From Alphaproteobacteria bacterium (GTDB lineage Bacteria; Pseudomonadota; Alphaproteobacteria; Thalassobaculales; Thalassobaculaceae): a stretch of DNA of 64,000 nucleotides. Under the pieces are notes generated by a model that was not told where the DNA came from, searched no databases, and worked only from the letters and a program-made list of their open reading frames with translations. The translations under genes were made by a program, and so were the position numbers. The stretch is from NCBI GenBank assembly GCA_022822665.1, contig JAJEAR010000039.1, forward strand, positions 1 through 64,000, given 5' to 3'. Below are positions 1-64,000 of this stretch, piece after piece (positions within the stretch are counted from its first letter, which is position 1; the number at the start of each line of letters is the position of its first letter).

Positions 1-132
1 ACCGTCTCGGACGGCAGCATCGTCGTCGACCGGGACATGAACGGCGCACGTGGCATCATGCTGCGCGCGCTCTACGGCAACTTGGGCCGTTTCCAGGCGG
101 CGAGCGCGGAAGTTGCGCTCGTTGCGGAATAA
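1..132 (+). CDS. C-terminal fragment, TnpB/Fanzor-like RuvC nuclease (probable)
   Basis: Only the last 43 residues lie in the window; frame 1 is open from base 1 to a TAA at 130-132. The peptide contains DRDMNGARGIMLRAL. This matches the last RuvC catalytic motif (DRDxNGARNI) that follows the zinc ribbon in IS200/IS605 TnpB, Fanzor and Cas12-like transposon-encoded RNA-guided nucleases. In those proteins the motif sits close to the C-terminus, as here, where 28 residues follow the DRD. The zinc-ribbon cysteines and the earlier RuvC motifs would lie to the left of the window. The call rests on one motif and could be wrong; a fragment of another RNase H-fold transposase is the main alternative. 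Confidence 0.5.
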   Translation, partial: TVSDGSIVVDRDMNGARGIMLRALYGNLGRFQAASAEVALVAE

Positions 133-158
133 ATCAAGTGACGGATGGATGATCAGTG

Positions 159-1478
159 ATGTTCGGCCACGGACGCCGGAAGACGCGAACCCTGCCGTCG
201 GCATCGGAACCGAACGGCTGGTACGAGACCCTGTCGACACCACCACCCGCGGCCCGGCCCGTGGTCGGGAGCATCGCCTGCGACTGGGCCATTGTCGGAG
301 CAGGGGCGTGTGGGCTCGCGGCCGCGCGGCGACTGGCGGAGCTGCGGCACCAGGACACGGTCGCGCTGATCGACGCCTCGCGCATCGGTCACGGGGCATC
401 CGGTCGAAACGCCGGGTTCATGCTGAACCACAACACCCACGGCGAAATCAAGGACTTGGAGATCGAGCGCCGCAACGCCGCACTCTGCGCTGCCGGCGTC
501 GACTACCTGCGCCGACTGGTTCGGGAAAACCAGATCGAGTGCCAGTGGAGCGACTGGGGCCGCCTCTACGTCGCGGCCGATGACGCGGGCGGCACCCACC
601 TTTCGGAACTGGCCGGGAACTACCGGAGACTCGACAGGACATGCTCATGGGTCGAGCCCGACCGACTCCGCGACATGCTCGGCACCGCGTTCTACACCCG
701 CGCGATCCATGCCGCGGGCTCGGCGCTGGTGCAGCCCGCCGCGCTGATGGTCGGACTGGGCCGCACGTTGCCCGCCAACGTGCGGGTGTATGAAGAAAGT
801 CCCGTCCTCGAGATCTCTTCGGGGACGCCCCTGCGCCTGACCTGCGCCCGGGGAGAGGTCCTCGCGCGCAACCTCATCCTCGCCAACAGCGTGTTCGCCG
901 AGGAAATGGGTGTTGCCCGCTGGCGTGTGGTACCGATTGCGACCTACGCCAGCCTGACCCGGCCGCTCAGGCTGGAAGAACGCTCCCGTCTCGGCAGCGA
1001 GAGCGAGTTCGGACTGCTGCCCGTCGACCCCGGGGGCAGCACCGTTCGCCTGACCCGGGATCACCGGCTGCTCCTGCGCAACTCCTTCAGCTATGGCCGC
1101 GCCAAGCGGATCGAGCCCGGCGCGCTGGACCGAGCGGAACGGCGCCATCGCAAAGCGCTCCGCCGACGCTGGCCCGACCTCGGGGACGTCCCCTTCGTCA
1201 GCACCTGGGGCGGACTGCTCGGCTTCACGCGCAACGACGGCACGGTGTTCGGACGGGTAGCCGACGGGATCCATGCCGTCATCTCGTCGGATGCGGGCCC
1301 GGTCGCCCGCGGCACCGCGGCCGGCATGCTTCTTGCCGAACAGGTCTGCGGAGTGCGCAGCACGCTGCTGGACATCATGGTGTCGCTGCCGGGAGCGGGA
1401 CTTCTGCCTCCCGACCCCGTTCTTCGAATGGTCGTCAACCGTCGCCTGCGGCTCATCGAGAGCGAGTGCTCCGAATAG
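159..1478 (+). CDS. FAD-dependent amine oxidoreductase (DAO family)
   Basis: A 439-residue flavoprotein of the D-amino-acid oxidase (DAO) fold, related to gamma-glutamylputrescine oxidase PuuB and other amine oxidases. The dinucleotide-binding motif AIVGAGACGLAAARRL lies near residues 44-59. It is followed by a GRNAGFML stretch of the kind that lies at the flavin in PuuB-like enzymes. The C-terminus keeps a typical WGGLLGFTRNDG segment. Such enzymes oxidise a primary or secondary amine and release an aldehyde or keto acid, ammonia and H2O2. ATG 159 was chosen over the GTG directly before it. No clear partner gene follows, and the substrate is unknown. Confidence 0.8.
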   Translation: MFGHGRRKTRTLPSASEPNGWYETLSTPPPAARPVVGSIACDWAIVGAGACGLAAARRLAELRHQDTVALIDASRIGHGASGRNAGFMLNHNTHGEIKDLEIERRNAALCAAGVDYLRRLVRENQIECQWSDWGRLYVAADDAGGTHLSELAGNYRRLDRTCSWVEPDRLRDMLGTAFYTRAIHAAGSALVQPAALMVGLGRTLPANVRVYEESPVLEISSGTPLRLTCARGEVLARNLILANSVFAEEMGVARWRVVPIATYASLTRPLRLEERSRLGSESEFGLLPVDPGGSTVRLTRDHRLLLRNSFSYGRAKRIEPGALDRAERRHRKALRRRWPDLGDVPFVSTWGGLLGFTRNDGTVFGRVADGIHAVISSDAGPVARGTAAGMLLAEQVCGVRSTLLDIMVSLPGAGLLPPDPVLRMVVNRRLRLIESECSE

Positions 1479-1870
1479 CCGCGGACAGGAGCCGGAGGCC
1501 GAACCGGGCGTCCGGAAACCGCGACCGGACCGGTTGCACCTCTCTGCAGGCGACGAGCCTGGACGCATCCTCCAGCACGCGTCGACGCGCGCGGGGAACA
1601 GGGATCGTCGTTCCACATGGGCGGGGAACCCGCCCGGCGGCTGACGAAGGCCGGTTCCGGGACGGGAACCCGTGGTGGTGAACGGTGCCGGCACGGTGCG
1701 TCCGGCATCGGCAGGCGGCGTACCGGCGGGGACGGACCGGCGCCGGGCGGAGCGCGCGGCCGCGGCCGGCGATCCCGGTCACATGGTCACAGCGAACTTG
1801 TGAGCGCCCCGGCAATCTGCTACCGGTCGCACTTCCGACACAGCCCGCGCCGCATCCCGGAGTCAGTTCC
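1479..1870. other. Gene-free stretch
   Basis: No convincing coding sequence was seen in these 392 bases. A 7-bp inverted repeat (GGGCGGG, 3-nt loop, CCCGCCC) lies at 1619-1635 but has no T tract. The right end carries a GGAG ribosome-binding site at 1859-1862 for the following PpiC gene. The promoter of the ppiC-argJ-mutT block is probably here, but I could not assign boxes. Confidence 0.5.
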
Positions 1871-2785
1871 ATGCACTCGACATTCCGTTCGGTGGCGCTT
1901 GCCGTTGCCGTCCTCCTGATTGCAGCTTCACCCGCCCACGCCCAGTCTTCCGGCACGGCTGGTGCACCCGCGTCTCCCGGCACGGCGGCTCCGTCCGGCC
2001 AGGCGACCGGGATCAACCCGATGACGACGGTGGTCGCGAAGGTCGGGGACGAGGAGATCTACCTGCACGAGATCCTGCAGCGCGCCCAGGCGCTGCCGGA
2101 ACAGTACCGGCAGGCGACGCTGGCAGACCTGTACCCGGCACTGCTTGACATGGCGATCAACCAGCGGGTCGCCGCCCGGGCCGGCCGCCTGGCGGGCTAT
2201 GCCGAGAAAGACGAGGTCCGGATCCGTGTGCGCAGCGCCGAGACCGAAATCATCACCGAGGTCTACCTGCGTGACCGGGTGCTCGAACACGCGACCGAAG
2301 ACGCGTTGCGCGCCGAGTACGAGGCCCGCAGGGCCACCCTGGGCGATGAGGAAAAGGTGAGAGCCCGCCACATCCTGCTCGAGACCGAAGAGGAAGCGCG
2401 CGACGTGATCACGAACCTCGACCAGGGTGCGGTCTTCGCCGACCTTGCACGTGACCGCTCCACCGGACCGTCAGGCGCCCAGGGCGGGGATCTCGGCTGG
2501 TTCACCCGTGGCAACATGGTGCCCGAGTTCTCCGACGCCGCGTTCTCGCTGTCGCCGGGCGAGTACACCACCGAACCGGTCCGGACCGATTTCGGCTGGC
2601 ATGTCATCCTGCTCGAGGAGCGCCAGGAAGGCCGGGTCCCGGAGTTCGAGGAAGCCCGCCAGGAGCTCGAACGCATCGTGGCGAAGGCGGCGCTTGACAG
2701 GATTCTCGCTGACCTGATGTCCAAGACCACCGTCGAACGGTTCAACGTCGACGGAACCCCCCTTTCCGAACCCGGCGGCAACTGA
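1871..2785 (+). CDS. PpiC-type (parvulin) peptidyl-prolyl isomerase, exported
   Basis: A 304-residue protein with a Sec signal peptide of about 25 residues (positively charged start, AVAVLLIAAS core, AHA-Q cleavage). A SurA-like N-terminal helical region precedes one parvulin domain at roughly residues 160-250. The hallmarks RARHILLETEE, GGDLGWFTRGNMVPEF and FGWHVI are all present. It should catalyse prolyl cis-trans isomerisation and help fold envelope proteins in the periplasm. ATG 1871 is preferred over upstream in-frame starts because it gives the signal peptide and has GGAG 8 nt upstream. Its place directly before argJ and mutT is a common alphaproteobacterial arrangement. Confidence 0.88.
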   Translation: MHSTFRSVALAVAVLLIAASPAHAQSSGTAGAPASPGTAAPSGQATGINPMTTVVAKVGDEEIYLHEILQRAQALPEQYRQATLADLYPALLDMAINQRVAARAGRLAGYAEKDEVRIRVRSAETEIITEVYLRDRVLEHATEDALRAEYEARRATLGDEEKVRARHILLETEEEARDVITNLDQGAVFADLARDRSTGPSGAQGGDLGWFTRGNMVPEFSDAAFSLSPGEYTTEPVRTDFGWHVILLEERQEGRVPEFEEARQELERIVAKAALDRILADLMSKTTVERFNVDGTPLSEPGGN

Positions 2786-2831
2786 CCCCCGTTCGCGGAG
2801 TCGCCGGCAGCAACCAGCCGGAGTCCCTGAC

Positions 2832-4064
2832 ATGGATCTCCCCGTCTCTCCCCTTGCGCCAGCCTCGTTTCCCGACATGCCCGAGGTTGACGGCGTGCGC
2901 CTTGCGGTCGCCGAGACCGGGCTGAAATACCGCAACCGCCCCGACCTGCTGCTGGCGGAGTTCCCGCCGGGGACCTCCGTCGCCGGCGTGCTGACCCGTT
3001 CGGCGGCTCCGGGCAACCCGGTGGTCTGGTGCCGGCGGCACCTGCCCTCCGGTACCGCCCGCGCCCTCGTGGTCAATGCCGGCAATGCCAACGTGTTCAC
3101 CGGCGCCCGGGGCTGGAGGGCAACCGAGGCCATGGCCGAGGCCGCCGCGGCGGTGGCCCGCTGCAGCCCGGGCGAGGTGATGGTGGCCTCGACAGGCGTG
3201 ATCGGCGAACCCCTGGATCACGGGCTCATCGCCGGTCAGGTTGCCACCCTGGGCGGGAACTCGTCCGCCGCATGGAGGGATGCGGCTCGGGCGATCTGCA
3301 CCACCGACACCTTCCCCAAGGGGGCCTGCCGCACCACCCGGATCGGTGACGTGCCGGTCACGATTGCCGGCATCGCCAAGGGCTCCGGCATGATCGCGCC
3401 CGACATGGCAACCATGCTGGCGTTCATCTTCACCGATGCGCGCCTCGACGCGTCGGTGCTGCAACCGCTGGTCCGGCGCAACGCCGACGCGACCTTCAAC
3501 GCGACCACCGTCGACGGTGACACCTCGACCAGCGACACCCTGCTGCTGTTCGCGACCGGAGCGGCCGGACACCATCCCGACATCAGCGACCATCGCGACC
3601 GTCTGCTGCGGCCGTTCGAGAAGACGCTGCACGAGGTAATGCTCGACCTCGCGCTGCAGGTGGTCCGGGACGGGGAAGGCGCGCGCAAGCTGATCACCAT
3701 CACCGTGCGCGGCGCGACGTCCGCGGCAGCGGCACGGCGCATCGGAAAGGCCATTGGCAATTCACCGCTGGTCAAGACCGCTGTGGCCGGCGAGGACGCC
3801 AACTGGGGCCGGGTGGTGATGGCGGTCGGCAAGTCGGGCGAGAAGGCGGACCGCGACCGCATGTCGGTCTCCTTCGGCGGCATCGCGATCGCCCGCGAGG
3901 GCAGCCGGGTCGCGGACTACGACGAGGAACCGGTGACCCGGCACATGCAGGGTCAGGAGGTCGAGATCGACGTCGACGTCGGCGTCGGTCGCGGCAGGGC
4001 GACAGTGTGGACCTGCGATCTCACCCACGGCTACATCGAGATCAATGCCGACTACCGAAGCTGA
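2832..4064 (+). CDS. argJ: Bifunctional ornithine acetyltransferase / N-acetylglutamate synthase
   Basis: ArgJ transfers the acetyl group from N-acetylornithine to glutamate, closing the acetyl cycle of arginine biosynthesis; many versions also make N-acetylglutamate from acetyl-CoA. The 410-residue length is normal. The self-cleavage and nucleophile motif KGSGMIAPDMATML is intact, with Thr194 after Ala193; cleavage there gives the alpha and beta chains. The ATTVDGDTSTSD and GEDANWGRV segments of the family are also present. The gene follows ppiC by 46 nt and precedes mutT by 6 nt, suggesting co-transcription. Confidence 0.95.
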   Translation: MDLPVSPLAPASFPDMPEVDGVRLAVAETGLKYRNRPDLLLAEFPPGTSVAGVLTRSAAPGNPVVWCRRHLPSGTARALVVNAGNANVFTGARGWRATEAMAEAAAAVARCSPGEVMVASTGVIGEPLDHGLIAGQVATLGGNSSAAWRDAARAICTTDTFPKGACRTTRIGDVPVTIAGIAKGSGMIAPDMATMLAFIFTDARLDASVLQPLVRRNADATFNATTVDGDTSTSDTLLLFATGAAGHHPDISDHRDRLLRPFEKTLHEVMLDLALQVVRDGEGARKLITITVRGATSAAAARRIGKAIGNSPLVKTAVAGEDANWGRVVMAVGKSGEKADRDRMSVSFGGIAIAREGSRVADYDEEPVTRHMQGQEVEIDVDVGVGRGRATVWTCDLTHGYIEINADYRS

Positions 4065-4070
4065 CCGGCG

Positions 4071-4484
4071 GTGAGCGGGAACGGGCTGCCGGTCCTGCTC
4101 GTAGTGGCGGCCGCCCTCGTCGATGCCGACGGGCGGGTGCTGGTGGCCCGGCGCCCCGAAGGCAAGGCGATGGCCGGGCTCTGGGAGTTTCCGGGTGGCA
4201 AGGTCGGCCCCGGGGAGACGCCCGAGGCGGCGCTGGTCCGCGAGCTTCACGAGGAACTCGGCATCGATACCGAACGGTCATGCCTCGCGCCGTTTACCTT
4301 CGCGAGCCATGCCTATGACAGTTTCCACCTGCTGATGCCGCTCTACCTGTGCCGGCGCTGGCATGGACGGATCACGCCGAGGGAAGGCCAGGCCACGCGG
4401 TGGATGCGGCCTGTCCGGCTCGGGGATATTCCGATGCCGCCGGCCGACCGGCCGCTGGTCGCGATGCTGCGGGACTGGCTGTAG
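4071..4484 (+). CDS. mutT: MutT-like 8-oxo-dGTP diphosphatase (Nudix)
   Basis: A 137-residue single-domain Nudix hydrolase. The Nudix box is complete: G43-x5-E49 through R57-E58-L-x-E61-E62-x-G64. This motif binds the metal and cleaves the pyrophosphate bond. Family members of this size next to argJ are usually annotated as MutT, which removes 8-oxo-dGTP from the nucleotide pool. Translation starts at GTG 4071, six bases after the argJ stop. The exact nucleotide substrate is inferred from family and gene order only. Confidence 0.88.
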   Translation: MSGNGLPVLLVVAAALVDADGRVLVARRPEGKAMAGLWEFPGGKVGPGETPEAALVRELHEELGIDTERSCLAPFTFASHAYDSFHLLMPLYLCRRWHGRITPREGQATRWMRPVRLGDIPMPPADRPLVAMLRDWL

Positions 4485-5264
4485 TCATTCGGACGTAAAG
4501 ATGGCCACCGCCCGGGTAAACCCGGCCGACGCTGCGCGTATCTTCCACGGAAAACAGGCAATGGTGTAGCCGGTCGGCGGCAGCTGGTCCAGGTTAGCCA
4601 GTTTCTCGATGTGGCAGTAGCCGATGTCCATGCCGGCACGGTGCCCTTCCCAGATCAGCCCGGCATCCCCGGTCTCGGCATACCGGCGCGCGGTATGGAC
4701 GAACGGCGCGTCCCAGCTCCACGCGTCGGTCCCGGTCACCCGTACGCCGCGTTCAAGCAGGTAGAGCGTGGCCTCGCGCCCCATGCCGCATCCGCTCGAG
4801 ACGTAGTCATCATGTCCGTAGCGCGCGCCGGCGGCCGTGTTCACCACCACGATCTCGAACGGGCTCAGCTCATGGCCGATGCGCGCGAGCTCGGCCTCGA
4901 CATCCCCCGCTGTCGCGACATAGCCATCCGGAAAGTGCCGGAAGTCCAGCTTCACCCCCGGGTTGAAGCACCACTCCAGCGGTACCTCGTCTATGGTAAT
5001 CGCCCGTTCGCCGTTGTTCATGGTCGAATGGAAGTGCCAGGGTGCGTCGAGATGGGTGCCGTTGTGGGTCGAGACCTTCAGTGTCTCGACCGCCCACGCC
5101 TCGCCGCCGGGCAGGTCGTCGACACCCAGTCCCGGGAAGATGGAGGTGAACACGTCCACCGTGCCGTGGTGATCGTGATACTCGATCTCCGGCAGGTTGC
5201 GCGGCGGGTCGGACATGATGCCCGTCTCCAGCGCCACCGACAGATCGACGATACGTGCGCCCAT
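4485..5264 (-). CDS. Cyclase-family metal-dependent hydrolase (kynurenine formamidase-like)
   Basis: A 259-residue member of the cyclase/KynB family. The metal-binding signature HNGTHLDAPWHF is present about a quarter of the way in. The N-terminus IVDLSVALETG and the SGCGMGREA segment also fit. Characterised relatives hydrolyse N-formylkynurenine, isatin or related amides. ATG 5264 has a GGAGAG ribosome-binding site; upstream in-frame starts would run into the promoter shared with the divergent enoyl-CoA hydratase gene. The stop abuts the mutT stop from the other strand. No other kynurenine-pathway gene is nearby, so the substrate is open. Confidence 0.85.
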   Translation of the reverse strand: MGARIVDLSVALETGIMSDPPRNLPEIEYHDHHGTVDVFTSIFPGLGVDDLPGGEAWAVETLKVSTHNGTHLDAPWHFHSTMNNGERAITIDEVPLEWCFNPGVKLDFRHFPDGYVATAGDVEAELARIGHELSPFEIVVVNTAAGARYGHDDYVSSGCGMGREATLYLLERGVRVTGTDAWSWDAPFVHTARRYAETGDAGLIWEGHRAGMDIGYCHIEKLANLDQLPPTGYTIACFPWKIRAASAGFTRAVAIFTSE

Positions 5265-5331
5265 GCTACTCTCCGTTCCGGCCAGAGCCTGCACGCTATC
5301 ACCTGCGCCACCTTTCGGAGAACCCGTTCCG

Positions 5332-6132
5332 ATGACCACCGACCCGGTCCTCCTCGACGTCAGCGACGGCATCGCGACCGTCACCCTGAACCAGCCGGAG
5401 GTGCGCAACGCGCTCACCGCGGCGATGCGCACCGCCCTGCGCGAGGTGATCGGTGCGCTCGAATTCGACGAGAGCGCCCGCGCGGTTGTCATCGCGGGAG
5501 CCGGCGGTCACTTCCAGGCCGGCGGGGACATCCGCTCGATGATCGACCGTCTCGACCTTCCGGACGCCTCCCGCCGCCAGGCGATCCTTGAAGGCATCCA
5601 CCTGCTGCACCTGCCGCTGTTCGCGATCCGCCGCATGGGCAAGCCGGTGATCGCCAGCATCAACGGGGCGGTCGCCGGTTTCGGCATGGGCCTTGTCGCG
5701 GCCTGCGACCTTGCGATCGCGGCCGAGGATGCCTTCTTCACGCTCGCCTACTGCCACATCGGCGCCAGCCCGGACGGTGGTTCGTCCTATTTCATCGGCC
5801 GCACCCTGGGCATGAAGCACCAGATGGAGCTGGCGCTGCTCGGAGAGCGGTTCGACGCCCGCCGCGCGCTCGATCTCGGCCTGGTCAACCGGGTGGTCCC
5901 GGCCGACCGGCTGGAGGACGAAACCCGCGCGCTGGCAGCCCGTCTTGCCGCGGGCCCGACCCGGGCCTACGCCAATGCCAAGGCGCTGTTCAACCAGGTC
6001 CATCACCTCTCGATGGAATCCCAGCTGCAGATGGAGGCCGAGCGGATGGCGGACAGCATGCTGACCGAGGACCACGCCGAGGGCATCAGGGCCTTCATGG
6101 AACGGCGCGCCCCGGTGTTCCGGGGACGCTGA
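5332..6132 (+). CDS. Enoyl-CoA hydratase/isomerase family protein
   Basis: A 266-residue crotonase-fold protein. The oxyanion-hole segment HFQAGGDIRSM and the GAVAGFGMGLVAACDLAIA segment are typical. The normal catalytic Glu positions are not both obvious, since the region after the second oxyanion loop reads YCHIGASPDGGSSY. It may therefore be a hydratase, isomerase or another crotonase. It starts at ATG 5332 with CGGAG upstream. It is divergent from the cyclase gene across a 67-nt intergenic space and convergent with the acyl-CoA ligase operon. Confidence 0.85.
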   Translation: MTTDPVLLDVSDGIATVTLNQPEVRNALTAAMRTALREVIGALEFDESARAVVIAGAGGHFQAGGDIRSMIDRLDLPDASRRQAILEGIHLLHLPLFAIRRMGKPVIASINGAVAGFGMGLVAACDLAIAAEDAFFTLAYCHIGASPDGGSSYFIGRTLGMKHQMELALLGERFDARRALDLGLVNRVVPADRLEDETRALAARLAAGPTRAYANAKALFNQVHHLSMESQLQMEAERMADSMLTEDHAEGIRAFMERRAPVFRGR

Positions 6133-6149
6133 GAGGGAGGAAGGCGCGC

Positions 6150-6190
6150 CCGACCAGGCGGGGCAGGACCGGCGGGAAGGGCCTGGTCGG
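6150..6190. terminator. Hairpin between convergent operons
   Basis: A perfect 10-bp inverted repeat (CCGACCAGGC at 6150-6159, GCCTGGTCGG at 6181-6190) starts 18 nt after the enoyl-CoA hydratase stop. A second small hairpin (GCCCGG, AAGA loop, CCGGGC) follows at 6210-6225. Neither has a T tract. The position between two convergent transcripts suggests a bidirectional end or mRNA-stabilising structure. Confidence 0.4.
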
Positions 6191-6377
6191 CCCGGACCCA
6201 CCTCCCCCTGCCCGGAAGACCGGGCCCGGCGCCCTCGCCCCGGACCGGCCTGCCAGGGATGCCGTCCTGCCCCGGGGGACGCGGTGACGGGCATGACCCG
6301 AGCCATGCACAAGCCGGACACACTGGCAGACGGGCCTGCGGTTCCGGAGCCCGACTTCGGGTCGCACCCGCTCCGGT

Positions 6378-7952
6378 TCACTCCCCCCGGGCGAGCGCGT
6401 CCCGGGCCATGGCCCGCAGCCGTTCCTTGCGAATCTTGGTCCCGTTCGGGCTCTCGGTCACCGGGAACGCCGCGACGGGGAAGCAGCGTACCGGCACCTT
6501 GAAGGGTGCGAGGTCGCTCGCGCAGTGCGCGACCAGAGACTGTTCATCGCACGCGCCCTCGCGGCGGGGAATGACGAAGGCGACCGGACGGGCGCCGCGG
6601 TCCGTGTCCACCGCCACCACCTGGGCATCGGCCACCTGCGGATGGGAGCACAGCCGGGCCTCGATCTCGAGCGGGTTGACCAGGAAGCCGCCAAGGCGCA
6701 GCGCATCGCCCATGCGCGAGAGAAAGGTGAAGGACCCGTCAGGCGCCGTGGTGCCGAGGTCTCCGGTCCGCAACCAGCCATCGGGCGAGAACGCGGCCCT
6801 GGTCGCGTCCTCGTCCCCGAAGTAGCCGACGAACCGCGTCGGACTGCTGATCTCGATCTCGCCGACCTCGCCATCGCCCGCCAGCCGGCCCGTGACCGGG
6901 TCCCTCACCCGCACCGCCGCATCAGGGTCCACCGGATGACCGCCGCCCTCCGCCCGCAACTCCGGCGGATCGTCCGGCCGCCGCAGCGAGAAAAACGAGA
7001 ACACCTCGCTCATGCCGAACGGTCCGATCAACGGCATGCCGCGTTCCGTCGCCGTCGCCGGAAACTCCGCGAGCGCCGGATTGAACTTCGCGTAGGGACA
7101 GCAGCGAAGATCCGGAAACGGCCGCCTTTCACCGCTGCTCTCCCGCTCGCCCTCGCGCAGCAGCCGGGAGAACATGTCGTCGCTGCCGGCCATGTGGGTG
7201 ACACGGTACTCCCGGGCGAGCCGGGCGCAGCGGGCCGCATCGAAGGTCCGGGGAACAACCATCGCCGACCCCGCGGCCATTGCCGCCGCCATGAGCATGA
7301 ACCCGAACACGCCGCAGAACGGCAATGCCTGCATCACCATGGTGCCGGGCGCTGCGAGTTCGAGGGTCCGGGCCACGGCCAAGGCATGGCGCACGACGCT
7401 GTCCTGGCGGTGCATCACGAACTTGGACGGGCCGGTGGTGCCCGATGACAGGAAGATGCAGCAGACCTGCCCGCCACCGGCGCTGCCTTGCTCGGGCGGT
7501 GCCGCCAGCAGGTCGCTGTAGCCGGTTGCGGCCACTCCCGGGACCTCGGCCACCTCGTCGTCCCCGCACTGGACCAGCGTCACCGGTTCGCTCCAGTCCA
7601 CCCCGGCCAGGACCGCCGCATGGTCTGCCCGGCCGAGCCGGGGAACCCAGGCAATCACCCGGGGCCGGAGCCGGCGCACGAGGTCATCCATCTCGTGGCG
7701 CCGGAACCTCGTGTTCACGGCAACCGCGATGGCCCCGATCCGGCAGCAGGCGACGAAAAGCACCAGCCAGGCGCGGTCGTTGGGCAGCCACAGCGCCACC
7801 CGGTCACCCGGGCCGACGCCGAGGTCGCGCAGCCCCGCCGCGGCGCGGGCCGACTCCGCCTCGAGGTCGCTCCAGGCCGCCGTGCCATCCTCGAAGTGCA
7901 GTCCGACCTGCTGTCGGGCGGCACCGGCAAGGAGTTCGGAAACGGTCCGCAC
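6378..7952 (-). CDS. AMP-dependent acyl-CoA synthetase/ligase
   Basis: A 524-residue adenylate-forming ligase (ANL superfamily). The phosphate-binding loop LSSGTTGPSKFVMHR, the GMSEVFSFF segment, the hinge region TGDLGTTAPDGSF and a C-terminal GTKIRKERLR with the catalytic Lys are all visible. It should activate a carboxylic acid to acyl-AMP and then acyl-CoA. It is the last gene of a reverse operon: SDR, hotdog protein, ligase. The 14-nt spacing to the hotdog gene supports co-transcription. The acid is unknown; the partners suggest a branched or aromatic acyl-CoA route. Confidence 0.88.
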   Translation of the reverse strand: MRTVSELLAGAARQQVGLHFEDGTAAWSDLEAESARAAAGLRDLGVGPGDRVALWLPNDRAWLVLFVACCRIGAIAVAVNTRFRRHEMDDLVRRLRPRVIAWVPRLGRADHAAVLAGVDWSEPVTLVQCGDDEVAEVPGVAATGYSDLLAAPPEQGSAGGGQVCCIFLSSGTTGPSKFVMHRQDSVVRHALAVARTLELAAPGTMVMQALPFCGVFGFMLMAAAMAAGSAMVVPRTFDAARCARLAREYRVTHMAGSDDMFSRLLREGERESSGERRPFPDLRCCPYAKFNPALAEFPATATERGMPLIGPFGMSEVFSFFSLRRPDDPPELRAEGGGHPVDPDAAVRVRDPVTGRLAGDGEVGEIEISSPTRFVGYFGDEDATRAAFSPDGWLRTGDLGTTAPDGSFTFLSRMGDALRLGGFLVNPLEIEARLCSHPQVADAQVVAVDTDRGARPVAFVIPRREGACDEQSLVAHCASDLAPFKVPVRCFPVAAFPVTESPNGTKIRKERLRAMARDALARGE

Positions 7953-7966
7953 GCGCGCCCGCTCCG

Positions 7967-8770
7967 CTACCGGCGAAGCTCCGTGATCCGCATCTCCGCC
8001 CTCAGGACACCCTGCGGATCAATGACACGGACCACGTCGCCAGCTCCCGGGGCGGGCGAGCTGCTCCACAACGAGATCTCGTCGTCCCAGTGGACGGGAC
8101 GGGCGAATCGGGCGGTCACGTCGAGGGCGACGGGAACCCCGTGGGCCGCGAGCAGGCCCATCATCCAGACCTGGGTCTGGATCCCCTGGGCAAGCGGGGC
8201 ACGGTAGCCGTAGCGGGCCGCGAACGCCGGTTCAAAGTGGATGCGGTTGCCAACGTCGCTCGAGAACCCGGTGACGTCGTCCGGCCGCATGGTCCGGTCT
8301 GCGATGTGCACGAGCCCCTCCCTCGGATTGCCGCCATCGCCGCCGGACCGTCCCCGCACCCCCATCCGGGATGCATCCGGCTTCAGCCGGTACATTTCGG
8401 CCTCGAGCGCCAGTGACCCCTCGGCGCCGTGAAACGCGAAGCGCTGCACGACCGAGCGGCCGCGCGGGTGCACCTTGTCGCTTTCGATCCACCCGGTCTG
8501 GTGCAGCGGTTCACCGAGTTCCACCCGCCGGTGCAGGCGGAACCGCTGTCCCATGTGCACCATGCCGTCGAGTGTCTCGCCCGAGAGCGTCATCATCAGG
8601 AAGCAGTCCTGGCCGAACAGCCCGGTTTCCGCAGCCGTGCCAAACAGTATCGGGTCGACGCCGCAGGCGCCGAGCCTGTTCTCCTGCCAGTCGCTGTCGT
8701 GGGCCGCGGTCCGCGGCACGAACCGCACCAGGCCGTCTTCCGTCACCGCGCCTGCTCCGGGCTCAGCCAT
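7967..8770 (-). CDS. Tandem hotdog (MaoC-like) protein, putative acyl-CoA hydratase
   Basis: A 267-residue protein with two halves of hotdog character. The C-terminal half contains GNRIHFEPAFAARYGYRAPLAQGI, which resembles the MaoC dehydratase signature (hydrated Asp/His loop followed by a helix), though with Glu replacing the usual Asp. The N-terminal half (GETLDGMVHMG, LHRRVELGEPLHQ) looks like a degenerate hotdog. Such proteins hydrate enoyl-CoA or act as thioesterases. Its start overlaps the SDR stop by 8 bp and it precedes the acyl-CoA ligase, forming a three-gene unit that could activate, reduce and hydrate one acid. Confidence 0.65.
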   Translation of the reverse strand: MAEPGAGAVTEDGLVRFVPRTAAHDSDWQENRLGACGVDPILFGTAAETGLFGQDCFLMMTLSGETLDGMVHMGQRFRLHRRVELGEPLHQTGWIESDKVHPRGRSVVQRFAFHGAEGSLALEAEMYRLKPDASRMGVRGRSGGDGGNPREGLVHIADRTMRPDDVTGFSSDVGNRIHFEPAFAARYGYRAPLAQGIQTQVWMMGLLAAHGVPVALDVTARFARPVHWDDEISLWSSSPAPGAGDVVRVIDPQGVLRAEMRITELRR

Positions 8771-9515
8771 ACAGGGTGCCGCCGTTGATGTGATAGACCT
8801 GTCCGGTCACCATCGCGGCACGCGACGAGCACAGGAACACGGCCAGGCCGGCGATTTCGTCCGGACGCGCCATGCGCCCGAGCGGGATCTGCCCCGCCAT
8901 TTCCTCGAGTTCCGCCTCGCTGTGCCCGTAGCGCGGCTGCGCGGTATCGGTCAGCCCTGGCGCGATCGCGTTCACCCTGATCCCGTGCGCCGCGAGTTCG
9001 GTGGCCGCAGCCCGGGTGATCCCGACAATCCCGAGCTTGCTCGCCGTGTAATGCGCCCCGCGCGGCGACATGCCCTGGATCGAGCGCGACGACAGGTTGA
9101 CGATGCTGCCCCCTGTCCCTGCGCGCACCATGTGCCGGGCCACCGCCTGGGTCATGAAAAAGGTGCCCTTCTGGTTGATGTCGACCACGAAGTCGTAGTC
9201 CGCCTCCTCCATGTCGAGGAAAGCCACCCGCGGGAACATGCCGGCATTGTTGATGAGGATGTCGATCCGCCCGAGCGCATCGACCGCCTCGGCAACCATG
9301 TGCCGGCATTCGGGCACCGAAGAGACGTCGCCACGAACCAGCACGCTCCGGCGTCCCTCGGCCCGCGCCAGCTCCGCCGACTGCTCGGCGAGGTCGCGGT
9401 CATCGTGCCAGTTGACCGCGACATCGGCTCCCGCTGCCGCGAGGGCAGCCACCATGGCCCGCCCGATCCCCTGCTGGGCACCGGTCACCAGTGCCACCCT
9501 GCCCTCACATTCCAT
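8763..9515 (-). CDS. SDR family oxidoreductase
   Basis: A 250-residue short-chain dehydrogenase/reductase. It has the cofactor motif TGAQQGIG near residue 12, the NNAG motif (ILINNAGMFPRV), a catalytic Ser region (NLSSRSIQG) and the active-site HYTASKLG (YxxxK). These enzymes interconvert alcohols and ketones with NAD(P)H; 3-oxoacyl reductases are close relatives. ATG 9515 has a GGGAAGGA ribosome-binding site; the longer in-frame start would enter the intergenic region shared with the divergent VOC gene. It is the first gene of the reverse operon. Confidence 0.9.
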   Translation of the reverse strand: MECEGRVALVTGAQQGIGRAMVAALAAAGADVAVNWHDDRDLAEQSAELARAEGRRSVLVRGDVSSVPECRHMVAEAVDALGRIDILINNAGMFPRVAFLDMEEADYDFVVDINQKGTFFMTQAVARHMVRAGTGGSIVNLSSRSIQGMSPRGAHYTASKLGIVGITRAAATELAAHGIRVNAIAPGLTDTAQPRYGHSEAELEEMAGQIPLGRMARPDEIAGLAVFLCSSRAAMVTGQVYHINGGTLYG

Positions 9516-9634
9516 CGCCCGATCCTTCCCTCTTGCCGGTGCGTCCACCCGCCTCATCGGGGTTTCCGCAGCGGTCCCGCTCGTCCACAATAGCCGCAGA
9601 CAATGCTCGGACAAACTCTGACCGGGAGACCGCC

Positions 9635-10093
9635 ATGGCCAAGCTGCGGCATATCGCCCTCGCCACCAAGGATCCGGAACGGACCGCCGCCTTCTACCGT
9701 AACGTGTTCGACTTCCGCGAAGTCGGGCGCGTCGGCCACCCCGACCGTCCCGACGAGGGACTCGCGTGGGGCATCTATCTTTCCGACGGCACCCTCAATC
9801 TCGCCGTCCTTTCGTTCAAGAACGTCGATCAGCTCGGCAAGGGTCTGGACTACGTCGGGATCCACCACTTCGGGGTGCTGGTCGACAGTCTCGAGGAGAC
9901 CCGCGAAAAGCTCGAGGATGCAGGTGCGCCCTGTGTCATGGAGATGGACCCGGCCGCGGCCGCCTCATTCTTCGAGACCAAGTTCCGCGGGCCTGACGAC
10001 GTGGTGTTCGACGTTTCTGAACACGCATGGATCGGTGCCGCCACCGCCGAGGAGGGCGAGATCGATCTCGACGCATTGCTCGCAGCCGAGTAA
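9635..10093 (+). CDS. VOC (glyoxalase/bleomycin-resistance fold) protein
   Basis: A 152-residue vicinal-oxygen-chelate protein with two beta-alpha-beta-beta-beta modules (LRHIALATKDPERTAAFYRNVFDF, then GIHHFGVLVDSLEETREKLEDAG). Putative metal ligands are His8 and a His in the IHHFGV strand. Members include glyoxalase I, dioxygenases, epimerases and resistance proteins, so the activity cannot be fixed. A GGGAGA ribosome-binding site precedes ATG 9635. The gene ends nine bases before the large FAD/GcvT gene and is probably co-transcribed with it. Confidence 0.85.
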   Translation: MAKLRHIALATKDPERTAAFYRNVFDFREVGRVGHPDRPDEGLAWGIYLSDGTLNLAVLSFKNVDQLGKGLDYVGIHHFGVLVDSLEETREKLEDAGAPCVMEMDPAAAASFFETKFRGPDDVVFDVSEHAWIGAATAEEGEIDLDALLAAE

Positions 10094-10102
10094 CGCCGCG
10101 GC

Positions 10103-12466
10103 ATGACGTCCGGCAGGGACGTCCCCGACGAGGTCTCCGCCGTCGTGATCGGCGGCGGGGCGATGGGGTGCTCGACGCTGTACCATCTCGCCCGCGCCGG
10201 TGTGGACGCGGTGCTGCTCGAGCGCAACGCCATCGGTTCCGGCACGACGTGGCATTCCGCCGCCCAGGTCCGGGCCCTGCGCTCGGACCGCAGCCTGACC
10301 GAACTGGTCCGCTACTCGATCGGCCTGTACCGGTCGCTCGAAGCCGAAACCGGGCTCGCCACCGGCTGGATCGGGAAGGGATCGCTGTCGATCGCCACCA
10401 CCCCGGACCGGATGCTCCATCTCAGGCGTCAGCATGCGCTCGCCCGCGCCTTCGGCCTCGGAACGGAGGTGCTGTCCCCGGGCGAGGCGGCCGAACGCTG
10501 GCCGCTGATGCGCACCGACGATGTCATCGGCGCCATCTGGTCGCCCGAGGACGGCCGGGTCGGCGGTTCCGACCTGTGTGCCTCGCTGGTCCGCGGCGCG
10601 CGCGCCCGCGGCGCCCGCGTGTTCGAGAACACGCCGGTCACCGGGCTGCTGACCCGGTCGGGTCGCGTGGCCGGGGTGGAGACCGCCGCCGGAACGATCC
10701 GCACCGAAGCTGTGGTGCTGTGCGCCGGACTGTGGTCGCGCCGGGTCGGCGCCATGGCCGGGATCGGGGTGCCGCTGTGGCCGTGCGAGCACTTCTACCT
10801 GCTGACCGGGCCCGTCGAGGGTCTCGCCGGTCCGGTGCCGACCCTGTCCGACCACGACGGCCACCTCTACATCCGCGACGACTCCGGCGGCATGCTGGTC
10901 GGGTGTTTCGAGCCGCATGCACGCCCGATCGACCCCGAGATCCTGGGCGAGGATTTCGCCTTCGGCCTGCTGCCGGAGGACTGGGACCATTTCGAGCCGA
11001 TGATGCACAACGCGCTGCACCGCATTCCGGCACTTGCCGACGCCGGCGTGCGCACGCTGCTGAACGGGCCCGAGAGCTTCACTCCCGACGGGGTGTTCCT
11101 GCTCGGCGAGGCGGCGGGAACCCGCGGACTGTGGCTCGGCTGCGGCATGAATTCGGTCGGGGTGGCCTCGTCGGGCGGCGCCGGGCTCGCGCTCGCGGAG
11201 TATGTTGCCTCCGGCCGGCCGCCGTTCGACCTGACCGCCACCGACCCGAAACGGTTCGGGCCGGAATGGAACGACGCGCGCGCACTCGCCGAACGCATTC
11301 CCGAGGTTCTGGGCCGCCACTACGAGATCAGCTACCCGGCGCGCCAATGGTCCACTGCCCGCGGACTGCGGCGCAGCCCGCTTGACGGCGAGTGGCGACG
11401 CGAGGGCGCGGTGCTGCACCAGCACGCGGGCTGGGAGCGGCCGGCCTGGTTCGGGGCCGCGCCCGCGAACCTCACCTTCTCGCGTCCGCCCTGGCACGAA
11501 ACGGTGGCGGAGGAGGTCGGGGCCGCGAGTACGGGTGCAGCCCTGTTCGACCTGTCGACCTACGGCATGCTGCGGGTGGAGGGACCGGATGCGCGGACGT
11601 TCCTCGACCAGGTCTGCGCCAACGACATGGACTGCGAGCCCGGCCGCGCTGTCTATACCGGCATGCTGAACGACCGCGGCGGCTACGAGAGCGACCTGGT
11701 CGTCTTCCGCCTCGGCGCCGACAGCTACCGCCTGCATGTCGGGACAACGGCGCTGGTGCGCGATGCCGACCGGCTGCGCCGGTTCATGGACGGCTGGCGG
11801 GTCGACCTTCTCGACGAGTCGCCCGAACTCGGCATACTGGGACTGATGGGCCCGCGAGCCCGGGAACTTGCGCCCGGGCTCGACGACATCGCGCCGTTTT
11901 CGCACCGGACCGCCGAGGTCGCGGGATTTCCGGTCCGCGCGGCGCGCGTCTCCTACGTCGGGGCACCCGGGTGGGAGCTCACCTGCCGGTCGGCCGACCT
12001 CGCGCCACTCTACCGGGCGCTGCGGTCAGCCGGCGCCGTTCCGGCCGGCCTGGAAGCCCAGACCTCGATGCGCATCGAGATGCGTCACCTCGCCTACGGC
12101 AGCGATCTCGACACCGCGACCACGCCGTTCGAGGCCGGTCTCGGTTTTACCGTGGCGTGGGAGACGCCCTTCATCGGCCGCGAGGCCCTGCTCCGCCTGC
12201 GCGACAAGGGTCCGCCGCAACGCCGGATCGCAAGCCTGGTGTTCGCGTCGGAAGACGCGGTGCCGCTCGGCGACGAACCGGTGTTCCTCGAGGGCCGGGT
12301 GGTGGGACGGACCACCTCGGCGGCTTTCGGCCACCGCCTCGGCCGCCCGGTGGCCCTTGCCATGATCGAGGACGCGCTCGCCCTCGACGGCACGCGGCTG
12401 GTGCTGGACTGCGCCGGCCGGGAAGAGGCGGTGACCGTTCGCCGCGGCCGGGCCCTGGTCAGCTGA
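10103..12466 (+). CDS. FAD oxidoreductase-GcvT fusion (dimethylglycine/sarcosine dehydrogenase-like)
   Basis: A 787-residue two-part enzyme. The N-terminal half is a DAO-type FAD domain with VVIGGGAMGCSTLYHLARAG near residue 11 and the GSGTTWHSAAQVR segment used for covalent or tight FAD attachment in this family. The C-terminal half (from about residue 430) is a GcvT/aminomethyltransferase fold with the folate-side segments DLSTYGMLRVEGPDA and GAPGWELTC. This layout is that of dimethylglycine and sarcosine dehydrogenases, which demethylate N-methyl amino acids and pass the one-carbon unit to tetrahydrofolate. The exact substrate is not fixed. Confidence 0.88.
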   Translation: MTSGRDVPDEVSAVVIGGGAMGCSTLYHLARAGVDAVLLERNAIGSGTTWHSAAQVRALRSDRSLTELVRYSIGLYRSLEAETGLATGWIGKGSLSIATTPDRMLHLRRQHALARAFGLGTEVLSPGEAAERWPLMRTDDVIGAIWSPEDGRVGGSDLCASLVRGARARGARVFENTPVTGLLTRSGRVAGVETAAGTIRTEAVVLCAGLWSRRVGAMAGIGVPLWPCEHFYLLTGPVEGLAGPVPTLSDHDGHLYIRDDSGGMLVGCFEPHARPIDPEILGEDFAFGLLPEDWDHFEPMMHNALHRIPALADAGVRTLLNGPESFTPDGVFLLGEAAGTRGLWLGCGMNSVGVASSGGAGLALAEYVASGRPPFDLTATDPKRFGPEWNDARALAERIPEVLGRHYEISYPARQWSTARGLRRSPLDGEWRREGAVLHQHAGWERPAWFGAAPANLTFSRPPWHETVAEEVGAASTGAALFDLSTYGMLRVEGPDARTFLDQVCANDMDCEPGRAVYTGMLNDRGGYESDLVVFRLGADSYRLHVGTTALVRDADRLRRFMDGWRVDLLDESPELGILGLMGPRARELAPGLDDIAPFSHRTAEVAGFPVRAARVSYVGAPGWELTCRSADLAPLYRALRSAGAVPAGLEAQTSMRIEMRHLAYGSDLDTATTPFEAGLGFTVAWETPFIGREALLRLRDKGPPQRRIASLVFASEDAVPLGDEPVFLEGRVVGRTTSAAFGHRLGRPVALAMIEDALALDGTRLVLDCAGREEAVTVRRGRALVS

Positions 12467-13199
12467 CCGCGGGCGGCGCCACCGAGAGGCGCCCCTCAAC
12501 CCCGTGGCGTTCGATTGCCCGGGCAACGAAGCCGGACGACTTCATCTCCTCGACGAAATCGGCAAGCCAGGCCGCGGCCTCCGGCAGTTCCCGGTCACAC
12601 CCGATCGCCTGCTGGACCGCCGTGAACTGGCCGTCGAGGATGCGGGCGCCCGGAAGCTCCTTCACGTCTTCACTCAGACGCGGCCGCAGCCCGGCCAGGG
12701 CGTCGAGCCCCTCGCGGACGAACAGGTCGAACGACGCACTCAGTCCCTCCGCACGCACCAGCTCGGCATTGCGGATGTTCCGTTCCAGCCACAGGTCATA
12801 GGCGCTCCTCGCCGAGACCGCGATCCGGATACCGGCGCTGTCGACCTGCTCGATGGTGGTCAGGGTGGAGCCGGCGGGAACCAGGTAGGTTGCCTGGATC
12901 TCGGCATAGGCCGCCGTAAACGCGATCTTCCGGGCACGCTGCGGTTCGGCGCCGATGTTGCCGATGTCCCAGACCCCGGTACCGCCGTCATCGGCAATCT
13001 CGCCGGGCGTCCTGTAGGGCAGCAGCGTACATCCGACCCCGAGGCGCCGGGCCGCCTCGTGCGCCATGTCGGGCGAGACCCCGTCGGGGTCGCCCTCGGG
13101 CGTGGTGCCGGTCACCAGAAGGAAATTGGACATGTTGATGGCGGCCCGCAGCACACCGGTCGGTGCGAGCTGGGCGACAACGGTCGCGGAGGGGGACAT
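12459..13199 (-). CDS. Extracellular-type solute-binding domain protein lacking a signal peptide
   Basis: A 246-residue periplasmic-binding-protein fold (SBP_bac_3 type, as in amino acid importers). Typical features are VLRAAIN at the start of lobe 1, the GVSPDMAHEAARRLG helix, WDIGNIGAEPQRARKIAFTAAY and GIRIAVSARSAYDLWLERN. The start ATG 13199 gives no signal peptide. The longer in-frame extension is Pro/Gly-rich and does not look like one either. It has no permease or ATPase nearby and may be a cytoplasmic sensor or enzyme-like relative. It converges on, and overlaps by 8 bp, the FAD/GcvT gene. Confidence 0.78.
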   Translation of the reverse strand: MSPSATVVAQLAPTGVLRAAINMSNFLLVTGTTPEGDPDGVSPDMAHEAARRLGVGCTLLPYRTPGEIADDGGTGVWDIGNIGAEPQRARKIAFTAAYAEIQATYLVPAGSTLTTIEQVDSAGIRIAVSARSAYDLWLERNIRNAELVRAEGLSASFDLFVREGLDALAGLRPRLSEDVKELPGARILDGQFTAVQQAIGCDRELPEAAAWLADFVEEMKSSGFVARAIERHGVEGRLSVAPPAVS

Positions 13200-13372
13200 T
13201 CGCAGGTTCCGTTCTGGTGGGATCCGGGGCGGGAGGTCGCCCGGGCGCCAGCCATTGCTAGCAAAGGGCGTTCGCGCAGACAAGCAGCAGTCCGGACCTC
13301 TCCACGGTCCGGTTGCCGGGCCTGCCGGGGCACTGCATGGTGAACCGCCAGTACCAGCAGGAGGAACGGTCC

Positions 13373-14389
13373 ATGACACTTCGTTTCGGGCTCAGGGTCC
13401 CGGCCGTGGGAACCCCGGCGGACACCGCCGCCTATGCCGCCCGGGTCGAGGAGGCCGGGTTCGACTTCATGTGGATGCCGGACACGCCGCTGCTCGCCGG
13501 GCGCTGGCGCGATGTCCACATGCACCTCGGGGCCGCCGCCGCGAGTACCTCGCGCCTGCGTCTCGGCCCCGGCGTCACCAACCCGCTGACCCGTCACCCG
13601 CTCACCACCGCCAGTGCGCTCGCGACGCTTGCGGACGCATCGGGCGGGCGCGCCGACCTCGTTGCGGGAACCGGGTACAGTTCCGCCTACATCATCGGGC
13701 GCAAGGCCGCGACCCGCGCCTCGATGCGCGAGGCGACAGTCCTGTGGCGCAGCCTGTTCAGCGGCGCACCCACGGTCCTGCCCGGTTCAGAGGCGACACT
13801 GGAGCCGCCCTATGCCGACCTGCCGATCATCCTTGCCGCCAGCGGACCGGCGATGCTGGCTCTCGCCGGCGAGATCGCCGACGGGGTGCTGATCCATGTC
13901 GGTGCTACTCCCGAAGCCGTTGCCTGGGCGCTCGGGCGCATCGAGGACGGAATGAGGGCGGCGGGCCGCAGCCGTGCCGAGGTGAAGCGCATCGTCGTGG
14001 TCACCGCCTGTGTTGCCGACGACCGCGCCCGGGCGATCGAGCACATGCGGCCGTGCGCGGCCGCACTGTGCCGGCACCGCCGTGCCGACCTCCTGTTCGG
14101 CGGCGTCGAGGTGCCCGCCATCCCCGGGGGGCTGACCGAGCCCTATCCCGATCTCGGCCACGCGGTGGACTGGGACGCGGCGCGCCGCTATTCGTCCTTC
14201 GTGCCCGACGCAGCGGTCGAGGCCAGCATCGTGCTCGGGCCACCGGACGAGGTCGCGGATCGTACCCGGGCCCTCGCTGCCCTCGACATCGACGCGATCT
14301 GGTGGCGGGACGAGGCCACCTGGACCCGGCCGGACACGCTGATGACACGGCTGGCGCACGACGTGCTGCCCACACTGGTCGCCGGGTAG
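13373..14389 (+). CDS. LLM-class flavin-dependent oxidoreductase
   Basis: A 338-residue bacterial-luciferase-like (LLM) TIM-barrel protein. Family segments include FGLRVPAVGTPADTAAYAARVEEAGFDFMWMPDTPLL at the N-terminus, LRLGPGVTNPLTRHPLTTASALATLADASGGRADLVAGTGYSS and PIILAASGPAMLALAGEIADGVLIH. Members use reduced FMN or F420 for monooxygenation or hydride transfer. The start has a near-perfect ribosome-binding site (AGGAGGAA at 13359-13366). It is divergent from the binding-protein-like gene, and both may share a control region. The substrate is unknown. Confidence 0.87.
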   Translation: MTLRFGLRVPAVGTPADTAAYAARVEEAGFDFMWMPDTPLLAGRWRDVHMHLGAAAASTSRLRLGPGVTNPLTRHPLTTASALATLADASGGRADLVAGTGYSSAYIIGRKAATRASMREATVLWRSLFSGAPTVLPGSEATLEPPYADLPIILAASGPAMLALAGEIADGVLIHVGATPEAVAWALGRIEDGMRAAGRSRAEVKRIVVVTACVADDRARAIEHMRPCAAALCRHRRADLLFGGVEVPAIPGGLTEPYPDLGHAVDWDAARRYSSFVPDAAVEASIVLGPPDEVADRTRALAALDIDAIWWRDEATWTRPDTLMTRLAHDVLPTLVAG

Positions 14390-14484
14390 CCGGCCCACGC
14401 CGCAACCTGTTCAGGCCGGGCACAGGCCGGTTTTCCGGATTCCGAACCCGGGTGGCTCCCGTTCACCCCGCCCGCGGTTGCGGT

Positions 14485-15993
14485 TCAGGCCAGCCAGTTG
14501 CGCGACACGGTGACCGGTTCCGTCGAGGCATGCCGCGCCGCCCCGAGTTTCTCGAAGGCATGGGCGAGCCCGATCAGCCGGCCCTCCTGCCATGCGCCCG
14601 CGAACATCGACAGCCCGAGCGGCAGCCCGGCAAGGTCGCCCATCGGCACCGTCACGCTCGGATAGCCCGCGACCGCCGCCGGGGTCGAACTGCCGCCGAG
14701 CCTGTGGTCGCCGTTTGCAAGGTCGATCGCCCACGGTGCCGGCGAGGTCGGGGCCACCAGGGCATCGAGTCTCAGGGTTTCGAGCGCCTGGTCGATGCCG
14801 TCCTCGCGCGTAAGTCGCAAACACTCGGCCCTGGCGTCGAGGTAGCGCGATCCCGTCGCGCCGCCACTTGCCTGGGACAGCGTCAACAGGTCCTGTCCGA
14901 ACCAGGGCATGGTCCGCGCGGCATTGGCCTCGTTGAAGGCGATCACGTCGGCAAGCGAGCGGACCGGGGCCGCGACCCCGTGTTCGGCAAGGTGTGCGAG
15001 GTAGTGATCGAGCCCGGTCCTGAACTCCGCGCTCATCACCACGATCTCGTGGGGACGAATGACGTCGCGGCCGGGAAGCCGGACATCCTCGACGATGCAG
15101 GCCCCGGCGTCCGCCATCCGTGCCAGCGCGGCGGCGAACACCGCGTCCACCGCCTCGTGCCAGCCGCAGTAGCTGCGCACAACCCCGATCCGCGCACCGC
15201 GCAACGCGTCGATGTCGAGGAACCGCGTGAAGTCACCCGCGTGATCGTCGGCACGTTCGGTGGCCGGGTCGTCGGGGTCGCTGCCGGAAATCGCGCCGAG
15301 CAGCAGCGCCGCGTCCTCCACCGTGCGCGCCATGGGGCCCGCCGTGTCCTGGCTTGCCGAAATCGGGATCACCCCGGTCCGGCTCACCAGGCCGACTGTC
15401 GGCTTGATCCCGACGATACCGTTCATCGCCGCGGGAATCACGACCGACCCGTCGGTCTCGGTTCCGATCGCAAGCGCTGTGAACCCGCGCGCGACCGCGC
15501 TACCCGAGCCCGAACTCGATCCGCCCGGCGAACGGTCGCGGAACCGGGCATTGCGCACCTGCCCGCCGCGGCTCGACCAGCCGGTGACCGACCGGCTTGA
15601 ACGGAAGTTGGCCCATTCACTGAGATTGGTCTTGCCCAGCAGCACCAGTCCGGCATCGCGCAGCCGGCGGACCAGGTGGGCGTCCGCAGGCGCCCTCACA
15701 CCGTCGAGCGCCAGCGACCCGGCGGTGGTCATCATCGCGTCACCGGTCGCGATGTTGTCCTTGACCAGGATCGGGACGCCGTGCAGGGGCCCGCGCACCG
15801 ATCCCTCGCCGCGTTCCCGGTCGAGCCGTTCGGCCTGCCCGTCGGCGTCGGGATTGAGAAAGGCGATCGCGTTGCAGGTTCCGTCGCCGGCCGCGATCCG
15901 GGCGCGCGAGCCGGCAACCAGCCCCTGCGATGTCGAGGCACCGCTGTCCTGCAGTTCGCCGACCCGGGCCGCGGTCAACCGTGTCACGTCCAT
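14485..15993 (-). CDS. Amidase signature family hydrolase
   Basis: A 502-residue amidase-signature enzyme with a complete catalytic triad: Lys78 (PILVKDN), the cis-Ser at about 159 in GGSSSGSGS and the nucleophile Ser183 in TDGSVVIPA. The spacing (81 and 24 residues) matches known family members. It hydrolyses a carboxamide to acid and ammonia; GatA, indoleacetamide hydrolase and peptide amidase are relatives. ATG 15993 lies 4 nt after the thiolase-like gene, so the two are likely co-transcribed. A longer GTG start at 16023 would overlap that gene. Confidence 0.87.
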   Translation of the reverse strand: MDVTRLTAARVGELQDSGASTSQGLVAGSRARIAAGDGTCNAIAFLNPDADGQAERLDRERGEGSVRGPLHGVPILVKDNIATGDAMMTTAGSLALDGVRAPADAHLVRRLRDAGLVLLGKTNLSEWANFRSSRSVTGWSSRGGQVRNARFRDRSPGGSSSGSGSAVARGFTALAIGTETDGSVVIPAAMNGIVGIKPTVGLVSRTGVIPISASQDTAGPMARTVEDAALLLGAISGSDPDDPATERADDHAGDFTRFLDIDALRGARIGVVRSYCGWHEAVDAVFAAALARMADAGACIVEDVRLPGRDVIRPHEIVVMSAEFRTGLDHYLAHLAEHGVAAPVRSLADVIAFNEANAARTMPWFGQDLLTLSQASGGATGSRYLDARAECLRLTREDGIDQALETLRLDALVAPTSPAPWAIDLANGDHRLGGSSTPAAVAGYPSVTVPMGDLAGLPLGLSMFAGAWQEGRLIGLAHAFEKLGAARHASTEPVTVSRNWLA

Positions 15994-15997
15994 GGCG

Positions 15998-17533
15998 TCA
16001 GTCCGGCACGAACCGGTTGACACCGTCGAGGCTCCTTACCCGGCCCGTCGCCCCGAGATGGTCCTTCTCGGTCATTGCGGCGAGAAGTGCCCTGTCCTCG
16101 GGCAGGGCGGCAATGAACCGGCTGGCGTCGTCGAGCCGGCCGAACATGATCCCGAAGGAAGGGCCGGTGCGGTCATGCATGACGGTGTAGGTCTCCACGC
16201 TGGCCCGGCCCTCCGCGTGTTCGCTGACCCGGGCACCCGGTTCGGCGTCGATCTCCGCCTGGTAGACCGCCGGATCCCTCGGCGCGAACGGGTGCGCCCC
16301 TGGTTCACTGCAGTAGATCCCGATCGACTGCTTGGTCACATAGTTGCCGTTCGCGGTCACCATGCCAAGGCTGCCCGGGTTCGCGCGCACCCGGTTCATC
16401 ATCTCGGCGATCGAGTGGGTGACGTAGTTGTTTCCGGGTCCGCCGAAGTAGGGCAGACCGCCGGTTACCGTGAGCCCGCGGGGATCATCGGTCGCAAGCC
16501 CGAGTTCGTCGCACGCGATCTCCACCGCCGACGGGAAGCAGCTGTACAGGTCGAGATGGTCGATGTCCCCGATCGTGCACCCGGCCATCTCCATGGCCTC
16601 GCGTCCCACCGTGGCGATCGCCGGCGAGGAGTGGAAGTCCCTGCGGTCGGAGAGATACCAGTGGTCGTGGGCGTCGGCACAGCCGTGCAGGTACACCATG
16701 CGGTCATCTGCAATCCCGAGGCGCCGCGCCTCGCCACGCGAGGTCAACAGCACCGCGGCCGACTGGTCGATGAAGGCGTTGGCGTTCATCAGCCGGGTGT
16801 AGGGGAACCCGATGTACGGGTTGCCGGGACCGACAGTGGCGATCTCGTCGCACGAGTACCCTGCCCGGCGATCGGCGAGCGGATTGGCGGCTGCGACCGC
16901 AGCAAACCCCTCGAACAGTTCGCCCATGGCCCGGGCATGTTCGTCAATGCCGCGGCCGTGGTGCCCGCGGATCGCGTTCTCGATCAGCGGGTAGGCGAAG
17001 ATGGCCCCGGCCATGCGATGCCGGTCTTCCATCTCGCTCCAGCCGCGCCGAGCGATCCCCCATTCCTCGTAGCTGCCCCCGGGGTCCTCGGACCAGTCAA
17101 GCTCGAGACCGGCGCGTTGCGCCGCCTTCTGGGTTGCCAGCGCCTCGCCGCCGCAGACCAGGGCGGCCCGGACCTCGCCGCGGGTGATCATCTCGGACAG
17201 CCGATTGATGCACCACTGCGGCATGTTGCCGCCCGGATGGGTGTAGACCAGCCGCGTCACGCCATCGGCCCCGAGGCGGCGGGCCACCGATGCCGGTGGA
17301 TTGGCGTAGCTCCCGAACGGGCAGGTGAAACGCCAGCTGGTATCGGAGAAGCTGCGCAGGACCACGAGAGTGTCGAGCAGGTCGATCACCCGGCGGCCGG
17401 CACCGCTGTCTTCGGCCGCGCGGCGCCCCGCCTCGGCCATGAGCTCGACCGGTTCCAGCGCTGCCCCCAGATCGGGTTCGCGCTGGGTCACCTGGCCGCA
17501 GCCAACCAGCACCGGTGTCGCGTCGTCGCTCAT
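15998..17533 (-). CDS. Acetyl-CoA acetyltransferase / thiolase-like protein
   Basis: A 511-residue thiolase-superfamily protein of the long SCP-x/acetyl-CoA acetyltransferase-like type. Supporting segments are PVLVGCGQVTQR, VLVCGGEAL-like ALVCGGEALATQKAA, FPYTRLMNANAFIDQSAAVLLTS, DIDHLDLYSCFPSAVEIACDELGL and GGLPYFGGPGNNYVTHSIAEMM. The last segment carries the His-containing GG-P-xGN-Y family motif. Classical condensing Cys residues are not evident at the usual N-terminal site, so thiolytic activity is uncertain. Its start overlaps the carbonic-anhydrase-like gene stop by 4 bp. The operon order is carbonic anhydrase, thiolase-like, amidase. Confidence 0.82.
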   Translation of the reverse strand: MSDDATPVLVGCGQVTQREPDLGAALEPVELMAEAGRRAAEDSGAGRRVIDLLDTLVVLRSFSDTSWRFTCPFGSYANPPASVARRLGADGVTRLVYTHPGGNMPQWCINRLSEMITRGEVRAALVCGGEALATQKAAQRAGLELDWSEDPGGSYEEWGIARRGWSEMEDRHRMAGAIFAYPLIENAIRGHHGRGIDEHARAMGELFEGFAAVAAANPLADRRAGYSCDEIATVGPGNPYIGFPYTRLMNANAFIDQSAAVLLTSRGEARRLGIADDRMVYLHGCADAHDHWYLSDRRDFHSSPAIATVGREAMEMAGCTIGDIDHLDLYSCFPSAVEIACDELGLATDDPRGLTVTGGLPYFGGPGNNYVTHSIAEMMNRVRANPGSLGMVTANGNYVTKQSIGIYCSEPGAHPFAPRDPAVYQAEIDAEPGARVSEHAEGRASVETYTVMHDRTGPSFGIMFGRLDDASRFIAALPEDRALLAAMTEKDHLGATGRVRSLDGVNRFVPD

Positions 17534-18072
17534 TGCCGTCCTCCGTCTGCGTCGAGCCTGACCAGGGTGCGCCGGTAGCGCTGTCCGCGCGCCACGTAGT
17601 CGGCGGTGTCGCGGCGCATGGTCTCCAGCAACTCCGCGGAAACGGTGCGGATGGCGCGCGCCGGGGCACCGACAATCAGGCTGTTGTCGGGAAAGCTCTT
17701 TCCCTCGGTCACCAGCGCACCGGCTCCCACCAGGCAGTTCCGCCCGATGACGGCGCCGTTCAGCACCACCGCCTGGATACCGACGAGGGCCCCGTCACCG
17801 ATGGTGCAGCCGTGAAGCATCGCCTGGTGTCCGATGGTCACTTTGGCGCCGACCGCGAGCGGAAACCCCGGGTCGGCGTGCAGCACGGCGCCATCCTGCA
17901 CGTTGGTCCCCTCCCCGATGGTGATGGTGTCGTTGTCGCCACGCAGCACCGCGCCGCTCCACAGGCTCACCTCGCGGGCGAGCGTGACGGCGCCGATCAC
18001 TGTCGCACCGTCGGCGATGTACACGGTCTCGTCGATCTCGGGCGACTGGCCGTCAACAGCATAGATCGGCAT
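17530..18072 (-). CDS. Gamma-class carbonic anhydrase family protein
   Basis: A 180-residue left-handed beta-helix built from hexapeptide repeats (VIGAVTLAREVSLWSGAVLRGDN and onward). It keeps three His residues at the expected metal positions (His65 in LHADPG, His82 and His87 in IGHQAMLHG). Family members are zinc or iron carbonic anhydrases or PaaY/CaiE-like acyl-CoA thioesterases. With a thiolase-like gene and amidase directly downstream, a CoA-related role is as plausible as CO2 hydration. ATG 18072 has GGAGAG upstream. Confidence 0.88.
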   Translation of the reverse strand: MPIYAVDGQSPEIDETVYIADGATVIGAVTLAREVSLWSGAVLRGDNDTITIGEGTNVQDGAVLHADPGFPLAVGAKVTIGHQAMLHGCTIGDGALVGIQAVVLNGAVIGRNCLVGAGALVTEGKSFPDNSLIVGAPARAIRTVSAELLETMRRDTADYVARGQRYRRTLVRLDADGGRQ

Positions 18073-18190
18073 CGCGCTCTCCGGTTCAGCTGCGGCGCCC
18101 GACGATAGCCGAGACCATGGACATGTGCCACGGGGATTGATGGCGTCCTCGGTGCCCGGCATTGTGCACCGACCGCAACGGGAGACGGCG

Positions 18191-18823
18191 ATGGGACACC
18201 CGCGGATTGTCTGGGGGGTCGGCACCTCGCGCACCATCCGGGCGCACTGGGCACTGGCCGAACTCGGGCTCGAGTACGAGACCCGTCCGGTCAGGACCCG
18301 CACGCCGGACACCGAGACCCCGGAGTTCGTCGCGGTCAACCCGCGCGGCAAGATCCCGGTGCTGCGCGACGGCGAGGTCACCATCGCGGAGAGCGCCGCC
18401 ATCGTTACCTGGCTGGGAGAGACCTACCGCGACGGCCACGAACTGGTGCCGCAGGGCGGCCCGACGCGGGCCCGCTATCTCGAGTGGATGTCGTTCATCT
18501 GCATGGAACTCGATGCCACCAGCCTCTACGTGCTGCGCCGGCACTGGTCGCTGCCCGGCATCTACGGCGAGGCACCCGCCGCCAATGCCGCCGCCGAAGG
18601 CTACTTCGCCCGCATGATCACTGCGGCCGAGGCCCTGCACGAGGCGGACCAACCCTACCTGCTCGGCGACCGGTTCAGCGGCGTCGATATCCTGATGGCG
18701 ACAACACTTCGTTGGGCTGTGGACTACAACCAGCCCCTGCCGCAGGTGTTCGACGCCTATCTCGAACGGATGTCCGCCCGCCCGGCATTCCGCGAGGCGT
18801 GCGCCGCCAACCGGGTCCCGTGA
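18191..18823 (+). CDS. Glutathione S-transferase family protein
   Basis: A 210-residue GST. The thioredoxin-like N-terminal domain carries TSRTIRAHWALAELGLEYE, the cis-Pro segment NPRGKIPVL and the glutathione gamma-Glu-binding ESAAIVTWL. The C-terminal helical domain contains the N-capping box GDRFSGVDILMATTL. GGAGA precedes ATG 18191. The gene overlaps the CoA-transferase gene at its end (GTGA), suggesting coupled translation. The electrophilic substrate is unknown. Confidence 0.9.
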   Translation: MGHPRIVWGVGTSRTIRAHWALAELGLEYETRPVRTRTPDTETPEFVAVNPRGKIPVLRDGEVTIAESAAIVTWLGETYRDGHELVPQGGPTRARYLEWMSFICMELDATSLYVLRRHWSLPGIYGEAPAANAAAEGYFARMITAAEALHEADQPYLLGDRFSGVDILMATTLRWAVDYNQPLPQVFDAYLERMSARPAFREACAANRVP

Positions 18824-19995
18824 CCGGACCGCTTGCCGGCATCAGGGTGGTCGAGATCACCAACGTGGTCTCCGGCCCCGCAGCCGGCGCGCTGCTGGCG
18901 GACCAGGGTGCCGAGGTGATCAAGGTCGAGCCGCCCGCGGGCGACATCATTCGCCGCGCGGCCGAGAACGGTCTGCCTGCGATGTTCATCTCGTGCAACC
19001 GCGGCAAGCACTCGCTCGCACTCGATCTCAAGCAGCCTCCGGCACGGGACATCATGTGGCGGCTGCTGGCGACAGCGGACGTGTTCCTGCACAACCTGCG
19101 CCCGGGGGTCATGGAGCGACTGGGGTTCGGACCGGCGGTGGTCCGCGACCGGTTCCCGCGGCTGGTCTATGCCGCGATCAGCGGGTTCGGCGAGACAGGG
19201 CCCTATTCCGCCAGGCGGGTCTATGACCCGCTGGTGCAGGCGGTTTCGGGGTTTGCCGACATCCAGGCCGACGGCGAGGATGCCCGGCCCCGCATGATCC
19301 GCACCGTCATCGCCGACAAGACGACGGCGGCCTGCACCGCCCAGGCGATCACGGCGGCGCTGTTCCACCGGGAACGGACCGGCCACGGCCAGGACGTGCG
19401 CATCTCGATGCTCGACGCCATGGTCTCGCTGCTGTGGCCGGAGGGCATGTCGCCGTTCACCATCGTCGCTGACGGCGGACGGCTGCCGCCGTCGTCGCAC
19501 GACCGCATCTTCGAGACCAGCGACGGGTACATCACCGCCGGCTCGGTCAGCGATCTGGAATGGGCCGGGCTGTGCGCGGCACTTGATCGTCCCGACTGGC
19601 TCCGCGATCCGATGTTCGCCACCCAGGCCGACCGGAATCGCAACAAGGACCGGCGGTACGCCATGATGGCCGAGGTGTTTCTCGGGCGCAGCAGCGCGGA
19701 GTGGATCGAACGGCTCGACGAGAACGACGTGCCCTGCGCGCCGGTCCTGCGCCGCTCCGAGATGCTCGAGGACCCGCAGGTTCGTGCCAGCGGCATCGTG
19801 CATGAACTCGACCAACCCGGCGTGGGGCCCGTCCGCCAGGCGCGGCCGGCCGCCCGTTTCGGCGGATCCCCTGCGCACGACCCGCGCCCGGCGCCGCGCA
19901 TCGGCGAGCACAGCGCACGGATCCTGGCCGCACTGGGCTATACCGACACCGAAATCCGGGAACTGGCCCGCGATCGGGTAGTGTTCGGGTGCTGA
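18820..19995 (+). CDS. CaiB/BaiF-type (class III) CoA-transferase
   Basis: A 391-residue family III CoA-transferase. The N-terminus LAGIRVVEITNVVSGPAAGALLADQGAEVIKVEPP is characteristic. The catalytic Asp is at about residue 136 (RRVYDPLVQAVSG), corresponding to Asp169 of formyl-CoA transferase. It moves CoA between an acyl-CoA and a free acid without loss of the thioester energy. Translation starts at GTG 18820, overlapping the GST stop. The stop lies a few bases from the convergent AbiEi-like gene. Confidence 0.9.
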   Translation: MTGPLAGIRVVEITNVVSGPAAGALLADQGAEVIKVEPPAGDIIRRAAENGLPAMFISCNRGKHSLALDLKQPPARDIMWRLLATADVFLHNLRPGVMERLGFGPAVVRDRFPRLVYAAISGFGETGPYSARRVYDPLVQAVSGFADIQADGEDARPRMIRTVIADKTTAACTAQAITAALFHRERTGHGQDVRISMLDAMVSLLWPEGMSPFTIVADGGRLPPSSHDRIFETSDGYITAGSVSDLEWAGLCAALDRPDWLRDPMFATQADRNRNKDRRYAMMAEVFLGRSSAEWIERLDENDVPCAPVLRRSEMLEDPQVRASGIVHELDQPGVGPVRQARPAARFGGSPAHDPRPAPRIGEHSARILAALGYTDTEIRELARDRVVFGC

Positions 19996-19998
19996 CGA

Positions 19999-20685
19999 TC
20001 ACCCTTCTGCCTGAGCGGGGCAGGACGTTGCGCCTGTTGTTCGAAAGACCGTCCGCGGTCGTTGGGTCGACGTCGCCCCGGAACCGGCGACGTCGCGCGC
20101 GATGGGCAAGGCCCAGCCGGGCAGGTTCCGCGCGTTCCGGGAAAGGTCGTACTTGACCGCTTCGGGGAGATGGCGCTTCAGGGCCGCGACCACTCGGGGG
20201 TCACGGGCGGCGTCGGGCCCGAGCCAGCGGAGTGCCTGAGCCACCGGGGCCGCCGGGTGCCCGGTCCAGCGCATGACGCGGGGTCCCGCGTGCCGGAGAT
20301 GGACCGTCGCGCCGTCGATCTCCACGGTGCGCGTGGCGCCGTCGGTGACGTAGCCGGGCCTGGCCGGCACCGCATTGGTGAGGCCGAGGCGATGGGCGGC
20401 CGTCGCGCCGTCGGGCATGACGCGGATGCCGTCGCGCCGCGCGAGCGCGGCAAGGGCGGCGTCGAGGTCGACCGGTGCGGGCCGACCCAGCAACGCGCTG
20501 GTACGCGGCAGGTCGTAGAGGCCCCGGCCCGCACGGCGCAACCGACCGGCCCGGACGAGGCGGGAGAGCGCCTGGTCAACGGCCTCGCGGCTTGCGAGGT
20601 CGAGGAAGTCCCTGGGCGTGCAAACCCACCGTCCGCGACCGTGAGCGCGCACACGCTTCATGATGCGGTCGGCCAAGCAGGTCAT
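19999..20685 (-). CDS. Orphan AbiEi-type antitoxin (DUF6088-like)
   Basis: A 228-residue protein whose N-terminus is a winged helix-turn-helix: WVCTPRDFLDLASREAVDQALSRLVRAGRLRRAGRGLYDLPR (about residues 20-61). This matches the AbiEi/DUF6088 antitoxin family. The remainder includes HPAAPVAQALRWLG and LPEAVKYDLSRNARNLPGWA, which fit its C-terminal domain. In type IV AbiE systems the antitoxin represses its own promoter and blocks a nucleotidyltransferase toxin (AbiEii) encoded immediately downstream. Here downstream is the convergent CoA-transferase gene, so no toxin gene is present at this site. ATG 20685 was used; ATG 20661 is possible. Confidence 0.75.
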   Translation of the reverse strand: MTCLADRIMKRVRAHGRGRWVCTPRDFLDLASREAVDQALSRLVRAGRLRRAGRGLYDLPRTSALLGRPAPVDLDAALAALARRDGIRVMPDGATAAHRLGLTNAVPARPGYVTDGATRTVEIDGATVHLRHAGPRVMRWTGHPAAPVAQALRWLGPDAARDPRVVAALKRHLPEAVKYDLSRNARNLPGWALPIARDVAGSGATSTQRPRTVFRTTGATSCPAQAEG

Positions 20686-20707
20686 GATGCAGTGTCCCTG
20701 CGGTCTG

Positions 20708-20718
20708 TTCTGTCAGAA
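20708..20718. promoter_or_regulatory. Palindrome upstream of AbiEi-like gene (candidate operator)
   Basis: TTCTGTCAGAA is a perfect 5-bp inverted repeat around one central base, 23 nt upstream of the AbiEi-like start. A second copy of the half-sequence TTCTGTC lies at 20732-20738 in an AT-richer patch. AbiEi antitoxins are known to repress their own promoters by binding inverted repeats, which makes this a reasonable operator candidate. Binding is inferred. Confidence 0.4.
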
Positions 20719-20738
20719 ACTGTATGCTTTTATTCTGT

Positions 20739-21235
20739 CTTATCGAGTGCGCCGGATCGAGGGTGTGCCGGCGTTGCGGCGGCATTGAAGAGCCACCGGG
20801 GGCGGCGGTGCCCTGCTGCAAGGCCAGACCAGGGACCTTTCGGCATTTCTCAGGCTGCCGAGGCGCACGCAACTCCGAACCTGGTCATGTCCGGACTCCC
20901 TGTCGTGCAAGGTTGCAGAAGTCCATCGCGATCGATGTGCATTGGTTCTGAACACACCTGTCGCCCGGATCAGCCTGCGGACCCTGTCCTTTCATGTCGA
21001 TTGGTCCCGGCCTGCACGGGGGTGCGTTCCGATACAGGTGTCACGGATCCGGCAACGAACGGTGACGGTGATCACCTCGACCGCGACGGGCAGCGGTCAA
21101 ACCGGTCAGACCCGGATTCACCTTGTGTGCGCGATCTTGCGTTGCCTTTTCGGCAACGGGCACAACGAAAAATTGTAATCCCTGCGAACACTGCGCATGG
21201 CTATAGTCGTCTGGCGGTCACCTGGGAGATCACCA
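20739..21235. other. Gene-free stretch before ABC operon
   Basis: No supported gene in about 500 bases; reading frames across it give no recognisable protein. Composition is somewhat less GC-rich than the flanks. The right end must hold the promoter of the ABC importer operon, with a GGGAGA ribosome-binding site just ahead of ATG 21236. Confidence 0.5.
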
Positions 21236-22282
21236 ATGACAACTCACACTCGCATTCCCGTTTCGCTCCCCCGTCGCCGGTTCCTGAAACTCGGTGCAGC
21301 CCTGGGCGGGGTCGCGGCCACGTCCTCGTTCATCACCGTGGAGGCGGTGGCCGCCGGCAGGTCGAAGGTCAACATGCAGCTCGGCTGGCTTGCCAGCAAC
21401 GGCATCATGGGCGAAGTCGTGGCCAAGCGCATGGGCTTCTACGAAGAGGAAGGCATCGAACTCGAGGTCACGCCCGGCGGTCCCGGTGTGGACGGCGTGG
21501 CCTCGGTCGCCGCCGGCCGGGCGCAGGTCGGCCACCTCTCCTCCAGCCCTTCCCTGATGCTCGCCCGCTCGGCCGGTATCCCGATCAAGGCGTTCGCCGC
21601 GGGCTACCAGAAGCACCCGTTCACCTACTTCTCGCTCGAGAGCAACCCGATCCGCACTCCGCAGGACATGATCGGCAAGACGATCGCCACCCAGCCAACG
21701 GCCGTCATCCTGCTCCGGGCGCTGCTGGCCAGGAACGGCATCGCCGAGGACCAGGTCGAGGTGGTCAAGATGGGCAGCGACATGAACCAGGTCATGACCG
21801 GCCAGGCGGCTGCCGTCACCGGCTGGATGACCAATACCAACGCGCTCAAGGTGCTCGGTGACGGTCGCGTCGACATGATGCTGTGGGATGCCGGGATCCA
21901 GCTCTACGCCAATGTCTACTACGCCACCGACGACATGCTGGCGAACCACGCCGACGTGCTCGCCCGTTTCCTCACCGCCTCCGCGCGGGGCTGGGGCGAG
22001 GCCCGCGCGAACCCCGAGGCCGGCGTTGACCACCTCGTGGCCGAGTACAGGAACCTGAGCCGCGACAGCGAGCTGGAAGCGGTTGGCCCCGTGCTTGGAT
22101 TCTCGTTCAATGACGTGACCGCAAGGGACGGCTGGGCGGCCATGCACCCGGACAACTGGCAGGCCCAGATCGATACCTACGCGCAGCTCGGGCAGTTCAA
22201 GGGAGAGACACCGACCGTGGACGACGTCATGAGCACCGACATCCTGGCGGCCACGGAATCGGTGAGAAAGCAGATTGGATGA
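21236..22282 (+). CDS. ABC importer substrate-binding protein, Tat-exported (NMT1/SsuA-like)
   Basis: A 348-residue periplasmic binding protein of the NMT1/SsuA/TauA type. The N-terminus has a twin-arginine signal: PRRRFLKLG at residues 12-20, then a hydrophobic stretch ending near AVAAG. Family segments are [34 protein letters not shown] and [15 protein letters not shown]. Relatives bind sulfonates, nitrate, thiamine precursors or aromatic acids. It is the first gene of a long forward operon and overlaps the ATPase gene by 4 bp. The ligand is unknown; the downstream enzymes suggest an organic acid or amide. Confidence 0.87.
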
Positions 22283-23091
22283 CGGCTGAAGCTGCCGCGG
22301 CGGCGGGGGCTGAAACCGCTGTCGCCGCGGCAATCTCGGTGCGCGAGCTGTCGGTTCGCTTCGATGCGGACACCGGCAGCATCACCGCACTGGAAAGGGT
22401 CGGCTTCGAGGTGCCGGAGGGTGGTTTCGTCACCATGCTGGGGCCGTCGGGGTGCGGCAAGTCGACATTGCTGCGCGCCATCGCGGACCTGGTTCCGATC
22501 AGCGGCGGCGCGATCCACGTGTTCGGTCGCACGCCGGAGCAGGCCCGCCGGGCGCGCGATTTCGCCTTCGTCTTCCAGGACGCGACACTGCTTCCCTGGC
22601 GCAGCGCCATCGACAACGTCCGGCTGCCGCTTGAGGTCGGCCAGCGAAGCGGCGCCATCGAACTGAACGCCGAGCCCGAGGCGTTGCTGGCGCTCGTCGG
22701 GCTGGAAGGGCGCGAGAACGCGCTGCCGCACGAGCTGTCGGGCGGCATGCGCCAGCGGGTGTCCATTGCCCGGGCGCTGGTCTACCGGCCGCGCGTGCTG
22801 CTGATGGACGAGCCGTTCGGCGCCCTGGACGAGATCACCCGCGACAAGCTCAACGAGGAGCTGCTTCGCATCTGGCGCGAGACCGGCACCACCATCATGT
22901 TCGTTACCCACTCCGTGCCGGAGGCCGCGTTCCTCGGTCAGAAATGCCTGGTGCTGTCGGCCCAGCCCGGCCGGGTCCGCGAGTTCGTCGACATCGGCTT
23001 CGCCGAGCCGAGGACGCTCGGCATGCGCGACACGCTGGAGTTCGTGGAGGTCACGGCGTATCTGCGCCGTCTCCTGGAAGAGCCGCGATGA
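22279..23091 (+). CDS. ABC importer ATP-binding protein (SsuB/TauB-like)
   Basis: A 270-residue ABC ATPase. Walker A is GPSGCGKST (about residues 55-63), the Q-loop is [12 protein letters not shown], the signature is LSGGMRQR, Walker B is [13 protein letters not shown] and the switch His is in FVTHSVPEA. The form DATLLPWR with [12 protein letters not shown] is typical of the nitrate/sulfonate/taurine importer class. It powers uptake with the adjacent permease and binding protein. Both gene borders overlap by 4 bp (ATGA), indicating tight translational coupling. Confidence 0.93.
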
Positions 23092-23936
23092 CCACGGCGA
23101 GCGTCGACGACAAGGGAACAGGGACGAATACGGGCCAGGACGGCCGGACCATGCGGAATGCGCGGGCCGAACGCCCGCGGGCGCGGCGATATCGCCACGC
23201 GCCGCCGATCATCGCCGCGGCCGGGATGCTGCTGCTCTGGCACCTCATCGTCGTCGGGTTCGGTGTGCCGAGCTACATCGCGCCGAGTCCGGTGCAGGTC
23301 ATCGGGGTGTTCGCAGAACAGGGCGAGATCCTGTGGATCAATTTCTGGCCGACCCTGTTCGAGGCGGTGGCCGGTTTCGTGCTCGGCAACTCCGTCGCCG
23401 TGGTGCTGGCGGTATGGTTTGTCCACAACCAGTTCGCCGAGCGCGCCTTCTATCCCATTGCGGTCTTCATCAACACCATCCCGATCATCGCCATCGCGCC
23501 GATCCTGGTGCTGATCCTGGGTAACGGCTATGCCCCGAAGATCGTCATCGCCGCGCTCATCTGCTTCTTCCCTACCCTGGTCAACATGGTGCGCGGCCTG
23601 AAGGCGGTCAGCCCGCAGATGCTGGAACTGATGCGCGTGCTGTCAGCCAGCGATCGGGAAATCCTGTGGAAGATCCGGTTGCAAAGTTCCCTGCCGTTCC
23701 TCTTCGCGGCGCTGAAGATCGCGTCAACCACCTGCGTCATCGGCGCCATCGTCGGCGAGTGGATCGGTTCCAACTACGGCCTGGGCTCGCTGATCATCGA
23801 GGCCACCTACAACTTCCGGGCTCCGTTGCTGTACGCCACCGTGATCCTGGGGGCCGGCCTCGCGGTCGCGTTCTTCGTGACCACGACCCTCGTCGAACGG
23901 CGGATCGTGAAGTGGAAACCCGAGGCGGTGTTCTGA
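23088..23936 (+). CDS. ABC importer permease (SsuC/TauC-like)
   Basis: A 282-residue inner-membrane permease with about six hydrophobic segments after a charged 36-residue N-terminus. The EAA-like loop that contacts the ATPase is visible around [36 protein letters not shown]. The C-terminal [14 protein letters not shown] is typical of the NitT/TauT permease family. It forms the channel of the importer encoded by the two preceding genes. It is followed by a GC hairpin and then the FAD oxidoreductase gene. Confidence 0.92.
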
Positions 23937-23942
23937 GCGAGA

Positions 23943-23961
23943 GCCCGGCGCCGTGCCGGGC
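23943..23961 (+). terminator. Intra-operon hairpin
   Basis: GCCCGGC (23943-23949), 5-nt loop, GCCGGGC (23955-23961), seven bases after the permease stop and without a T tract. It lies between transport and enzyme genes and may attenuate transcription or protect the upstream mRNA. Confidence 0.35.
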
Positions 23962-24004
23962 GGCATCCGCCGCCCGCCCGTGAACCGATAACGGAGACAA
24001 GCAC

Positions 24005-25366
24005 ATGGCACACCCGGAAACCCTGACCCGGCCCCGGACCCGGGTGCCGGTCGTCGCCACCACCGGCGTCGTGGTCGTGGGCGGCGGACCGGCGGGCATC
24101 GCCGCCGCGGTATCCGCCGCGCGCAACGGCGCGCCGACGGTACTGGTCGAGCGCTATCCCTATCTTGGCGGCCTCGCTTCCGGCGGCATGGTCCTGGTCC
24201 TGGACGACATGCACAACGACCTGGAGATCTCGGTGCGCGGCCTCGCGATGGAGGCCATCGAGCGCATGCACAGGAGGGGTCTGTGCGTCTATCCGCCCGA
24301 GGCCGACCGCGATCCCGCCGTGCGGGCGACCGAGGCGCTCTGGCGGAAGTGGTCCCGCTGGGGCGTCTTCGACTTCCATACCCGAACCAAGCCTCATCCC
24401 GTCATCTTCGCCGCGGCGTTCGACCCGGACGGGTTCAAGCAGGCCTCGCTCGACATGGTTCGCGAGGCGGGCGTCACCCTGCGCCTGCACAGCTGGTTCC
24501 AGTCCGCCATCGTCGAGGACGGGCGGGCCGCCGGCGTCATCGTCGAGACCAAGGAGGGCCCGCAGGCCATTCGCGCCGGGGTGGTCATTGACGCCACCGG
24601 CGACCTCGACGTCGCAGCCAGCGCCGGCGCCCCTTTCGCGGAAGGCGCGTTCATCGTCACCACGGTGTCCCGCATGGGCGGCGTGGACACGGACGCCGCC
24701 GAGCGCTTCCAGTTCGAGGAACCGGAGCGGTTTGCCGCCCTCGACCGGCAGGCGAAGGGCCTGATCGGCGGCTGCTGGCAGTACTGGTGGCTGAAGACGC
24801 CGCTCCCCGGCGTGGTGTGGTGCAACTGCCCGCACATGACCGGCTTCGACGGCATGAAGGTGGCCGACCTCACGTCGGCGGAATTCGAGGGCCGGCGGCG
24901 CATGCAGGCGCTGCTCGAGTTTGCGCGCGCGAACATTCCGGGTTTCGAGCGCGCCTATTTCGTCGACTTCGCGCCCCAGACCGGGGTGCGCCAGACCCGT
25001 CTGCTCGAAGGCGAATATGTCGTGACCAAGCGCGATGTCATGGACCGCGTGCATTTCCACGACTCGGTCTGCCGCGGCCGGGACTACTACACCCCGTACC
25101 GCGCCCTCCTGCCGGTGGGGGTGGACCAGCTTCTCGTGGCCGGCCGCCACTACTCGGCAACACCGCAGGCCCAGAAGATCAGCCGGGAGATTCCGCCCTG
25201 CATGGCCATGGGCGAGGCCACCGGCATCGCCGCCGCGCTGGCGCTGGACGGCAACATCCCGGTTCGGAGCGTCGACGTGGGCGCGATCCAGAGGCAGATG
25301 CGCGCCCAGGGCGCTGACCCGGGCGACGTGCCGGCCGACAACGCCCTGGTGCCGGAGGCTGCGTGA
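24005..25366 (+). CDS. FAD-dependent oxidoreductase (FAD_oxidored type)
   Basis: A 453-residue flavoprotein with the dinucleotide-binding motif GVVVVGGGPAGIAAAVSAARNG (near residues 21-42). It also has YPYLGGLASGGMV, the DATGDLDVAASAGAPF motif of the FAD_oxidored family and a C-terminal LPVGVDQLLVAGRHYSATPQA FAD-closing motif. GDGD-containing members of this family are often paired with reductases or succinate-dehydrogenase-like electron carriers. A ferredoxin gene lies downstream in the same operon and is a plausible electron partner. The reaction is unknown. Confidence 0.82.
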   Translation: MAHPETLTRPRTRVPVVATTGVVVVGGGPAGIAAAVSAARNGAPTVLVERYPYLGGLASGGMVLVLDDMHNDLEISVRGLAMEAIERMHRRGLCVYPPEADRDPAVRATEALWRKWSRWGVFDFHTRTKPHPVIFAAAFDPDGFKQASLDMVREAGVTLRLHSWFQSAIVEDGRAAGVIVETKEGPQAIRAGVVIDATGDLDVAASAGAPFAEGAFIVTTVSRMGGVDTDAAERFQFEEPERFAALDRQAKGLIGGCWQYWWLKTPLPGVVWCNCPHMTGFDGMKVADLTSAEFEGRRRMQALLEFARANIPGFERAYFVDFAPQTGVRQTRLLEGEYVVTKRDVMDRVHFHDSVCRGRDYYTPYRALLPVGVDQLLVAGRHYSATPQAQKISREIPPCMAMGEATGIAAALALDGNIPVRSVDVGAIQRQMRAQGADPGDVPADNALVPEAA

Positions 25367-26547
25367 TGGCGCCGGATACGAACGCCGGGCGCACCTGCCC
25401 ACTACCGCTCGACGGCGTCAGGGTACTCGACTTCACCCAGGTGATGATGGGCCCGTGCTGCACCCAGATGCTGGGCGACTACGGCGCCGACGTGATCAAG
25501 ATCGAGCGGGCGGGCTCGGGCGACCTGTCGCGCTGGAGCGTTGGAGAAGATCCCGACGGCGGCAACAACCCGGTGTTCGCAAGCCTCAATCGCAACAAGC
25601 GCAGCGTCGCGCTGAACCTGAAGACGAGCAAGGACCGGGCAGCGGTGCTGCGGCTTGTCGAGACTGCGGACGTGGTGGTGAACAATTTTCGTCCCGGCGT
25701 CATGGAGCGCATGGGGTTCGGCTATGACGACCTGCGCCGCATCAATCCCCGGATCGTCTACGCGGTCGGCACCGGCTTCGGCCTGGACGGTCCCTATGTG
25801 CGCAAGGGCGGCCAGGACGTGCTTGCCCAGGCGATGAGCGGCGCGATGCACCGCCGCTCGGATCCGTCGGTCCCGCTGACCGTCTACCCGACGGCACTGG
25901 CCGACTACTCGGCGGGCATGCACATGGTCCAGGGCATCCTGCTGGCGCTGATGCAGCGCGAGAAGACCGGCGAGGGGCAGAGGATAGCGGTATCGTTGTT
26001 CAACTCCATGCTGGCGATGCAGATGCAGGAAGCGGCGGTGTGGATGATGCGCGGGCGTGATCTGAACTGGGCAGCCATGCCGCTTTCCGGCGTGTTCGAG
26101 ACCCTGGACGGCGCCGTGGTCATGGTCGGTGCATTCAAGCAGAACCCGCTGCGCGACATTTGCACCGCACTCGGGATGGACGATCTCTCGGCCGACCCGA
26201 GATACGCAGACCTCGAGCAACAGAAGGCACACCGGTCGGACCTGCAGGCGATTTTCAGGGACCGTTTCGCGATCGGGACCACCGCGCACTGGCTGGAGCG
26301 ACTGGGTGACGTCGATATCCTGTGCGCGCCGGTGATGACGCTCGCGGACGCCCTGGACGACCCGCAGACCGCGTGCAACGGCATGATCGCGGAAAGCACG
26401 CCCACCCCTGCCGGACCGGTGCGTCTGGTGGCCTCGCCCATCGACATGTCGGCGGCTCCGTTCGCGATACGCCGGGCGCCGCCCGCACTCGGCGAACACA
26501 ATGACGAGGTACTCGCGGCCCTGCGCCCCGGCGAGGACGCGGCATGA
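25366..26547 (+). CDS. CaiB/BaiF-type (class III) CoA-transferase
   Basis: A 393-residue family III CoA-transferase. N-terminal LDGVRVLDFTQVMMGPCCTQMLGDYGADVIKIE, then NRNKRSVALNLK and the catalytic Asp151 in KGGQDVLAQAMSG. It should load CoA onto the transported or oxidised acid so that the adjacent crotonase-fold enzyme can act on the CoA ester. ATG 25366 shares a base with the FAD-oxidoreductase stop (TGATG), and the end overlaps the next gene by 4 bp. Confidence 0.91.
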   Translation: MAPDTNAGRTCPLPLDGVRVLDFTQVMMGPCCTQMLGDYGADVIKIERAGSGDLSRWSVGEDPDGGNNPVFASLNRNKRSVALNLKTSKDRAAVLRLVETADVVVNNFRPGVMERMGFGYDDLRRINPRIVYAVGTGFGLDGPYVRKGGQDVLAQAMSGAMHRRSDPSVPLTVYPTALADYSAGMHMVQGILLALMQREKTGEGQRIAVSLFNSMLAMQMQEAAVWMMRGRDLNWAAMPLSGVFETLDGAVVMVGAFKQNPLRDICTALGMDDLSADPRYADLEQQKAHRSDLQAIFRDRFAIGTTAHWLERLGDVDILCAPVMTLADALDDPQTACNGMIAESTPTPAGPVRLVASPIDMSAAPFAIRRAPPALGEHNDEVLAALRPGEDAA

Positions 26548-27311
26548 GTGTCGGATTCGATGTCACCGACGGCGTCGCCCGGGTGACGCTGAACCGTCCG
26601 GAGCGGTTGAACGCGATCGACTCCGCGGCCGAAGCGGCGCTGGCAGAGGCCTGGGACTCGATCGACCATGACCCGGCGATCCGCTGCGCGGTCCTCACCG
26701 GCACCGGCCGTGCGTTCTGCGCCGGGGCGGACATGAAGGAAGACGGCCCCGACGGCCTCGCCTACTGGGCCCGCACCGGCGACCACGGTTTCGGCGGCAT
26801 CGCGCTCGGACAGCGTCCGTCGGTTCCCGTCATCGCCAGGGTCAACGGCGTGGCACTCGGGGGCGGCTTCGAGATGGTTCTGGGCTGCGACCTCGTCGTC
26901 GCCGCGGAAACGGCGTCGTTCGGCCTTCCCGAGCCCCGGGTCGGCCGCCTGCCGCTCGACGGCATGGTGACGCTGCCCCGCCGGCTCCCGCGTACCCTGG
27001 CCATGGGCCTGCTGCTGACCGGCCGCCGCATCGGCGCGGCGGAGGCGCTGGAGCACGGTCTGCTCAACCAGGTCGTGCCGCCTGACAAGCTCGACGAGGC
27101 GGTTGACGGCTGGGTCCGCGAGATCCTCGCCTGCGCCCCGCTCAGCCTCAGGGCAATCAAGCGTTCGGCCAGCGACACCGCCCACCTGACGGTTCCGGAG
27201 GCCCGGAACGCCCGTCTACCCAGCCTCGTTGCAGCGCTGCAGAGCCGCGATGCCGAGGAGGGCGTCGCCGCGTTCAGGGAGAGGCGGGCGCCGGACTGGT
27301 CCGGCAGCTGA
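26544..27311 (+). CDS. Enoyl-CoA hydratase/isomerase family protein
   Basis: A 255-residue crotonase-fold enzyme with VTLNRPERLNAID, the oxyanion loop GRAFCAGADMKED and VNGVALGGGFEMVLGCDLVVAAETASFGLPEPRVGRLP. The last segment provides a Glu at the usual catalytic site (LPEPRVG). It most likely hydrates or isomerises a CoA ester made by the CoA-transferase encoded immediately upstream, whose stop it overlaps. Confidence 0.9.
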   Translation: MSVGFDVTDGVARVTLNRPERLNAIDSAAEAALAEAWDSIDHDPAIRCAVLTGTGRAFCAGADMKEDGPDGLAYWARTGDHGFGGIALGQRPSVPVIARVNGVALGGGFEMVLGCDLVVAAETASFGLPEPRVGRLPLDGMVTLPRRLPRTLAMGLLLTGRRIGAAEALEHGLLNQVVPPDKLDEAVDGWVREILACAPLSLRAIKRSASDTAHLTVPEARNARLPSLVAALQSRDAEEGVAAFRERRAPDWSGS

Positions 27312-27342
27312 CCCCCGGCTGCGTCACGCCCGGAGCCCTTCC

Positions 27343-27675
27343 ATGACATATGTCATCGCCGAGGCCTGTATCGACGTAAAGGACGGCATCTGCACCGAGG
27401 TCTGCCCGGTGGACTGCATCTACGAGGGCGGACGGATGTACTACATCCAGCCCGACGAGTGCGTGAACTGCGCGCTGTGCGTGTCGGTCTGCCCGGTCGA
27501 TGCCATCTGGTACGAGGACGATCTGCCGGCGCAGTCTGCCGGTTTCATTACCGTCAATGCCGAGTTCTTCGGTGATACAGTCACGGGCTGGGGCCAGCCC
27601 GGAGGGCTCGCCCCCGAATTCCGCACGGTGCGCGATCACCCGGTCGTTGTCGGGTGGACGGCTGACGGAGGCTGA
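27343..27675 (+). CDS. 7Fe/8Fe ferredoxin (FdxA-like)
   Basis: A 110-residue ferredoxin. The N-terminal cluster region reads ACIDVKDGICTEVCPVDCIYEG and the second CVNCALCVSVCPVDAIWYED, so both cluster-ligand sets are present. The 7Fe FdxA arrangement, with a spaced first Cys, fits best. The C-terminal tail of about 45 residues is normal for this class. It probably carries electrons for the FAD oxidoreductase in the same operon. ATG 27343 follows the hydratase gene by 31 nt and precedes the LysR gene by 6 nt. Confidence 0.9.
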   Translation: MTYVIAEACIDVKDGICTEVCPVDCIYEGGRMYYIQPDECVNCALCVSVCPVDAIWYEDDLPAQSAGFITVNAEFFGDTVTGWGQPGGLAPEFRTVRDHPVVVGWTADGG

Positions 27676-27681
27676 GGGCGA

Positions 27682-28605
27682 ATGCATGCTGCAGTTCTTC
27701 GGTACTTCGAGGCGGTGGCCGAAGACGGATCGATCCGCCGCGCCTCGGAACGGCTTCACATCTCCGCCTCGGCCATCAACCGCCAGATCCTGAAGCTGGA
27801 GGACAATCTCGGCGTACCGCTGTTCGAACGCCGGGCGGACGGGATGCGGCTGACCGACGCCGGCCAGCTCGTGCTGCGCCACGCGCGGGACACCCTGCAT
27901 GACTTCTCGCGGCTGCGCGGCGAAATCGACAGCCTGCGCGGCACCGTCAGCGGCGAGGTGACCATCGGCACGCTGGACAGCCCGGCGGTGCATTTCCTGC
28001 CCGAGGCCGTGGCCCGGTTCGTCGCGTTGCACCCGGCGGTACAGGTCCGGGTGACGGCCTGCGACCCGGTCGAGGCCATGCACTCCGTCTCCCAGGGCAA
28101 CGCCGACCTTGGCCTGACCTTCTCTCCGGCCTGGCGGCGCGGCGTTACCGTGCTCGAGGACATTGCATGTCCGATGTGCGTCATCATGAGACCGGATCAC
28201 GAACTGGCGTCGCGCGCCGGCGTCACGCTCGAGGAATGCGGCGACCACCGCCTGATCTACCAGGATCCGGCCGACACGATGCAGCACTTTGTCGGGGACG
28301 AATTGGAAGCCTTCAAGAGGGCGCACAAGCCGGTGGCGGTCTCCAACATCCAGGGAGTCGTCAAGCGCCTGCTGCTGCGGGGCGTGGGCATCTCGTTCTA
28401 CACTCGTCTGGGCTTCTCCGAGGAACTGGCCGCGGGGAGCCTGGTCGCGGTGCCGCTGGAAGGAGAGCGCCTGTCAAAGCTGCGCCTCTGCCTGATCGCC
28501 CCCTCCGACCGCCTGCCGACCGTGGCCGGGCAGGCAATGGCCGACCATCTCAAGGAGGCACTCGCCCGCTTCGGCGCCGGCCTCGACCAGGGGAGCGGCG
28601 CATGA
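27682..28605 (+). CDS. LysR-family transcriptional regulator
   Basis: A 307-residue LysR regulator. The N-terminal winged HTH (LRYFEAVAEDGSIRRASERLHISASAINRQILKLEDNLGVPLFERR) is followed by the linker helix and a periplasmic-binding-like effector domain (from about residue 90: GEVTIGTLDSPAVHFLPEAV). It lies inside the catabolic operon and in the same direction, unlike the usual divergent layout. It probably controls this operon in response to a pathway intermediate. It overlaps the amidohydrolase start by 4 bp. Confidence 0.92.
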   Translation: MHAAVLRYFEAVAEDGSIRRASERLHISASAINRQILKLEDNLGVPLFERRADGMRLTDAGQLVLRHARDTLHDFSRLRGEIDSLRGTVSGEVTIGTLDSPAVHFLPEAVARFVALHPAVQVRVTACDPVEAMHSVSQGNADLGLTFSPAWRRGVTVLEDIACPMCVIMRPDHELASRAGVTLEECGDHRLIYQDPADTMQHFVGDELEAFKRAHKPVAVSNIQGVVKRLLLRGVGISFYTRLGFSEELAAGSLVAVPLEGERLSKLRLCLIAPSDRLPTVAGQAMADHLKEALARFGAGLDQGSGA

Positions 28606-30056
28606 CGGCGAGCCTCGACGTCGAGCGCCTCCTCCCGGCACCCGGCCATGTGCCGGCAGAGCGCGATGTCCGCCTCGCGTTCTCGAACGGGCGCATCGCC
28701 GCGATCGGAAGGACCGAACGGCCGTGTCGCGACGGACGTATCGCGCTCCCCGCCATGGTCAATGCGCATGACCACGGCTACGGCGTGCGCCCGCCCGCAT
28801 TCGGCGGTGCCGATGACGCGCTGGAGTGCTGGATCGCCTCATTCAGCAGGCCGGCGCTCGAACCCCGTCTCGAGGCCGCGGTCGCGTTCGGCCGCATGGC
28901 GCTGTCCGGTATCGGGGCAACCGTGCACTGCCACAACTCGCTGGTCGCGGACAGTCTGCTGACCGAGGCCGCAGGGGTTGCGCGTGCCGCGGCCGACATC
29001 GGTATACGCGTCGCGTTCTCGTGCCCGGTCCGGGACCGCAATCCGTGGATATACGGGGATCAGTCCGATTTCCTGCCCTACCTGCCGCCGGAGGACCGCG
29101 CCCGGATGGGCGCGGCTCCCGCAGGCGACACCCCGGCGCTTCACCTGGTCGAGCAGGTCGAGGCCGTCGCCGCGGCCCACGAGAGTGATCTGTTCCAGGT
29201 GCAATACGGCCCGATCGGGCCGCAGTGGTGCCACGACGTCACGCTCGAGCGCATCGCGCAGGCATCCGCGATGTATGATCGCCGCGTCCACATGCACCTG
29301 CTGGAGTCGCGGCGCCAGCGGGAGTGGCTGGACGCCACCTACCCGCAGGGCATCGTTCGCTTCCTCGACGATATCGGCCTGCTCTCGCCCCGGTTGACGC
29401 TGGCCCACGGGGTGCACCTTACCGACGGAGAATGCGCCCTGCTGGCCGAACGCGGCGTCACAGTGGCCGTCAATACCTCCTGCAATTTGAGAATGCGGTC
29501 AGGTCTCGCGCCCGTCGCATGCTTCATGCGCCACGGGCTGCGTTTCGGGTTCGGCCTCGATGGCTGCACGCATGATGACGACCAGGACTATTTCCGCGAT
29601 CTGCGTCTCGCCTGGCGGCTGCACAACGGCACCGGCCTGGAGCCGGCGTTGCCACCGGGCCGCCTGTTCGATGCGGCCTGGCGCGACGGGTTCCGGTGTA
29701 TCGACGGCAGCGATGACTACGGCCGGATCGTTCCCGGAGCCAGGGCCGACCTGGTCGTGCTGGACTACGCGGGCATGCGCAGCGACTTCCTGTTTTCTGA
29801 TGAAGACGAGCTCGACGTGATCCTGACCCGCGCAACGTCCCGCCACGTGCGCGGGCTTCTGGTCGCCGGGCGCGAGGTGGTGAGGGACAGCATCCTGACC
29901 GGCCTCGACCTGGCCCACGCGGAACACGAACTGATGGAACGTGCCGCAAGAACGGTTGCCGCCGATCCCGAATGGTCGTCCCATCACCGACACTGCCGCA
30001 ATGCCGTGCGCGCGTACTACGCCGACGCGAAGCACCTCGCCGACAGCGCCGGCTGA
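28602..30056 (+). CDS. Amidohydrolase family protein
   Basis: A 484-residue metal-dependent hydrolase of the amidohydrolase (TIM-barrel) superfamily. The metal-binding HxH is in VNAHDHGYG (residues 49-51 and nearby). Later strands supply HMHLLES, LTLAHGVHLTDGE and GFGLDGCTHDDDQD. The last carries the metal Asp, in a Gly-Leu-Asp context usual for chlorohydrolase/guanine-deaminase-like members. ATG 28602 overlaps the LysR stop (ATGA). As last gene of the importer operon it is likely to open or deaminate the imported substrate. Confidence 0.85.
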   Translation: MTASLDVERLLPAPGHVPAERDVRLAFSNGRIAAIGRTERPCRDGRIALPAMVNAHDHGYGVRPPAFGGADDALECWIASFSRPALEPRLEAAVAFGRMALSGIGATVHCHNSLVADSLLTEAAGVARAAADIGIRVAFSCPVRDRNPWIYGDQSDFLPYLPPEDRARMGAAPAGDTPALHLVEQVEAVAAAHESDLFQVQYGPIGPQWCHDVTLERIAQASAMYDRRVHMHLLESRRQREWLDATYPQGIVRFLDDIGLLSPRLTLAHGVHLTDGECALLAERGVTVAVNTSCNLRMRSGLAPVACFMRHGLRFGFGLDGCTHDDDQDYFRDLRLAWRLHNGTGLEPALPPGRLFDAAWRDGFRCIDGSDDYGRIVPGARADLVVLDYAGMRSDFLFSDEDELDVILTRATSRHVRGLLVAGREVVRDSILTGLDLAHAEHELMERAARTVAADPEWSSHHRHCRNAVRAYYADAKHLADSAG

Positions 30057-30201
30057 GGCTGCAGCGCCTCTGCTCCGCGTCCGTCGAAATCATCCTTCCT
30101 TCGCATCGCGCCGGGGCCTGGACGCAGCAAAGGCGATGAATTCAGAAAATGCCCGATATCCGCGCCATGTGCTGCTGGGCCTTCAGAATGTCGCAATCCG
30201 G

Positions 30202-30309
30202 CTATGGGACCCCGGTAAACGGAGCGGGCCGACCAGACCACTTCCAGGACGTTCCCTTGAAGGCCACATAGTAGAGATTGAAACCGTCGACATGGACGAC
30301 GGCACGCAT
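30202..30309 (-). pseudogene. Truncated NYN-domain (DUF88/LabA-like) remnant
   Basis: From ATG 30309 on the reverse strand, 35 residues are read before an in-frame TAG. They begin MRAVVHVDGFNLYYVAFKG and continue with TSWKWSG. This matches the start of NYN-domain nucleases (typically M-R-V-x-V-Y-V-D-G-F-N-L-Y-Y-G-x-x-K-G-T-x-x-K-W), including the first catalytic Asp. The remainder of the domain (about 130 residues in intact proteins) is not recognisable downstream, so this is a 5' remnant. It is too short to be functional and marks an accessory insertion point. Confidence 0.65.
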
Positions 30310-30420
30310 GACCACCCGCCCGTTCAGTTTCTCTGTTCTCTACAGAACCGGTTCTTGCATCGAGCACGCTCCCGGTAACCAGTCTCAGAACGAGAGGCGT
30401 ACAGCTTTGCCGCTTCGCGT

Positions 30421-31203
30421 TCACGCGGCAAGGAACTTGATCTCTCTGCGCAGGTCGACTTCTGCCTCAAGCGAAGCAACTGCGGTTCCGGCAACATTGG
30501 ACAGCCGTGCGAGATCGAGTCGCGGTATCTCCTGCTGATCGGCGAAAACGATAACCGACTCGAACGGTACGCGGTGAAGCAGAAAGTGCGACAGCATGAT
30601 TGTCGTTAGTCGCGCCTTGTCCCGGTTCGGAATTCCGTACAGGAACACCGACCTCCCGTCCCTTCCTTCGAAACGGTAGTCGACCGGATAATGCCTGGCG
30701 TCCGGAACCTCCGGTTGGATGTACTCGGTCTCGACGACGTCCTCGTCCAGGATGGTGAAGACCAGCCCGCGCAGGTCCTCGTAGAACGTCGAGGCGGTCC
30801 TTTCGCGGCCCAGGAAAGCCAGATCATGGATCTTCGTCAACGCCTGACCGAACCTGAACAGCGCCCCCGCCACCTGGTCCGGCGGCGTCTCGATGGAGAA
30901 GACGCCCTCGTCTTCCTCGATCCCGCTCTCGCGCACGATCTGCTCGCGAAGGGACGCACGCGCGCCCTCGTAGAACTGCTCCACGTCAAGCTCGTAACTC
31001 ACGTGCATCAGGGTGTGGCCGCGATCGGTGAGCTTCACGCCTCCGCCCGCCGTTTCGGACAGGTAGATCGGGAAGTTGTCGCCATCGGGAAACGTGAACG
31101 GCGATTCCACCATCAGCACGTCGTCCTCGCGCCGGTGAATCCGGACCTCCGCGCACAGGCGATCACGCAGCAGCCCTTCCAGTCGCACCTGGTCAAGCGC
31201 CAT
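30421..31203 (-). CDS. DUF1828/DUF1829 domain protein
   Basis: A 260-residue protein. The N-terminal part (ESPFTFPDGDNFPIYLSETAGGGVKLTDRGHTLMHVSYE, about residues 33-73) matches the DUF1828 domain. The C-terminal half (SVFLYGIPNRDKARLTTIMLSHFLLH and onward) fits DUF1829. No catalytic activity is established for these domains that I know of; they are frequent in prophages, integrative elements and other accessory regions. It is a single-gene unit flanked by gene-poor DNA and beside a decayed NYN gene. It is codon-wise slightly less GC-rich than its neighbours. Confidence 0.75.
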   Translation of the reverse strand: MALDQVRLEGLLRDRLCAEVRIHRREDDVLMVESPFTFPDGDNFPIYLSETAGGGVKLTDRGHTLMHVSYELDVEQFYEGARASLREQIVRESGIEEDEGVFSIETPPDQVAGALFRFGQALTKIHDLAFLGRERTASTFYEDLRGLVFTILDEDVVETEYIQPEVPDARHYPVDYRFEGRDGRSVFLYGIPNRDKARLTTIMLSHFLLHRVPFESVIVFADQQEIPRLDLARLSNVAGTAVASLEAEVDLRREIKFLAA

Positions 31204-31524
31204 AGCATCAAGTCCCGATCGTCATTCCGGTTCTGCTGCTGGCGGATCCGCCAGTCCACCCCGTCGTCCGTCACGGTGCCGGGATTCCGCTCCCTGTACC
31301 GCCCCGGCTACCCGGGCCAACGGGCGCCGGGCCCCTCACCCACCCGGAGACCGATCGAAATCGGTCGCCGACGTTTCGGCCCGCACAGATCGCAACGGTG
31401 AAGGTGGAACACCGGACCGAAGCGCTGGCGGTCATTGGCTGGTCCCGTGCCCGGGACGGACGGGACCACGAGGTCCGCGCTTGCGGACCCTGCGGCCGGG
31501 TCTTGCCGGATCGACCGGATGGAA
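31204..31524. other. Gene-free stretch
   Basis: No supported gene. The left end holds the upstream region of the DUF1828 gene (reverse strand) and the right end leads into the terminator of the pyrimidine operon. GC-rich with no repeats noted. Confidence 0.45.
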
Positions 31525-31554
31525 AAGGGCGGGGACGGGCCGAAGCCCGTCCCC
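31525..31554 (-). terminator. Factor-independent-like terminator of the pyrimidine operon
   Basis: On the reverse strand a perfect 10-bp stem (GGGGACGGGC, loop TTCG, GCCCGTCCCC; 31554 down to 31531) begins 8 nt after the binding-protein stop. It is followed by a run of four T within GCCCTTTTCC. This is the best terminator in the window and fixes the end of the reverse operon that begins at 39177. Confidence 0.7.
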
Positions 31555-31561
31555 GGTAGTT

Positions 31562-32548
31562 CTATTTCAGGGCTTCGTCGGTAATCGCGTGCGTCCAGGC
31601 TCCTTCCGGAGCCATGGTGATGACCGGGTTCGAGCCACCCTTCAGGAGCGTCTGGACGGTGCGTTCGTAGTCGGCAGGATCCAGCGCGCCGTTGCTGCCC
31701 GCGGTCAGCTTGGCGATCTCTCCCATCATCCGCTTCTGGTGCTTCTCGGTCTGGGCACCGGTCGCGTCATTCTCCAGCACGATGTCAGCGGCATCGTCCG
31801 GGTTCTCCTCGGCCCATTTCCAGCCCTTCATCGATGCACGCACGAAGCGAACCATCTTGTCGCGGAAGGCGGCGTCATCCAGCGCGGATTCGAGCACGTA
31901 GATGCCGTCCTCCAGCGTGGCCACGCCCTGGTCCTCGTACTTGAAGACCACGAGGTCGTCGGCCGAGAGGCCGGCGTCGATGACCTGCCAGTACTCGTTG
32001 TAGGTCATGGTCGAGATGCAGGCGGCCTGGCCCTGGAGGATCGGATCGACGTTGAAGCCCTGCTTCAGGACGGTCACGCCCTGTTCGCTGCCGTCGGTCG
32101 GGATGCCAAGCTGGCTCATCCAGGACAGGAACGGATACTCGTTTCCGAAAAACCACACGCCAATGGTCTTGCCCCGGAAATCCTCCGGCGTCGTGATGCC
32201 CGTGTCCTTGCGGCAGGTCAGCATCATGCCCGAGCTCTTGAACGGCTGGGCGATGTTGACGAGCGGCAGGCCCTTCTCACGGGTGGCGAGCGCCGATGGC
32301 ATCCAGTCGAGGATCACGTCCGCGCCACCACCGGCCAGAACCTGGGGAGGCGCGATATCCGGGCCGCCGGCCTTGATTTCCACCTCCAGGCCTTCCTCGG
32401 CATAGAACCCCTTGTCCGCGGCGACGTAGTAGCCGGCGAACTGGGCCTGGGTGACCCACTTGAGCTGAAGCGTGACCTTGTCTGCCGCCTGCGCGAGGCC
32501 GGCCGACAGGGCGAAGGCCGCCGCTGCGAATAGTGCTGTGCGTTTCAT
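31562..32548 (-). CDS. ABC importer substrate-binding protein (NMT1/THI5-like)
   Basis: A 328-residue periplasmic binding protein with a Sec signal (MKRTALFAAAAFALSAGLAQA, cleavage before ADKV). LQLKWVTQAQFAGYYVAADKGFYAEEGLEVEIKAGG is typical of the NMT1/THI5-like family, whose members bind pyrimidine-like and thiamine-precursor ligands. GVWFFGNEYPFLSWM and STMTYNEYW line the cleft in relatives. As the last gene of an operon with dihydropyrimidinase and a carbamoyl hydrolase, it most likely captures a pyrimidine, hydantoin or related compound. Confidence 0.9.
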   Translation of the reverse strand: MKRTALFAAAAFALSAGLAQAADKVTLQLKWVTQAQFAGYYVAADKGFYAEEGLEVEIKAGGPDIAPPQVLAGGGADVILDWMPSALATREKGLPLVNIAQPFKSSGMMLTCRKDTGITTPEDFRGKTIGVWFFGNEYPFLSWMSQLGIPTDGSEQGVTVLKQGFNVDPILQGQAACISTMTYNEYWQVIDAGLSADDLVVFKYEDQGVATLEDGIYVLESALDDAAFRDKMVRFVRASMKGWKWAEENPDDAADIVLENDATGAQTEKHQKRMMGEIAKLTAGSNGALDPADYERTVQTLLKGGSNPVITMAPEGAWTHAITDEALK

Positions 32549-32584
32549 TGCTTTTCTCCCCGGCTTGAACAGGTGTGTCTGCCG

Positions 32585-33421
32585 CTACTCCCGGACCGAC
32601 GGATGCCAATGGGTAACCGTTCGCTCTGCCAGCGTCACGCATCCGTAGAATGCCGATCCCGCGAGGGCTGCGACCGCGATCTCGGCCCAGACCATGTCCA
32701 GGGCCATGCGTCCGATCTCGGTCGAAATGCGGAAACCCATTCCCACGGTCGGTGTTCCGAAAAACTCTGCAACGATGGCGCCGATCAGCGCAAGGGTCGT
32801 GCAGATCTTCAGCCCGTTGAAGATGAAGGGCCCGGCCGCGGGCAGACGCAGTTTCCACAGCGTCTGCCAGTAGCCGGCCGCGTAGGTGCGCATGAGGTCC
32901 CGCTGCATGGGATCGGACATGCGCAGGCCGGCTATCGTGTTCACCAGCATCGGGAAAAAGCACATCACCACGACCACGGCGGCCTTCGAGTGCCAGTCGA
33001 AGCCGAACCACATGACCATGATGGGCGCGATACCGACGATGGGCAGGGCCGCGGCAAGATTGCCCATGGGCAGGAGGCCCCTTTGCAGGAACGGCGAGCG
33101 ATCGACGCCAACGGCCATGAGGAACGCCGCGCCGCAGCCCATGACATAGCCCGGCAAGACCGACCGGATCACCGTTTGCACGAAGTCGGCCCACAGGACC
33201 GGCAGGTTGCCCGCAAAGGCCTCGGATATCACCGAAGGCGGCGGCAGGATAACTGCGGGAACCTCCAGCCCGCGTACCAGCCCCTCCCATATCACCAGCA
33301 GCGAGACGCCGAAGATCGCGGGGACCAGGATGCGCGCCGCCCGGCCAGAACGCCGCACCAGCAGGATATTGGCGCCCCATCCGCCAAGCCACGCGGCTAT
33401 GGCAAGCGCGACCCCGTTCAC
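32585..33421 (-). CDS. ABC importer permease, pyrimidine operon (second)
   Basis: A 278-residue NitT/TauT-class permease with about six hydrophobic segments. The ATPase-contacting loop appears as MQRDLMRTYAAGYWQTLWKLRLPAAGPFIFNGLKI. It ends with a THWHPSVRE tail. It starts at GTG 33421, overlapping the preceding permease stop by 4 bp (GTGA), and pairs with that permease as a heterodimeric channel. The binding-protein gene follows after 36 nt. Confidence 0.88.
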   Translation of the reverse strand: MNGVALAIAAWLGGWGANILLVRRSGRAARILVPAIFGVSLLVIWEGLVRGLEVPAVILPPPSVISEAFAGNLPVLWADFVQTVIRSVLPGYVMGCGAAFLMAVGVDRSPFLQRGLLPMGNLAAALPIVGIAPIMVMWFGFDWHSKAAVVVVMCFFPMLVNTIAGLRMSDPMQRDLMRTYAAGYWQTLWKLRLPAAGPFIFNGLKICTTLALIGAIVAEFFGTPTVGMGFRISTEIGRMALDMVWAEIAVAALAGSAFYGCVTLAERTVTHWHPSVRE

Positions 33422-34302
33422 CGCGCCTGTCCGGTACGGCGCAGCACCACGCGCTGGGCCACTCCGATGGCGCCCACCATCAGGGCTGCGCAGATCGCGG
33501 CACCGAAGAGCGCCGACCAGATGATCAGCACCTGGCCGTAGTAGCTTCCGTTCAGCATCCGTGCGCCGAAGCCGCCCTGGCTGCCGGTGGGCAGTTCGCC
33601 GATGATCGCGCCCACGAGCGCAATGGCGACGGCGACCTTCAGCGACGCGAAGAGATAAGGCAGCGAGGAGGGCCAGCGCAGTTTCCAGAATACCTGCCAG
33701 TCGGACGCACTGTAGGTGCGCATCAGGTCGAGTTGCATGCCATCGGGCGCACGCAGCCCCTTGACCATGCCGACCGCCACCGGGAAGAAACTGAGATAGG
33801 CCGAGATCGAGGCCTTCGCGACCAGTCCGGATATCCCGACATTGTAGAGCACCACGATGATCATCGGCGCAACGGCCAGGATGGGCACGGTCTGGCTGGA
33901 GATGATCCAGGGCATGACGGAGAGGTCCATCACCCGGTTGTGCACGATGCCGACGGCCAGCAGGATCCCGAGGGCCACCCCCATGACGAAACCCAGCAGG
34001 GTCGCCGAGAGCGTGATCCACCCGTGATAGACCAGACTGCGCTTCGACGTGATGCGCTTGTTCGCCGTGGTTTCCCAGATCTCGGCGGCGACCTGGTGCG
34101 GAGCGGGCAGGACGGGGCGTTCCTGGGACATGGTAGCCGGCACAATCTCTGCCCAGCCGATCTCCACGCCCGCCCGGGCCGCCTGGTCACGCTCCCATTT
34201 GGCATTCAGGCCGACGGCGGCGACATACCACACCGCCACGATGACAAGGCAGATCACCGCAACCGGCAGGACGTTCCGCATCAGCCTGCTGGCCCGGTGC
34301 AT
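33418..34302 (-). CDS. ABC importer permease, pyrimidine operon (first)
   Basis: A 294-residue permease of the same class as its neighbour, with a longer periplasmic insertion after the first membrane helix (AKWERDQAARAGVEIGWAEIVPATM). The cytoplasmic coupling loop reads GMQLDLMRTYSASDWQVFWKLRWPSSLPYLFASLKVA. The two permeases are similar enough to suggest duplication. Together with the ATPase (34472-35260) and the binding protein (31562-32548) they make a complete importer. The gene is 169 nt downstream of the ATPase gene, the largest gap in the operon. Confidence 0.89.
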   Translation of the reverse strand: MHRASRLMRNVLPVAVICLVIVAVWYVAAVGLNAKWERDQAARAGVEIGWAEIVPATMSQERPVLPAPHQVAAEIWETTANKRITSKRSLVYHGWITLSATLLGFVMGVALGILLAVGIVHNRVMDLSVMPWIISSQTVPILAVAPMIIVVLYNVGISGLVAKASISAYLSFFPVAVGMVKGLRAPDGMQLDLMRTYSASDWQVFWKLRWPSSLPYLFASLKVAVAIALVGAIIGELPTGSQGGFGARMLNGSYYGQVLIIWSALFGAAICAALMVGAIGVAQRVVLRRTGQAR

Positions 34303-34471
34303 CCCGGACGGCGGACGGCGGGCCCCGCGTCACGCTGCGGGCTCGCGGGTGCCGGGCGCGGTCCGGGCAGGAGAGGCATCGTCGACATGCTCCCGTCGCG
34401 TCGATCGGTCGGACCGGCACTGTGCAGGAAGCACCGCCGGGGTTCCAGCCGGAATTCGGCCGCTCGCCGCG

Positions 34472-35260
34472 TTATCCGTCCGGGCCGCTGTGTCCCGAGC
34501 GCAGGCCTTCGCGCACACGCGTGGCCAGTTCCAGGAAGGCCGCGCTCTCGCGTATGTCGAGAGGACGCTCAGCCGGCAGCGGGCTCTCGATCACGTCGAT
34601 GATCCGTCCCGGCCTCGGGCTCATCACCACGATCCTGGTCGAGAGATACACGGCCTCCGGTATCGAATGGGTCACGAAACAGACCGTCTTTCCGGTCCGA
34701 GCGTGCAGCGCCAGCAACTGCTCGTTCAGGTGGTCGCGCACGATTTCGTCGAGCGCGCCGAAGGGTTCGTCCATCAGCAGCAGGTCCGCGTCGAATGCGA
34801 GCGCACGCGCGATCGAGGCTCTCTGCTGCATTCCCCCCGACAGCTGCCAGGGGAACATGCGGGCGAAGTCGCCGAGGCCGACGAGATCGAGGGCGCGCCT
34901 GACCCGCTCGATGCGTTCCTGCGCCGGGTAGCCCATGACCTCCAGAGGCAGGCGCACGTTCTTCTCGATGGTCCGCCACGGATAGAGTCCCGCCGCCTGG
35001 AACACGTAGCCGTAGGCCCGGTTAAGCCGTGCCTGTTCGGGTGTCATTCCGTTGACGGTGATCGTGCCGCCCGTCGGCTGCTCCAGGTCCGCGATCACGC
35101 GCAGCAGTGTCGTCTTCCCGCACCCGGAGGGGCCGATGAAGCTGACAAACTCGCCCGGCGCCACCTCCAGGTCGACATCCGACAGTGCATGGACGGGGCC
35201 GTCCCTGGTCTGGAAGACCAGGTCGAGCGAGGACGCGACGACCGCACCCGCACCGGTCAT
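34472..35260 (-). CDS. ABC importer ATP-binding protein, pyrimidine operon
   Basis: A 262-residue ABC ATPase with Walker A GPSGCGKTT, Q-loop YVFQAAGLYPWR, signature LSGGMQQR, Walker [14 protein letters not shown] and switch His in FVTHSIPEA. It belongs to the nitrate/sulfonate/pyrimidine importer class. ATG 35260 is preferred over a GTG nine codons upstream. It lies 49 nt after dihydropyrimidinase on the same strand and should energise uptake of that enzyme's substrate or precursor. Confidence 0.92.
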   Translation of the reverse strand: MTGAGAVVASSLDLVFQTRDGPVHALSDVDLEVAPGEFVSFIGPSGCGKTTLLRVIADLEQPTGGTITVNGMTPEQARLNRAYGYVFQAAGLYPWRTIEKNVRLPLEVMGYPAQERIERVRRALDLVGLGDFARMFPWQLSGGMQQRASIARALAFDADLLLMDEPFGALDEIVRDHLNEQLLALHARTGKTVCFVTHSIPEAVYLSTRIVVMSPRPGRIIDVIESPLPAERPLDIRESAAFLELATRVREGLRSGHSGPDG

Positions 35261-35309
35261 CACAGACCGCCGCCCCGCGGGCTGCACGGTGTTCGAACGC
35301 CCGGGGGAC

Positions 35310-36770
35310 TCAAACCCCGCTCGGGATGTTCAGCGGGTTGCGCTGGACCTTGCGCGGTGCGGTCAGTTCCTTCCAGCGGGCGAGCGCTTCATGCACGGCG
35401 GGGAACGCGCGCCGGCGCACGAACCGCCCGCGCCCGGGCCGGGGCTGCGAGTTCTTGCCGTGTTCCCAGACAATCTCGCCGCGGCTCAGCGTGTAGCGGG
35501 CCTGGGCCGAGACCTCCACTCCCTCGAAGACGTTGTAGTCGATGATCGATTTCTGGGTGGTGGCGGAGATCGTCTTCTTGATGTTCGGGTCCCAGACCAC
35601 GACATCGGCGTCCGCCCCTTCGACGAGCGCGCCCTTCTTCGGATAGACGTTGAGTATCTTTGCGATGTTGGTGGAGGTGACCGCAACGAACTCGTTCGGC
35701 GTGAGCCGGCCGGTATCGACGCCCTTGGTCCAGAGCACCGGCATGCGATCCTCGAGCCCGCCGGTTCCGTTCGGGATCATGGGGAAGCCGGCAAGACCCA
35801 TGCGCTTCTGGTCCGTGGTGAAGGCCGCATGGTCGGTCGCCACCACCTGGAGCGATCCGGCCGCCAGCCCGTTCCAGAGCCCGTCCTGGTGCACCTTGCC
35901 GCGGAAGGGCGGCGACATGACGCGTTGCGCGGCGTAGTCCCAGTCCTGGTCGAAATACTCCGATTCATCCAGCGTGAGGTGCTGGATCAACGGCTCGCCG
36001 TAGACCCGCATGCCCTTCTGGCGCGCGCGCCGTATTGCCTCGTGCGCCTGCTCGCAGGAGACATGCACGATGTAGAGCGGCACGCCCGCCGCGTCGGCGA
36101 TCATGATCGCGCGGTTGGCGGCCTCGCCCTCCACCTCCGGCGGTCGTGAAAAGGCGTGTCCCTCCGGACCGGTGAGACCTTGCTCCATATACTTTTCCTG
36201 CAGCGCCGCCACCACGTCGCCGTTCTCGGCATGGACGAGCGGCATCGCGCCGAGCGCGGCGCACCGGCGGAACGACGCGAACATCTCGTCGTCGTCGATC
36301 ATCAGCGCGCCCTTGTAGGCCATGAAGTGCTTGAAGGTGTTGATCCCGCGCCTGACGACCTCGGCCATCTCGTTGTGGATCTGCTCGTTCCAGTCCACGA
36401 TCGCGCAGTGATAGCCGATATCGATGCAGATCTGGTCCTTCGACTTGGTGTCCCAGGAATCGACCGCGCTCAGCAGCGAGCCGTCCTCGCCGGGCAGCAC
36501 GAAGTCGACCAGCATGGTCGTCCCGCCGGTCGCCGCCGCCCAGGTGCCTGACTCGAATGTCTCGGCGGCGGTCGTGCCCATGAAGGGCATTTCCAGGTGG
36601 GTGTGCGGGTCGATCCCGCCGGGGATCACATAGGCCTGCGAGGCATCGACGACTTCGTCTCCGTTCAGGTTCTCGCCGATGGCGGCGATTTTCTCGCCCT
36701 CGATCAGCACGTCGGCCTTCCAGGTCCGGTCCGCAGTGAGGACGGTGCCGCCCTTGATGACTTTGCTCAT
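35310..36770 (-). CDS. hydA: Dihydropyrimidinase / D-hydantoinase
   Basis: A 486-residue cyclic-amide hydrolase. Metal ligands His56 and His58 (DPHTHLEMPFMGT), the carbamylated-Lys motif FMAYKG (about residues 149-154), the metal His of PLVHAENGD and a later VHVSCEQAH, and the metal Asp in VVATDHAAF are all present. It opens dihydrouracil, dihydrothymine or 5-substituted hydantoins to N-carbamoyl amino acids. The next enzyme in the operon, a Zn-dependent carbamoyl hydrolase, would take that product. It corresponds to step 2 of reductive pyrimidine degradation. Confidence 0.94.
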   Translation of the reverse strand: MSKVIKGGTVLTADRTWKADVLIEGEKIAAIGENLNGDEVVDASQAYVIPGGIDPHTHLEMPFMGTTAAETFESGTWAAATGGTTMLVDFVLPGEDGSLLSAVDSWDTKSKDQICIDIGYHCAIVDWNEQIHNEMAEVVRRGINTFKHFMAYKGALMIDDDEMFASFRRCAALGAMPLVHAENGDVVAALQEKYMEQGLTGPEGHAFSRPPEVEGEAANRAIMIADAAGVPLYIVHVSCEQAHEAIRRARQKGMRVYGEPLIQHLTLDESEYFDQDWDYAAQRVMSPPFRGKVHQDGLWNGLAAGSLQVVATDHAAFTTDQKRMGLAGFPMIPNGTGGLEDRMPVLWTKGVDTGRLTPNEFVAVTSTNIAKILNVYPKKGALVEGADADVVVWDPNIKKTISATTQKSIIDYNVFEGVEVSAQARYTLSRGEIVWEHGKNSQPRPGRGRFVRRRAFPAVHEALARWKELTAPRKVQRNPLNIPSGV

Positions 36771-36818
36771 TCGAGGCCTCCGCTCATTCTCGTTTCCAGG
36801 GGCGCCGGGTCCCGTGCC

Positions 36819-38069
36819 TCAGTCCAGGAGCTCCGCCGTCTCCACCACCGCGTGGCAGAGTACATCACACCCCCGGGCAGCCCATTCCGGCGTGATCTCC
36901 TCGGCTTCGTTGTGGCTCAGCCCGTCGACGCACGGGCACATCACCATCGCCGCCGGTGCGACCATGTTGATCCAGCAGGCGTCGTGACCCGCACCGGAGA
37001 CGATATCCATGTGCGAATACCCGAGCCGTTCGGCCGCGTCGCGGACAGCCCCGACGCAGCCATGGTGGAACTCGGGCGGATCAAAGCTGCCCACGATCTC
37101 CATCTCGATCTCGCAGCCCAGCGCCTCGCACAGCGCGGGCGCCTTTTCCCGCACCTCGGCCACCATCCCCTCGAGTGTTTCCAGGACGTGGCTGCGAAAG
37201 TCGATCGTGCACACGACCCGGCCCGGAATGATGTTGCGCGAGTTCGGATAGACATCGACATGCCCGATGGCGCCAACCGCATTGGGCTGGTGCTTCATCG
37301 CCACCTCGTGCACCAGCTCGGTGATCTGGGCCAGGCCCCGCCCGGCATTCCTGCGCATGCGCATGGGCGTGGAGCCGGTGTGGCTTTCCTTGCCCCTGAT
37401 CCGGCACTCGATCCAGCGCAGACCCTGGCCGTGGGTGACGACGCCGATATCGCACTCCTCGGCCTCGAGGATCGGCCCCTGCTCGATATGCAGCTCGAAA
37501 TAGGCATGCATCCTGCGCGCACCGACCTCTTCCTCGCCACGCCAGCCGATGCGCTCCAGCTCGTCCCCGAAGCGCTTGCCTTCGGCATCGGTCAGGCCGT
37601 AGGCCCAGTCCTGCGCATGCACGCCGGCAAACACGCCCGACGCCAGCATCGGCGGCGCGTAGCGCGTCCCTTCCTCGTTGGTCCAGTTGATGACGACGAT
37701 CGGGCGTTTGGTCCTGATGCCCAGGTCGTTCAGGGTCCGCACGATTTCGAGCCCGCCGAGCACGCCGAGGACGCCATCGTACTTGCCACCGGTCGGCTGC
37801 GTGTCGAGGTGACTGCCGACAAAGACCGGCAGTGCGTCCGGATCCGTTCCGGGACGGGTGGCAAACATGTTGCCCATCTGGTCGAGGCCCATCTCGCAGC
37901 CGGCCGCCTCGCACCACTTCCGGAACAGTGCACGGCCTTCGCCGTCCTCGTCGGTCAGCGTCTGGCGGTTGTTGCCTCCCGCCACGCCGGGACCGATTCT
38001 GGCCATGTCCATCAGGCTGTCCCAGAGCCGTTCGCCGTTGATCTTCAGGTTTTCCCCGGGGGCGGGCAT
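36819..38069 (-). CDS. Zn-dependent N-carbamoyl amino acid hydrolase / beta-ureidopropionase
   Basis: A 416-residue M20/ArgE-type hydrolase. Metal-site segments are FVGSHLDTQPTGGKYDGVLGV, NWTNEEGTRYAPPMLAS, HIEQGPILEAE and a C-terminal GAGHDACWI. This set is typical of hydantoin utilisation protein C, allantoate amidohydrolase and bacterial beta-ureidopropionase. With dihydropyrimidinase next to it (48 nt), beta-ureidopropionase (step 3 of pyrimidine breakdown, releasing CO2, ammonia and beta-alanine) or L-carbamoylase are the likely roles. ATG 38069 has GAGGTG upstream; the GTG at 38093 is less likely. Confidence 0.9.
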   Translation of the reverse strand: MPAPGENLKINGERLWDSLMDMARIGPGVAGGNNRQTLTDEDGEGRALFRKWCEAAGCEMGLDQMGNMFATRPGTDPDALPVFVGSHLDTQPTGGKYDGVLGVLGGLEIVRTLNDLGIRTKRPIVVINWTNEEGTRYAPPMLASGVFAGVHAQDWAYGLTDAEGKRFGDELERIGWRGEEEVGARRMHAYFELHIEQGPILEAEECDIGVVTHGQGLRWIECRIRGKESHTGSTPMRMRRNAGRGLAQITELVHEVAMKHQPNAVGAIGHVDVYPNSRNIIPGRVVCTIDFRSHVLETLEGMVAEVREKAPALCEALGCEIEMEIVGSFDPPEFHHGCVGAVRDAAERLGYSHMDIVSGAGHDACWINMVAPAAMVMCPCVDGLSHNEAEEITPEWAARGCDVLCHAVVETAELLD

Positions 38070-38175
38070 GGGCACCTCACATTCACGGATCACGCTGGAA
38101 AAACGACGCTAGCAAGCTCCTAGGGCCGGTCAAGCGGAAAGTCTGTCCGGGCCTGCGCCGCCGCCGGCGGCATGG

Positions 38176-39177
38176 TCACCGGAACGCGGGAATGATCGAC
38201 CTGCCGTACTCGGCGATGATCTCTTCCTCGTCCCCGTTGTCGAGATAGATGTTGAACTGGGTGACGCCCGCCGCCTGGAGCTGCTCCAGTTTCGCCACGT
38301 GTTCCGCGGGTTCACCGAGCACGCTGAACCCGTCGATGATGTCGTCGGTGATGAAGTCGAGGAAGGCGTTGTCGCTCTGTCCGTGCTTCAGGTAGTCGTA
38401 GCCCCTGCGGCCCTCGATATAGGCTGTGAGCGAGGGCGGAATGTCCTCGCGCTCGGCGCCGTATCTCTCGACGATGTCGGCCACGTGGTTCCCGACCATG
38501 GCCGGAAACCAGCGCGTCGCCTCCCGGCAGGTTTCCCGGCTGCCGAAATACGCCGGCGCGGCGGACATGACCCGGTAGCCCGACATGTCCCGCCCCGCAC
38601 TCCGGCCGGCCGCGATCGCCTGATCGGCAAGCCACCTGCAGATCGAGGGTTCGGCGATCTGGAGTATCAGCCCGTCACCGACACGGCCTGCCGAGTCCAG
38701 GGCCTTCGGGCCGTAGGCGGCAACCCAGACCGGAAGTTCGTAGCCCGTTGCCCAGGGGAACTTCATCGGTTCCGGCACGGTGCCGTACCGGACTTCCTCG
38801 CCGCGCACCAGGGCGCGGACGACATGGATGAATTCCTCCATCCGGGCCAGCGATGACGGCCTCCTGCCCATGACCCTGACGGCGCTGTCGCCGCGGCCGA
38901 CACCGATGTCGAAGCGGTTGTTCGACTGCAGCGCCAGCGAACCGAAGAGCGAGGCCGCCGCGGACCAGTCGCGCGTGTTGGGGTTGGTCACGCAGGGGCC
39001 GAAACGGAGTGTCTCGGTGTGCTCCATGCACATGGCCATTGCCGGGTAACTCTCTCGCCAAAGGATATGGCTGTCATAGAACCAGCAGTGGGAGAACCCC
39101 ACATCCTCGGCCTGTTTCACCAGTGCACGGGCCCGATCGGGCTCCATGAACCCCTTGAAGGTAATTCCGAATTCCAT
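38176..39177 (-). CDS. LLM-class flavin/F420-like oxidoreductase (CPS_4043-like)
   Basis: A 333-residue luciferase-like protein. MEFGITFKGFMEPDRARALVKQAEDVGFSHCWFYDSHIL, LRFGPCVTNPNTRDWSAAASLFGSLALQSNNRFDIGVGRGDSAVRVMGRRP and PVWVAAYGPKALDSAGRVGDGLI are characteristic. From memory, the CPS_4043-type LLM subfamily is often found beside dihydropyrimidinase genes; I could not verify this here. It is the first gene of the pyrimidine operon and could perform the redox step on the ring, replacing or accompanying the missing dihydropyrimidine dehydrogenase. GGGAGACGG precedes ATG 39177. Confidence 0.87.
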   Translation of the reverse strand: MEFGITFKGFMEPDRARALVKQAEDVGFSHCWFYDSHILWRESYPAMAMCMEHTETLRFGPCVTNPNTRDWSAAASLFGSLALQSNNRFDIGVGRGDSAVRVMGRRPSSLARMEEFIHVVRALVRGEEVRYGTVPEPMKFPWATGYELPVWVAAYGPKALDSAGRVGDGLILQIAEPSICRWLADQAIAAGRSAGRDMSGYRVMSAAPAYFGSRETCREATRWFPAMVGNHVADIVERYGAEREDIPPSLTAYIEGRRGYDYLKHGQSDNAFLDFITDDIIDGFSVLGEPAEHVAKLEQLQAAGVTQFNIYLDNGDEEEIIAEYGRSIIPAFR

Positions 39178-39208
39178 GTCCGTCTCCCGGGTGCCACAGC
39201 ATTCCGGC

Positions 39209-39231
39209 TTCGTTGACCTGATATCAACGAA
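39209..39231. promoter_or_regulatory. 8-bp inverted repeat upstream of pyrimidine operon
   Basis: TTCGTTGA (39209-39216), 7-nt spacer, TCAACGAA (39224-39231): a perfect dyad starting 32 nt upstream of the first ATG of the reverse operon. The size and position suit a dimeric repressor. The core reads TTGACCTGATATCAA, whose left half resembles a RutR half-site (TTGACC), but the right half does not match, so the regulator cannot be named. Confidence 0.5.
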
Positions 39232-39232
39232 T

Positions 39233-39247
39233 GGCTCTCTGAGAGCC
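39233..39247. promoter_or_regulatory. GGCTCTC palindrome upstream of pyrimidine operon
   Basis: GGCTCTCTGAGAGCC, a perfect 7-bp inverted repeat around a single T, lies immediately beside the 8-bp dyad. It may be a second operator or a short hairpin in the leader. It lies about 56 nt upstream of the LLM gene start. Confidence 0.4.
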
Positions 39248-39349
39248 TGACTCAAGCAGAGTTTAGCGATTTCAATGGGTTGTGATTCAGTTCGGTGAGG
39301 AAGCTGAACGGAGCCACATGTGCCCTGAACCAAAACCGCTTGCCGCTAG

Positions 39350-39442
39350 TATCGGCGGGAAAGCGCGCGGTATGCAAGTAACCTCACGGACCGTGAGTGG
39401 GCCCTGATCGAGCCCTTCATGCCGCCGGCGCGCCGTAGCTGA
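39350..39442 (+). pseudogene. IS5-type transposase N-terminal remnant
   Basis: Forward frame reads ARYASNLTDREWALIEPFMP then PARRS and a TGA at 39440-39442. LTDREWALIEPxxPPARR is the recognisable start of IS5-family (DUF4096) transposases, normally followed by a GRPR motif and the DDE core. No more of the transposase follows, and no clean start precedes it, so this is a decayed fragment. Its right end meets an IS630-type remnant on the other strand. Confidence 0.65.
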
Positions 39443-39711
39443 CCTCGTCCTCGACGGACACCGGAGCATCATCGCTCGACACGCCGTCGCGAAGCACAGC
39501 CCGCGCCAGCTCGCTGAAACGGCCCGGAGACTCTGCGGATTTCCGGGGTCCGTCCCGGGATGGATCGACTGCGGCACACGTGTCGGAAGCCGAGACGGTG
39601 AAGCATCCGGCCCACACCTTGCGCAGTGAACTCACCATCACTACTTCGCTCGACCCAAACTCTGGTCGAGACAACCATCCGGCAGGACGGCGCATCCGCT
39701 TCGGGGTCCAG
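39418..39711 (-). pseudogene. IS630-type transposase remnant (frameshifted)
   Basis: On the reverse strand the first part reads GEFTAQGVGRMLHRLGFRHV followed by IPGRTPEIRRVSGPF (about 39640 down to 39514). This matches the winged-helix segment of IS630 transposases, as in YHERTVGKLLKKLGFSH. After a frameshift near 39515 the other frame continues FSELARAVLRDGVSSDDAPV then SVEDEVSYG. That matches the first DDE Asp region (VWFxDEARxG), with the invariant D/E dyad as EDEVSYG. It ends at the IS5-type remnant. It is decayed and not functional. Confidence 0.6.
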
Positions 39712-40075
39712 GCCAGCGTCAACACCATGCGGCCAGCGCAGACTGGCCCTCCTCAAGCGTGCGCCGGCGAGCGGAGCCCCCGGCATCGCTCGAACCATCC
39801 AGCCATCGGGCGTTGTAACGCACCGCTCTTTATGGCGGGCATCAACGCCAACAGCACACGAGTTATCGGTACGCGGCACTTCGCCTGGAATCCATGAGCA
39901 CGATCACTTGCCGATGAACCCGGTAATCCTGGTACTTGTGCGGCGAAGCCAGCGTGCGTAGGCTTACAGCCAAGTAGCCGGTATGTGCGATAGTGATATT
40001 CGCAGGCTTGTCGTACTTTTTCTGGGCCATTCCGGGTCTTCGCACCTGCCGAATCAAGAACACTTGGGAACTGCG
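39712..40075. other. Gene-free stretch left of the AAA/DUF4276 cassette
   Basis: No supported gene. It lies between IS remnants and the cassette, and includes a locally AT-richer patch (around 39990-40030) that may carry the cassette promoter. GGGA lies about 10 nt before ATG 40076. I could not assign promoter boxes with confidence. Confidence 0.4.
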
Positions 40076-41296
40076 ATGATCGAAGGCGGGACACCGCCGC
40101 GCATTGAACGGCTCAAGGTGCGGAACTTTCGTGCCTTGCGAGATGTAAAATTAACGCATTTGACACCGCTGACCGTGCTGATGGGTCCGAACGGCAGCGG
40201 TAAATCCACGGTGTTCGATGTCTTCGCATTTCTGGCGGAGTGCTTCGAGAGCGGTTTGCGCCGGGCCTGGGAGAAGCGCGGAAGGGCCAAGGAGCTCAAA
40301 TCGCGCGGCGGCGACGGGCCAGTCCTGATCGAGATCGCGTATCGCGAACAACCGCGAACACCCCTGATCACCTATCACCTGGAAGTTGACGAATTCAACG
40401 GTCGACCGGTCGTGGTTTGGGAATGGCTGCGCTGGAAGCGTGGGAGCTACGGGGCGCCTTTCAGATTTCTCGACTATGCTGGTGGGACCGGACGCGTTAT
40501 TCCGGGTGAGTTACCTGACGCACAGGACGAACGGACCGACGTTCCCTTGAGTTCGTCAGACACACTCGCAGTCAATGCACTCGGCCAACTGGCGGAAAAC
40601 CCCCGCGTCGTTGCACTTCGCAACTTTATCATGGGTTGGCACGTCTCCTATCTCTCGCTTGAAGATGCCAGAGGGCAACCCGAGGCGGGACCCCAGGAGC
40701 AACTGAGCAAGACCGGGGATAATCTCGCCAATGTGATCCAGTATCTTTCGGAAGAACACCCCAGACTTCTGGACTCCGTTTTCGCTCGACTTCGCGAACG
40801 GGTCCCCAAGATCCAGGCGGTGACAGCGAATCCGATGCCGGACGGAAGGCTCTTGCTGCAGATCAAGGATGCCCCGTTCTCCGAACCGGTCATGGCCCGC
40901 TTTGCATCCGACGGTACTCTCAAGATGCTCGCTTACCTTGCCTTGCTGCACGGTCCGGTACCGCCGCCGTTCACCGGCATCGAGGAGCCGGAGAATTTCC
41001 TGCATCCCCGCTTGCTCTACGGCCTGGCAGAGGAATGCCGGGAGGCGGCGGGGGCGACGCAGATCCTGGTGACCACCCATTCGCCGTTCTTCCTCGACGC
41101 GCTTCGGCCCAGGGAAGTGCGCGTGCTGTGGCGCGACGAATCCGGCTACACAAGATGTCACGCGCTGGACCGGAACAAGAAGGTCAAGGCGTTCATGGAC
41201 GCTGGTGCCCTGCTGGGCGATCTCTGGATGGAGGGACATTTCGGCGTCGGAGACCCGCTGACCGCAGGCGGAATGCCGACGCACGCCAGGGACTAA
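40076..41296 (+). CDS. AAA (ABC/SMC-like, OLD-type) ATPase of a putative defence pair
   Basis: A 406-residue ATPase of the AAA_15/AAA_21 group. [18 protein letters not shown] and Walker [10 protein letters not shown] (residues 37-45) open the protein. An ABC-like signature region [16 protein letters not shown] (about 276-291), Walker [12 protein letters not shown] (301-311) and the H-motif [12 protein letters not shown] (332-343) close it. No C-terminal TOPRIM nuclease is attached, unlike OLD; the following DUF4276 gene may supply it. Related two-component ATPase plus TOPRIM pairs (PARIS, AbiL, split OLD types) block phage. The DNA is less GC-rich than flanking genes, suggesting transfer. Confidence 0.88.
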
Positions 41297-41303
41297 AACT
41301 GAC

Positions 41304-41957
41304 TTGTTCGCCTCCCATTTCGAGTTTCACGTGGAAGAGGTTTCCATGGAAGCCTTTCTCCGCGGTTGGCTGCCAAGGTTTCTGCCAGAGACATGCACGT
41401 TCGGCATTTACGCCTATTCGGGCAAGAATGCACTGTTGCGAAAGCTGGGAAACCGCCTCCAGGGTTACGCGGCCTGGATGCCGGCCGAATATCGCATCGT
41501 AGTGGGCGTGGATCGCGACAGGGATGACCGCCACGGGCTCAAATCCAGACTTGAGAACATTTGCGAAGGAGCCGAACTTGGGTCCAGAAGTGTCACCGGC
41601 AGGTCCGATTGGCAGGTCGTCACCAGGATTGCAATTGAAGAGCTGGAAGCGTGGTATTTCGGTGACTGGCATGCCGTACAGTCGACCTACCCCGGTGTAT
41701 CGCCGAACATTCCAGGCCAGGCTCCTTATCGAGATCCCGATGCGATCGCGGGGGGCACTTGGGAGAAGTTCGAACGGGTCCTCCAAAGACACGGGCACTT
41801 CAGGCAAGGTTTGGCCAAGGCGCAGGCCGCCACCGAAATAGCAAGACACATAGACCCACAAAACAACCGGTCTCATAGTTTCTCGGTGTTTCGCGATGCT
41901 ATTTCCGAGGCCATTCCATTATGTGTAGCGAGTCCGGAAGCAAGAACATCGCGATAG
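41304..41957 (+). CDS. DUF4276 family (TOPRIM-like) partner of the AAA ATPase
   Basis: A 217-residue protein that begins with the DUF4276 signature EFHVEEVSMEAFLRGWLPRFLP (residues 7-28). An acidic VGVDRDRDD stretch at 67-75 and RIAIEELEAWYFGD at 108-121 follow. Together these give the Glu and DxD pattern of a TOPRIM-like fold, suggesting metal-dependent nuclease or related activity. The only in-frame start is TTG 41304, 8 nt after the ATPase stop, so translation is probably coupled. It is also noticeably lower in GC than the surrounding metabolic genes. Enzymatic activity is inferred only. Confidence 0.82.
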   Translation: MFASHFEFHVEEVSMEAFLRGWLPRFLPETCTFGIYAYSGKNALLRKLGNRLQGYAAWMPAEYRIVVGVDRDRDDRHGLKSRLENICEGAELGSRSVTGRSDWQVVTRIAIEELEAWYFGDWHAVQSTYPGVSPNIPGQAPYRDPDAIAGGTWEKFERVLQRHGHFRQGLAKAQAATEIARHIDPQNNRSHSFSVFRDAISEAIPLCVASPEARTSR

Positions 41958-42237
41958 AATGGCTGACGGGTCTCGATTTCTTCATCACCCGCATGCGCTG
42001 GTCACGTCGATGCAAAGGTAGCGAGGCGGCCGCCATTCCAGGCACGTGGCGACATCCGGTCCTGCCATTTGTCCTGTCAGCCGGCGGAGATTGTGCAGGC
42101 CCGGACTGCGTCGGAGTTCCGGAATGCGGGCCGCCGGTGTCATCACTGCCAAACAGATCGAGCGCGATCGGCATGGAGTCGATACCGGTCGACAGGAGAC
42201 GCTCCGGGACGACATTACTCCGGCGCGCGTCCTGTTC
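41958..42237. other. Gene-free stretch right of the AAA/DUF4276 cassette
   Basis: About 280 bases with no supported gene; reading frames on both strands give no recognisable protein. Composition rises back to the chromosomal GC level across it. It is the probable right edge of the accessory insertion, but I saw no terminal repeat or target duplication matching the left edge. Confidence 0.4.
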
Positions 42238-42891
42238 TTACCGACCATCCCGGGAAGGTGGACGGGCGTTCCCGGCGGGCGCGGGAAAGGCTTGCTCCGG
42301 CCGGTACTCCTCGAAGCTCGACAGGAACTGCGCGTCGCACTCCCGCTGCCAGGACGAGCCGGGCAGGACCGCCGAGACGCAGGGATAGTTTGCGCGGAAT
42401 GCCCGGGTGCGCTGTGTCGTTTCGATGGCGATCGCGACCAGGCCGCAGACGCGGCCCTCCTGGCGCTCGACCAGCGCGATGGCGCCCTCCATCGTACCGC
42501 CGGTCTCGATCCACTGGTCCACCAGCAGGACCCGGGTGCCCGGGGCGAAGGCCGGCAGGCGCATCTCCATCTGCTGGGTCCGGCCCGAGTAGTTCGTAAA
42601 GGACACCGCGTCGGTGTCGACGCAGAGCTTGCCCGCCTTGCGCACCGGCAGGAAGCCCACTCCCAGCCGTGCCGCCAGGGCCGCGCCCAGGACGAACCCC
42701 ATGGCGTCCAGTCCGGCGACCACATCGGGCTCGATGCCTTCCAGGTCGGCCTCCAGGTCGTCGAGCAGGTCGTGGAACGCGGCCCCGTTGATGTAGATGG
42801 ACGTCGGGTCCAGCCAGGCGAACTGGTCTCCCTTGGTATTCGGCGCCATCAGCCGCAGATACCACCGGTCGTCGCGGGAACCCCTATCCAT
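42238..42891 (-). CDS. PRTase-fold phosphoribosyltransferase
   Basis: A 217-residue type I phosphoribosyltransferase. The PRPP-binding loop reads VLLVDQWIETGGTM (residues 121-134), close to the consensus of adenine and orotate phosphoribosyltransferases. AGLDAMGFVLGAALAARLGVGFLPVRKAGKL supplies the flexible-loop region. It should transfer ribose 5-phosphate from PRPP to a nucleobase. ATG 42891 overlaps the BtpA-like gene stop by 8 bp, so the pair is translated together. Divergent importer and deaminase genes suggest a shared nucleobase-related pathway. The exact base is unknown. Confidence 0.85.
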   Translation of the reverse strand: MDRGSRDDRWYLRLMAPNTKGDQFAWLDPTSIYINGAAFHDLLDDLEADLEGIEPDVVAGLDAMGFVLGAALAARLGVGFLPVRKAGKLCVDTDAVSFTNYSGRTQQMEMRLPAFAPGTRVLLVDQWIETGGTMEGAIALVERQEGRVCGLVAIAIETTQRTRAFRANYPCVSAVLPGSSWQRECDAQFLSSFEEYRPEQAFPAPAGNARPPSRDGR

Positions 42892-43627
42892 GGCAGCCGA
42901 TCTCCCGGGCAACCCGCATCAGCCGCGCCAGCCGGGCGGGGTCGATCCTGTAGAAGTCGCCCTCCCGGTTGATCCCGGTGGCAACCAGGAAGGCGTCGAC
43001 TTCGGCGTAGTCCGTGGCGTTTTCCGGCGTCACCCCGGAGGCAAGTGCCAGCGGTGCGGCGCCGGTGCCGGCCCTGAATTGGCGGACCTTGTTCGGACCG
43101 GCCTCCTCCCCGGTGGCCGGGCCCGAGGTCGTGACCACATCCATGAAGCGCACCGCCTCGCGCGCGGCGTCCTGCCAGCACTCCGGGTCCACGGGACGCT
43201 GCTTCTTGAAGGCCGTGCCGCCGAAGTACAGCCCGGACCAGCTGCTGGCCGCCCGCGCGGCAGCAATCCGGCGGGCCTGCGACGTATCGCGCCCGGTCTC
43301 GTCGATGCGCGCATCGTCGGCCCAGTAGGCATCGATCCGGCACCCCTCGCCTTCCAGGTCGCCCAGGACCGGGAACGCATCGCGGCCGGTGACGGCCAGG
43401 AAATTGACCCCCATCCAGAGCGACGGCCACGCGGAGCGGACCTCGCGGATGACCGGCAGGAACGCATCAACGCCGAAGTCATGATTGATCAGGAAGCAGC
43501 CCGGGGCACCCTCGCCCACCAGGATGCGGAGGTTCTCGCGCACCTGCCCCGCGTCGAGCACGTGGATCACCGGCAGGACCACCGGACCCGGTGACTTGAA
43601 GTACTTGTGAAAGTCGTGGCGCGTCAT
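42884..43627 (-). CDS. BtpA/SgcQ-like TIM-barrel protein
   Basis: A 247-residue TIM-barrel-like protein. The C-terminal phosphate-binding side is seen in FMDVVTTSGPATGEEAGPNKVRQFRAGTGAAPLALASGVTPENATDYAEVDAFLVATGINREGDF, which fits the BtpA/SgcQ family. The N-terminus (GPVVLPVIHVLD) also fits. BtpA is linked to photosystem I assembly in cyanobacteria, but bacterial relatives are of uncertain function and often lie near sugar- or nucleobase-handling genes. It is the first gene of the reverse pair with the phosphoribosyltransferase and is divergent from the importer operon. Confidence 0.7.
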   Translation of the reverse strand: MTRHDFHKYFKSPGPVVLPVIHVLDAGQVRENLRILVGEGAPGCFLINHDFGVDAFLPVIREVRSAWPSLWMGVNFLAVTGRDAFPVLGDLEGEGCRIDAYWADDARIDETGRDTSQARRIAAARAASSWSGLYFGGTAFKKQRPVDPECWQDAAREAVRFMDVVTTSGPATGEEAGPNKVRQFRAGTGAAPLALASGVTPENATDYAEVDAFLVATGINREGDFYRIDPARLARLMRVAREIGCHG

Positions 43628-43700
43628 GGTGAGGAATCTGCGGCAGATCGTCCAGACAGTCAAAGAAGTTCCTTGCCGCCGGGCGCCTTTCGCGGTTGCA

Positions 43701-43718
43701 TGTGAATGGCAATTCACA
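43701..43718. promoter_or_regulatory. Perfect 18-bp inverted repeat in divergent promoter
   Basis: TGTGAATGGCAATTCACA: 7-bp arms (TGTGAAT and ATTCACA) around a 4-nt spacer, ending 19 nt before the binding-protein ATG and 73 nt from the BtpA-like ATG. It is well placed to control one or both transcripts. The outer TGTGA/TCACA looks Crp-like, but the spacing is 8 rather than 6, so I do not call it a Crp site. Confidence 0.55.
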
Positions 43719-43737
43719 GGAGACGGGAGATCGGAAC

Positions 43738-44859
43738 ATGAGCGAACGGTCGAACCTGACGCGCCGCAGCGTGCTCGCGATGACAGGCGCAACGGCGCTG
43801 TGCGCCCCATTCGTCCGCCCCGCGCGGGCGGCCGCAACCGAGATCAACATGCTGGCCTGGTACGGTCATGGCGAACCTGACATCGTCGGCGCCTTCGAGG
43901 AAGCCAACAATGTGAAGTTCAAGCCGAAGTACTATGCCGGGGGTGACAACATGCTGGCGCTCATCGCCCAGTCTCCCCCGGGTACCTACGACGTCATCCT
44001 CTCGGACACCGAGTTCGTCCAGCTGCTGAACGCGGCCGGCTACATCGAGCCCCTGGACGCGAACGACTACCCGTTTGACGACATGCTGCACGACGATTTC
44101 ACCAAGTTCCCCGGTCACTGGGACGGCGACACCCTGTTCTCGATGATGGTGCGGTTCGGGCACCTGGGCGTCAGCTACAACACGACCGCGATCTCGGCCG
44201 AGGAAGCCATGAGCTACAAGTGCTTCTGGAAGCCCGAGGTGAAGGGCAAGGTCGGGCATTTTGACTGGCACCTGCCGTCGCTCGGCATGATGAGCCTGTA
44301 CAACGGCAACGGTGCCGGGCTGTGGGATCTCGATGACGCCGCGTGGCAGGCCGTGCAGGAGACCACCATGAGCCTGCGCCCGCAGGTCGGCGGCTTCTTC
44401 GACTACGGCGGTACCTTCAACAGCCTGAAGAACGGCGAGATGCTGGCCATGTGCGGGATCGGCGACTGGATCACCGGTGTCCTGGAAAAGGACGGCGCGC
44501 CGGTGGCCTCTGTCATTCCCGAGGAGGGCGGCATACAGTGGACCGAGAGCTACTGCATCGGCAAGGACTCGTCCAAGGCGGACATCGTCAGGTCCTTCAT
44601 CCAGTACATGCTGAGCCCGGAAGGACAGGTGAAGTCGGCCCAGATGGCCGCCTATCCCGGCAACTGCATCACCAGGGGCGGGCGGGCGGCCCTCGTTGCC
44701 GCGGACATCGCCGAGGCCCAGCGTACCAACCAGGTGGACGGCAACCCGATGGACCCGATCGCGCTGATCAGGGACGGCCGCATCCACTACCGCAACATCC
44801 CGGTCAACCAGACGCTCGAGGACTGGAACGACTTCTGGTCCGAGTACAAGAACGCCTGA
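43738..44859 (+). CDS. Polyamine-type ABC binding protein (PotD/PotF-like), Tat signal
   Basis: A 373-residue periplasmic binding protein of the spermidine/putrescine class. The N-terminus has a twin-arginine signal (LTRRSVLAM, residues 7-15) and a cleavage region near RARAA. INMLAWYGHGEPDIVGAFEEANNVKF and IAQSPPGTYDVILSDTEFVQLLNAAGYIEPLD are typical family segments. Its partners are the two permeases and ATPase downstream. The adjacent deaminase, deacetylase and phosphoribosyltransferase suggest the ligand may be a nucleobase-derived amine or a similar nitrogen compound rather than a polyamine. Confidence 0.9.
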   Translation: MSERSNLTRRSVLAMTGATALCAPFVRPARAAATEINMLAWYGHGEPDIVGAFEEANNVKFKPKYYAGGDNMLALIAQSPPGTYDVILSDTEFVQLLNAAGYIEPLDANDYPFDDMLHDDFTKFPGHWDGDTLFSMMVRFGHLGVSYNTTAISAEEAMSYKCFWKPEVKGKVGHFDWHLPSLGMMSLYNGNGAGLWDLDDAAWQAVQETTMSLRPQVGGFFDYGGTFNSLKNGEMLAMCGIGDWITGVLEKDGAPVASVIPEEGGIQWTESYCIGKDSSKADIVRSFIQYMLSPEGQVKSAQMAAYPGNCITRGGRAALVAADIAEAQRTNQVDGNPMDPIALIRDGRIHYRNIPVNQTLEDWNDFWSEYKNA

Positions 44860-44865
44860 TGCCGG

Positions 44866-44909
44866 GCCGGACGCCTGGCGCTGGGGTCCCCGCGCCAGGG
44901 CCGTCCGGC
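44866..44909 (+). terminator. Strong hairpin between binding-protein and permease genes
   Basis: A two-part stem: GCCGGAC (44866) pairing with GTCCGGC (to 44909), and CCTGGCGC with GCGCCAGG inside it, around a 10-nt loop. There is no T tract. Such hairpins after binding-protein genes stabilise the upstream mRNA or attenuate the rest, giving an excess of binding protein over permease. Confidence 0.5.
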
Positions 44910-44946
44910 GGCGACCCCGCAGCCCCGTGACGGCGCGAAACCGACG

Positions 44947-45813
44947 ATGGCCGGTCGCTATGTCCAGGCTCGTGCCATGAACCGTTTCGCGCTCGTCTTC
45001 CGGCTTCCGATCATCGTCTGGCAGGGACTGTTTTTCCTCGGTCCCCTGTTCTTCATGATCGTGATGAGCTTCTTCCTGGTGAAGAACTACCGCATGGAGG
45101 AGGCGTTCGAGCTCAAGAACTGGGCCCGGATGCTGACACGCGGCTACGTCTGGGACAGCTACTGGTACACGCTGGGCATGGCGGGCTCGGCCACGCTGGT
45201 GGCGACCCTGGTCGCCTTTCCCGCCGCTTACGCGCTTGCCTTCCGGGTGTCGGCGGAGGTGCGGCGCTGGGCCATCTTCCTGCTGATCATCCCCTTCTTC
45301 ACGTCCTACCTGGTCCGCACCTTTTCCTGGTACGTGATCCTGGCGGGGTCAGGGGTGATCAACGCCGGGCTGGGAACCGTCGGGTTCGGCCCCTACACGA
45401 TGCTCAATACCCCGTTCGGCACCGTCGTCGGCTACCTGACCCTGACACTGCCACTGGTCGTGATCCTGCAGACCGTCGCGCTCGCGAATATCGACCAGAA
45501 CCTCGTCCAGGCCGCGCGCAACCTGGGCTGCTCGCCCCCGCGCACGCTGATCTCCGTCGTCGTGCCGCTGGCGAAGACCGGGCTCATCATCGCCGCCCTG
45601 TTCTGCTTCATCCTCTCGTTCGGCGACTTCGTAGCACCCTATTACCTGGGCGGCTCCAAGCCCCCGACACTGCCGATACTCATCATTGACACCACGAAGT
45701 CCGGCCAGCAATGGCCGCGGGCCGCCGTCGTTGCGGTCATGATGATGCTCACGCTCTTTGCCATCGCCGCCACTGCCATCTGGCTGGCCTACCGAAGGCG
45801 AATAGCGTCATGA
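44947..45813 (+). CDS. ABC permease (PotB-like)
   Basis: A 288-residue inner-membrane protein with about six hydrophobic helices. The EAA-type loop reads ANIDQNLVQAARNLGCSPPRTLISVVVPLAKTGLI. Neighbouring PotA/C/D-like genes mark it as the first permease of a spermidine/putrescine-class importer. ATG 44947 is used; ATG 44977 is equally possible because neither has a strong ribosome-binding site. It overlaps the next permease by 4 bp. Confidence 0.9.
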   Translation: MAGRYVQARAMNRFALVFRLPIIVWQGLFFLGPLFFMIVMSFFLVKNYRMEEAFELKNWARMLTRGYVWDSYWYTLGMAGSATLVATLVAFPAAYALAFRVSAEVRRWAIFLLIIPFFTSYLVRTFSWYVILAGSGVINAGLGTVGFGPYTMLNTPFGTVVGYLTLTLPLVVILQTVALANIDQNLVQAARNLGCSPPRTLISVVVPLAKTGLIIAALFCFILSFGDFVAPYYLGGSKPPTLPILIIDTTKSGQQWPRAAVVAVMMMLTLFAIAATAIWLAYRRRIAS

Positions 45814-46598
45814 GCGGGCGGATCGCGACCGGGCTTCTTCTCGGCTGGCTGCTGCTGGTGTTCGTGTTCATCTTCGCGCCGATCGTCGCGTCGGTCATCT
45901 TCTCCTTCAACTCGGACCGGTTCCCGACGATCCCGCTCGGCTCCTTCACCACCCACTGGTACGACACGATATTCGCCGACGCCGAGATCGGCGAGGCCGC
46001 CCGCAATTCGATCATCGTCTCGCTCTCGACGTCCGTCATCGCGACGACGCTGGGCTTTGCCACCGCCTATACCGACTATCGCTACAGGTTCCGCTTCAAG
46101 GGGCCGTACCTGGCGCTGATCCTGCTGCCGCCGACGATCCCGCTGATCATCATGGCGCTCGCCATGCTCGCCTGGCTGTCCTGGATCGGGGCGTCGGGCC
46201 AGCTCTGGTCGATCATCATCGCGCATTCCGTGCTGACGGCACCCTTCGCCATGGCGATCCTGCGGCTGCGGCTGCACCAGATCGATCCCGACCTGGAAGC
46301 CGCCGCCTGGAACCTGGGCTCCTCCGAATGGCGGGCGCTGCGGTCGGTCATACTGCCGTTCTGCCGGCCCGCCATCATTTCCGCAGCCTGCCTGACCGCC
46401 GCCATTTCCTTCGACGAGTTCGCGGTGGCCTGGTTCGTGAGCGGACTGAACAAGACCGTGCCGGTCATCATCCTCGAGATCGTCCAGGGCAATATCGATC
46501 CGCAGGTCAACGCCATCGGTTCGCTGGTGTTCCTCACGTCAATGACACTGGTGGTCCTCGCCCAGCTCTTCTTCATCGCCAGGGTGGGACGCGCATGA
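45810..46598 (+). CDS. ABC permease (PotC-like)
   Basis: A 262-residue permease with six hydrophobic segments and the coupling-loop sequence LHQIDPDLEAAAWNLGSSEWRALRSVILPFCRPAII. It is the second channel subunit of the PotDBCA-type importer. Its start overlaps the previous stop (ATGA) and its stop overlaps the ATPase start, so the three genes are translated as a unit. Confidence 0.92.
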   Translation: MSGRIATGLLLGWLLLVFVFIFAPIVASVIFSFNSDRFPTIPLGSFTTHWYDTIFADAEIGEAARNSIIVSLSTSVIATTLGFATAYTDYRYRFRFKGPYLALILLPPTIPLIIMALAMLAWLSWIGASGQLWSIIIAHSVLTAPFAMAILRLRLHQIDPDLEAAAWNLGSSEWRALRSVILPFCRPAIISAACLTAAISFDEFAVAWFVSGLNKTVPVIILEIVQGNIDPQVNAIGSLVFLTSMTLVVLAQLFFIARVGRA

Positions 46599-47650
46599 AG
46601 GATCCACTCGTCGTTCTCTCGGGCGTGGTCAAGCGGTTCGGTACCTTCACTGCCGTCCACCGCCTGGACCTTGAAATCGCACAGGGCGAGTTCATCGCGA
46701 TCATGGGCCCGTCCGGCTGCGGCAAGACCACGACGCTCCGGATGATCGCCGGACTGGAAACGCCGAGCGAGGGCGAGGTCCGCATCAGCGGACAGGTGAT
46801 GAACGACGTGCCGGTTCACGAGCGCGACACGCCCCTGGTCTGGCAGTCGCTGGCGCTGTTTCCATTCCTCAATGCGCGAGAAAACGTCGAGTTCGGACTC
46901 AGGATGCGCGGGGTCGACACCGTCGAGCGGCGCCGGCGCGCGATGGAATGGCTGGAACGCCTCGACATCGGGGCGTTCGCCGAGCGCAGTGTCGACACGC
47001 TGTCAGGCGGGCAGCGCCAGCGTGTTGCCCTGGCCCGTTCCCTGGTAACGGAGCCGCGCATCCTGCTACTGGACGAGCCGCTCTCGGCGCTGGACGCCCA
47101 TCTCGTCATTCGCATGCAGGGTGTACTCACGCGCCTGCAACGCGAGCTCGGGATCACCTTCGTCCACGTCACCCACTCGCAGTCCGAGGCCCTGGCCATG
47201 GCCGACCGGATCGTGATTATGTCGGAGGGCCGCGTCGTGCAGATCGGACGGCCGCGGGAGATCTACCGGACGCCCGGGAACCGCTTCGTGGCCGAGTTCG
47301 TCGGACGCAACAACATCCTGAGCGGGATCAGTCGCGGGGACGCGATCGAAACGGCGCTCGGCACCTTTCCCGCAGCCGGCCTGCCGGCGCCGGGCAGGCC
47401 CGCGACCCTCGTCATCGCCGCCGACCTGGTCGAGATCAGCCAAGCACCCCGCGACGGGGCAATTCCGTGCTCGCTGATCTCGGAGGAGTTCGTCGGAGCA
47501 ACGGTGACCCTGTTCCTCGAGGCGGCGGACGGAACCGAACTGAAGGTGCAGGTGCCGGAACGCGCGCTGGGCGAGCTGAACCAGCATGCCGGCAGCCGGT
47601 ACCATCTCAGCTGGCCCGCCGACGCCGGCCATGTCCTGACCGAGACCTGA
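46595..47650 (+). CDS. ABC ATPase with TOBE domain (PotA-like)
   Basis: A 351-residue ATPase. Walker A GPSGCGKTT, signature LSGGQRQR, Walker B ILLLDEPLSALDAH and switch His in HVTHSQSEA are intact. The C-terminal part from about residue 245 is a TOBE-like beta domain (RNNILSGISRGD to VEISQAPRD and a further repeat). This layout is that of PotA/UgpC-like importer ATPases. It ends 12 nt before the deacetylase gene. Confidence 0.93.
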   Translation: MKDPLVVLSGVVKRFGTFTAVHRLDLEIAQGEFIAIMGPSGCGKTTTLRMIAGLETPSEGEVRISGQVMNDVPVHERDTPLVWQSLALFPFLNARENVEFGLRMRGVDTVERRRRAMEWLERLDIGAFAERSVDTLSGGQRQRVALARSLVTEPRILLLDEPLSALDAHLVIRMQGVLTRLQRELGITFVHVTHSQSEALAMADRIVIMSEGRVVQIGRPREIYRTPGNRFVAEFVGRNNILSGISRGDAIETALGTFPAAGLPAPGRPATLVIAADLVEISQAPRDGAIPCSLISEEFVGATVTLFLEAADGTELKVQVPERALGELNQHAGSRYHLSWPADAGHVLTET

Positions 47651-47662
47651 GCGGAGGCACGG

Positions 47663-48544
47663 ATGATCCGGCACCCCATTCCCTGGCCCAACGGCGCACG
47701 GTGTGCCGTCGCAATCACCTTCGACATGGACGCCGACAGCCTGATCCACATCGCGAGGCCCGAGGACGGGTTCGACCGGCTGTACCCGGTCTCGATGGGA
47801 CGCTACGGCCCGACGGTCGCAATCCCGCGGATCCTTGCAACCTACCGGCGACTGGGGATCAGGCAGAGCTTCTTCATACCGGGCTGGTGCCTGGAGACCT
47901 ACCGGGACGCGGTCGAGGCGATCCTGGCTGACGGGCACGAGATCGGTCACCACGGCTGGATCCACGAGGATCCGGTGACCACGCGCGGACCATCCCAGGC
48001 GGAAGCCTTCGAGAAGGCCCTGGATGCACACCAACGCATCTGTGGCAGCCTTCCGCGCGGCTATCGCGCGCCCGTCTACAACGTCACGCAGCAGGTCATC
48101 GACCTCGCGATCGGGCACGGGTTGCGCTACGACAGCTCGCTGATGGCCGACGACGTTCCCTACCGGATGACCACCGCTGAGGGCGCGCTGTGGGAGATGC
48201 CGGTTCACTGGGCAACGGACGACTGGCCGCCCTTCGCGCACTATGCCGAAATCGGTTACATGATGCCGGTCCGGGGACCGTCGGCCGGGCTGGCCGGGTT
48301 CTGGGAAGAGTTCGAGGCGCAGTACGAGGCCGGCGGTTTCTTCATGCTGATCGTTCATCCGTTCCTGACCGGCCGGCTGGCCCGCTGGCGGCTGGTCGAG
48401 CGGTGGCTGGAGGAGACCATGGCGACCCGGAAGGTCTGGGTCGCCCGCCTCGAGGACATCGCCGATCACCTCGATGCGCTTGCCGCGGGCGGTCACACCA
48501 TCCGCACCGAACGGCTTCCCCATTACGAAGGACCGCAGAGATGA
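47663..48544 (+). CDS. Polysaccharide deacetylase family protein (PuuE-like)
   Basis: A 293-residue NodB-homology enzyme. The metal-site Asp is in ITFDMDAD (residues 19-25) and the His pair in GHEIGHHGWIHED (91-103); later motifs GYRAP and LIVHPFLTG complete the fold. Members include peptidoglycan deacetylases and the PuuE-type allantoinases of purine breakdown. No signal peptide is visible, which argues against cell-wall activity. Placement between an importer and a deaminase supports a PuuE-like hydrolase of a small nitrogen ring compound. It overlaps the next gene by 4 bp. Confidence 0.82.
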   Translation: MIRHPIPWPNGARCAVAITFDMDADSLIHIARPEDGFDRLYPVSMGRYGPTVAIPRILATYRRLGIRQSFFIPGWCLETYRDAVEAILADGHEIGHHGWIHEDPVTTRGPSQAEAFEKALDAHQRICGSLPRGYRAPVYNVTQQVIDLAIGHGLRYDSSLMADDVPYRMTTAEGALWEMPVHWATDDWPPFAHYAEIGYMMPVRGPSAGLAGFWEEFEAQYEAGGFFMLIVHPFLTGRLARWRLVERWLEETMATRKVWVARLEDIADHLDALAAGGHTIRTERLPHYEGPQR

Positions 48545-48993
48545 GACTGACCGACATCGACCGCCGGATGCTGCGCATCGCCTACGAGGAAGCCCGGACC
48601 GGGTTCGAGGAGGGCGGCTGCCCGATCGGTTCCGTACTCGCGCGCGGCGATACGGTGGTCGCGCGGGGCCGGAACCGGCGCGTGCAGCAGGGCGATCCCA
48701 TCGCGCATGGCGAGATGGACGCGCTGCGCAGGGCGGGCCGTCAGCGGACCTACCGCGACACGACCCTCTACACCTCGCTCTCGCCCTGCATGATGTGCTC
48801 GGGCGCCATCGTCCAGTTCGGCATACCGCGGGTCGTCATTGCCGAGAACACGACCTTCGGCGGCAACGAGGCCTTTCTGCGGGAGCGTGGCGTCGAGGTC
48901 GTCGTCGCCGACGATCCGGACTGTATCGCGCTCATGACCCGTTTCATCGAGGAACGGCCTGGACTGTGGGCGGAAGACATCGCCGAAGACTGA
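48541..48993 (+). CDS. Cytosine/nucleoside deaminase-like (CDA fold)
   Basis: A 150-residue zinc deaminase. The zinc-binding sequence has His56 with catalytic Glu58 (AHGEMD, H-x-E) and the Cys pair PCMMC (Cys83, Cys86). It fits the cytosine deaminase (FCY1), guanine deaminase and tRNA-adenosine deaminase superfamily; its size and TTLYTSLSPCMMCSGAIVQFG segment suggest a small free-base or nucleoside deaminase. Its place in an operon with an importer argues for hydrolytic deamination of the imported base or analogue. Confidence 0.87.
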   Translation: MRLTDIDRRMLRIAYEEARTGFEEGGCPIGSVLARGDTVVARGRNRRVQQGDPIAHGEMDALRRAGRQRTYRDTTLYTSLSPCMMCSGAIVQFGIPRVVIAENTTFGGNEAFLRERGVEVVVADDPDCIALMTRFIEERPGLWAEDIAED

Positions 48994-49240
48994 CCGGGAG
49001 TCCGGCCCCGGAGCCGGGAGACCCGACCGTGCAACCGGCTGCGATGGCAACCTGCCCGGGAGGTGTGACACCGGCGACCGCGGCTCGCCATCGCGGCCGT
49101 CCGGTGTCGCCCCGGTCCCCGACACCCGGGAAGCGGACCGTTCTGCGCAACAGGGTGATCTGCGGCTGTCCGGGGGTTGCGAGGCTCGCGTTCCGGCACC
49201 GCCCGTGCCAGTCTGGCGTGACGCTCAACGGGAGACAGCG

Positions 49241-50134
49241 ATGACCGACCGTCACACCAGCCGGCTCAGGGCACTGGTGCGAGCCGAGCCGATCCTTGTC
49301 GCACCCGGCGTGGTGGACGGGATCGGCGCCCGCCTGGTTGCTGCCGCGGGTTTCGAGGCGGTGTACATGACCGGCGCCGGGACCACGGCCAGCCGGCTCG
49401 GCATGCCCGACGTCGGGTTGCTGACCATGACCGAGATGGCGGACAACGCGGCGCGTATCGCCGATGCCTCCGGTCTGCCGCTGGTGGCGGACGCGGACAC
49501 CGGCTACGGCGGTCCGGTCAACGTTGCCCGCACCGTCCGGGCCTATGAACGCGCAGGTGTCGCCGGACTGCACATCGAGGACCAGTCCTGGCCCAAGCGC
49601 TGCGGGCACCTGGCCGGCAAGACGGTGATCCCGACCGGGGAGATGCAGGCAAAGATCAGGGCTGCCTGCGACGCGCGCACCGACCCCGATCTGCAGATCA
49701 TCGCGCGGTGCGACGCCATCGCTGTCGAGGGCTACGAGGCGGCGCTTGAACGGGTCGAGGCCTACCAGGAGGCCGGCGCCGACATCCTGTTTGTCGAGGC
49801 CATGACCGGCATGGACCAGCTGGCAGAGGTGCCGCGGCGGTTCGGGACCCCGTGCCTTTACAACATGGCCTCCAGCGGCAAGACGCCCGAGCTGTCGACC
49901 CGGCAGATGCAGGAACTCGGATTCGCGACCGTGATCTACCCGGGCGTTACCGTCTCGGCCGCGATACTCGCGATGCGCCGGGTGCTGGACCGGCTGCGCG
50001 AGTCCGGCGATATTGCGGCACTTCGCGATGACCTGGTGCCGTTTCGCGAGTACTTCGATCTCATGGGCATGGACGAAGTCGTGGAACTCGAGGCCCGTTA
50101 CGCCGTCGAGGAACGCTCCCGGGTCGGGTACTGA
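49241..50134 (+). CDS. Isocitrate lyase/PEP mutase superfamily enzyme
   Basis: A 297-residue TIM-barrel C-C or P-C bond lyase. The active-site loop KRCGHL (residues 119-124, catalytic Cys121) and the metal-site ADADTGYGG (83-91) are intact. Known members are 2-methylisocitrate lyase, oxaloacetate hydrolase, 2,3-dimethylmalate lyase and phosphonopyruvate enzymes; the Cys-bearing KRCGH loop favours a lyase. GGGAGA precedes ATG 49241. It is directly followed by LeuC- and LeuD-like genes, suggesting that the three act in sequence on a 2-alkylmalate-type compound. Confidence 0.87.
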   Translation: MTDRHTSRLRALVRAEPILVAPGVVDGIGARLVAAAGFEAVYMTGAGTTASRLGMPDVGLLTMTEMADNAARIADASGLPLVADADTGYGGPVNVARTVRAYERAGVAGLHIEDQSWPKRCGHLAGKTVIPTGEMQAKIRAACDARTDPDLQIIARCDAIAVEGYEAALERVEAYQEAGADILFVEAMTGMDQLAEVPRRFGTPCLYNMASSGKTPELSTRQMQELGFATVIYPGVTVSAAILAMRRVLDRLRESGDIAALRDDLVPFREYFDLMGMDEVVELEARYAVEERSRVGY

Positions 50135-50145
50135 GGACGGACGCC

Positions 50146-51540
50146 ATGATGCCCCGCACCATGTTTGACAAGATCTGGGACCGGCATGTGATCCTCGAGC
50201 GCGAGGGCAACACCCTGCTTCATGTCGACTTCCACTTCTGCCACGACGGGTCCTTCAACGCCTTCTCCAAGCTCGCTGCCCGCGGCCTGCCGGTGCGCCG
50301 GCCCGACCGCATGGTGGGCACGCCCGACCACTACGTCCCGACCACGAGCCGCAGCATCGACGACCTCGCCTCCGACGACATGAAGCGGGTGTTCCGGGCG
50401 TTCGAGCGCAACTTCGCCAGCCATGGCATCACGCATTTTCCGATCGGTGATCCGCGCCAGGGCATCATCCACGTGGTCGGCCCCGAACAGGGTCTGACCC
50501 AGCCCGGCCTGGTGATCGTCTGTGGTGACAGCCATACCTCGACCCACGGCGCGGTCGGGGCGATCGCGTTCGGCATCGGCGCATCGGAGGTGGCCCACGT
50601 CATGGCGACCCAGGCCCTGTGGCAGAAACGGCCAAGGACCATGCGCATCACCATCGACGGCGATCGTCCACACGGCGTCACCGGCAAGGACGCGATCCTG
50701 GCCATCATCGCCCGTATCGGTGCGGTCGGCGGCACCGGCTATGCGATCGAGTACGCGGGCTCGCTGATCCGCGCATTCTCGATGGAGGAGCGGTTCACCG
50801 TGTGCAACATGTCGATCGAGGCCGGCGCGCGCTGCGGCATGATCGCGCCGGACGCCACCACCTTCGACTGGCTGAAGGGCCGTCCGTTTGCACCGGCAGG
50901 TGATCAGTGGGACGCCGCCCTCGCCTTCTGGAAGCAGGTTCCGGGGGATCCGGGGGCGACATTCGACCGCGAGGAGCGGCTCGACGGCGCCGCACTGGCC
51001 CCGATGGTGACATGGGGCACCAGCCCGGAACAGGCGGTTGCCGTGACCGGCGCGGTGCCGGATCCGGACGCGGAAGAGGACGACGAGCGCCGGGCCGCTC
51101 TCGAAGCCGCCGTCGACTACATGGGCCTCGCGCCGGGACAGGCGATGGGCGATGTCATCGTTGACAGGGTGTTCATCGGCTCGTGCACCAACAGCCGCAT
51201 CGAGGACCTGCGCGCCGCTGCCACGGTCGTGCGCGGCCGCCGGGTGCGGGTCTCGCACGCATTCGTCTCGCCGGGCTCCGGCCTGGTCAAGCGCCAGGCC
51301 GAGGAGGAGGGTCTCGACCGCATCTTCACCGAGGCCGGGTTCGAGTGGCGCGAGAGCGCATGCTCGATGTGCGTCGGCATGAACGGCGACATCGCGCAGC
51401 CCGGAGAGCGGACCGCCTCGACCTCGAACCGGAACTTCCGCGGCCGTCAGGGGCCGGGGGTGCGTACCCATCTCGCCAGCCCGGCCACCGCGGCAGCAGC
51501 CGCCGTACACGGCCGGTTCGTCGATATCCGCGGTCTGTGA
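50146..51540 (+). CDS. leuC: 3-isopropylmalate dehydratase large subunit (LeuC family)
   Basis: A 464-residue aconitase-superfamily protein. The 4Fe-4S Cys residues appear in GSCTNSR and CSMCVGMNGD; VCGDSHTSTHGAVGAIAFGIGASEVAHVMATQ is the standard LeuC segment. It normally isomerises 2- to 3-isopropylmalate with LeuD in leucine synthesis. No leuA or leuB is in the window, and an isocitrate-lyase-type enzyme precedes it. A dimethylmaleate or citraconate hydratase-like role is therefore possible. ATG 50146 or 50149 is the start; GAGGAC lies upstream. Confidence 0.88.
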   Translation: MMPRTMFDKIWDRHVILEREGNTLLHVDFHFCHDGSFNAFSKLAARGLPVRRPDRMVGTPDHYVPTTSRSIDDLASDDMKRVFRAFERNFASHGITHFPIGDPRQGIIHVVGPEQGLTQPGLVIVCGDSHTSTHGAVGAIAFGIGASEVAHVMATQALWQKRPRTMRITIDGDRPHGVTGKDAILAIIARIGAVGGTGYAIEYAGSLIRAFSMEERFTVCNMSIEAGARCGMIAPDATTFDWLKGRPFAPAGDQWDAALAFWKQVPGDPGATFDREERLDGAALAPMVTWGTSPEQAVAVTGAVPDPDAEEDDERRAALEAAVDYMGLAPGQAMGDVIVDRVFIGSCTNSRIEDLRAAATVVRGRRVRVSHAFVSPGSGLVKRQAEEEGLDRIFTEAGFEWRESACSMCVGMNGDIAQPGERTASTSNRNFRGRQGPGVRTHLASPATAAAAAVHGRFVDIRGL

Positions 51541-51549
51541 GTGCCGGCG

Positions 51550-52173
51550 ATGAAGCCCTTCACCACCGTTTCCGCCGTCGCGGCCCCGCTCGACATGATC
51601 AATGTCGATACCGACCAGGTCATCCCGGCGCGCTTCCTCGGCCGGCCGGTTGACGAGCGCTACCCCGACTACCTGTTCCACGACATGAGGTTCGATGCCG
51701 ACGGAGCGGAGCGACCGGACTTTGTCCTGAACCGCACCGGGTTCCGCGACGCCAGCCTGCTGGTCGCCGACCGGAATTTCGGCTGCGGGTCGTCGCGCGA
51801 ACACGCAGTCACCGCGCTGGTCGAGGCCGGGTTTCGCGCCGTGATCGCGCCATCCTTCGGCGATATATTCTACGCCAACTCGCTCAAGAACGGTTTCCTG
51901 CCGGTGCGGCTCCCCGACGAGGTGTGCCGGCGCCTGCGCAGCATGCTCCATGACGGCCCCGGCGGGGAGATCACCATCGACCTGGAGAGCCAGACGGTCA
52001 CCGCGCCCGACCAGACCACCTGGTCGTTCGACATCGACCCGTTCCAGAAGCGCAAGGTGCTCCAGGGCATCGACGACATCGACGACACCCTGGGCGAGAT
52101 CGAGGCGATCCGGGCGTTCGAGCGCGAATACGACGCCCGGATGACCTGGCTTACGACCCGCCGGACCCGCTGA
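51550..52173 (+). CDS. leuD: 3-isopropylmalate dehydratase small subunit (LeuD family)
   Basis: A 207-residue swivelling-domain partner of LeuC. It contains NVDTDQVIPARFLG, the GCGSSREHA loop and a C-terminal region of normal length. It completes the aconitase-like active site with the preceding LeuC. ATG 51550 was chosen; GTG 51541 is also in frame and directly abuts the LeuC stop. The stop overlaps a convergent flavin oxidoreductase gene by 23 bp. Confidence 0.9.
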   Translation: MKPFTTVSAVAAPLDMINVDTDQVIPARFLGRPVDERYPDYLFHDMRFDADGAERPDFVLNRTGFRDASLLVADRNFGCGSSREHAVTALVEAGFRAVIAPSFGDIFYANSLKNGFLPVRLPDEVCRRLRSMLHDGPGGEITIDLESQTVTAPDQTTWSFDIDPFQKRKVLQGIDDIDDTLGEIEAIRAFEREYDARMTWLTTRRTR

Positions 52174-53422
52174 CCGCGCGGCCACCGCTCTCCGGTTCCT
52201 GCCGGTTGACCGAGACCCGTTCGACCGACGCCCTGATCACCGGGATTTCGTCCTCGGACAGTTCCGGGCGCATGCGCCGGCGCGCCAGTGCCGCATCGAT
52301 CCAGGGCGCGAGTTCCTCGGCCTTGGCCGCCTCGCGGGCCTCTCGTGCGTCGCGAAACTCCGGCAGCACCTCGTCGGCGAACAGCTGCAGCGACTGGCAG
52401 ATCTCGTCGTGGGGGTTCCGGCCGGCCTGCTGCAGGAAGATGATCTGGTCGACCCCCGCCTCCTGGTAGGAACGGACCAGATCGCACAGGTCACCGGGCG
52501 TCCCGATACCGCCCGACGACTGCAGTGCCCCGGTGTCATCCTCGATCCCGGTGCTGGCCCGGGTCGCCTGGAAGTCCCGCCACAGCCTGCTGTGGCCGGG
52601 AACGCTGTCACGCGTCACCAGCGAACGCAGGGCATAGGCGAAGAACTCGAACCCCTCGAGGCCCCGGCGGCGCGCCTCGCTGCGGTCATGGTGCAGCGAG
52701 AACCCGGACACCATGGCGATGTTCGGGTTGACGGCGTGGCCGATCGGCACGCACTCCTCCGAGCGTATGATGTCGTGGTAGATGCGGCTCCAGCTGCGGG
52801 CCTCGTCGGGGTCGACGAAGGAAAACGCCAGCGCACCGACACCGTTTCGCGCCGCAACACGGATGGTGTCGCGGTTGGTGCACGCCATCCACAACGGGGG
52901 GTGTGGTTTCTGCAGGGGTTTGGGGATGACATTGCGCACCGGCATCGAGAACCCCTCGCCCTCGTAGCCGGGGTAGGGTGTCATCACCATCATGTCGGCG
53001 ATTTCGCGGGCCGCCTCGAGCGACAGGTCGCGCTTGCGCCTGGTGGGAATGCCGAATCCGTGTAGTTCCTGGCGGGTCGCGCCCTCGCCGATCCCGAGAT
53101 CGACCCGGCCGCCGGAGACCAGGTCGAGGCTGGCAACGCACTCCGCGGTCCGCGCCGGATGGTTGTAGTGCGGGATCACCTGCCTGATCCCGTGGCCGAG
53201 CCTGATCCGCGAGGTCTGGCCCGCGGCGGCGGCAAGGAACACCTCGGGGGCGGAACAATGCGAATATTCCTCGAGGAAGTGATGTTCCACCGCCCACGCG
53301 TAGTCGATCCCGATACGGTCGGCGAGCACGATCTGCTCAAGCGCGTCGGCAAACAGCCGGTGTTCGTCGCCGTCGTTCCACGGACGCGGCAGCTGGAGTT
53401 CGTAGAACACTCCAAATCGCAT
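52151..53422 (-). CDS. LLM-class flavin-dependent oxidoreductase
   Basis: A 423-residue luciferase-like monooxygenase. MRFGVFYELQLPRPWNDGDEHRLFADALEQIVLADRIGIDYAWAVEHHFLEEYSHCSAPEVFLAAAAGQTSRIRLGHGIRQVIPHYNHPARTAECVASLDLVSGGRVDLGIGEGATRQELHGFGI gives the full family pattern. A longer C-terminal extension rich in Arg and Glu is present. It likely oxidises an organic substrate with reduced flavin and O2. ATG 53422 has a GGGAGGGG ribosome-binding site. It is divergent from the unrecognised 456-aa gene. Confidence 0.88.
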   Translation of the reverse strand: MRFGVFYELQLPRPWNDGDEHRLFADALEQIVLADRIGIDYAWAVEHHFLEEYSHCSAPEVFLAAAAGQTSRIRLGHGIRQVIPHYNHPARTAECVASLDLVSGGRVDLGIGEGATRQELHGFGIPTRRKRDLSLEAAREIADMMVMTPYPGYEGEGFSMPVRNVIPKPLQKPHPPLWMACTNRDTIRVAARNGVGALAFSFVDPDEARSWSRIYHDIIRSEECVPIGHAVNPNIAMVSGFSLHHDRSEARRRGLEGFEFFAYALRSLVTRDSVPGHSRLWRDFQATRASTGIEDDTGALQSSGGIGTPGDLCDLVRSYQEAGVDQIIFLQQAGRNPHDEICQSLQLFADEVLPEFRDAREAREAAKAEELAPWIDAALARRRMRPELSEDEIPVIRASVERVSVNRQEPESGGRAVSGSGGS

Positions 53423-53564
53423 GGATCCCCTCCCGGTTGCAGACGCCGGCCCGCTGACAGCGTCATGCGACTTTACAGACCAGATCCGACAGATCATAGA
53501 AGTGCGCGTCCGGCGAGGCGCCGTGTCGCGGCGCCATGCACAGCTCACTGCGCACGAGGCGACC

Positions 53565-54935
53565 ATGATCGATCTGATGTCAATCGCACGCACCGAATCC
53601 GAGGGCGGAGACCTGTTCGGGGCGCTCGGGGCGCTCTACGAGGCAACCGACCTGCGGCCTGACGGCTACCCGGAGGCGGTGGTCTGGAAGGGAGGTAACG
53701 ACGCCGGAGGTATAAGCCCGGTGGCGCATTCGCTGACCGACGCCTACGCGCTCCTGGGCACGGTTGCGGCAATCGACATCCTCGGGCTTCCGTTCTACGC
53801 CGTACCCATGTGGTCGCAGTACCGCCATGACACCCGGCTTGCCTGCCTGGCCTGGTTCGGCAACATGCCGTGCACTTCGATCAAGTGGTCGACGGCGGGT
53901 GACGCCTATGTCAACGACGGAACCGGCGGCCGGGTCGTGGTCATGGGCAAGTCGGGCAACGCGCCGCTGCGCACCCAGGCGGGCGTGTACTGCAACGTGC
54001 GTCCCTACGGACCGATCACGGTGGTCCGCTCGATGCCGTGCCTGCCCTATTCGCAGAACCGTGGCGCCTTCGACGTCGATGCGCAGAGCGGCATCATCCA
54101 CTCGGAGATGAACACGCCGGGCGTGCAGATGGCCTATGCCAACCGGCTGTTCCTGAAGATGGTGCACGAAACCGGCAGACTTGGGCGCGTGGCGATGAAA
54201 CCGACCCAGGCCATGGAGGACGGGATCAACGCCGGTCTGCACGCCTGGCTGCTGCAGGGAACCGGGTTTACCGTCGGCCGCGCCTACGCGGTGGATCCCT
54301 ACGAGGAGAACCGCGATGCGGTCGACCGCATCGTCAGCCTCCTGCCCGCCGACTTCAAGGCCGGCATGGACCAGTGGTCGGGTCGCGTCGAGCAGCACAT
54401 ATCCGACACCAACTACGGACTTCTGCTGTGGGACCTGATCGAGCAGCGCGACTGCATCGTGCTGGCGACCGACCTGGACGGGGACCGGCTCACCGACCTG
54501 CTCGCCGATGTCTCGGACCCGCTGCGCGCATTCGCCGGGCGGGTCGCCGGCCACCTGGGCCGGGAGGCCGACACCACGGCACTGTGGCGGGACATGGGAT
54601 ACCGGACAGGCAACGGCCGCGACATGACCTCGGTCATGCACCGGATGTCCGGGCCGCCGATCCACGAACAGACCCTTGGATCCGCCGACGCGATGCTGCT
54701 GCGCCTGCTGGCCGGCGACGAGTGGGTTGGCGGAACCAAGCAGCCCTATGATCCGAGAATCCACTTCGTGCTGATCCGCGACGCCTACCTCGATGCCAAC
54801 CCGGGCAACGAACGGCTGCGCGAATGGCTCGACTCCGCGCTCGACGCCTTCGATCGGGTCTACTCGGGTTCGCGGCCCGGTTTCCTTGACGGCTACCGCC
54901 AGCTCAAGGCCGCGATCACGCCGTGGAACGGGTAG
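53565..54935 (+). CDS. Unrecognised conserved-looking protein
   Basis: A 456-residue protein I do not recognise. It has no signal peptide or clear membrane helix. Notable features are several Gly-rich loops (KGGNDAGGISPVAHSLTD, VVVMGKSGNAPLRTQAGVY), conserved-looking polar stretches (SMPCLPYSQNRGAFDVD, MNTPGVQMAYANRLFLKMVHETG) and two Asp/Glu-rich turns. The composition and uninterrupted frame indicate a real gene. It ends three bases before NAD kinase, so the two are probably co-transcribed. ATG 53565 was chosen for its GAGG upstream; longer in-frame starts enter the divergent promoter region. Confidence 0.75.
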   Translation: MIDLMSIARTESEGGDLFGALGALYEATDLRPDGYPEAVVWKGGNDAGGISPVAHSLTDAYALLGTVAAIDILGLPFYAVPMWSQYRHDTRLACLAWFGNMPCTSIKWSTAGDAYVNDGTGGRVVVMGKSGNAPLRTQAGVYCNVRPYGPITVVRSMPCLPYSQNRGAFDVDAQSGIIHSEMNTPGVQMAYANRLFLKMVHETGRLGRVAMKPTQAMEDGINAGLHAWLLQGTGFTVGRAYAVDPYEENRDAVDRIVSLLPADFKAGMDQWSGRVEQHISDTNYGLLLWDLIEQRDCIVLATDLDGDRLTDLLADVSDPLRAFAGRVAGHLGREADTTALWRDMGYRTGNGRDMTSVMHRMSGPPIHEQTLGSADAMLLRLLAGDEWVGGTKQPYDPRIHFVLIRDAYLDANPGNERLREWLDSALDAFDRVYSGSRPGFLDGYRQLKAAITPWNG

Positions 54936-54938
54936 CGC

Positions 54939-55706
54939 ATGGCGGATCCCAGCATCGCCTTCGTCGCATCCGAAGGTGAAGAGGCCGCCGCCGCGCTCGC
55001 GGCACTCCAGGCGCGCTACCCGCATGTTCCCGAGCACCGGGCCGAGGTGATCGTCGCGCTCGGCGGCGACGGCGTCATGCTCGAGACCCTGCGCCGGCAC
55101 ATCAACCAGCATGTCGCGGTGTTCGGCATGAACCGGGGGACCATCGGCTTCCTGATGAACGAGTTCGGCGAGGAACGGCTGCTCGAACGCATTCGCGATG
55201 CGACCCCGGTCACGCTGCATCCGCTGCGCATGAGCGTCGAGACGGTGACCGGCGCGCGCCAGGAGGCACTGGCGATCAACGAGGTCTCGCTCCTGCGCCA
55301 GACCGCCCAGACCGCGAGGATCCGCATCACCATCGACGGCACGGTGCGAATGGACGGGCTGATGTGCGACGGCCTGATCGTGTCGACCCCGGCCGGCAGC
55401 ACCGCCTACAACCTCTCGGCCCATGGCCCCATCGTGCCGATCGGTGCCGGCGTCCTTGCCATGACCCCGATCAGCGCCTTCCGGCCGCGGCGCTGGCGCG
55501 GGGCGCTCCTCGACAACCGGGCCCGCATCGGCATCGAGGTTCTCGAGGTCGACAAGCGGCCGGTCAGTGCCACCGCCGACGCGACCGAGGTGCGCGACAT
55601 CCGGTCGGTCTCGGTGATCGAGGACCGCGAGAGCGAGCTGCACCTGCTGTTCGACCCCGACCACAACCTCGACGAGCGCCTGCTCAAGGAGCAGTTCGCC
55701 AGCTGA
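54939..55706 (+). CDS. nadK: NAD kinase
   Basis: A 255-residue NAD kinase. It has the ATP/NAD-binding GGDG motif (residues 42-45), the NE-containing AINEVSLL segment and the [23 protein letters not shown] motif. It phosphorylates NAD to NADP and sets the NADP pool. It is the shorter, Gram-negative-type form found in many alphaproteobacteria. Its start lies three bases after the unrecognised 456-aa gene. Confidence 0.94.
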
Positions 55707-55710
55707 CGGC

Positions 55711-56904
55711 CTATGCGCTGCGCCTGATGGTGCAGTCGTCACGCCCGAGGCGGTCGGGCAGCAGCTCCAGCCCGAGACCCGGTGCGCCGGAAACCGTGAT
55801 CCGGCCGTCGCAAAGCGGCGGCAGGTCGGTGACCAGTTCGCGGTACCAGCCGTAATAGAAGGCGCGCACGATCTCCTGCACGTGGCAGTTCGCGCTCGCA
55901 AGCGCGAGATGCGTTGACGCGGCAAGGGTGACCGGTCCGGTGCAGTCATGAAACGCGACCGGCAGGTGCCAGGGCTCGGCCATGTGCGCGATCTTGCGCG
56001 CCTCGGTGATCCCGCCGCACCACGCGACATCCATGATCAGCTGGCCCAGCGATCCCAGCTCGAGCAGGGCCCGGAAATCCGCCGCGCCGCCCAGGGTCTC
56101 CCCGACCGCGACCGGGCAGGTGCTGGCGCGCGCCACGTCGTCGATCGAGGCCAGGTGATCCATGAAGACCGGGTCCTCGACCCAGGACGGCCGGTACGGC
56201 TCCAGCGCGCGGACGATGCGGACCGCCTGCGGCCGGTCCCACAGCGAATGCAGTTCCACCATCACGTCCATGCGGTCGCCGACCGCGCGCCGGACCAGCT
56301 CGACCGGCACGAGCGCCTCGGCAAGGTCGCCGGCGGAAATGTACCGGCCGCCCGAGCGTTCGGCGGCAAAGTCGAACGGCCAGATCTTCATGCCATCGAT
56401 GCCCATCTCCAGCAGCGACCACGCCAGCTCGTCGGCCGCGTTGAGGAACCCGTCGAGATCCTCGTACGGCCCCCCGGCGTCGCCGATGCCGAAGTTCCCA
56501 GTCCCCTGTCCGGCCGTCTCGCGGACGTAGCGGTACCCGGCACAGGTATTGTAGACCCTGATGTCATCGCGCACGGCGCCGCCGAGCAGCTGGCAGACCG
56601 GCTGGCCGGTCACCTTGCCCCAGATGTCCCAGAGCGCCATGTCGATGGCGGACCGGCCGCGCTGTTCGGCCCCGGCGCCGGAAAACCCCAGGTAGCCGAT
56701 GAGCCGCGGATGGTGCCGGCCGACCAGCAGCGGGTCCTCGCCGAGCAGCAGCGGGGCGATGGTCTCGTGGATGTGCGCCTCCGCCGCCCCGGGGCCGTAG
56801 AAGGTCTCGCCCAGACCGACCGCGCCCTCGTCGGTGTGGACCCGGGTCCATAGCAGGTTGGGGAACTCGGCAATGCGCACCGTCTCGAGCGCAGTCACCT
56901 TCAT
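55711..56904 (-). CDS. Mandelate racemase/muconate lactonizing family (acid-sugar dehydratase-like)
   Basis: A 397-residue enolase-superfamily protein. It has the capping domain start VTALETVRIAEFPNLLWTRVHTDEGAVGLGETFYGPG, and barrel metal-ligand segments MVELHSLWD, WVEDPV and VGETLGG, with the active-site His in VAFHDCTGPV. The DGMKIWPFD segment fits galactonate and gluconate dehydratase-like members. It likely dehydrates an acid sugar or lactone. ATG 56904 is the start; it converges on NAD kinase and is separated by 28 nt from pyrF on the same strand. Confidence 0.88.
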   Translation of the reverse strand: MKVTALETVRIAEFPNLLWTRVHTDEGAVGLGETFYGPGAAEAHIHETIAPLLLGEDPLLVGRHHPRLIGYLGFSGAGAEQRGRSAIDMALWDIWGKVTGQPVCQLLGGAVRDDIRVYNTCAGYRYVRETAGQGTGNFGIGDAGGPYEDLDGFLNAADELAWSLLEMGIDGMKIWPFDFAAERSGGRYISAGDLAEALVPVELVRRAVGDRMDVMVELHSLWDRPQAVRIVRALEPYRPSWVEDPVFMDHLASIDDVARASTCPVAVGETLGGAADFRALLELGSLGQLIMDVAWCGGITEARKIAHMAEPWHLPVAFHDCTGPVTLAASTHLALASANCHVQEIVRAFYYGWYRELVTDLPPLCDGRITVSGAPGLGLELLPDRLGRDDCTIRRSA

Positions 56905-56932
56905 GTCCTGATCTCCCGCCGGATACCGGGTG

Positions 56933-57880
56933 TTACGCCGTCCTGCGTGACAGTGCCTGTCCCAGGTCGTCACAGGCCCGGGTGACCGCATCGTCGAGCG
57001 CCTGTTCCCATTTCCCGGCGTCGGCGGTGTGCCCGGCCCCGGGGAAGAGCACCGCGCGCGACGAGTTGACGATCCCACCCTCCGGGCCGGCGGGACCGGC
57101 GACAAAGCACCTGACCGCATCGTCGGCGCTGCCGCCCTGGGCGCCGTAGCCGGGCACGAGGAAGGGTGAGCGCGGAAGCAGGTCGCGCAGGCGCTCCGCC
57201 TGTGCCGGCGAATCGGCCCCGACCACGATCCCGAGCGACGACCAGCCGGTCTCGGCCCCCTCCAGCGACCGGGCGAGCGGCTCCAGCGACGCGGCGACCA
57301 GCTCGCAGACGGTTCGCACCCCTGCCCGTGGCGGTGCGGCGAGCTCGACATCCTGAAAGGTCCCGGCTCCCGGATTGCTGGTGCGCACCAGGACGAACAG
57401 GCCGCTGCCTGTGGCGTCCGCCCGGTCCGCGAACGGCTCGATCGTGTCCGGACCGAGCCAGGGACTGAGGGTCACGGCATCGCCACGAAACGGCGCGTCC
57501 GGCCCGAGCAGGGCCTCGGCATAGGCAACGGAGGTGGAGCCGATGTCGCCGCGCTTGGCATCGAGCAGCACCAGCAGGCCGCGCCGATGCGCGTGCCCGA
57601 CCACCTCGCACAGCGCCCGCATGCCCCGCCAGCCCAGCCGTTCGAAGAAGGCGAGCTGCGGCTTTATCACCGCCACCCGGCCCTCGAGCCGATCGCAGAC
57701 CGCGACCAGGAACGCGCGAACGCCATCCGCGGTCGCCGGATCGCCGGGCGACATGTCGCTGTTCGCAAACAGGGGCGGAATGCGCTCAAGGTGCGGGTCG
57801 AGCCCGACACAGAGCGGGTTTCCGGTCCTGCGCGTCGCCGCAATCAGCCTATCCCCGAACCCCGCCTGCTTCCGCGTCAC
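56933..57880 (-). CDS. pyrF: Orotidine 5'-phosphate decarboxylase (type 2)
   Basis: A 315-residue PyrF of the longer type 2 subfamily. The catalytic loop DAKRGDIGST (residues 107-116) holds the Asp-Lys-Asp charge network. NPLCVGLDPH and the phosphate-binding SNPGAGTFQ and FLVPGYGAQGG also fit. It decarboxylates OMP to UMP in pyrimidine synthesis. The start is GTG 57880, supported by GGAGG 7 nt upstream. It is divergent from the Liv operon. Confidence 0.93.
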   Translation of the reverse strand: MTRKQAGFGDRLIAATRRTGNPLCVGLDPHLERIPPLFANSDMSPGDPATADGVRAFLVAVCDRLEGRVAVIKPQLAFFERLGWRGMRALCEVVGHAHRRGLLVLLDAKRGDIGSTSVAYAEALLGPDAPFRGDAVTLSPWLGPDTIEPFADRADATGSGLFVLVRTSNPGAGTFQDVELAAPPRAGVRTVCELVAASLEPLARSLEGAETGWSSLGIVVGADSPAQAERLRDLLPRSPFLVPGYGAQGGSADDAVRCFVAGPAGPEGGIVNSSRAVLFPGAGHTADAGKWEQALDDAVTRACDDLGQALSRRTA

Positions 57881-57977
57881 CCGTCAGCCTCCACTCGCCA
57901 CCCGTGCCCCACACGGCCACAAGTCTGTGATATGATGCCAAGGTATATACTTAGTGTAATCACGGAGGGAGAAGTCC

Positions 57978-59159
57978 ATGCACAGGGTTCTTGCTGCCGC
58001 AGCCAGCGCGGTCCTGATTGCCACGGCCGCGCATGCAGATGACGTGAAGATCGGCGTGATGGTCGGCTTCACCGGCCCGATCGAATCGCTCGCACCGGAT
58101 ATCGCCGCCGGCGCCGAACTCGCGATCAGCGAAGTCAGCGACAGCGGGAAGCTGCTGGGCGGAAGTTCGGTCACCGCGGTTCGCGGTGATACCACCTGTA
58201 CAGACGCCGCCGCGGCCACCGCGGCGATGGACCGGCTGGTCACGTCCGATCGCGTCAATGCCGTTGTCGGCGGCGACTGCTCCGGCGTGACCACAGCCAT
58301 GCTGCAGAACGTCGCAAAGGCCACCGGCATCGTGATGATCTCCCCGTCGGCCACCTCGCCGGCGCTTTCGACCATCGAGGACAACGGCCTGTTCTTCCGC
58401 ACCGCTCCCTCAGATGCGCGGCAGGGCCAGGTGCTGACCGAGGTGATCATGGAGCGCGGCCACAAGACCATCGCGCTGACCTACACCAACAACGACTACG
58501 GCAAGGGACTGGCCGACAGCATCAAGACCAACTTCGAGGCTGCCGGCGGCACGGTGACGATTTCGGCCGCGCACGAGGACGGCAAGGGTGACTACTCGGC
58601 CGAGGTCGCGGCCCTGGCGGCTGCGGGCGGCGACGTCCTCGTTGTCGCGGGTTACCTCGACCAGGGCGGCAAGGGCATCATCCAGGCATCGCTGGACACC
58701 GGAGCGTTCGACACATTCGTCCTGCCCGACGGCATGATCGGCGACACCATCACCGATGCCTTCGGATCCGATCTCGACGGGTCGTTCGGAACCCATCCGG
58801 GAACCGACAGCACCGGTGCCGCCACCTTCGGCGACATGGCGACGGCTGCCGGGTTCAAGGCCGGCCCGTTCACGGGCGAGGCCTACGACGCGGCCGCCCT
58901 GCTGCTGCTGGCGATGCAGGCCGCCGGGTCGTCCGACAGCGGCATGCTCAAGGACACCGTGATGCAGGTCGCCAATGCGCCCGGCGAGCAGATCTTCCCG
59001 GGTGAACTCGCGAAGGCACTCGAGATCATCGCCGGGGGCGGTGATGTCGACTACGTCGGCGCCTCGGCCGTCGAACTGATCGGTCCGGGCGAAAGTGCCG
59101 GCAACTACCGCGAGGTCGAGATCAGGGAAGGCAAGTTCGAGACGGCGCGGTACCGCTGA
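57978..59159 (+). CDS. livK: Branched-chain amino acid ABC binding protein (LivK-like)
   Basis: A 393-residue periplasmic binding protein of the type I (Leu/Ile/Val) fold, with a Sec signal peptide of about 20 residues ending AHA. VKIGVMVGFTGPIESLAPDIAAGAELAI and VNAVVGGDCSGVTTAMLQNVAKATGIVMISPSATSPALS are standard. It has CGGAGGGA before ATG 57978. It is the first gene of a complete livKGFHM-type operon. Relatives bind branched-chain amino acids, urea or other small amides; ligand is not certain. Confidence 0.9.
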   Translation: MHRVLAAAASAVLIATAAHADDVKIGVMVGFTGPIESLAPDIAAGAELAISEVSDSGKLLGGSSVTAVRGDTTCTDAAAATAAMDRLVTSDRVNAVVGGDCSGVTTAMLQNVAKATGIVMISPSATSPALSTIEDNGLFFRTAPSDARQGQVLTEVIMERGHKTIALTYTNNDYGKGLADSIKTNFEAAGGTVTISAAHEDGKGDYSAEVAALAAAGGDVLVVAGYLDQGGKGIIQASLDTGAFDTFVLPDGMIGDTITDAFGSDLDGSFGTHPGTDSTGAATFGDMATAAGFKAGPFTGEAYDAAALLLLAMQAAGSSDSGMLKDTVMQVANAPGEQIFPGELAKALEIIAGGGDVDYVGASAVELIGPGESAGNYREVEIREGKFETARYR

Positions 59160-59169
59160 CGGCGCCATC

Positions 59170-59207
59170 GGGGAAGGACCGCGGCACCCGCCGCGGTCCC
59201 CTTCCCC
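59170..59207 (+). terminator. Strong hairpin after LivK gene
   Basis: Arms GGGGAAGG-ACCGCGG (from 59170) and CCGCGGT-CC-CCTTCCCC (to 59207) pair across a 6-nt loop with a two-base bulge. There is no T tract. It lies between the binding-protein gene and the rest of the operon. Like the one at 44866 it may raise binding-protein levels by mRNA protection or partial termination. Confidence 0.5.
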
Positions 59208-59258
59208 AGCCGTCATGGTCCCCGAGCGAACGGTATATCCGGCAGTCCCCGTGACGGC

Positions 59259-60043
<785 letters not shown>

Positions 60044-60044
<1 letters not shown>

Positions 60045-60748
60045 TGAGCTTTCTGGAAGCGCGGAACCTGACCGGCGGCTACGGCGGCGCCGATATCCTG
60101 AACGGCTGCAGCATCAGCGTCGACCGCGGCGAGATCGCGGTCATCGTCGGCCCCAACGGCGCCGGCAAGTCGACCGCGATGAAGGCGGTGTTCGGCATGC
60201 TGCAGCTGCGGACGGGATCGGTGCGGCTGGCAGGCACCGACATTACCGGGCTGTCGCCGCAGGACCGGGTTCACCGCGGCATGGCGTTCGTGCCGCAGAC
60301 CAGCAACGTGTTCGTGACCATGACGGTGCAGGAAAACCTCGAGATGGGCGCCTTCCTGCGCCGCGACGACATCGCCGGCACCATGGAGCGGGTGTTCGCG
60401 CTGTTTCCGGTGCTGCGGGACAAGCGCCAGCAGCCCGCCGGCGAATTGTCGGGCGGACAGCGCCAGCAGGTCGCCATCGGCCGCGCGCTCATGACCGAAC
60501 CGGTCCTGCTCATGCTCGACGAGCCGACGGCCGGGGTCTCGCCGATGGTGATGGACGACCTGTTCGAGCGCATGATCGAGATCCGCAGGGAGGGCATCGC
60601 GATCCTGATGGCGGAGCAGAACGCGCGCCAGGCGCTCGGCATCGCCGATACCGGCTACGTGCTGGTCACCGGGGAGAACCGCTATACCGACACCGGCGCC
60701 GCGCTGCTTGCCGATCCCGACGTGCGCCGGGCGTTCCTGGGAGGCTGA
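60044..60748 (+). CDS. livF: Liv importer ATPase (LivF-like)
   Basis: A 234-residue ABC ATPase with Walker A GPNGAGKST, Q-loop FVPQTSNVFVTMTVQENLEMG, signature LSGGQRQQ, Walker B LLMLDEPTAGVSP and a Glu-Gln switch in ILMAEQNARQAL, as usual for LivF. It pairs with LivG to energise the importer. The start shares the TGATG junction with LivG. Confidence 0.93.
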
Positions 60749-60756
60749 CCGCGCCG

Positions 60757-61773
60757 ATGCTGCCCGACCTGCTGCACGCGATCGTCCTGCTCGGCAACTA
60801 CGTGGTCGTCCCCGGACTCGCCTACGCGTCCCAGCTCGCGCTCGGTGCGCTGGGCATCACGCTGGTATTCGGGATCCTGCGGTTCGCCAACCTCGCGCAC
60901 GGCGATCTCATGGCATTCGGCACCATGGTCGCGGTCCTGGTCACCTGGCAGTTCCAGGCCTGGGGGCTCGGGCTCGGACCGCTGCCGACCGGCCTGCTGG
61001 CACTGCCGGTTGCCATCCTGGCCGCCAGCGCCGCCGCGCTCGCCGCCGACCGCCTGGTGTTCCGCTACTACCGCCGGGTCCGCAGTGCCCCGATCGTCCT
61101 CGTCATGGCCTCGGTCGGCGTCATGTTCATCCTGAACGGCATCGTGCGCTTCATCATCGGCCCCAATGACCAGAGCTTCTCCGACGGCGCACGGTTCATC
61201 ATCAAGGCGCGCGAGTTCCGCCAACTGACCGGGCTCGAGGAGGGTCTCGCGATCAAGACCACCCAGTGCCTGACCGTGGCCGTCGCCGTCATGGTGGTCG
61301 CCGCCCTGTTCTGGTTCCTGCAGCGCACGCGCACCGGCAAGTCGATGCGGGCGTATTCGGACAACGAAGACCTCGCCCTGCTGTCCGGCATCAACCCAGA
61401 CCGCGTCGTCGCCATTACGTGGGTCATCGCCGCTTCGCTTGCCGCCATTGCCGGCACGCTGTACGGACTCGACAAGAGTTTCAAGCCGTTCACCTACTTC
61501 CAGCTGCTGCTGCCGATGTTTGCGGCCGCGATCGTCGGCGGTATCGGCCAGCCGCTGGGCGCGATCGCCGGCGGGTTCATCGTCGCGTTCTCCGAACTCA
61601 CGGTCACCTACGCCTACAAGAAGTTCCTGCACTACATGCTGCCCGAGGCATGGGAACCGGCCGGGCTCGCACAGCTGCTCTCGACCGACTACAAGTTCGC
61701 CGTCTCCTTCGTAATCCTGGTACTGGTCCTGCTGTTCAGGCCGACCGGGCTGTTCCGGGGCCGGTTGCTGTGA
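60757..61773 (+). CDS. livH: Liv importer permease (LivH-like)
   Basis: A 338-residue membrane protein with around eight hydrophobic segments. ALGITLVFGILRFANLAHGDLMAFG at the N-terminus and GGIGQPLGAIAGGFIVAFSE near the C-terminus are typical of LivH. It forms the channel with LivM. Its stop overlaps the GTG start of the next gene (GTGA). Confidence 0.92.
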   Translation: MLPDLLHAIVLLGNYVVVPGLAYASQLALGALGITLVFGILRFANLAHGDLMAFGTMVAVLVTWQFQAWGLGLGPLPTGLLALPVAILAASAAALAADRLVFRYYRRVRSAPIVLVMASVGVMFILNGIVRFIIGPNDQSFSDGARFIIKAREFRQLTGLEEGLAIKTTQCLTVAVAVMVVAALFWFLQRTRTGKSMRAYSDNEDLALLSGINPDRVVAITWVIAASLAAIAGTLYGLDKSFKPFTYFQLLLPMFAAAIVGGIGQPLGAIAGGFIVAFSELTVTYAYKKFLHYMLPEAWEPAGLAQLLSTDYKFAVSFVILVLVLLFRPTGLFRGRLL

Positions 61774-63134
61774 CCGTCTCCCGGCGCACCCTGTTCGCCT
61801 GGCTCGCGATCGCAGCCGCGCTCGCTGTCGTCGGAGCCGGGCAGTCGTGGTCGCTTGCCCTGTCGATCGCGAACCTCTGCCTGATCTCCGCGGTCATGGC
61901 GCTGTCGGTGAACATCCAGTGGGGCTACGCCGGACTGTTCAATGTCGGGATCATGGGGTTCGCGGCACTCGGCGGACTGGCCACGGTCCTGGTTTCCAAG
62001 CCCCCGGTCCCGGACGCCTGGGCTGCCGGGGGAACCGGGTTGCTCGGAGCCCTGCTGGCGGCGGCCGCGGCGGTGGCGCTGACCGCGGGTCTTGCCCGCC
62101 TTCTGCCGCGCAACCGCTGGCGCGCACCTCTCCTCGCGGTCTGCCTGGTCGCGTGCTACCTCGCCGTGCGTGCGCTGTTCGACCCGGCGGTCGACGCCAT
62201 CGAGGCGGTGGAGCCGGCGAAGACCGGGTACCTGGGCGGGCTCGGGCTGCCGATCCTGTTCTCCTGGGCGGTCGGCGGGCTGTTCGCCGCGGCGGCGGCG
62301 TGGGTGATCGGGCGGATCGCGTTGGGCCTGAGATCGGACTACTTCGCCATCGCCACGCTTGGCATCGCCGAGATCATCATCGCGGTCCTGAAGAACGAGG
62401 ACTGGCTTGCCCGCGGGGTGAAGAACGTCACCGGGCTCGGCCGTCCGGTTCCCTACGAGGTCGACCTGCAGCGCGATCCCGACTTCATCGACCGGGTCGC
62501 CTGGCTCTATGGCAGCACTCTGGAAGGGCTCGCGGACGACGCCCGGGTGGCAGCGCTGCGCGACCTGGTGGTTCAGTCGTCCGGCCTGTTCGTCAAGCTG
62601 TGCTACGCCGGGCTGTTCGTGGCGGTGCTGGCGGTCATCTTCTGGCTGTCGGAACGGGCGCTGCGCTCGCCGTGGGGACGCATGATGCATGCGATCCGCG
62701 ACAACGAGACCGCCGCCGGCGCCATGGGCAAGGACGTCACCCGCCTTCACCGCCAGGTCTTCATCCTCGGCTCCGCCGTCGCCGGCATCGCCGGGGCCAT
62801 GCTGGTCACGCTCGACGGCCAGTTCACCCCGGCGAGCTACGTGCCGCTGCGGTTTTCGTTCCTGGTCTGGGTGATGGTGATCATCGGGGGCTCCGGCAAC
62901 AACCAGGGGGCGGTGATCGGCGGGTTCCTGATCTGGCTCGTCTGGATCGAGGCCGAGCCGGTCGGCCTGTGGCTGATCGACGCCCTCACTGCAGGTCTCG
63001 GCGAGGGGCACGGGCTCAGGGAGCACCTGCTCGAGGCGGCGGCGCACACCCGCCCGCTGGTCATGGGGCTGACCCTGCTGGTGGTGATGAGATTCGCGCC
63101 GCGCGGGCTCGTCCCGGAACACCGGGGCCGCTGA
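61770..63134 (+). CDS. livM: Liv importer permease (LivM-like), long form
   Basis: A 454-residue permease. NIQWGYAGLFNVGIMGFAALGG, LRSDYFAIATLGIAEIIIAVLKN and GGSGNNQGAVIGGFLIWL are LivM segments. It is longer than many LivM proteins because of extra hydrophobic residues between the first and second conserved blocks (about 90-180) and a soluble insert near 225-270. It starts at GTG 61770 in the overlap with LivH. It ends the operon. Confidence 0.9.
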   Translation: MTVSRRTLFAWLAIAAALAVVGAGQSWSLALSIANLCLISAVMALSVNIQWGYAGLFNVGIMGFAALGGLATVLVSKPPVPDAWAAGGTGLLGALLAAAAAVALTAGLARLLPRNRWRAPLLAVCLVACYLAVRALFDPAVDAIEAVEPAKTGYLGGLGLPILFSWAVGGLFAAAAAWVIGRIALGLRSDYFAIATLGIAEIIIAVLKNEDWLARGVKNVTGLGRPVPYEVDLQRDPDFIDRVAWLYGSTLEGLADDARVAALRDLVVQSSGLFVKLCYAGLFVAVLAVIFWLSERALRSPWGRMMHAIRDNETAAGAMGKDVTRLHRQVFILGSAVAGIAGAMLVTLDGQFTPASYVPLRFSFLVWVMVIIGGSGNNQGAVIGGFLIWLVWIEAEPVGLWLIDALTAGLGEGHGLREHLLEAAAHTRPLVMGLTLLVVMRFAPRGLVPEHRGR

Positions 63135-63417
63135 CCCGCAGTTCCTGTTCGTGCAGATAACGGCGCGATCGGGCGGGGCGCCGCCAACCCGACCGTTCCC
63201 TTGCCGGTCAGGAGCGTCTTGCCCGTACCACGGTGCACCAGCAATGTCTCGCGGCCGGTTCACCCATCATCATATAGGGCCCACCAGTTCCACGTACACA
63301 CCATGTACGACAGTCTTGAAGTCAAGGTTCACAACCGTCTGCGCGACGGCCGGTACACTCGCTATACCGGCTGGCGGAATTGCAGGCCAGACCCATACCG
63401 TGCTATTAAAATTTTCA
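63135..63417. other. Gene-free strip, AT-richer toward the right
   Basis: No supported gene between LivM and the Fic gene. A short frame at 63304-63435 codes 43 residues but is unrecognised. GC content falls sharply after about 63300, unlike the rest of the window, which is a sign of a transferred segment or a promoter-rich region. Confidence 0.4.
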
Positions 63418-63435
63418 GTCAATTATTTAATTGAC
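63418..63435. promoter_or_regulatory. Perfect palindrome upstream of Fic gene
   Basis: GTCAATTATTTAATTGAC: 8-bp arms (GTCAATTA and TAATTGAC) around TT, in an AT-rich patch 40 nt before ATG 63476. It is a candidate operator for an autoregulator or a phage/island regulator. No regulator gene is in view, so the ligand protein cannot be named. Confidence 0.5.
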
Positions 63436-63475
63436 CGTCCCGCTATTGAAAAAACTTGAACACGGTGTTGGTGAC

Positions 63476-64000
63476 ATGCGTCGGTGCGAGACTGGCAGAT
63501 ACGAGACCACGAACGCGGGCGGCGAGCCCGTTCGCGCCTTTGTGCCGTCCCCTCTGCCACCGGACCCTCCCCTGGAACTCGAAGCTCGCCTGCAGCGGGT
63601 GCTCGAGGCGGCAACTCTTGCTCTCGGGCGCCTTGATGCCGTCTCCACGATTCTGCCCGACGAGACGATATTTCTCTATGCTTATGTGCGCAAGGAGGCG
63701 GTGCTTTCCTCCCAGATCGAGGGAACGCAATCCACCTTATCGGACCTCCTGCGTTTCGAACTGGAGGACGCACCCGGTGTTCCCTACGAGGACGTCATCG
63801 AGGTCTCGAACTACGTGGCCGCGCTTGATCACGGCCTGTTCCGCCTGAACGAGGGTTTTCCGCTGTGCAACCGACTGATCCGGGAGATCCACGAAGTGCT
63901 GTTGTCCCGGGGACGCGGAAGCGGCAAGGCTCCCGGTGAATTCCGCCGCTCCCAGAACTGGATCGGTGGCACCCTGCCCGGAACTGCCCACTTCGTACCG
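63476..64000 (+). CDS. Fic family protein, C-terminus cut by window end
   Basis: 175 residues are readable from ATG 63476 to the last base. The N-terminal region carries the inhibitory helix motif SSQIEG (residues 78-83; S/T-x3-E-G/N), which holds Fic AMP-transferases inactive. RKEAVLSSQIEGTQSTLSDLL and APGEFRRSQNWIGGT are typical of the Fic_N region and approach to the active site. The catalytic HxFxxGNGR loop lies beyond the window. Fic enzymes AMPylate target proteins; many chromosomal ones act like toxin systems, with the inhibitory helix in the same chain. The gene is in an AT-richer context. Confidence 0.85.
   Translation, partial: MRRCETGRYETTNAGGEPVRAFVPSPLPPDPPLELEARLQRVLEAATLALGRLDAVSTILPDETIFLYAYVRKEAVLSSQIEGTQSTLSDLLRFELEDAPGVPYEDVIEVSNYVAALDHGLFRLNEGFPLCNRLIREIHEVLLSRGRGSGKAPGEFRRSQNWIGGTLPGTAHFVP

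Follow-up and report, generated by a model that had tools for sequence, protein, structure and literature searches.

Does the pair of adjoining genes found in an alphaproteobacterial contig form an anti-phage system, and, if so, to which of the known systems that join an ATPase to a TOPRIM nuclease does it belong? The pair lies in a stretch of 64,000 nucleotides that was analysed as a whole (the window), and an initial annotation had described it as a split OLD/PARIS-like defence cassette, made up of an ABC/SMC-type ATPase gene (gene A) and a DUF4276 gene (gene B).

Gene A was found to be an intact open reading frame, and the Walker A, signature-like, Walker B and H motifs ascribed to it in that annotation are all present. 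Searches against Pfam identified AAA_21 (2.9e-29) and AAA_15 (3.7e-18) in its product. The gene and its motifs are as follows, with conservation figures taken from a 53-row alignment of homologues:

40076-41296, plus strand: gene A, ABC/SMC-type ATPase, HEC-01A (PDLC04182), with its ATG at 40076 and its stop at 41296, 406 aa
40184-40210, plus strand: Walker A of gene A, residues 37-45; G37, N39, G40, G42 and K43 invariant, P38, S41, S44 and T45 at least 90% conserved (53 rows)
40907-40918, plus strand: ABC signature-like SDGT of gene A, residues 278-281; S278-T281 invariant (53 rows)
40979-40996, plus strand: Walker B of gene A with the catalytic Glu, IEEPEN, residues 302-307; E303-N307 invariant, I302 at least 90% conserved (53 rows)
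41072-41086, plus strand: H-motif of gene A, TTHSP, residues 333-337; H335 and P337 invariant (53 rows)

The single-chain AlphaFold model of gene A (pLDDT 87.9) was compared with known structures. The best Foldseek matches were PtuA of retron I-A and of Septu (E 1e-13), and VIA-align gave Z values of about 20 to the heads of SMC, Rad50 and PtuA proteins. By its sequence and its predicted structure, gene A is an SMC/PtuA-like ABC ATPase. The nearness to Rad50 and SMC heads, together with the DNA cutting reported for OLD-type TOPRIM domains (PMC10568477), would also fit a pair engaged in DNA repair or recombination in the manner of Rad50/SbcCD, in which an SMC-like ATPase tethers DNA and a TOPRIM nuclease processes the ends. 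However, the long helices of a coiled-coil arm are absent from the model, and a protein of 406 aa leaves no room for such an arm. The patchy accessory distribution of the pair, its repeated transfer across phyla and the embedding of relatives in restriction-modification operons, all described below, likewise argue against a repair function, which we regard as improbable.

Gene B follows gene A on the same strand after a spacer of 7 nt (41297-41303), one nucleotide shorter than the 8 nt given before. Its product matched Pfam DUF4276 at 3.6e-25 over residues 10-198, in agreement with the earlier assignment. The 5' end of gene B has no ATG, the next one being at 41347; a TTG start was inferred because the frame contains neither ATG nor GTG further upstream and because the HEC-01B profile begins at residue 5 of the protein. 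Such a start may mean low expression. The acidic clusters of TOPRIM type that had been noticed in this protein, Glu residues and a DxD, proved to be strongly conserved in a 45-row alignment of homologues:

41304-41957, plus strand: gene B, DUF4276 protein with a predicted TOPRIM fold, HEC-01B (PDLC04202), 217 aa from the inferred TTG start
41334-41339, plus strand: acidic pair E11-E12 of gene B, at the TOPRIM Glu position and the end of strand 1 (residues 5-10 in the model); at least 90% conserved (45 rows)
41511-41519, plus strand: DxD of gene B, D70-R-D72, at the end of strand 63-70; D70 and D72 invariant (45 rows)
41637-41654, plus strand: third acidic cluster of gene B, EELEAW, residues 112-117; E113, L114, E115 and W117 invariant (45 rows)

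Beyond these clusters, G120, D121 and S190 are invariant among the 45 homologues, and K41, K80 and K172 are conserved in at least 90% of them.

The single-chain AlphaFold model of gene B was of high confidence (pLDDT 91.6, pTM 0.87). The initial annotation had held that its reading would fail if the predicted structure showed no TOPRIM fold. The top rows of the VIA-align search include OLD TOPRIM domains, namely 6nk8 (Z 10.4, rmsd 4.0 over 172 residues), 6njv (Z 10.0) and 6p74 (Z 9.3); 2p62, a structure without an assigned function, tied with 6nk8 at Z 10.4, and all other rows were at Z 8.3 or below. Structures of AriB and RloB were not among the rows of that list. Foldseek found no significant match of the model in the PDB, the best hit (E 5.8e-3) being an unrelated enzyme, and neither the sequence of gene B nor its 45-row profile found a relative in the PDB. 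Since Foldseek by itself was not significant, the TOPRIM assignment rests on VIA-align and on the placement of the motifs. In the model, E11/E12 at the end of strand 1 and D70-x-D72 at the end of strand 63-70 appear, on a reading of the topology, to lie as they do in TOPRIM domains. Gene B is probably a TOPRIM-fold two-metal nuclease, and the analysis provides for DUF4276 a predicted TOPRIM nuclease fold together with a few invariant residues as targets for mutation.

The profile searches suggested in the initial annotation, against DUF4276, AAA_15/AAA_21 and models of defence systems, detected all three Pfam families and gave a single answer as to the identity of the pair. In PADLOC, gene A matched the HEC-01 model PDLC04182 at 6.2e-153 (profile positions 2-404 of 406) and gene B matched the HEC-01 model PDLC04202 at 1e-77 (2-200 of 204). 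As both genes match HEC-01 models, this type of pair is already catalogued in PADLOC-DB v2, which settles whether the exact subtype had been described before, a point that the annotation had left open. In two other models, PDLC04143 and PDLC04144, the labels HEC-01A and HEC-01B are swapped, the model of ATPase length being called B and that of DUF4276 length A, so that in this profile pair the labels do not tell the two genes apart. The abbreviation HEC, for "Hma-embedded candidate", covers candidate defences recognized by their embedding within Hma systems, and antiviral activity has been reported for some of them (PMC12988326). Protection against T4 and T5 is reported for HEC-04, in which an ABC ATPase is fused to a TOPRIM domain, in PMC12111858, where a preprint by Payne et al. 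2024 is given as the source of HEC-01. In the literature searched, no paper contained "DUF4276" and none tested HEC-01 itself; the source preprint lay outside that search. On sequence evidence, the window pair is an intact, mobile two-gene cassette of HEC-01, a candidate anti-phage system, and our analysis thus verifies that a catalogued candidate, hardly described in the literature searched, is present here as an intact and mobile copy.

The window copy shares with HEC-01 the full-length model matches of both proteins and the layout of adjacent ATPase and DUF4276 genes; it differs in not being embedded in an Hma system, an embedding that was the route of discovery and is not part of the defining models. 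The description "split OLD/PARIS-like" was borne out as a statement of how the pair may work and not as one of membership. As in the OLD nucleases (class 1, and class 2 represented by GajA), an ABC ATPase is linked to a TOPRIM domain, OLD TOPRIM domains rank with the closest structural matches of the predicted fold of gene B, and a putative acidic metal site (E11/E12, D70 and D72) is conserved in it. OLD, however, is one polypeptide, whereas two open reading frames with an intervening stop are found here; in sequence, gene A resembles OLD over the ATPase part only, and no GajB-like helicase, as in Gabija, was seen among the neighbouring genes examined. PARIS likewise encodes its ABC ATPase (AriA) and TOPRIM protein (AriB) in genes lying side by side, but gene B is a DUF4276 protein with no match to DUF4435 or AriB at E<=1, and gene A matched AriA at 1.7e-28, far more weakly than HEC-01A. 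AbiL and RloA-RloB have the same two-gene layout of ATPase and TOPRIM protein; gene B gave no match to RloB or AbiLii at E<=1, and hhalign of gene B against an RloB alignment, both alignments being shallow, returned a non-significant probability of 2.8%. The Rlo genes were named for their linkage to type I restriction loci. In Septu and retron I-A (PtuA-PtuB), PtuA proteins are the closest solved relatives of gene A by Foldseek, whereas the partner here is a DUF4276/TOPRIM protein instead of the HNH nuclease PtuB, and no retron components were found beside the pair. By membership, then, the pair is not PARIS, OLD, Septu or AbiL as judged from its sequence; by analogy it probably works like them, with an ATPase sensor controlling a TOPRIM nuclease.

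We then considered the place of the pair in the genome. Both genes had been described as lower in GC than their neighbours, and this was confirmed: GC over 40-42 kb is 0.59 against 0.64-0.68 nearby, and GC3 is 0.71 in gene A and 0.61 in gene B against 0.86-0.89 in the flanking genes. Comparison with a sister genome (G001) delimited a variable segment, the flanks of which align to that genome at window positions 33957-39242 (95.4%; L124 1-5291) and 42239-42602 (94.8%; L124 5743-6106). The segment also holds a single transposase remnant, so that the statement that the pair sits beside decayed transposases was supported for one and not for several.

39243-42238, no strand assigned: variable segment carrying the A+B pair, 2,996 bp; replaced in the sister genome by 451 bp of unrelated sequence
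39443-39879, minus strand: decayed transposase remnant, called IS630-like from its sequence; HTH_33 at 39469-39879 (23.6 bits, cut-off 25), and 71% DNA identity of 39443-39722 to a transposase-like region on another contig of the host genome (G000:C78)

The broken transposase next to the pair, the TTG start and the low GC would all suit a decayed, functionless remnant beside dead transposases. Against such decay, the frames are full-length relative to the HEC-01 profiles and all motifs are intact. The dN/dS is around 0.1, with values against the relative L034 of about 0.08 for gene A and about 0.15 for gene B; such low ratios show that both genes are under purifying selection and maintained. 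We therefore consider loss of function very improbable. The surroundings of the pair comprise a luciferase-like oxidoreductase, a phosphoribosyltransferase and transport genes, i.e., a metabolic and transport neighbourhood and not a defence island, and no restriction or Hma-like genes adjoin the pair in the window. A TnpB-like open reading frame (L124 6242-7507, against window position 42602) interrupts the phosphoribosyltransferase gene that borders the site of the pair in the sister genome, which also lacks the transporter region of the window at 43257-47245; these two differences mark the whole area as a variable hot spot.

The distribution of the pair was examined next. Each of the 80 loci taken from the genome collection has gene A immediately upstream of gene B on one strand, mostly with a gap of -10 to +35 nt, and an A-like open reading frame stands beside DUF4276 in 27 of 27 loci from the class sample. 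The pairing in every locus suggests that the function most likely needs both genes. ATPases without a partner were looked for and rejected as a class: the loci L131 and L139 are either truncated by a contig end or degraded, and even the homologue at L136 has a TOPRIM-like open reading frame next to it. At that last locus (882-2685; G165:C1), an ATPase of 33% identity precedes a frame that carries GES..DxD..FELEAWW-like motifs and seems to encode a TOPRIM partner of divergent sequence. DUF4276 is carried by 1 of 36 genomes of the family and by 19 of 385 genomes of the class, and the sister genome has unrelated sequence in its place, so that the pair is not the constant housekeeping locus that the initial annotation had named as the other finding that would count against its reading. 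The nearest homologues of gene A (82-87%) belong to Alphaproteobacteria, a Pseudomonadales MAG and Cyanobacteria, and the closest clade of gene A mixes these groups across phyla with full support, subject to the tree's own caveats. Judged from these sequence comparisons, the pair is accessory and horizontally acquired. Several sample names look like those of sponge-symbiont bins, which suggests, as far as names can, exchange within one community. Relatives of 27-54% identity were found in 8 plasmid records, and no match to the pair was found in the phage records searched.

A tightly coupled, mobile two-gene cassette of this kind might also be a toxin-antitoxin or selfish addiction module with defence as a side effect. 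AAA_21 is called "putative AbiEii toxin" in Pfam, which points in that direction, as does the fact that many ATPase-nuclease defence pairs act as a toxin plus its regulator. The best matches of gene A, however, are HEC-01 ATPases and PtuA-like folds and not the AbiEii nucleotidyltransferase, and defence would account at least as well for the transfer into hsd operons; we consider an addiction module unlikely.

At least 12 relatives of the pair are placed inside type I restriction operons, flanked by hsdM/hsdS on the upstream side and by hsdR on the downstream side, all on one strand, and 17 loci are within 200 nt of an hsdM/hsdS/hsdR-type gene, often 2-9 nt after hsdS. Negative distances to hsdR are probably an artefact of a seed HsdR frame that begins upstream of the true start. 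The commonest nearest-neighbour families of the relatives are HSDR_N (7/59) and Methylase_S (7/60), and a copy on the Synechocystis plasmid pSYSM is close to a phosphorothioation-associated gene. On a Meiothermus plasmid, gene A runs 4 nt into gene B, and gene B runs 4 nt into hsdR. This hsd and phosphorothioation context of the relatives supports a defence role of the pair. In the same plasmid, M. taiwanensis pMtWR-220 (L032 3796-15653), the S and R genes flank DUF4433 and macro-domain (DarT/DarG-like) genes followed by the HEC-01 pair, so that two candidate defences with overlapping frames are nested in one type I restriction-modification operon.

A precedent for such an arrangement is PrrC, the gene for which sits within an hsd region; EcoprrI keeps PrrC silent, and the T4 anti-restriction peptide Stp activates it (PMC2610378). 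Like PrrC, relatives of the pair couple an ABC ATPase module to a nuclease inside hsd operons; PrrC differs in being a single protein with an anticodon-nuclease domain, whereas the pair is a two-protein TOPRIM system that is an orphan in the window. The pair could accordingly be pictured as a guard of type I restriction, in which gene A senses the inhibition of HsdR/M/S by a phage anti-restriction protein and unleashes gene B, acting here in trans on a type I system elsewhere in the genome. An HSDR_N protein (a 1,102-aa open frame) is encoded on another contig of the host genome, and linkage to a type I system is also rare for RloC, a relative of PrrC (PMC2610378). On the other hand, most relatives, and the window locus itself, have no adjoining restriction system; gene A has no domain specific to restriction-modification; and the embedding may only reflect the co-transfer of independent defences, as the DarTG-like genes in the same Meiothermus operon illustrate. 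We hold such a guard function to be possible though doubtful. Equally tentative is its extension to the whole type, by which DUF4276 pairs of HEC-01 kind would be a TOPRIM-based, two-protein counterpart of PrrC at the hsdS|hsdR junction in many phyla, firing on disabled restriction, also in trans as free-standing cassettes. The relatives inside restriction operons nevertheless hint at a possible trigger of HEC-01, and the repeated insertion between hsdS and hsdR raises a testable question, namely whether DUF4276 guards type I restriction as PrrC does.

Taken together, we consider it likely that the pair is an intact, horizontally acquired, stand-alone HEC-01 cassette, in which an SMC/PtuA-like ATPase controls a probable TOPRIM nuclease against phages. 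The core of the initial reading, an accessory candidate anti-phage pair of ATPase and TOPRIM protein, was thus right, given the HEC-01 match, the TOPRIM-like model and the patchy distribution. Counting against this explanation are the position outside a defence island, the null Foldseek result for gene B, the tie with 2p62 and the TTG start. ATPase-TOPRIM precedents are OLD, Gabija and PARIS, of which OLD and Gabija cut DNA, while the AriB nuclease of PARIS cuts tRNA (PMC10568477, PMC12409363). By analogy with the control of AriB by AriA, gene A is most likely an ATP-dependent sensor and scaffold that controls nuclease B. The ATPase would assemble as an oligomer and keep nuclease B inactive; on sensing a cue of infection, which might be a phage protein, such as an anti-restriction protein, or aberrant DNA, it would free or activate gene B, which would then cut tRNA or DNA and stop phage growth, possibly by abortive infection. 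What we infer in this scheme is protection against phages, cleavage by nuclease B together with its target, the triggering signal and an A-B complex. In other respects the window copy is unremarkable, a pair of defence genes in a segment of accessory DNA.

Near a contig end, the host genome carries another ATPase-DUF4276 pair of divergent sequence (L002 201-2091; G000:C55, ~22.8-24.5 kb; larger view, L161). Its ATPase matched HEC-01A at 1.1e-54, whereas its DUF4276 partner had no PADLOC match at 1e-10 and passed the Pfam cut-off, so that screening for HEC-01 could miss this pair. Elsewhere, three DUF4276 genes lie within ~7.5 kb of one genome (L007, L024 and L026; G294:C1:845974-853440) and five dispersed copies occur in another, G371 (L016, L022, L023, L025 and L027), indicating that the DUF4276 family multiplies within genomes.
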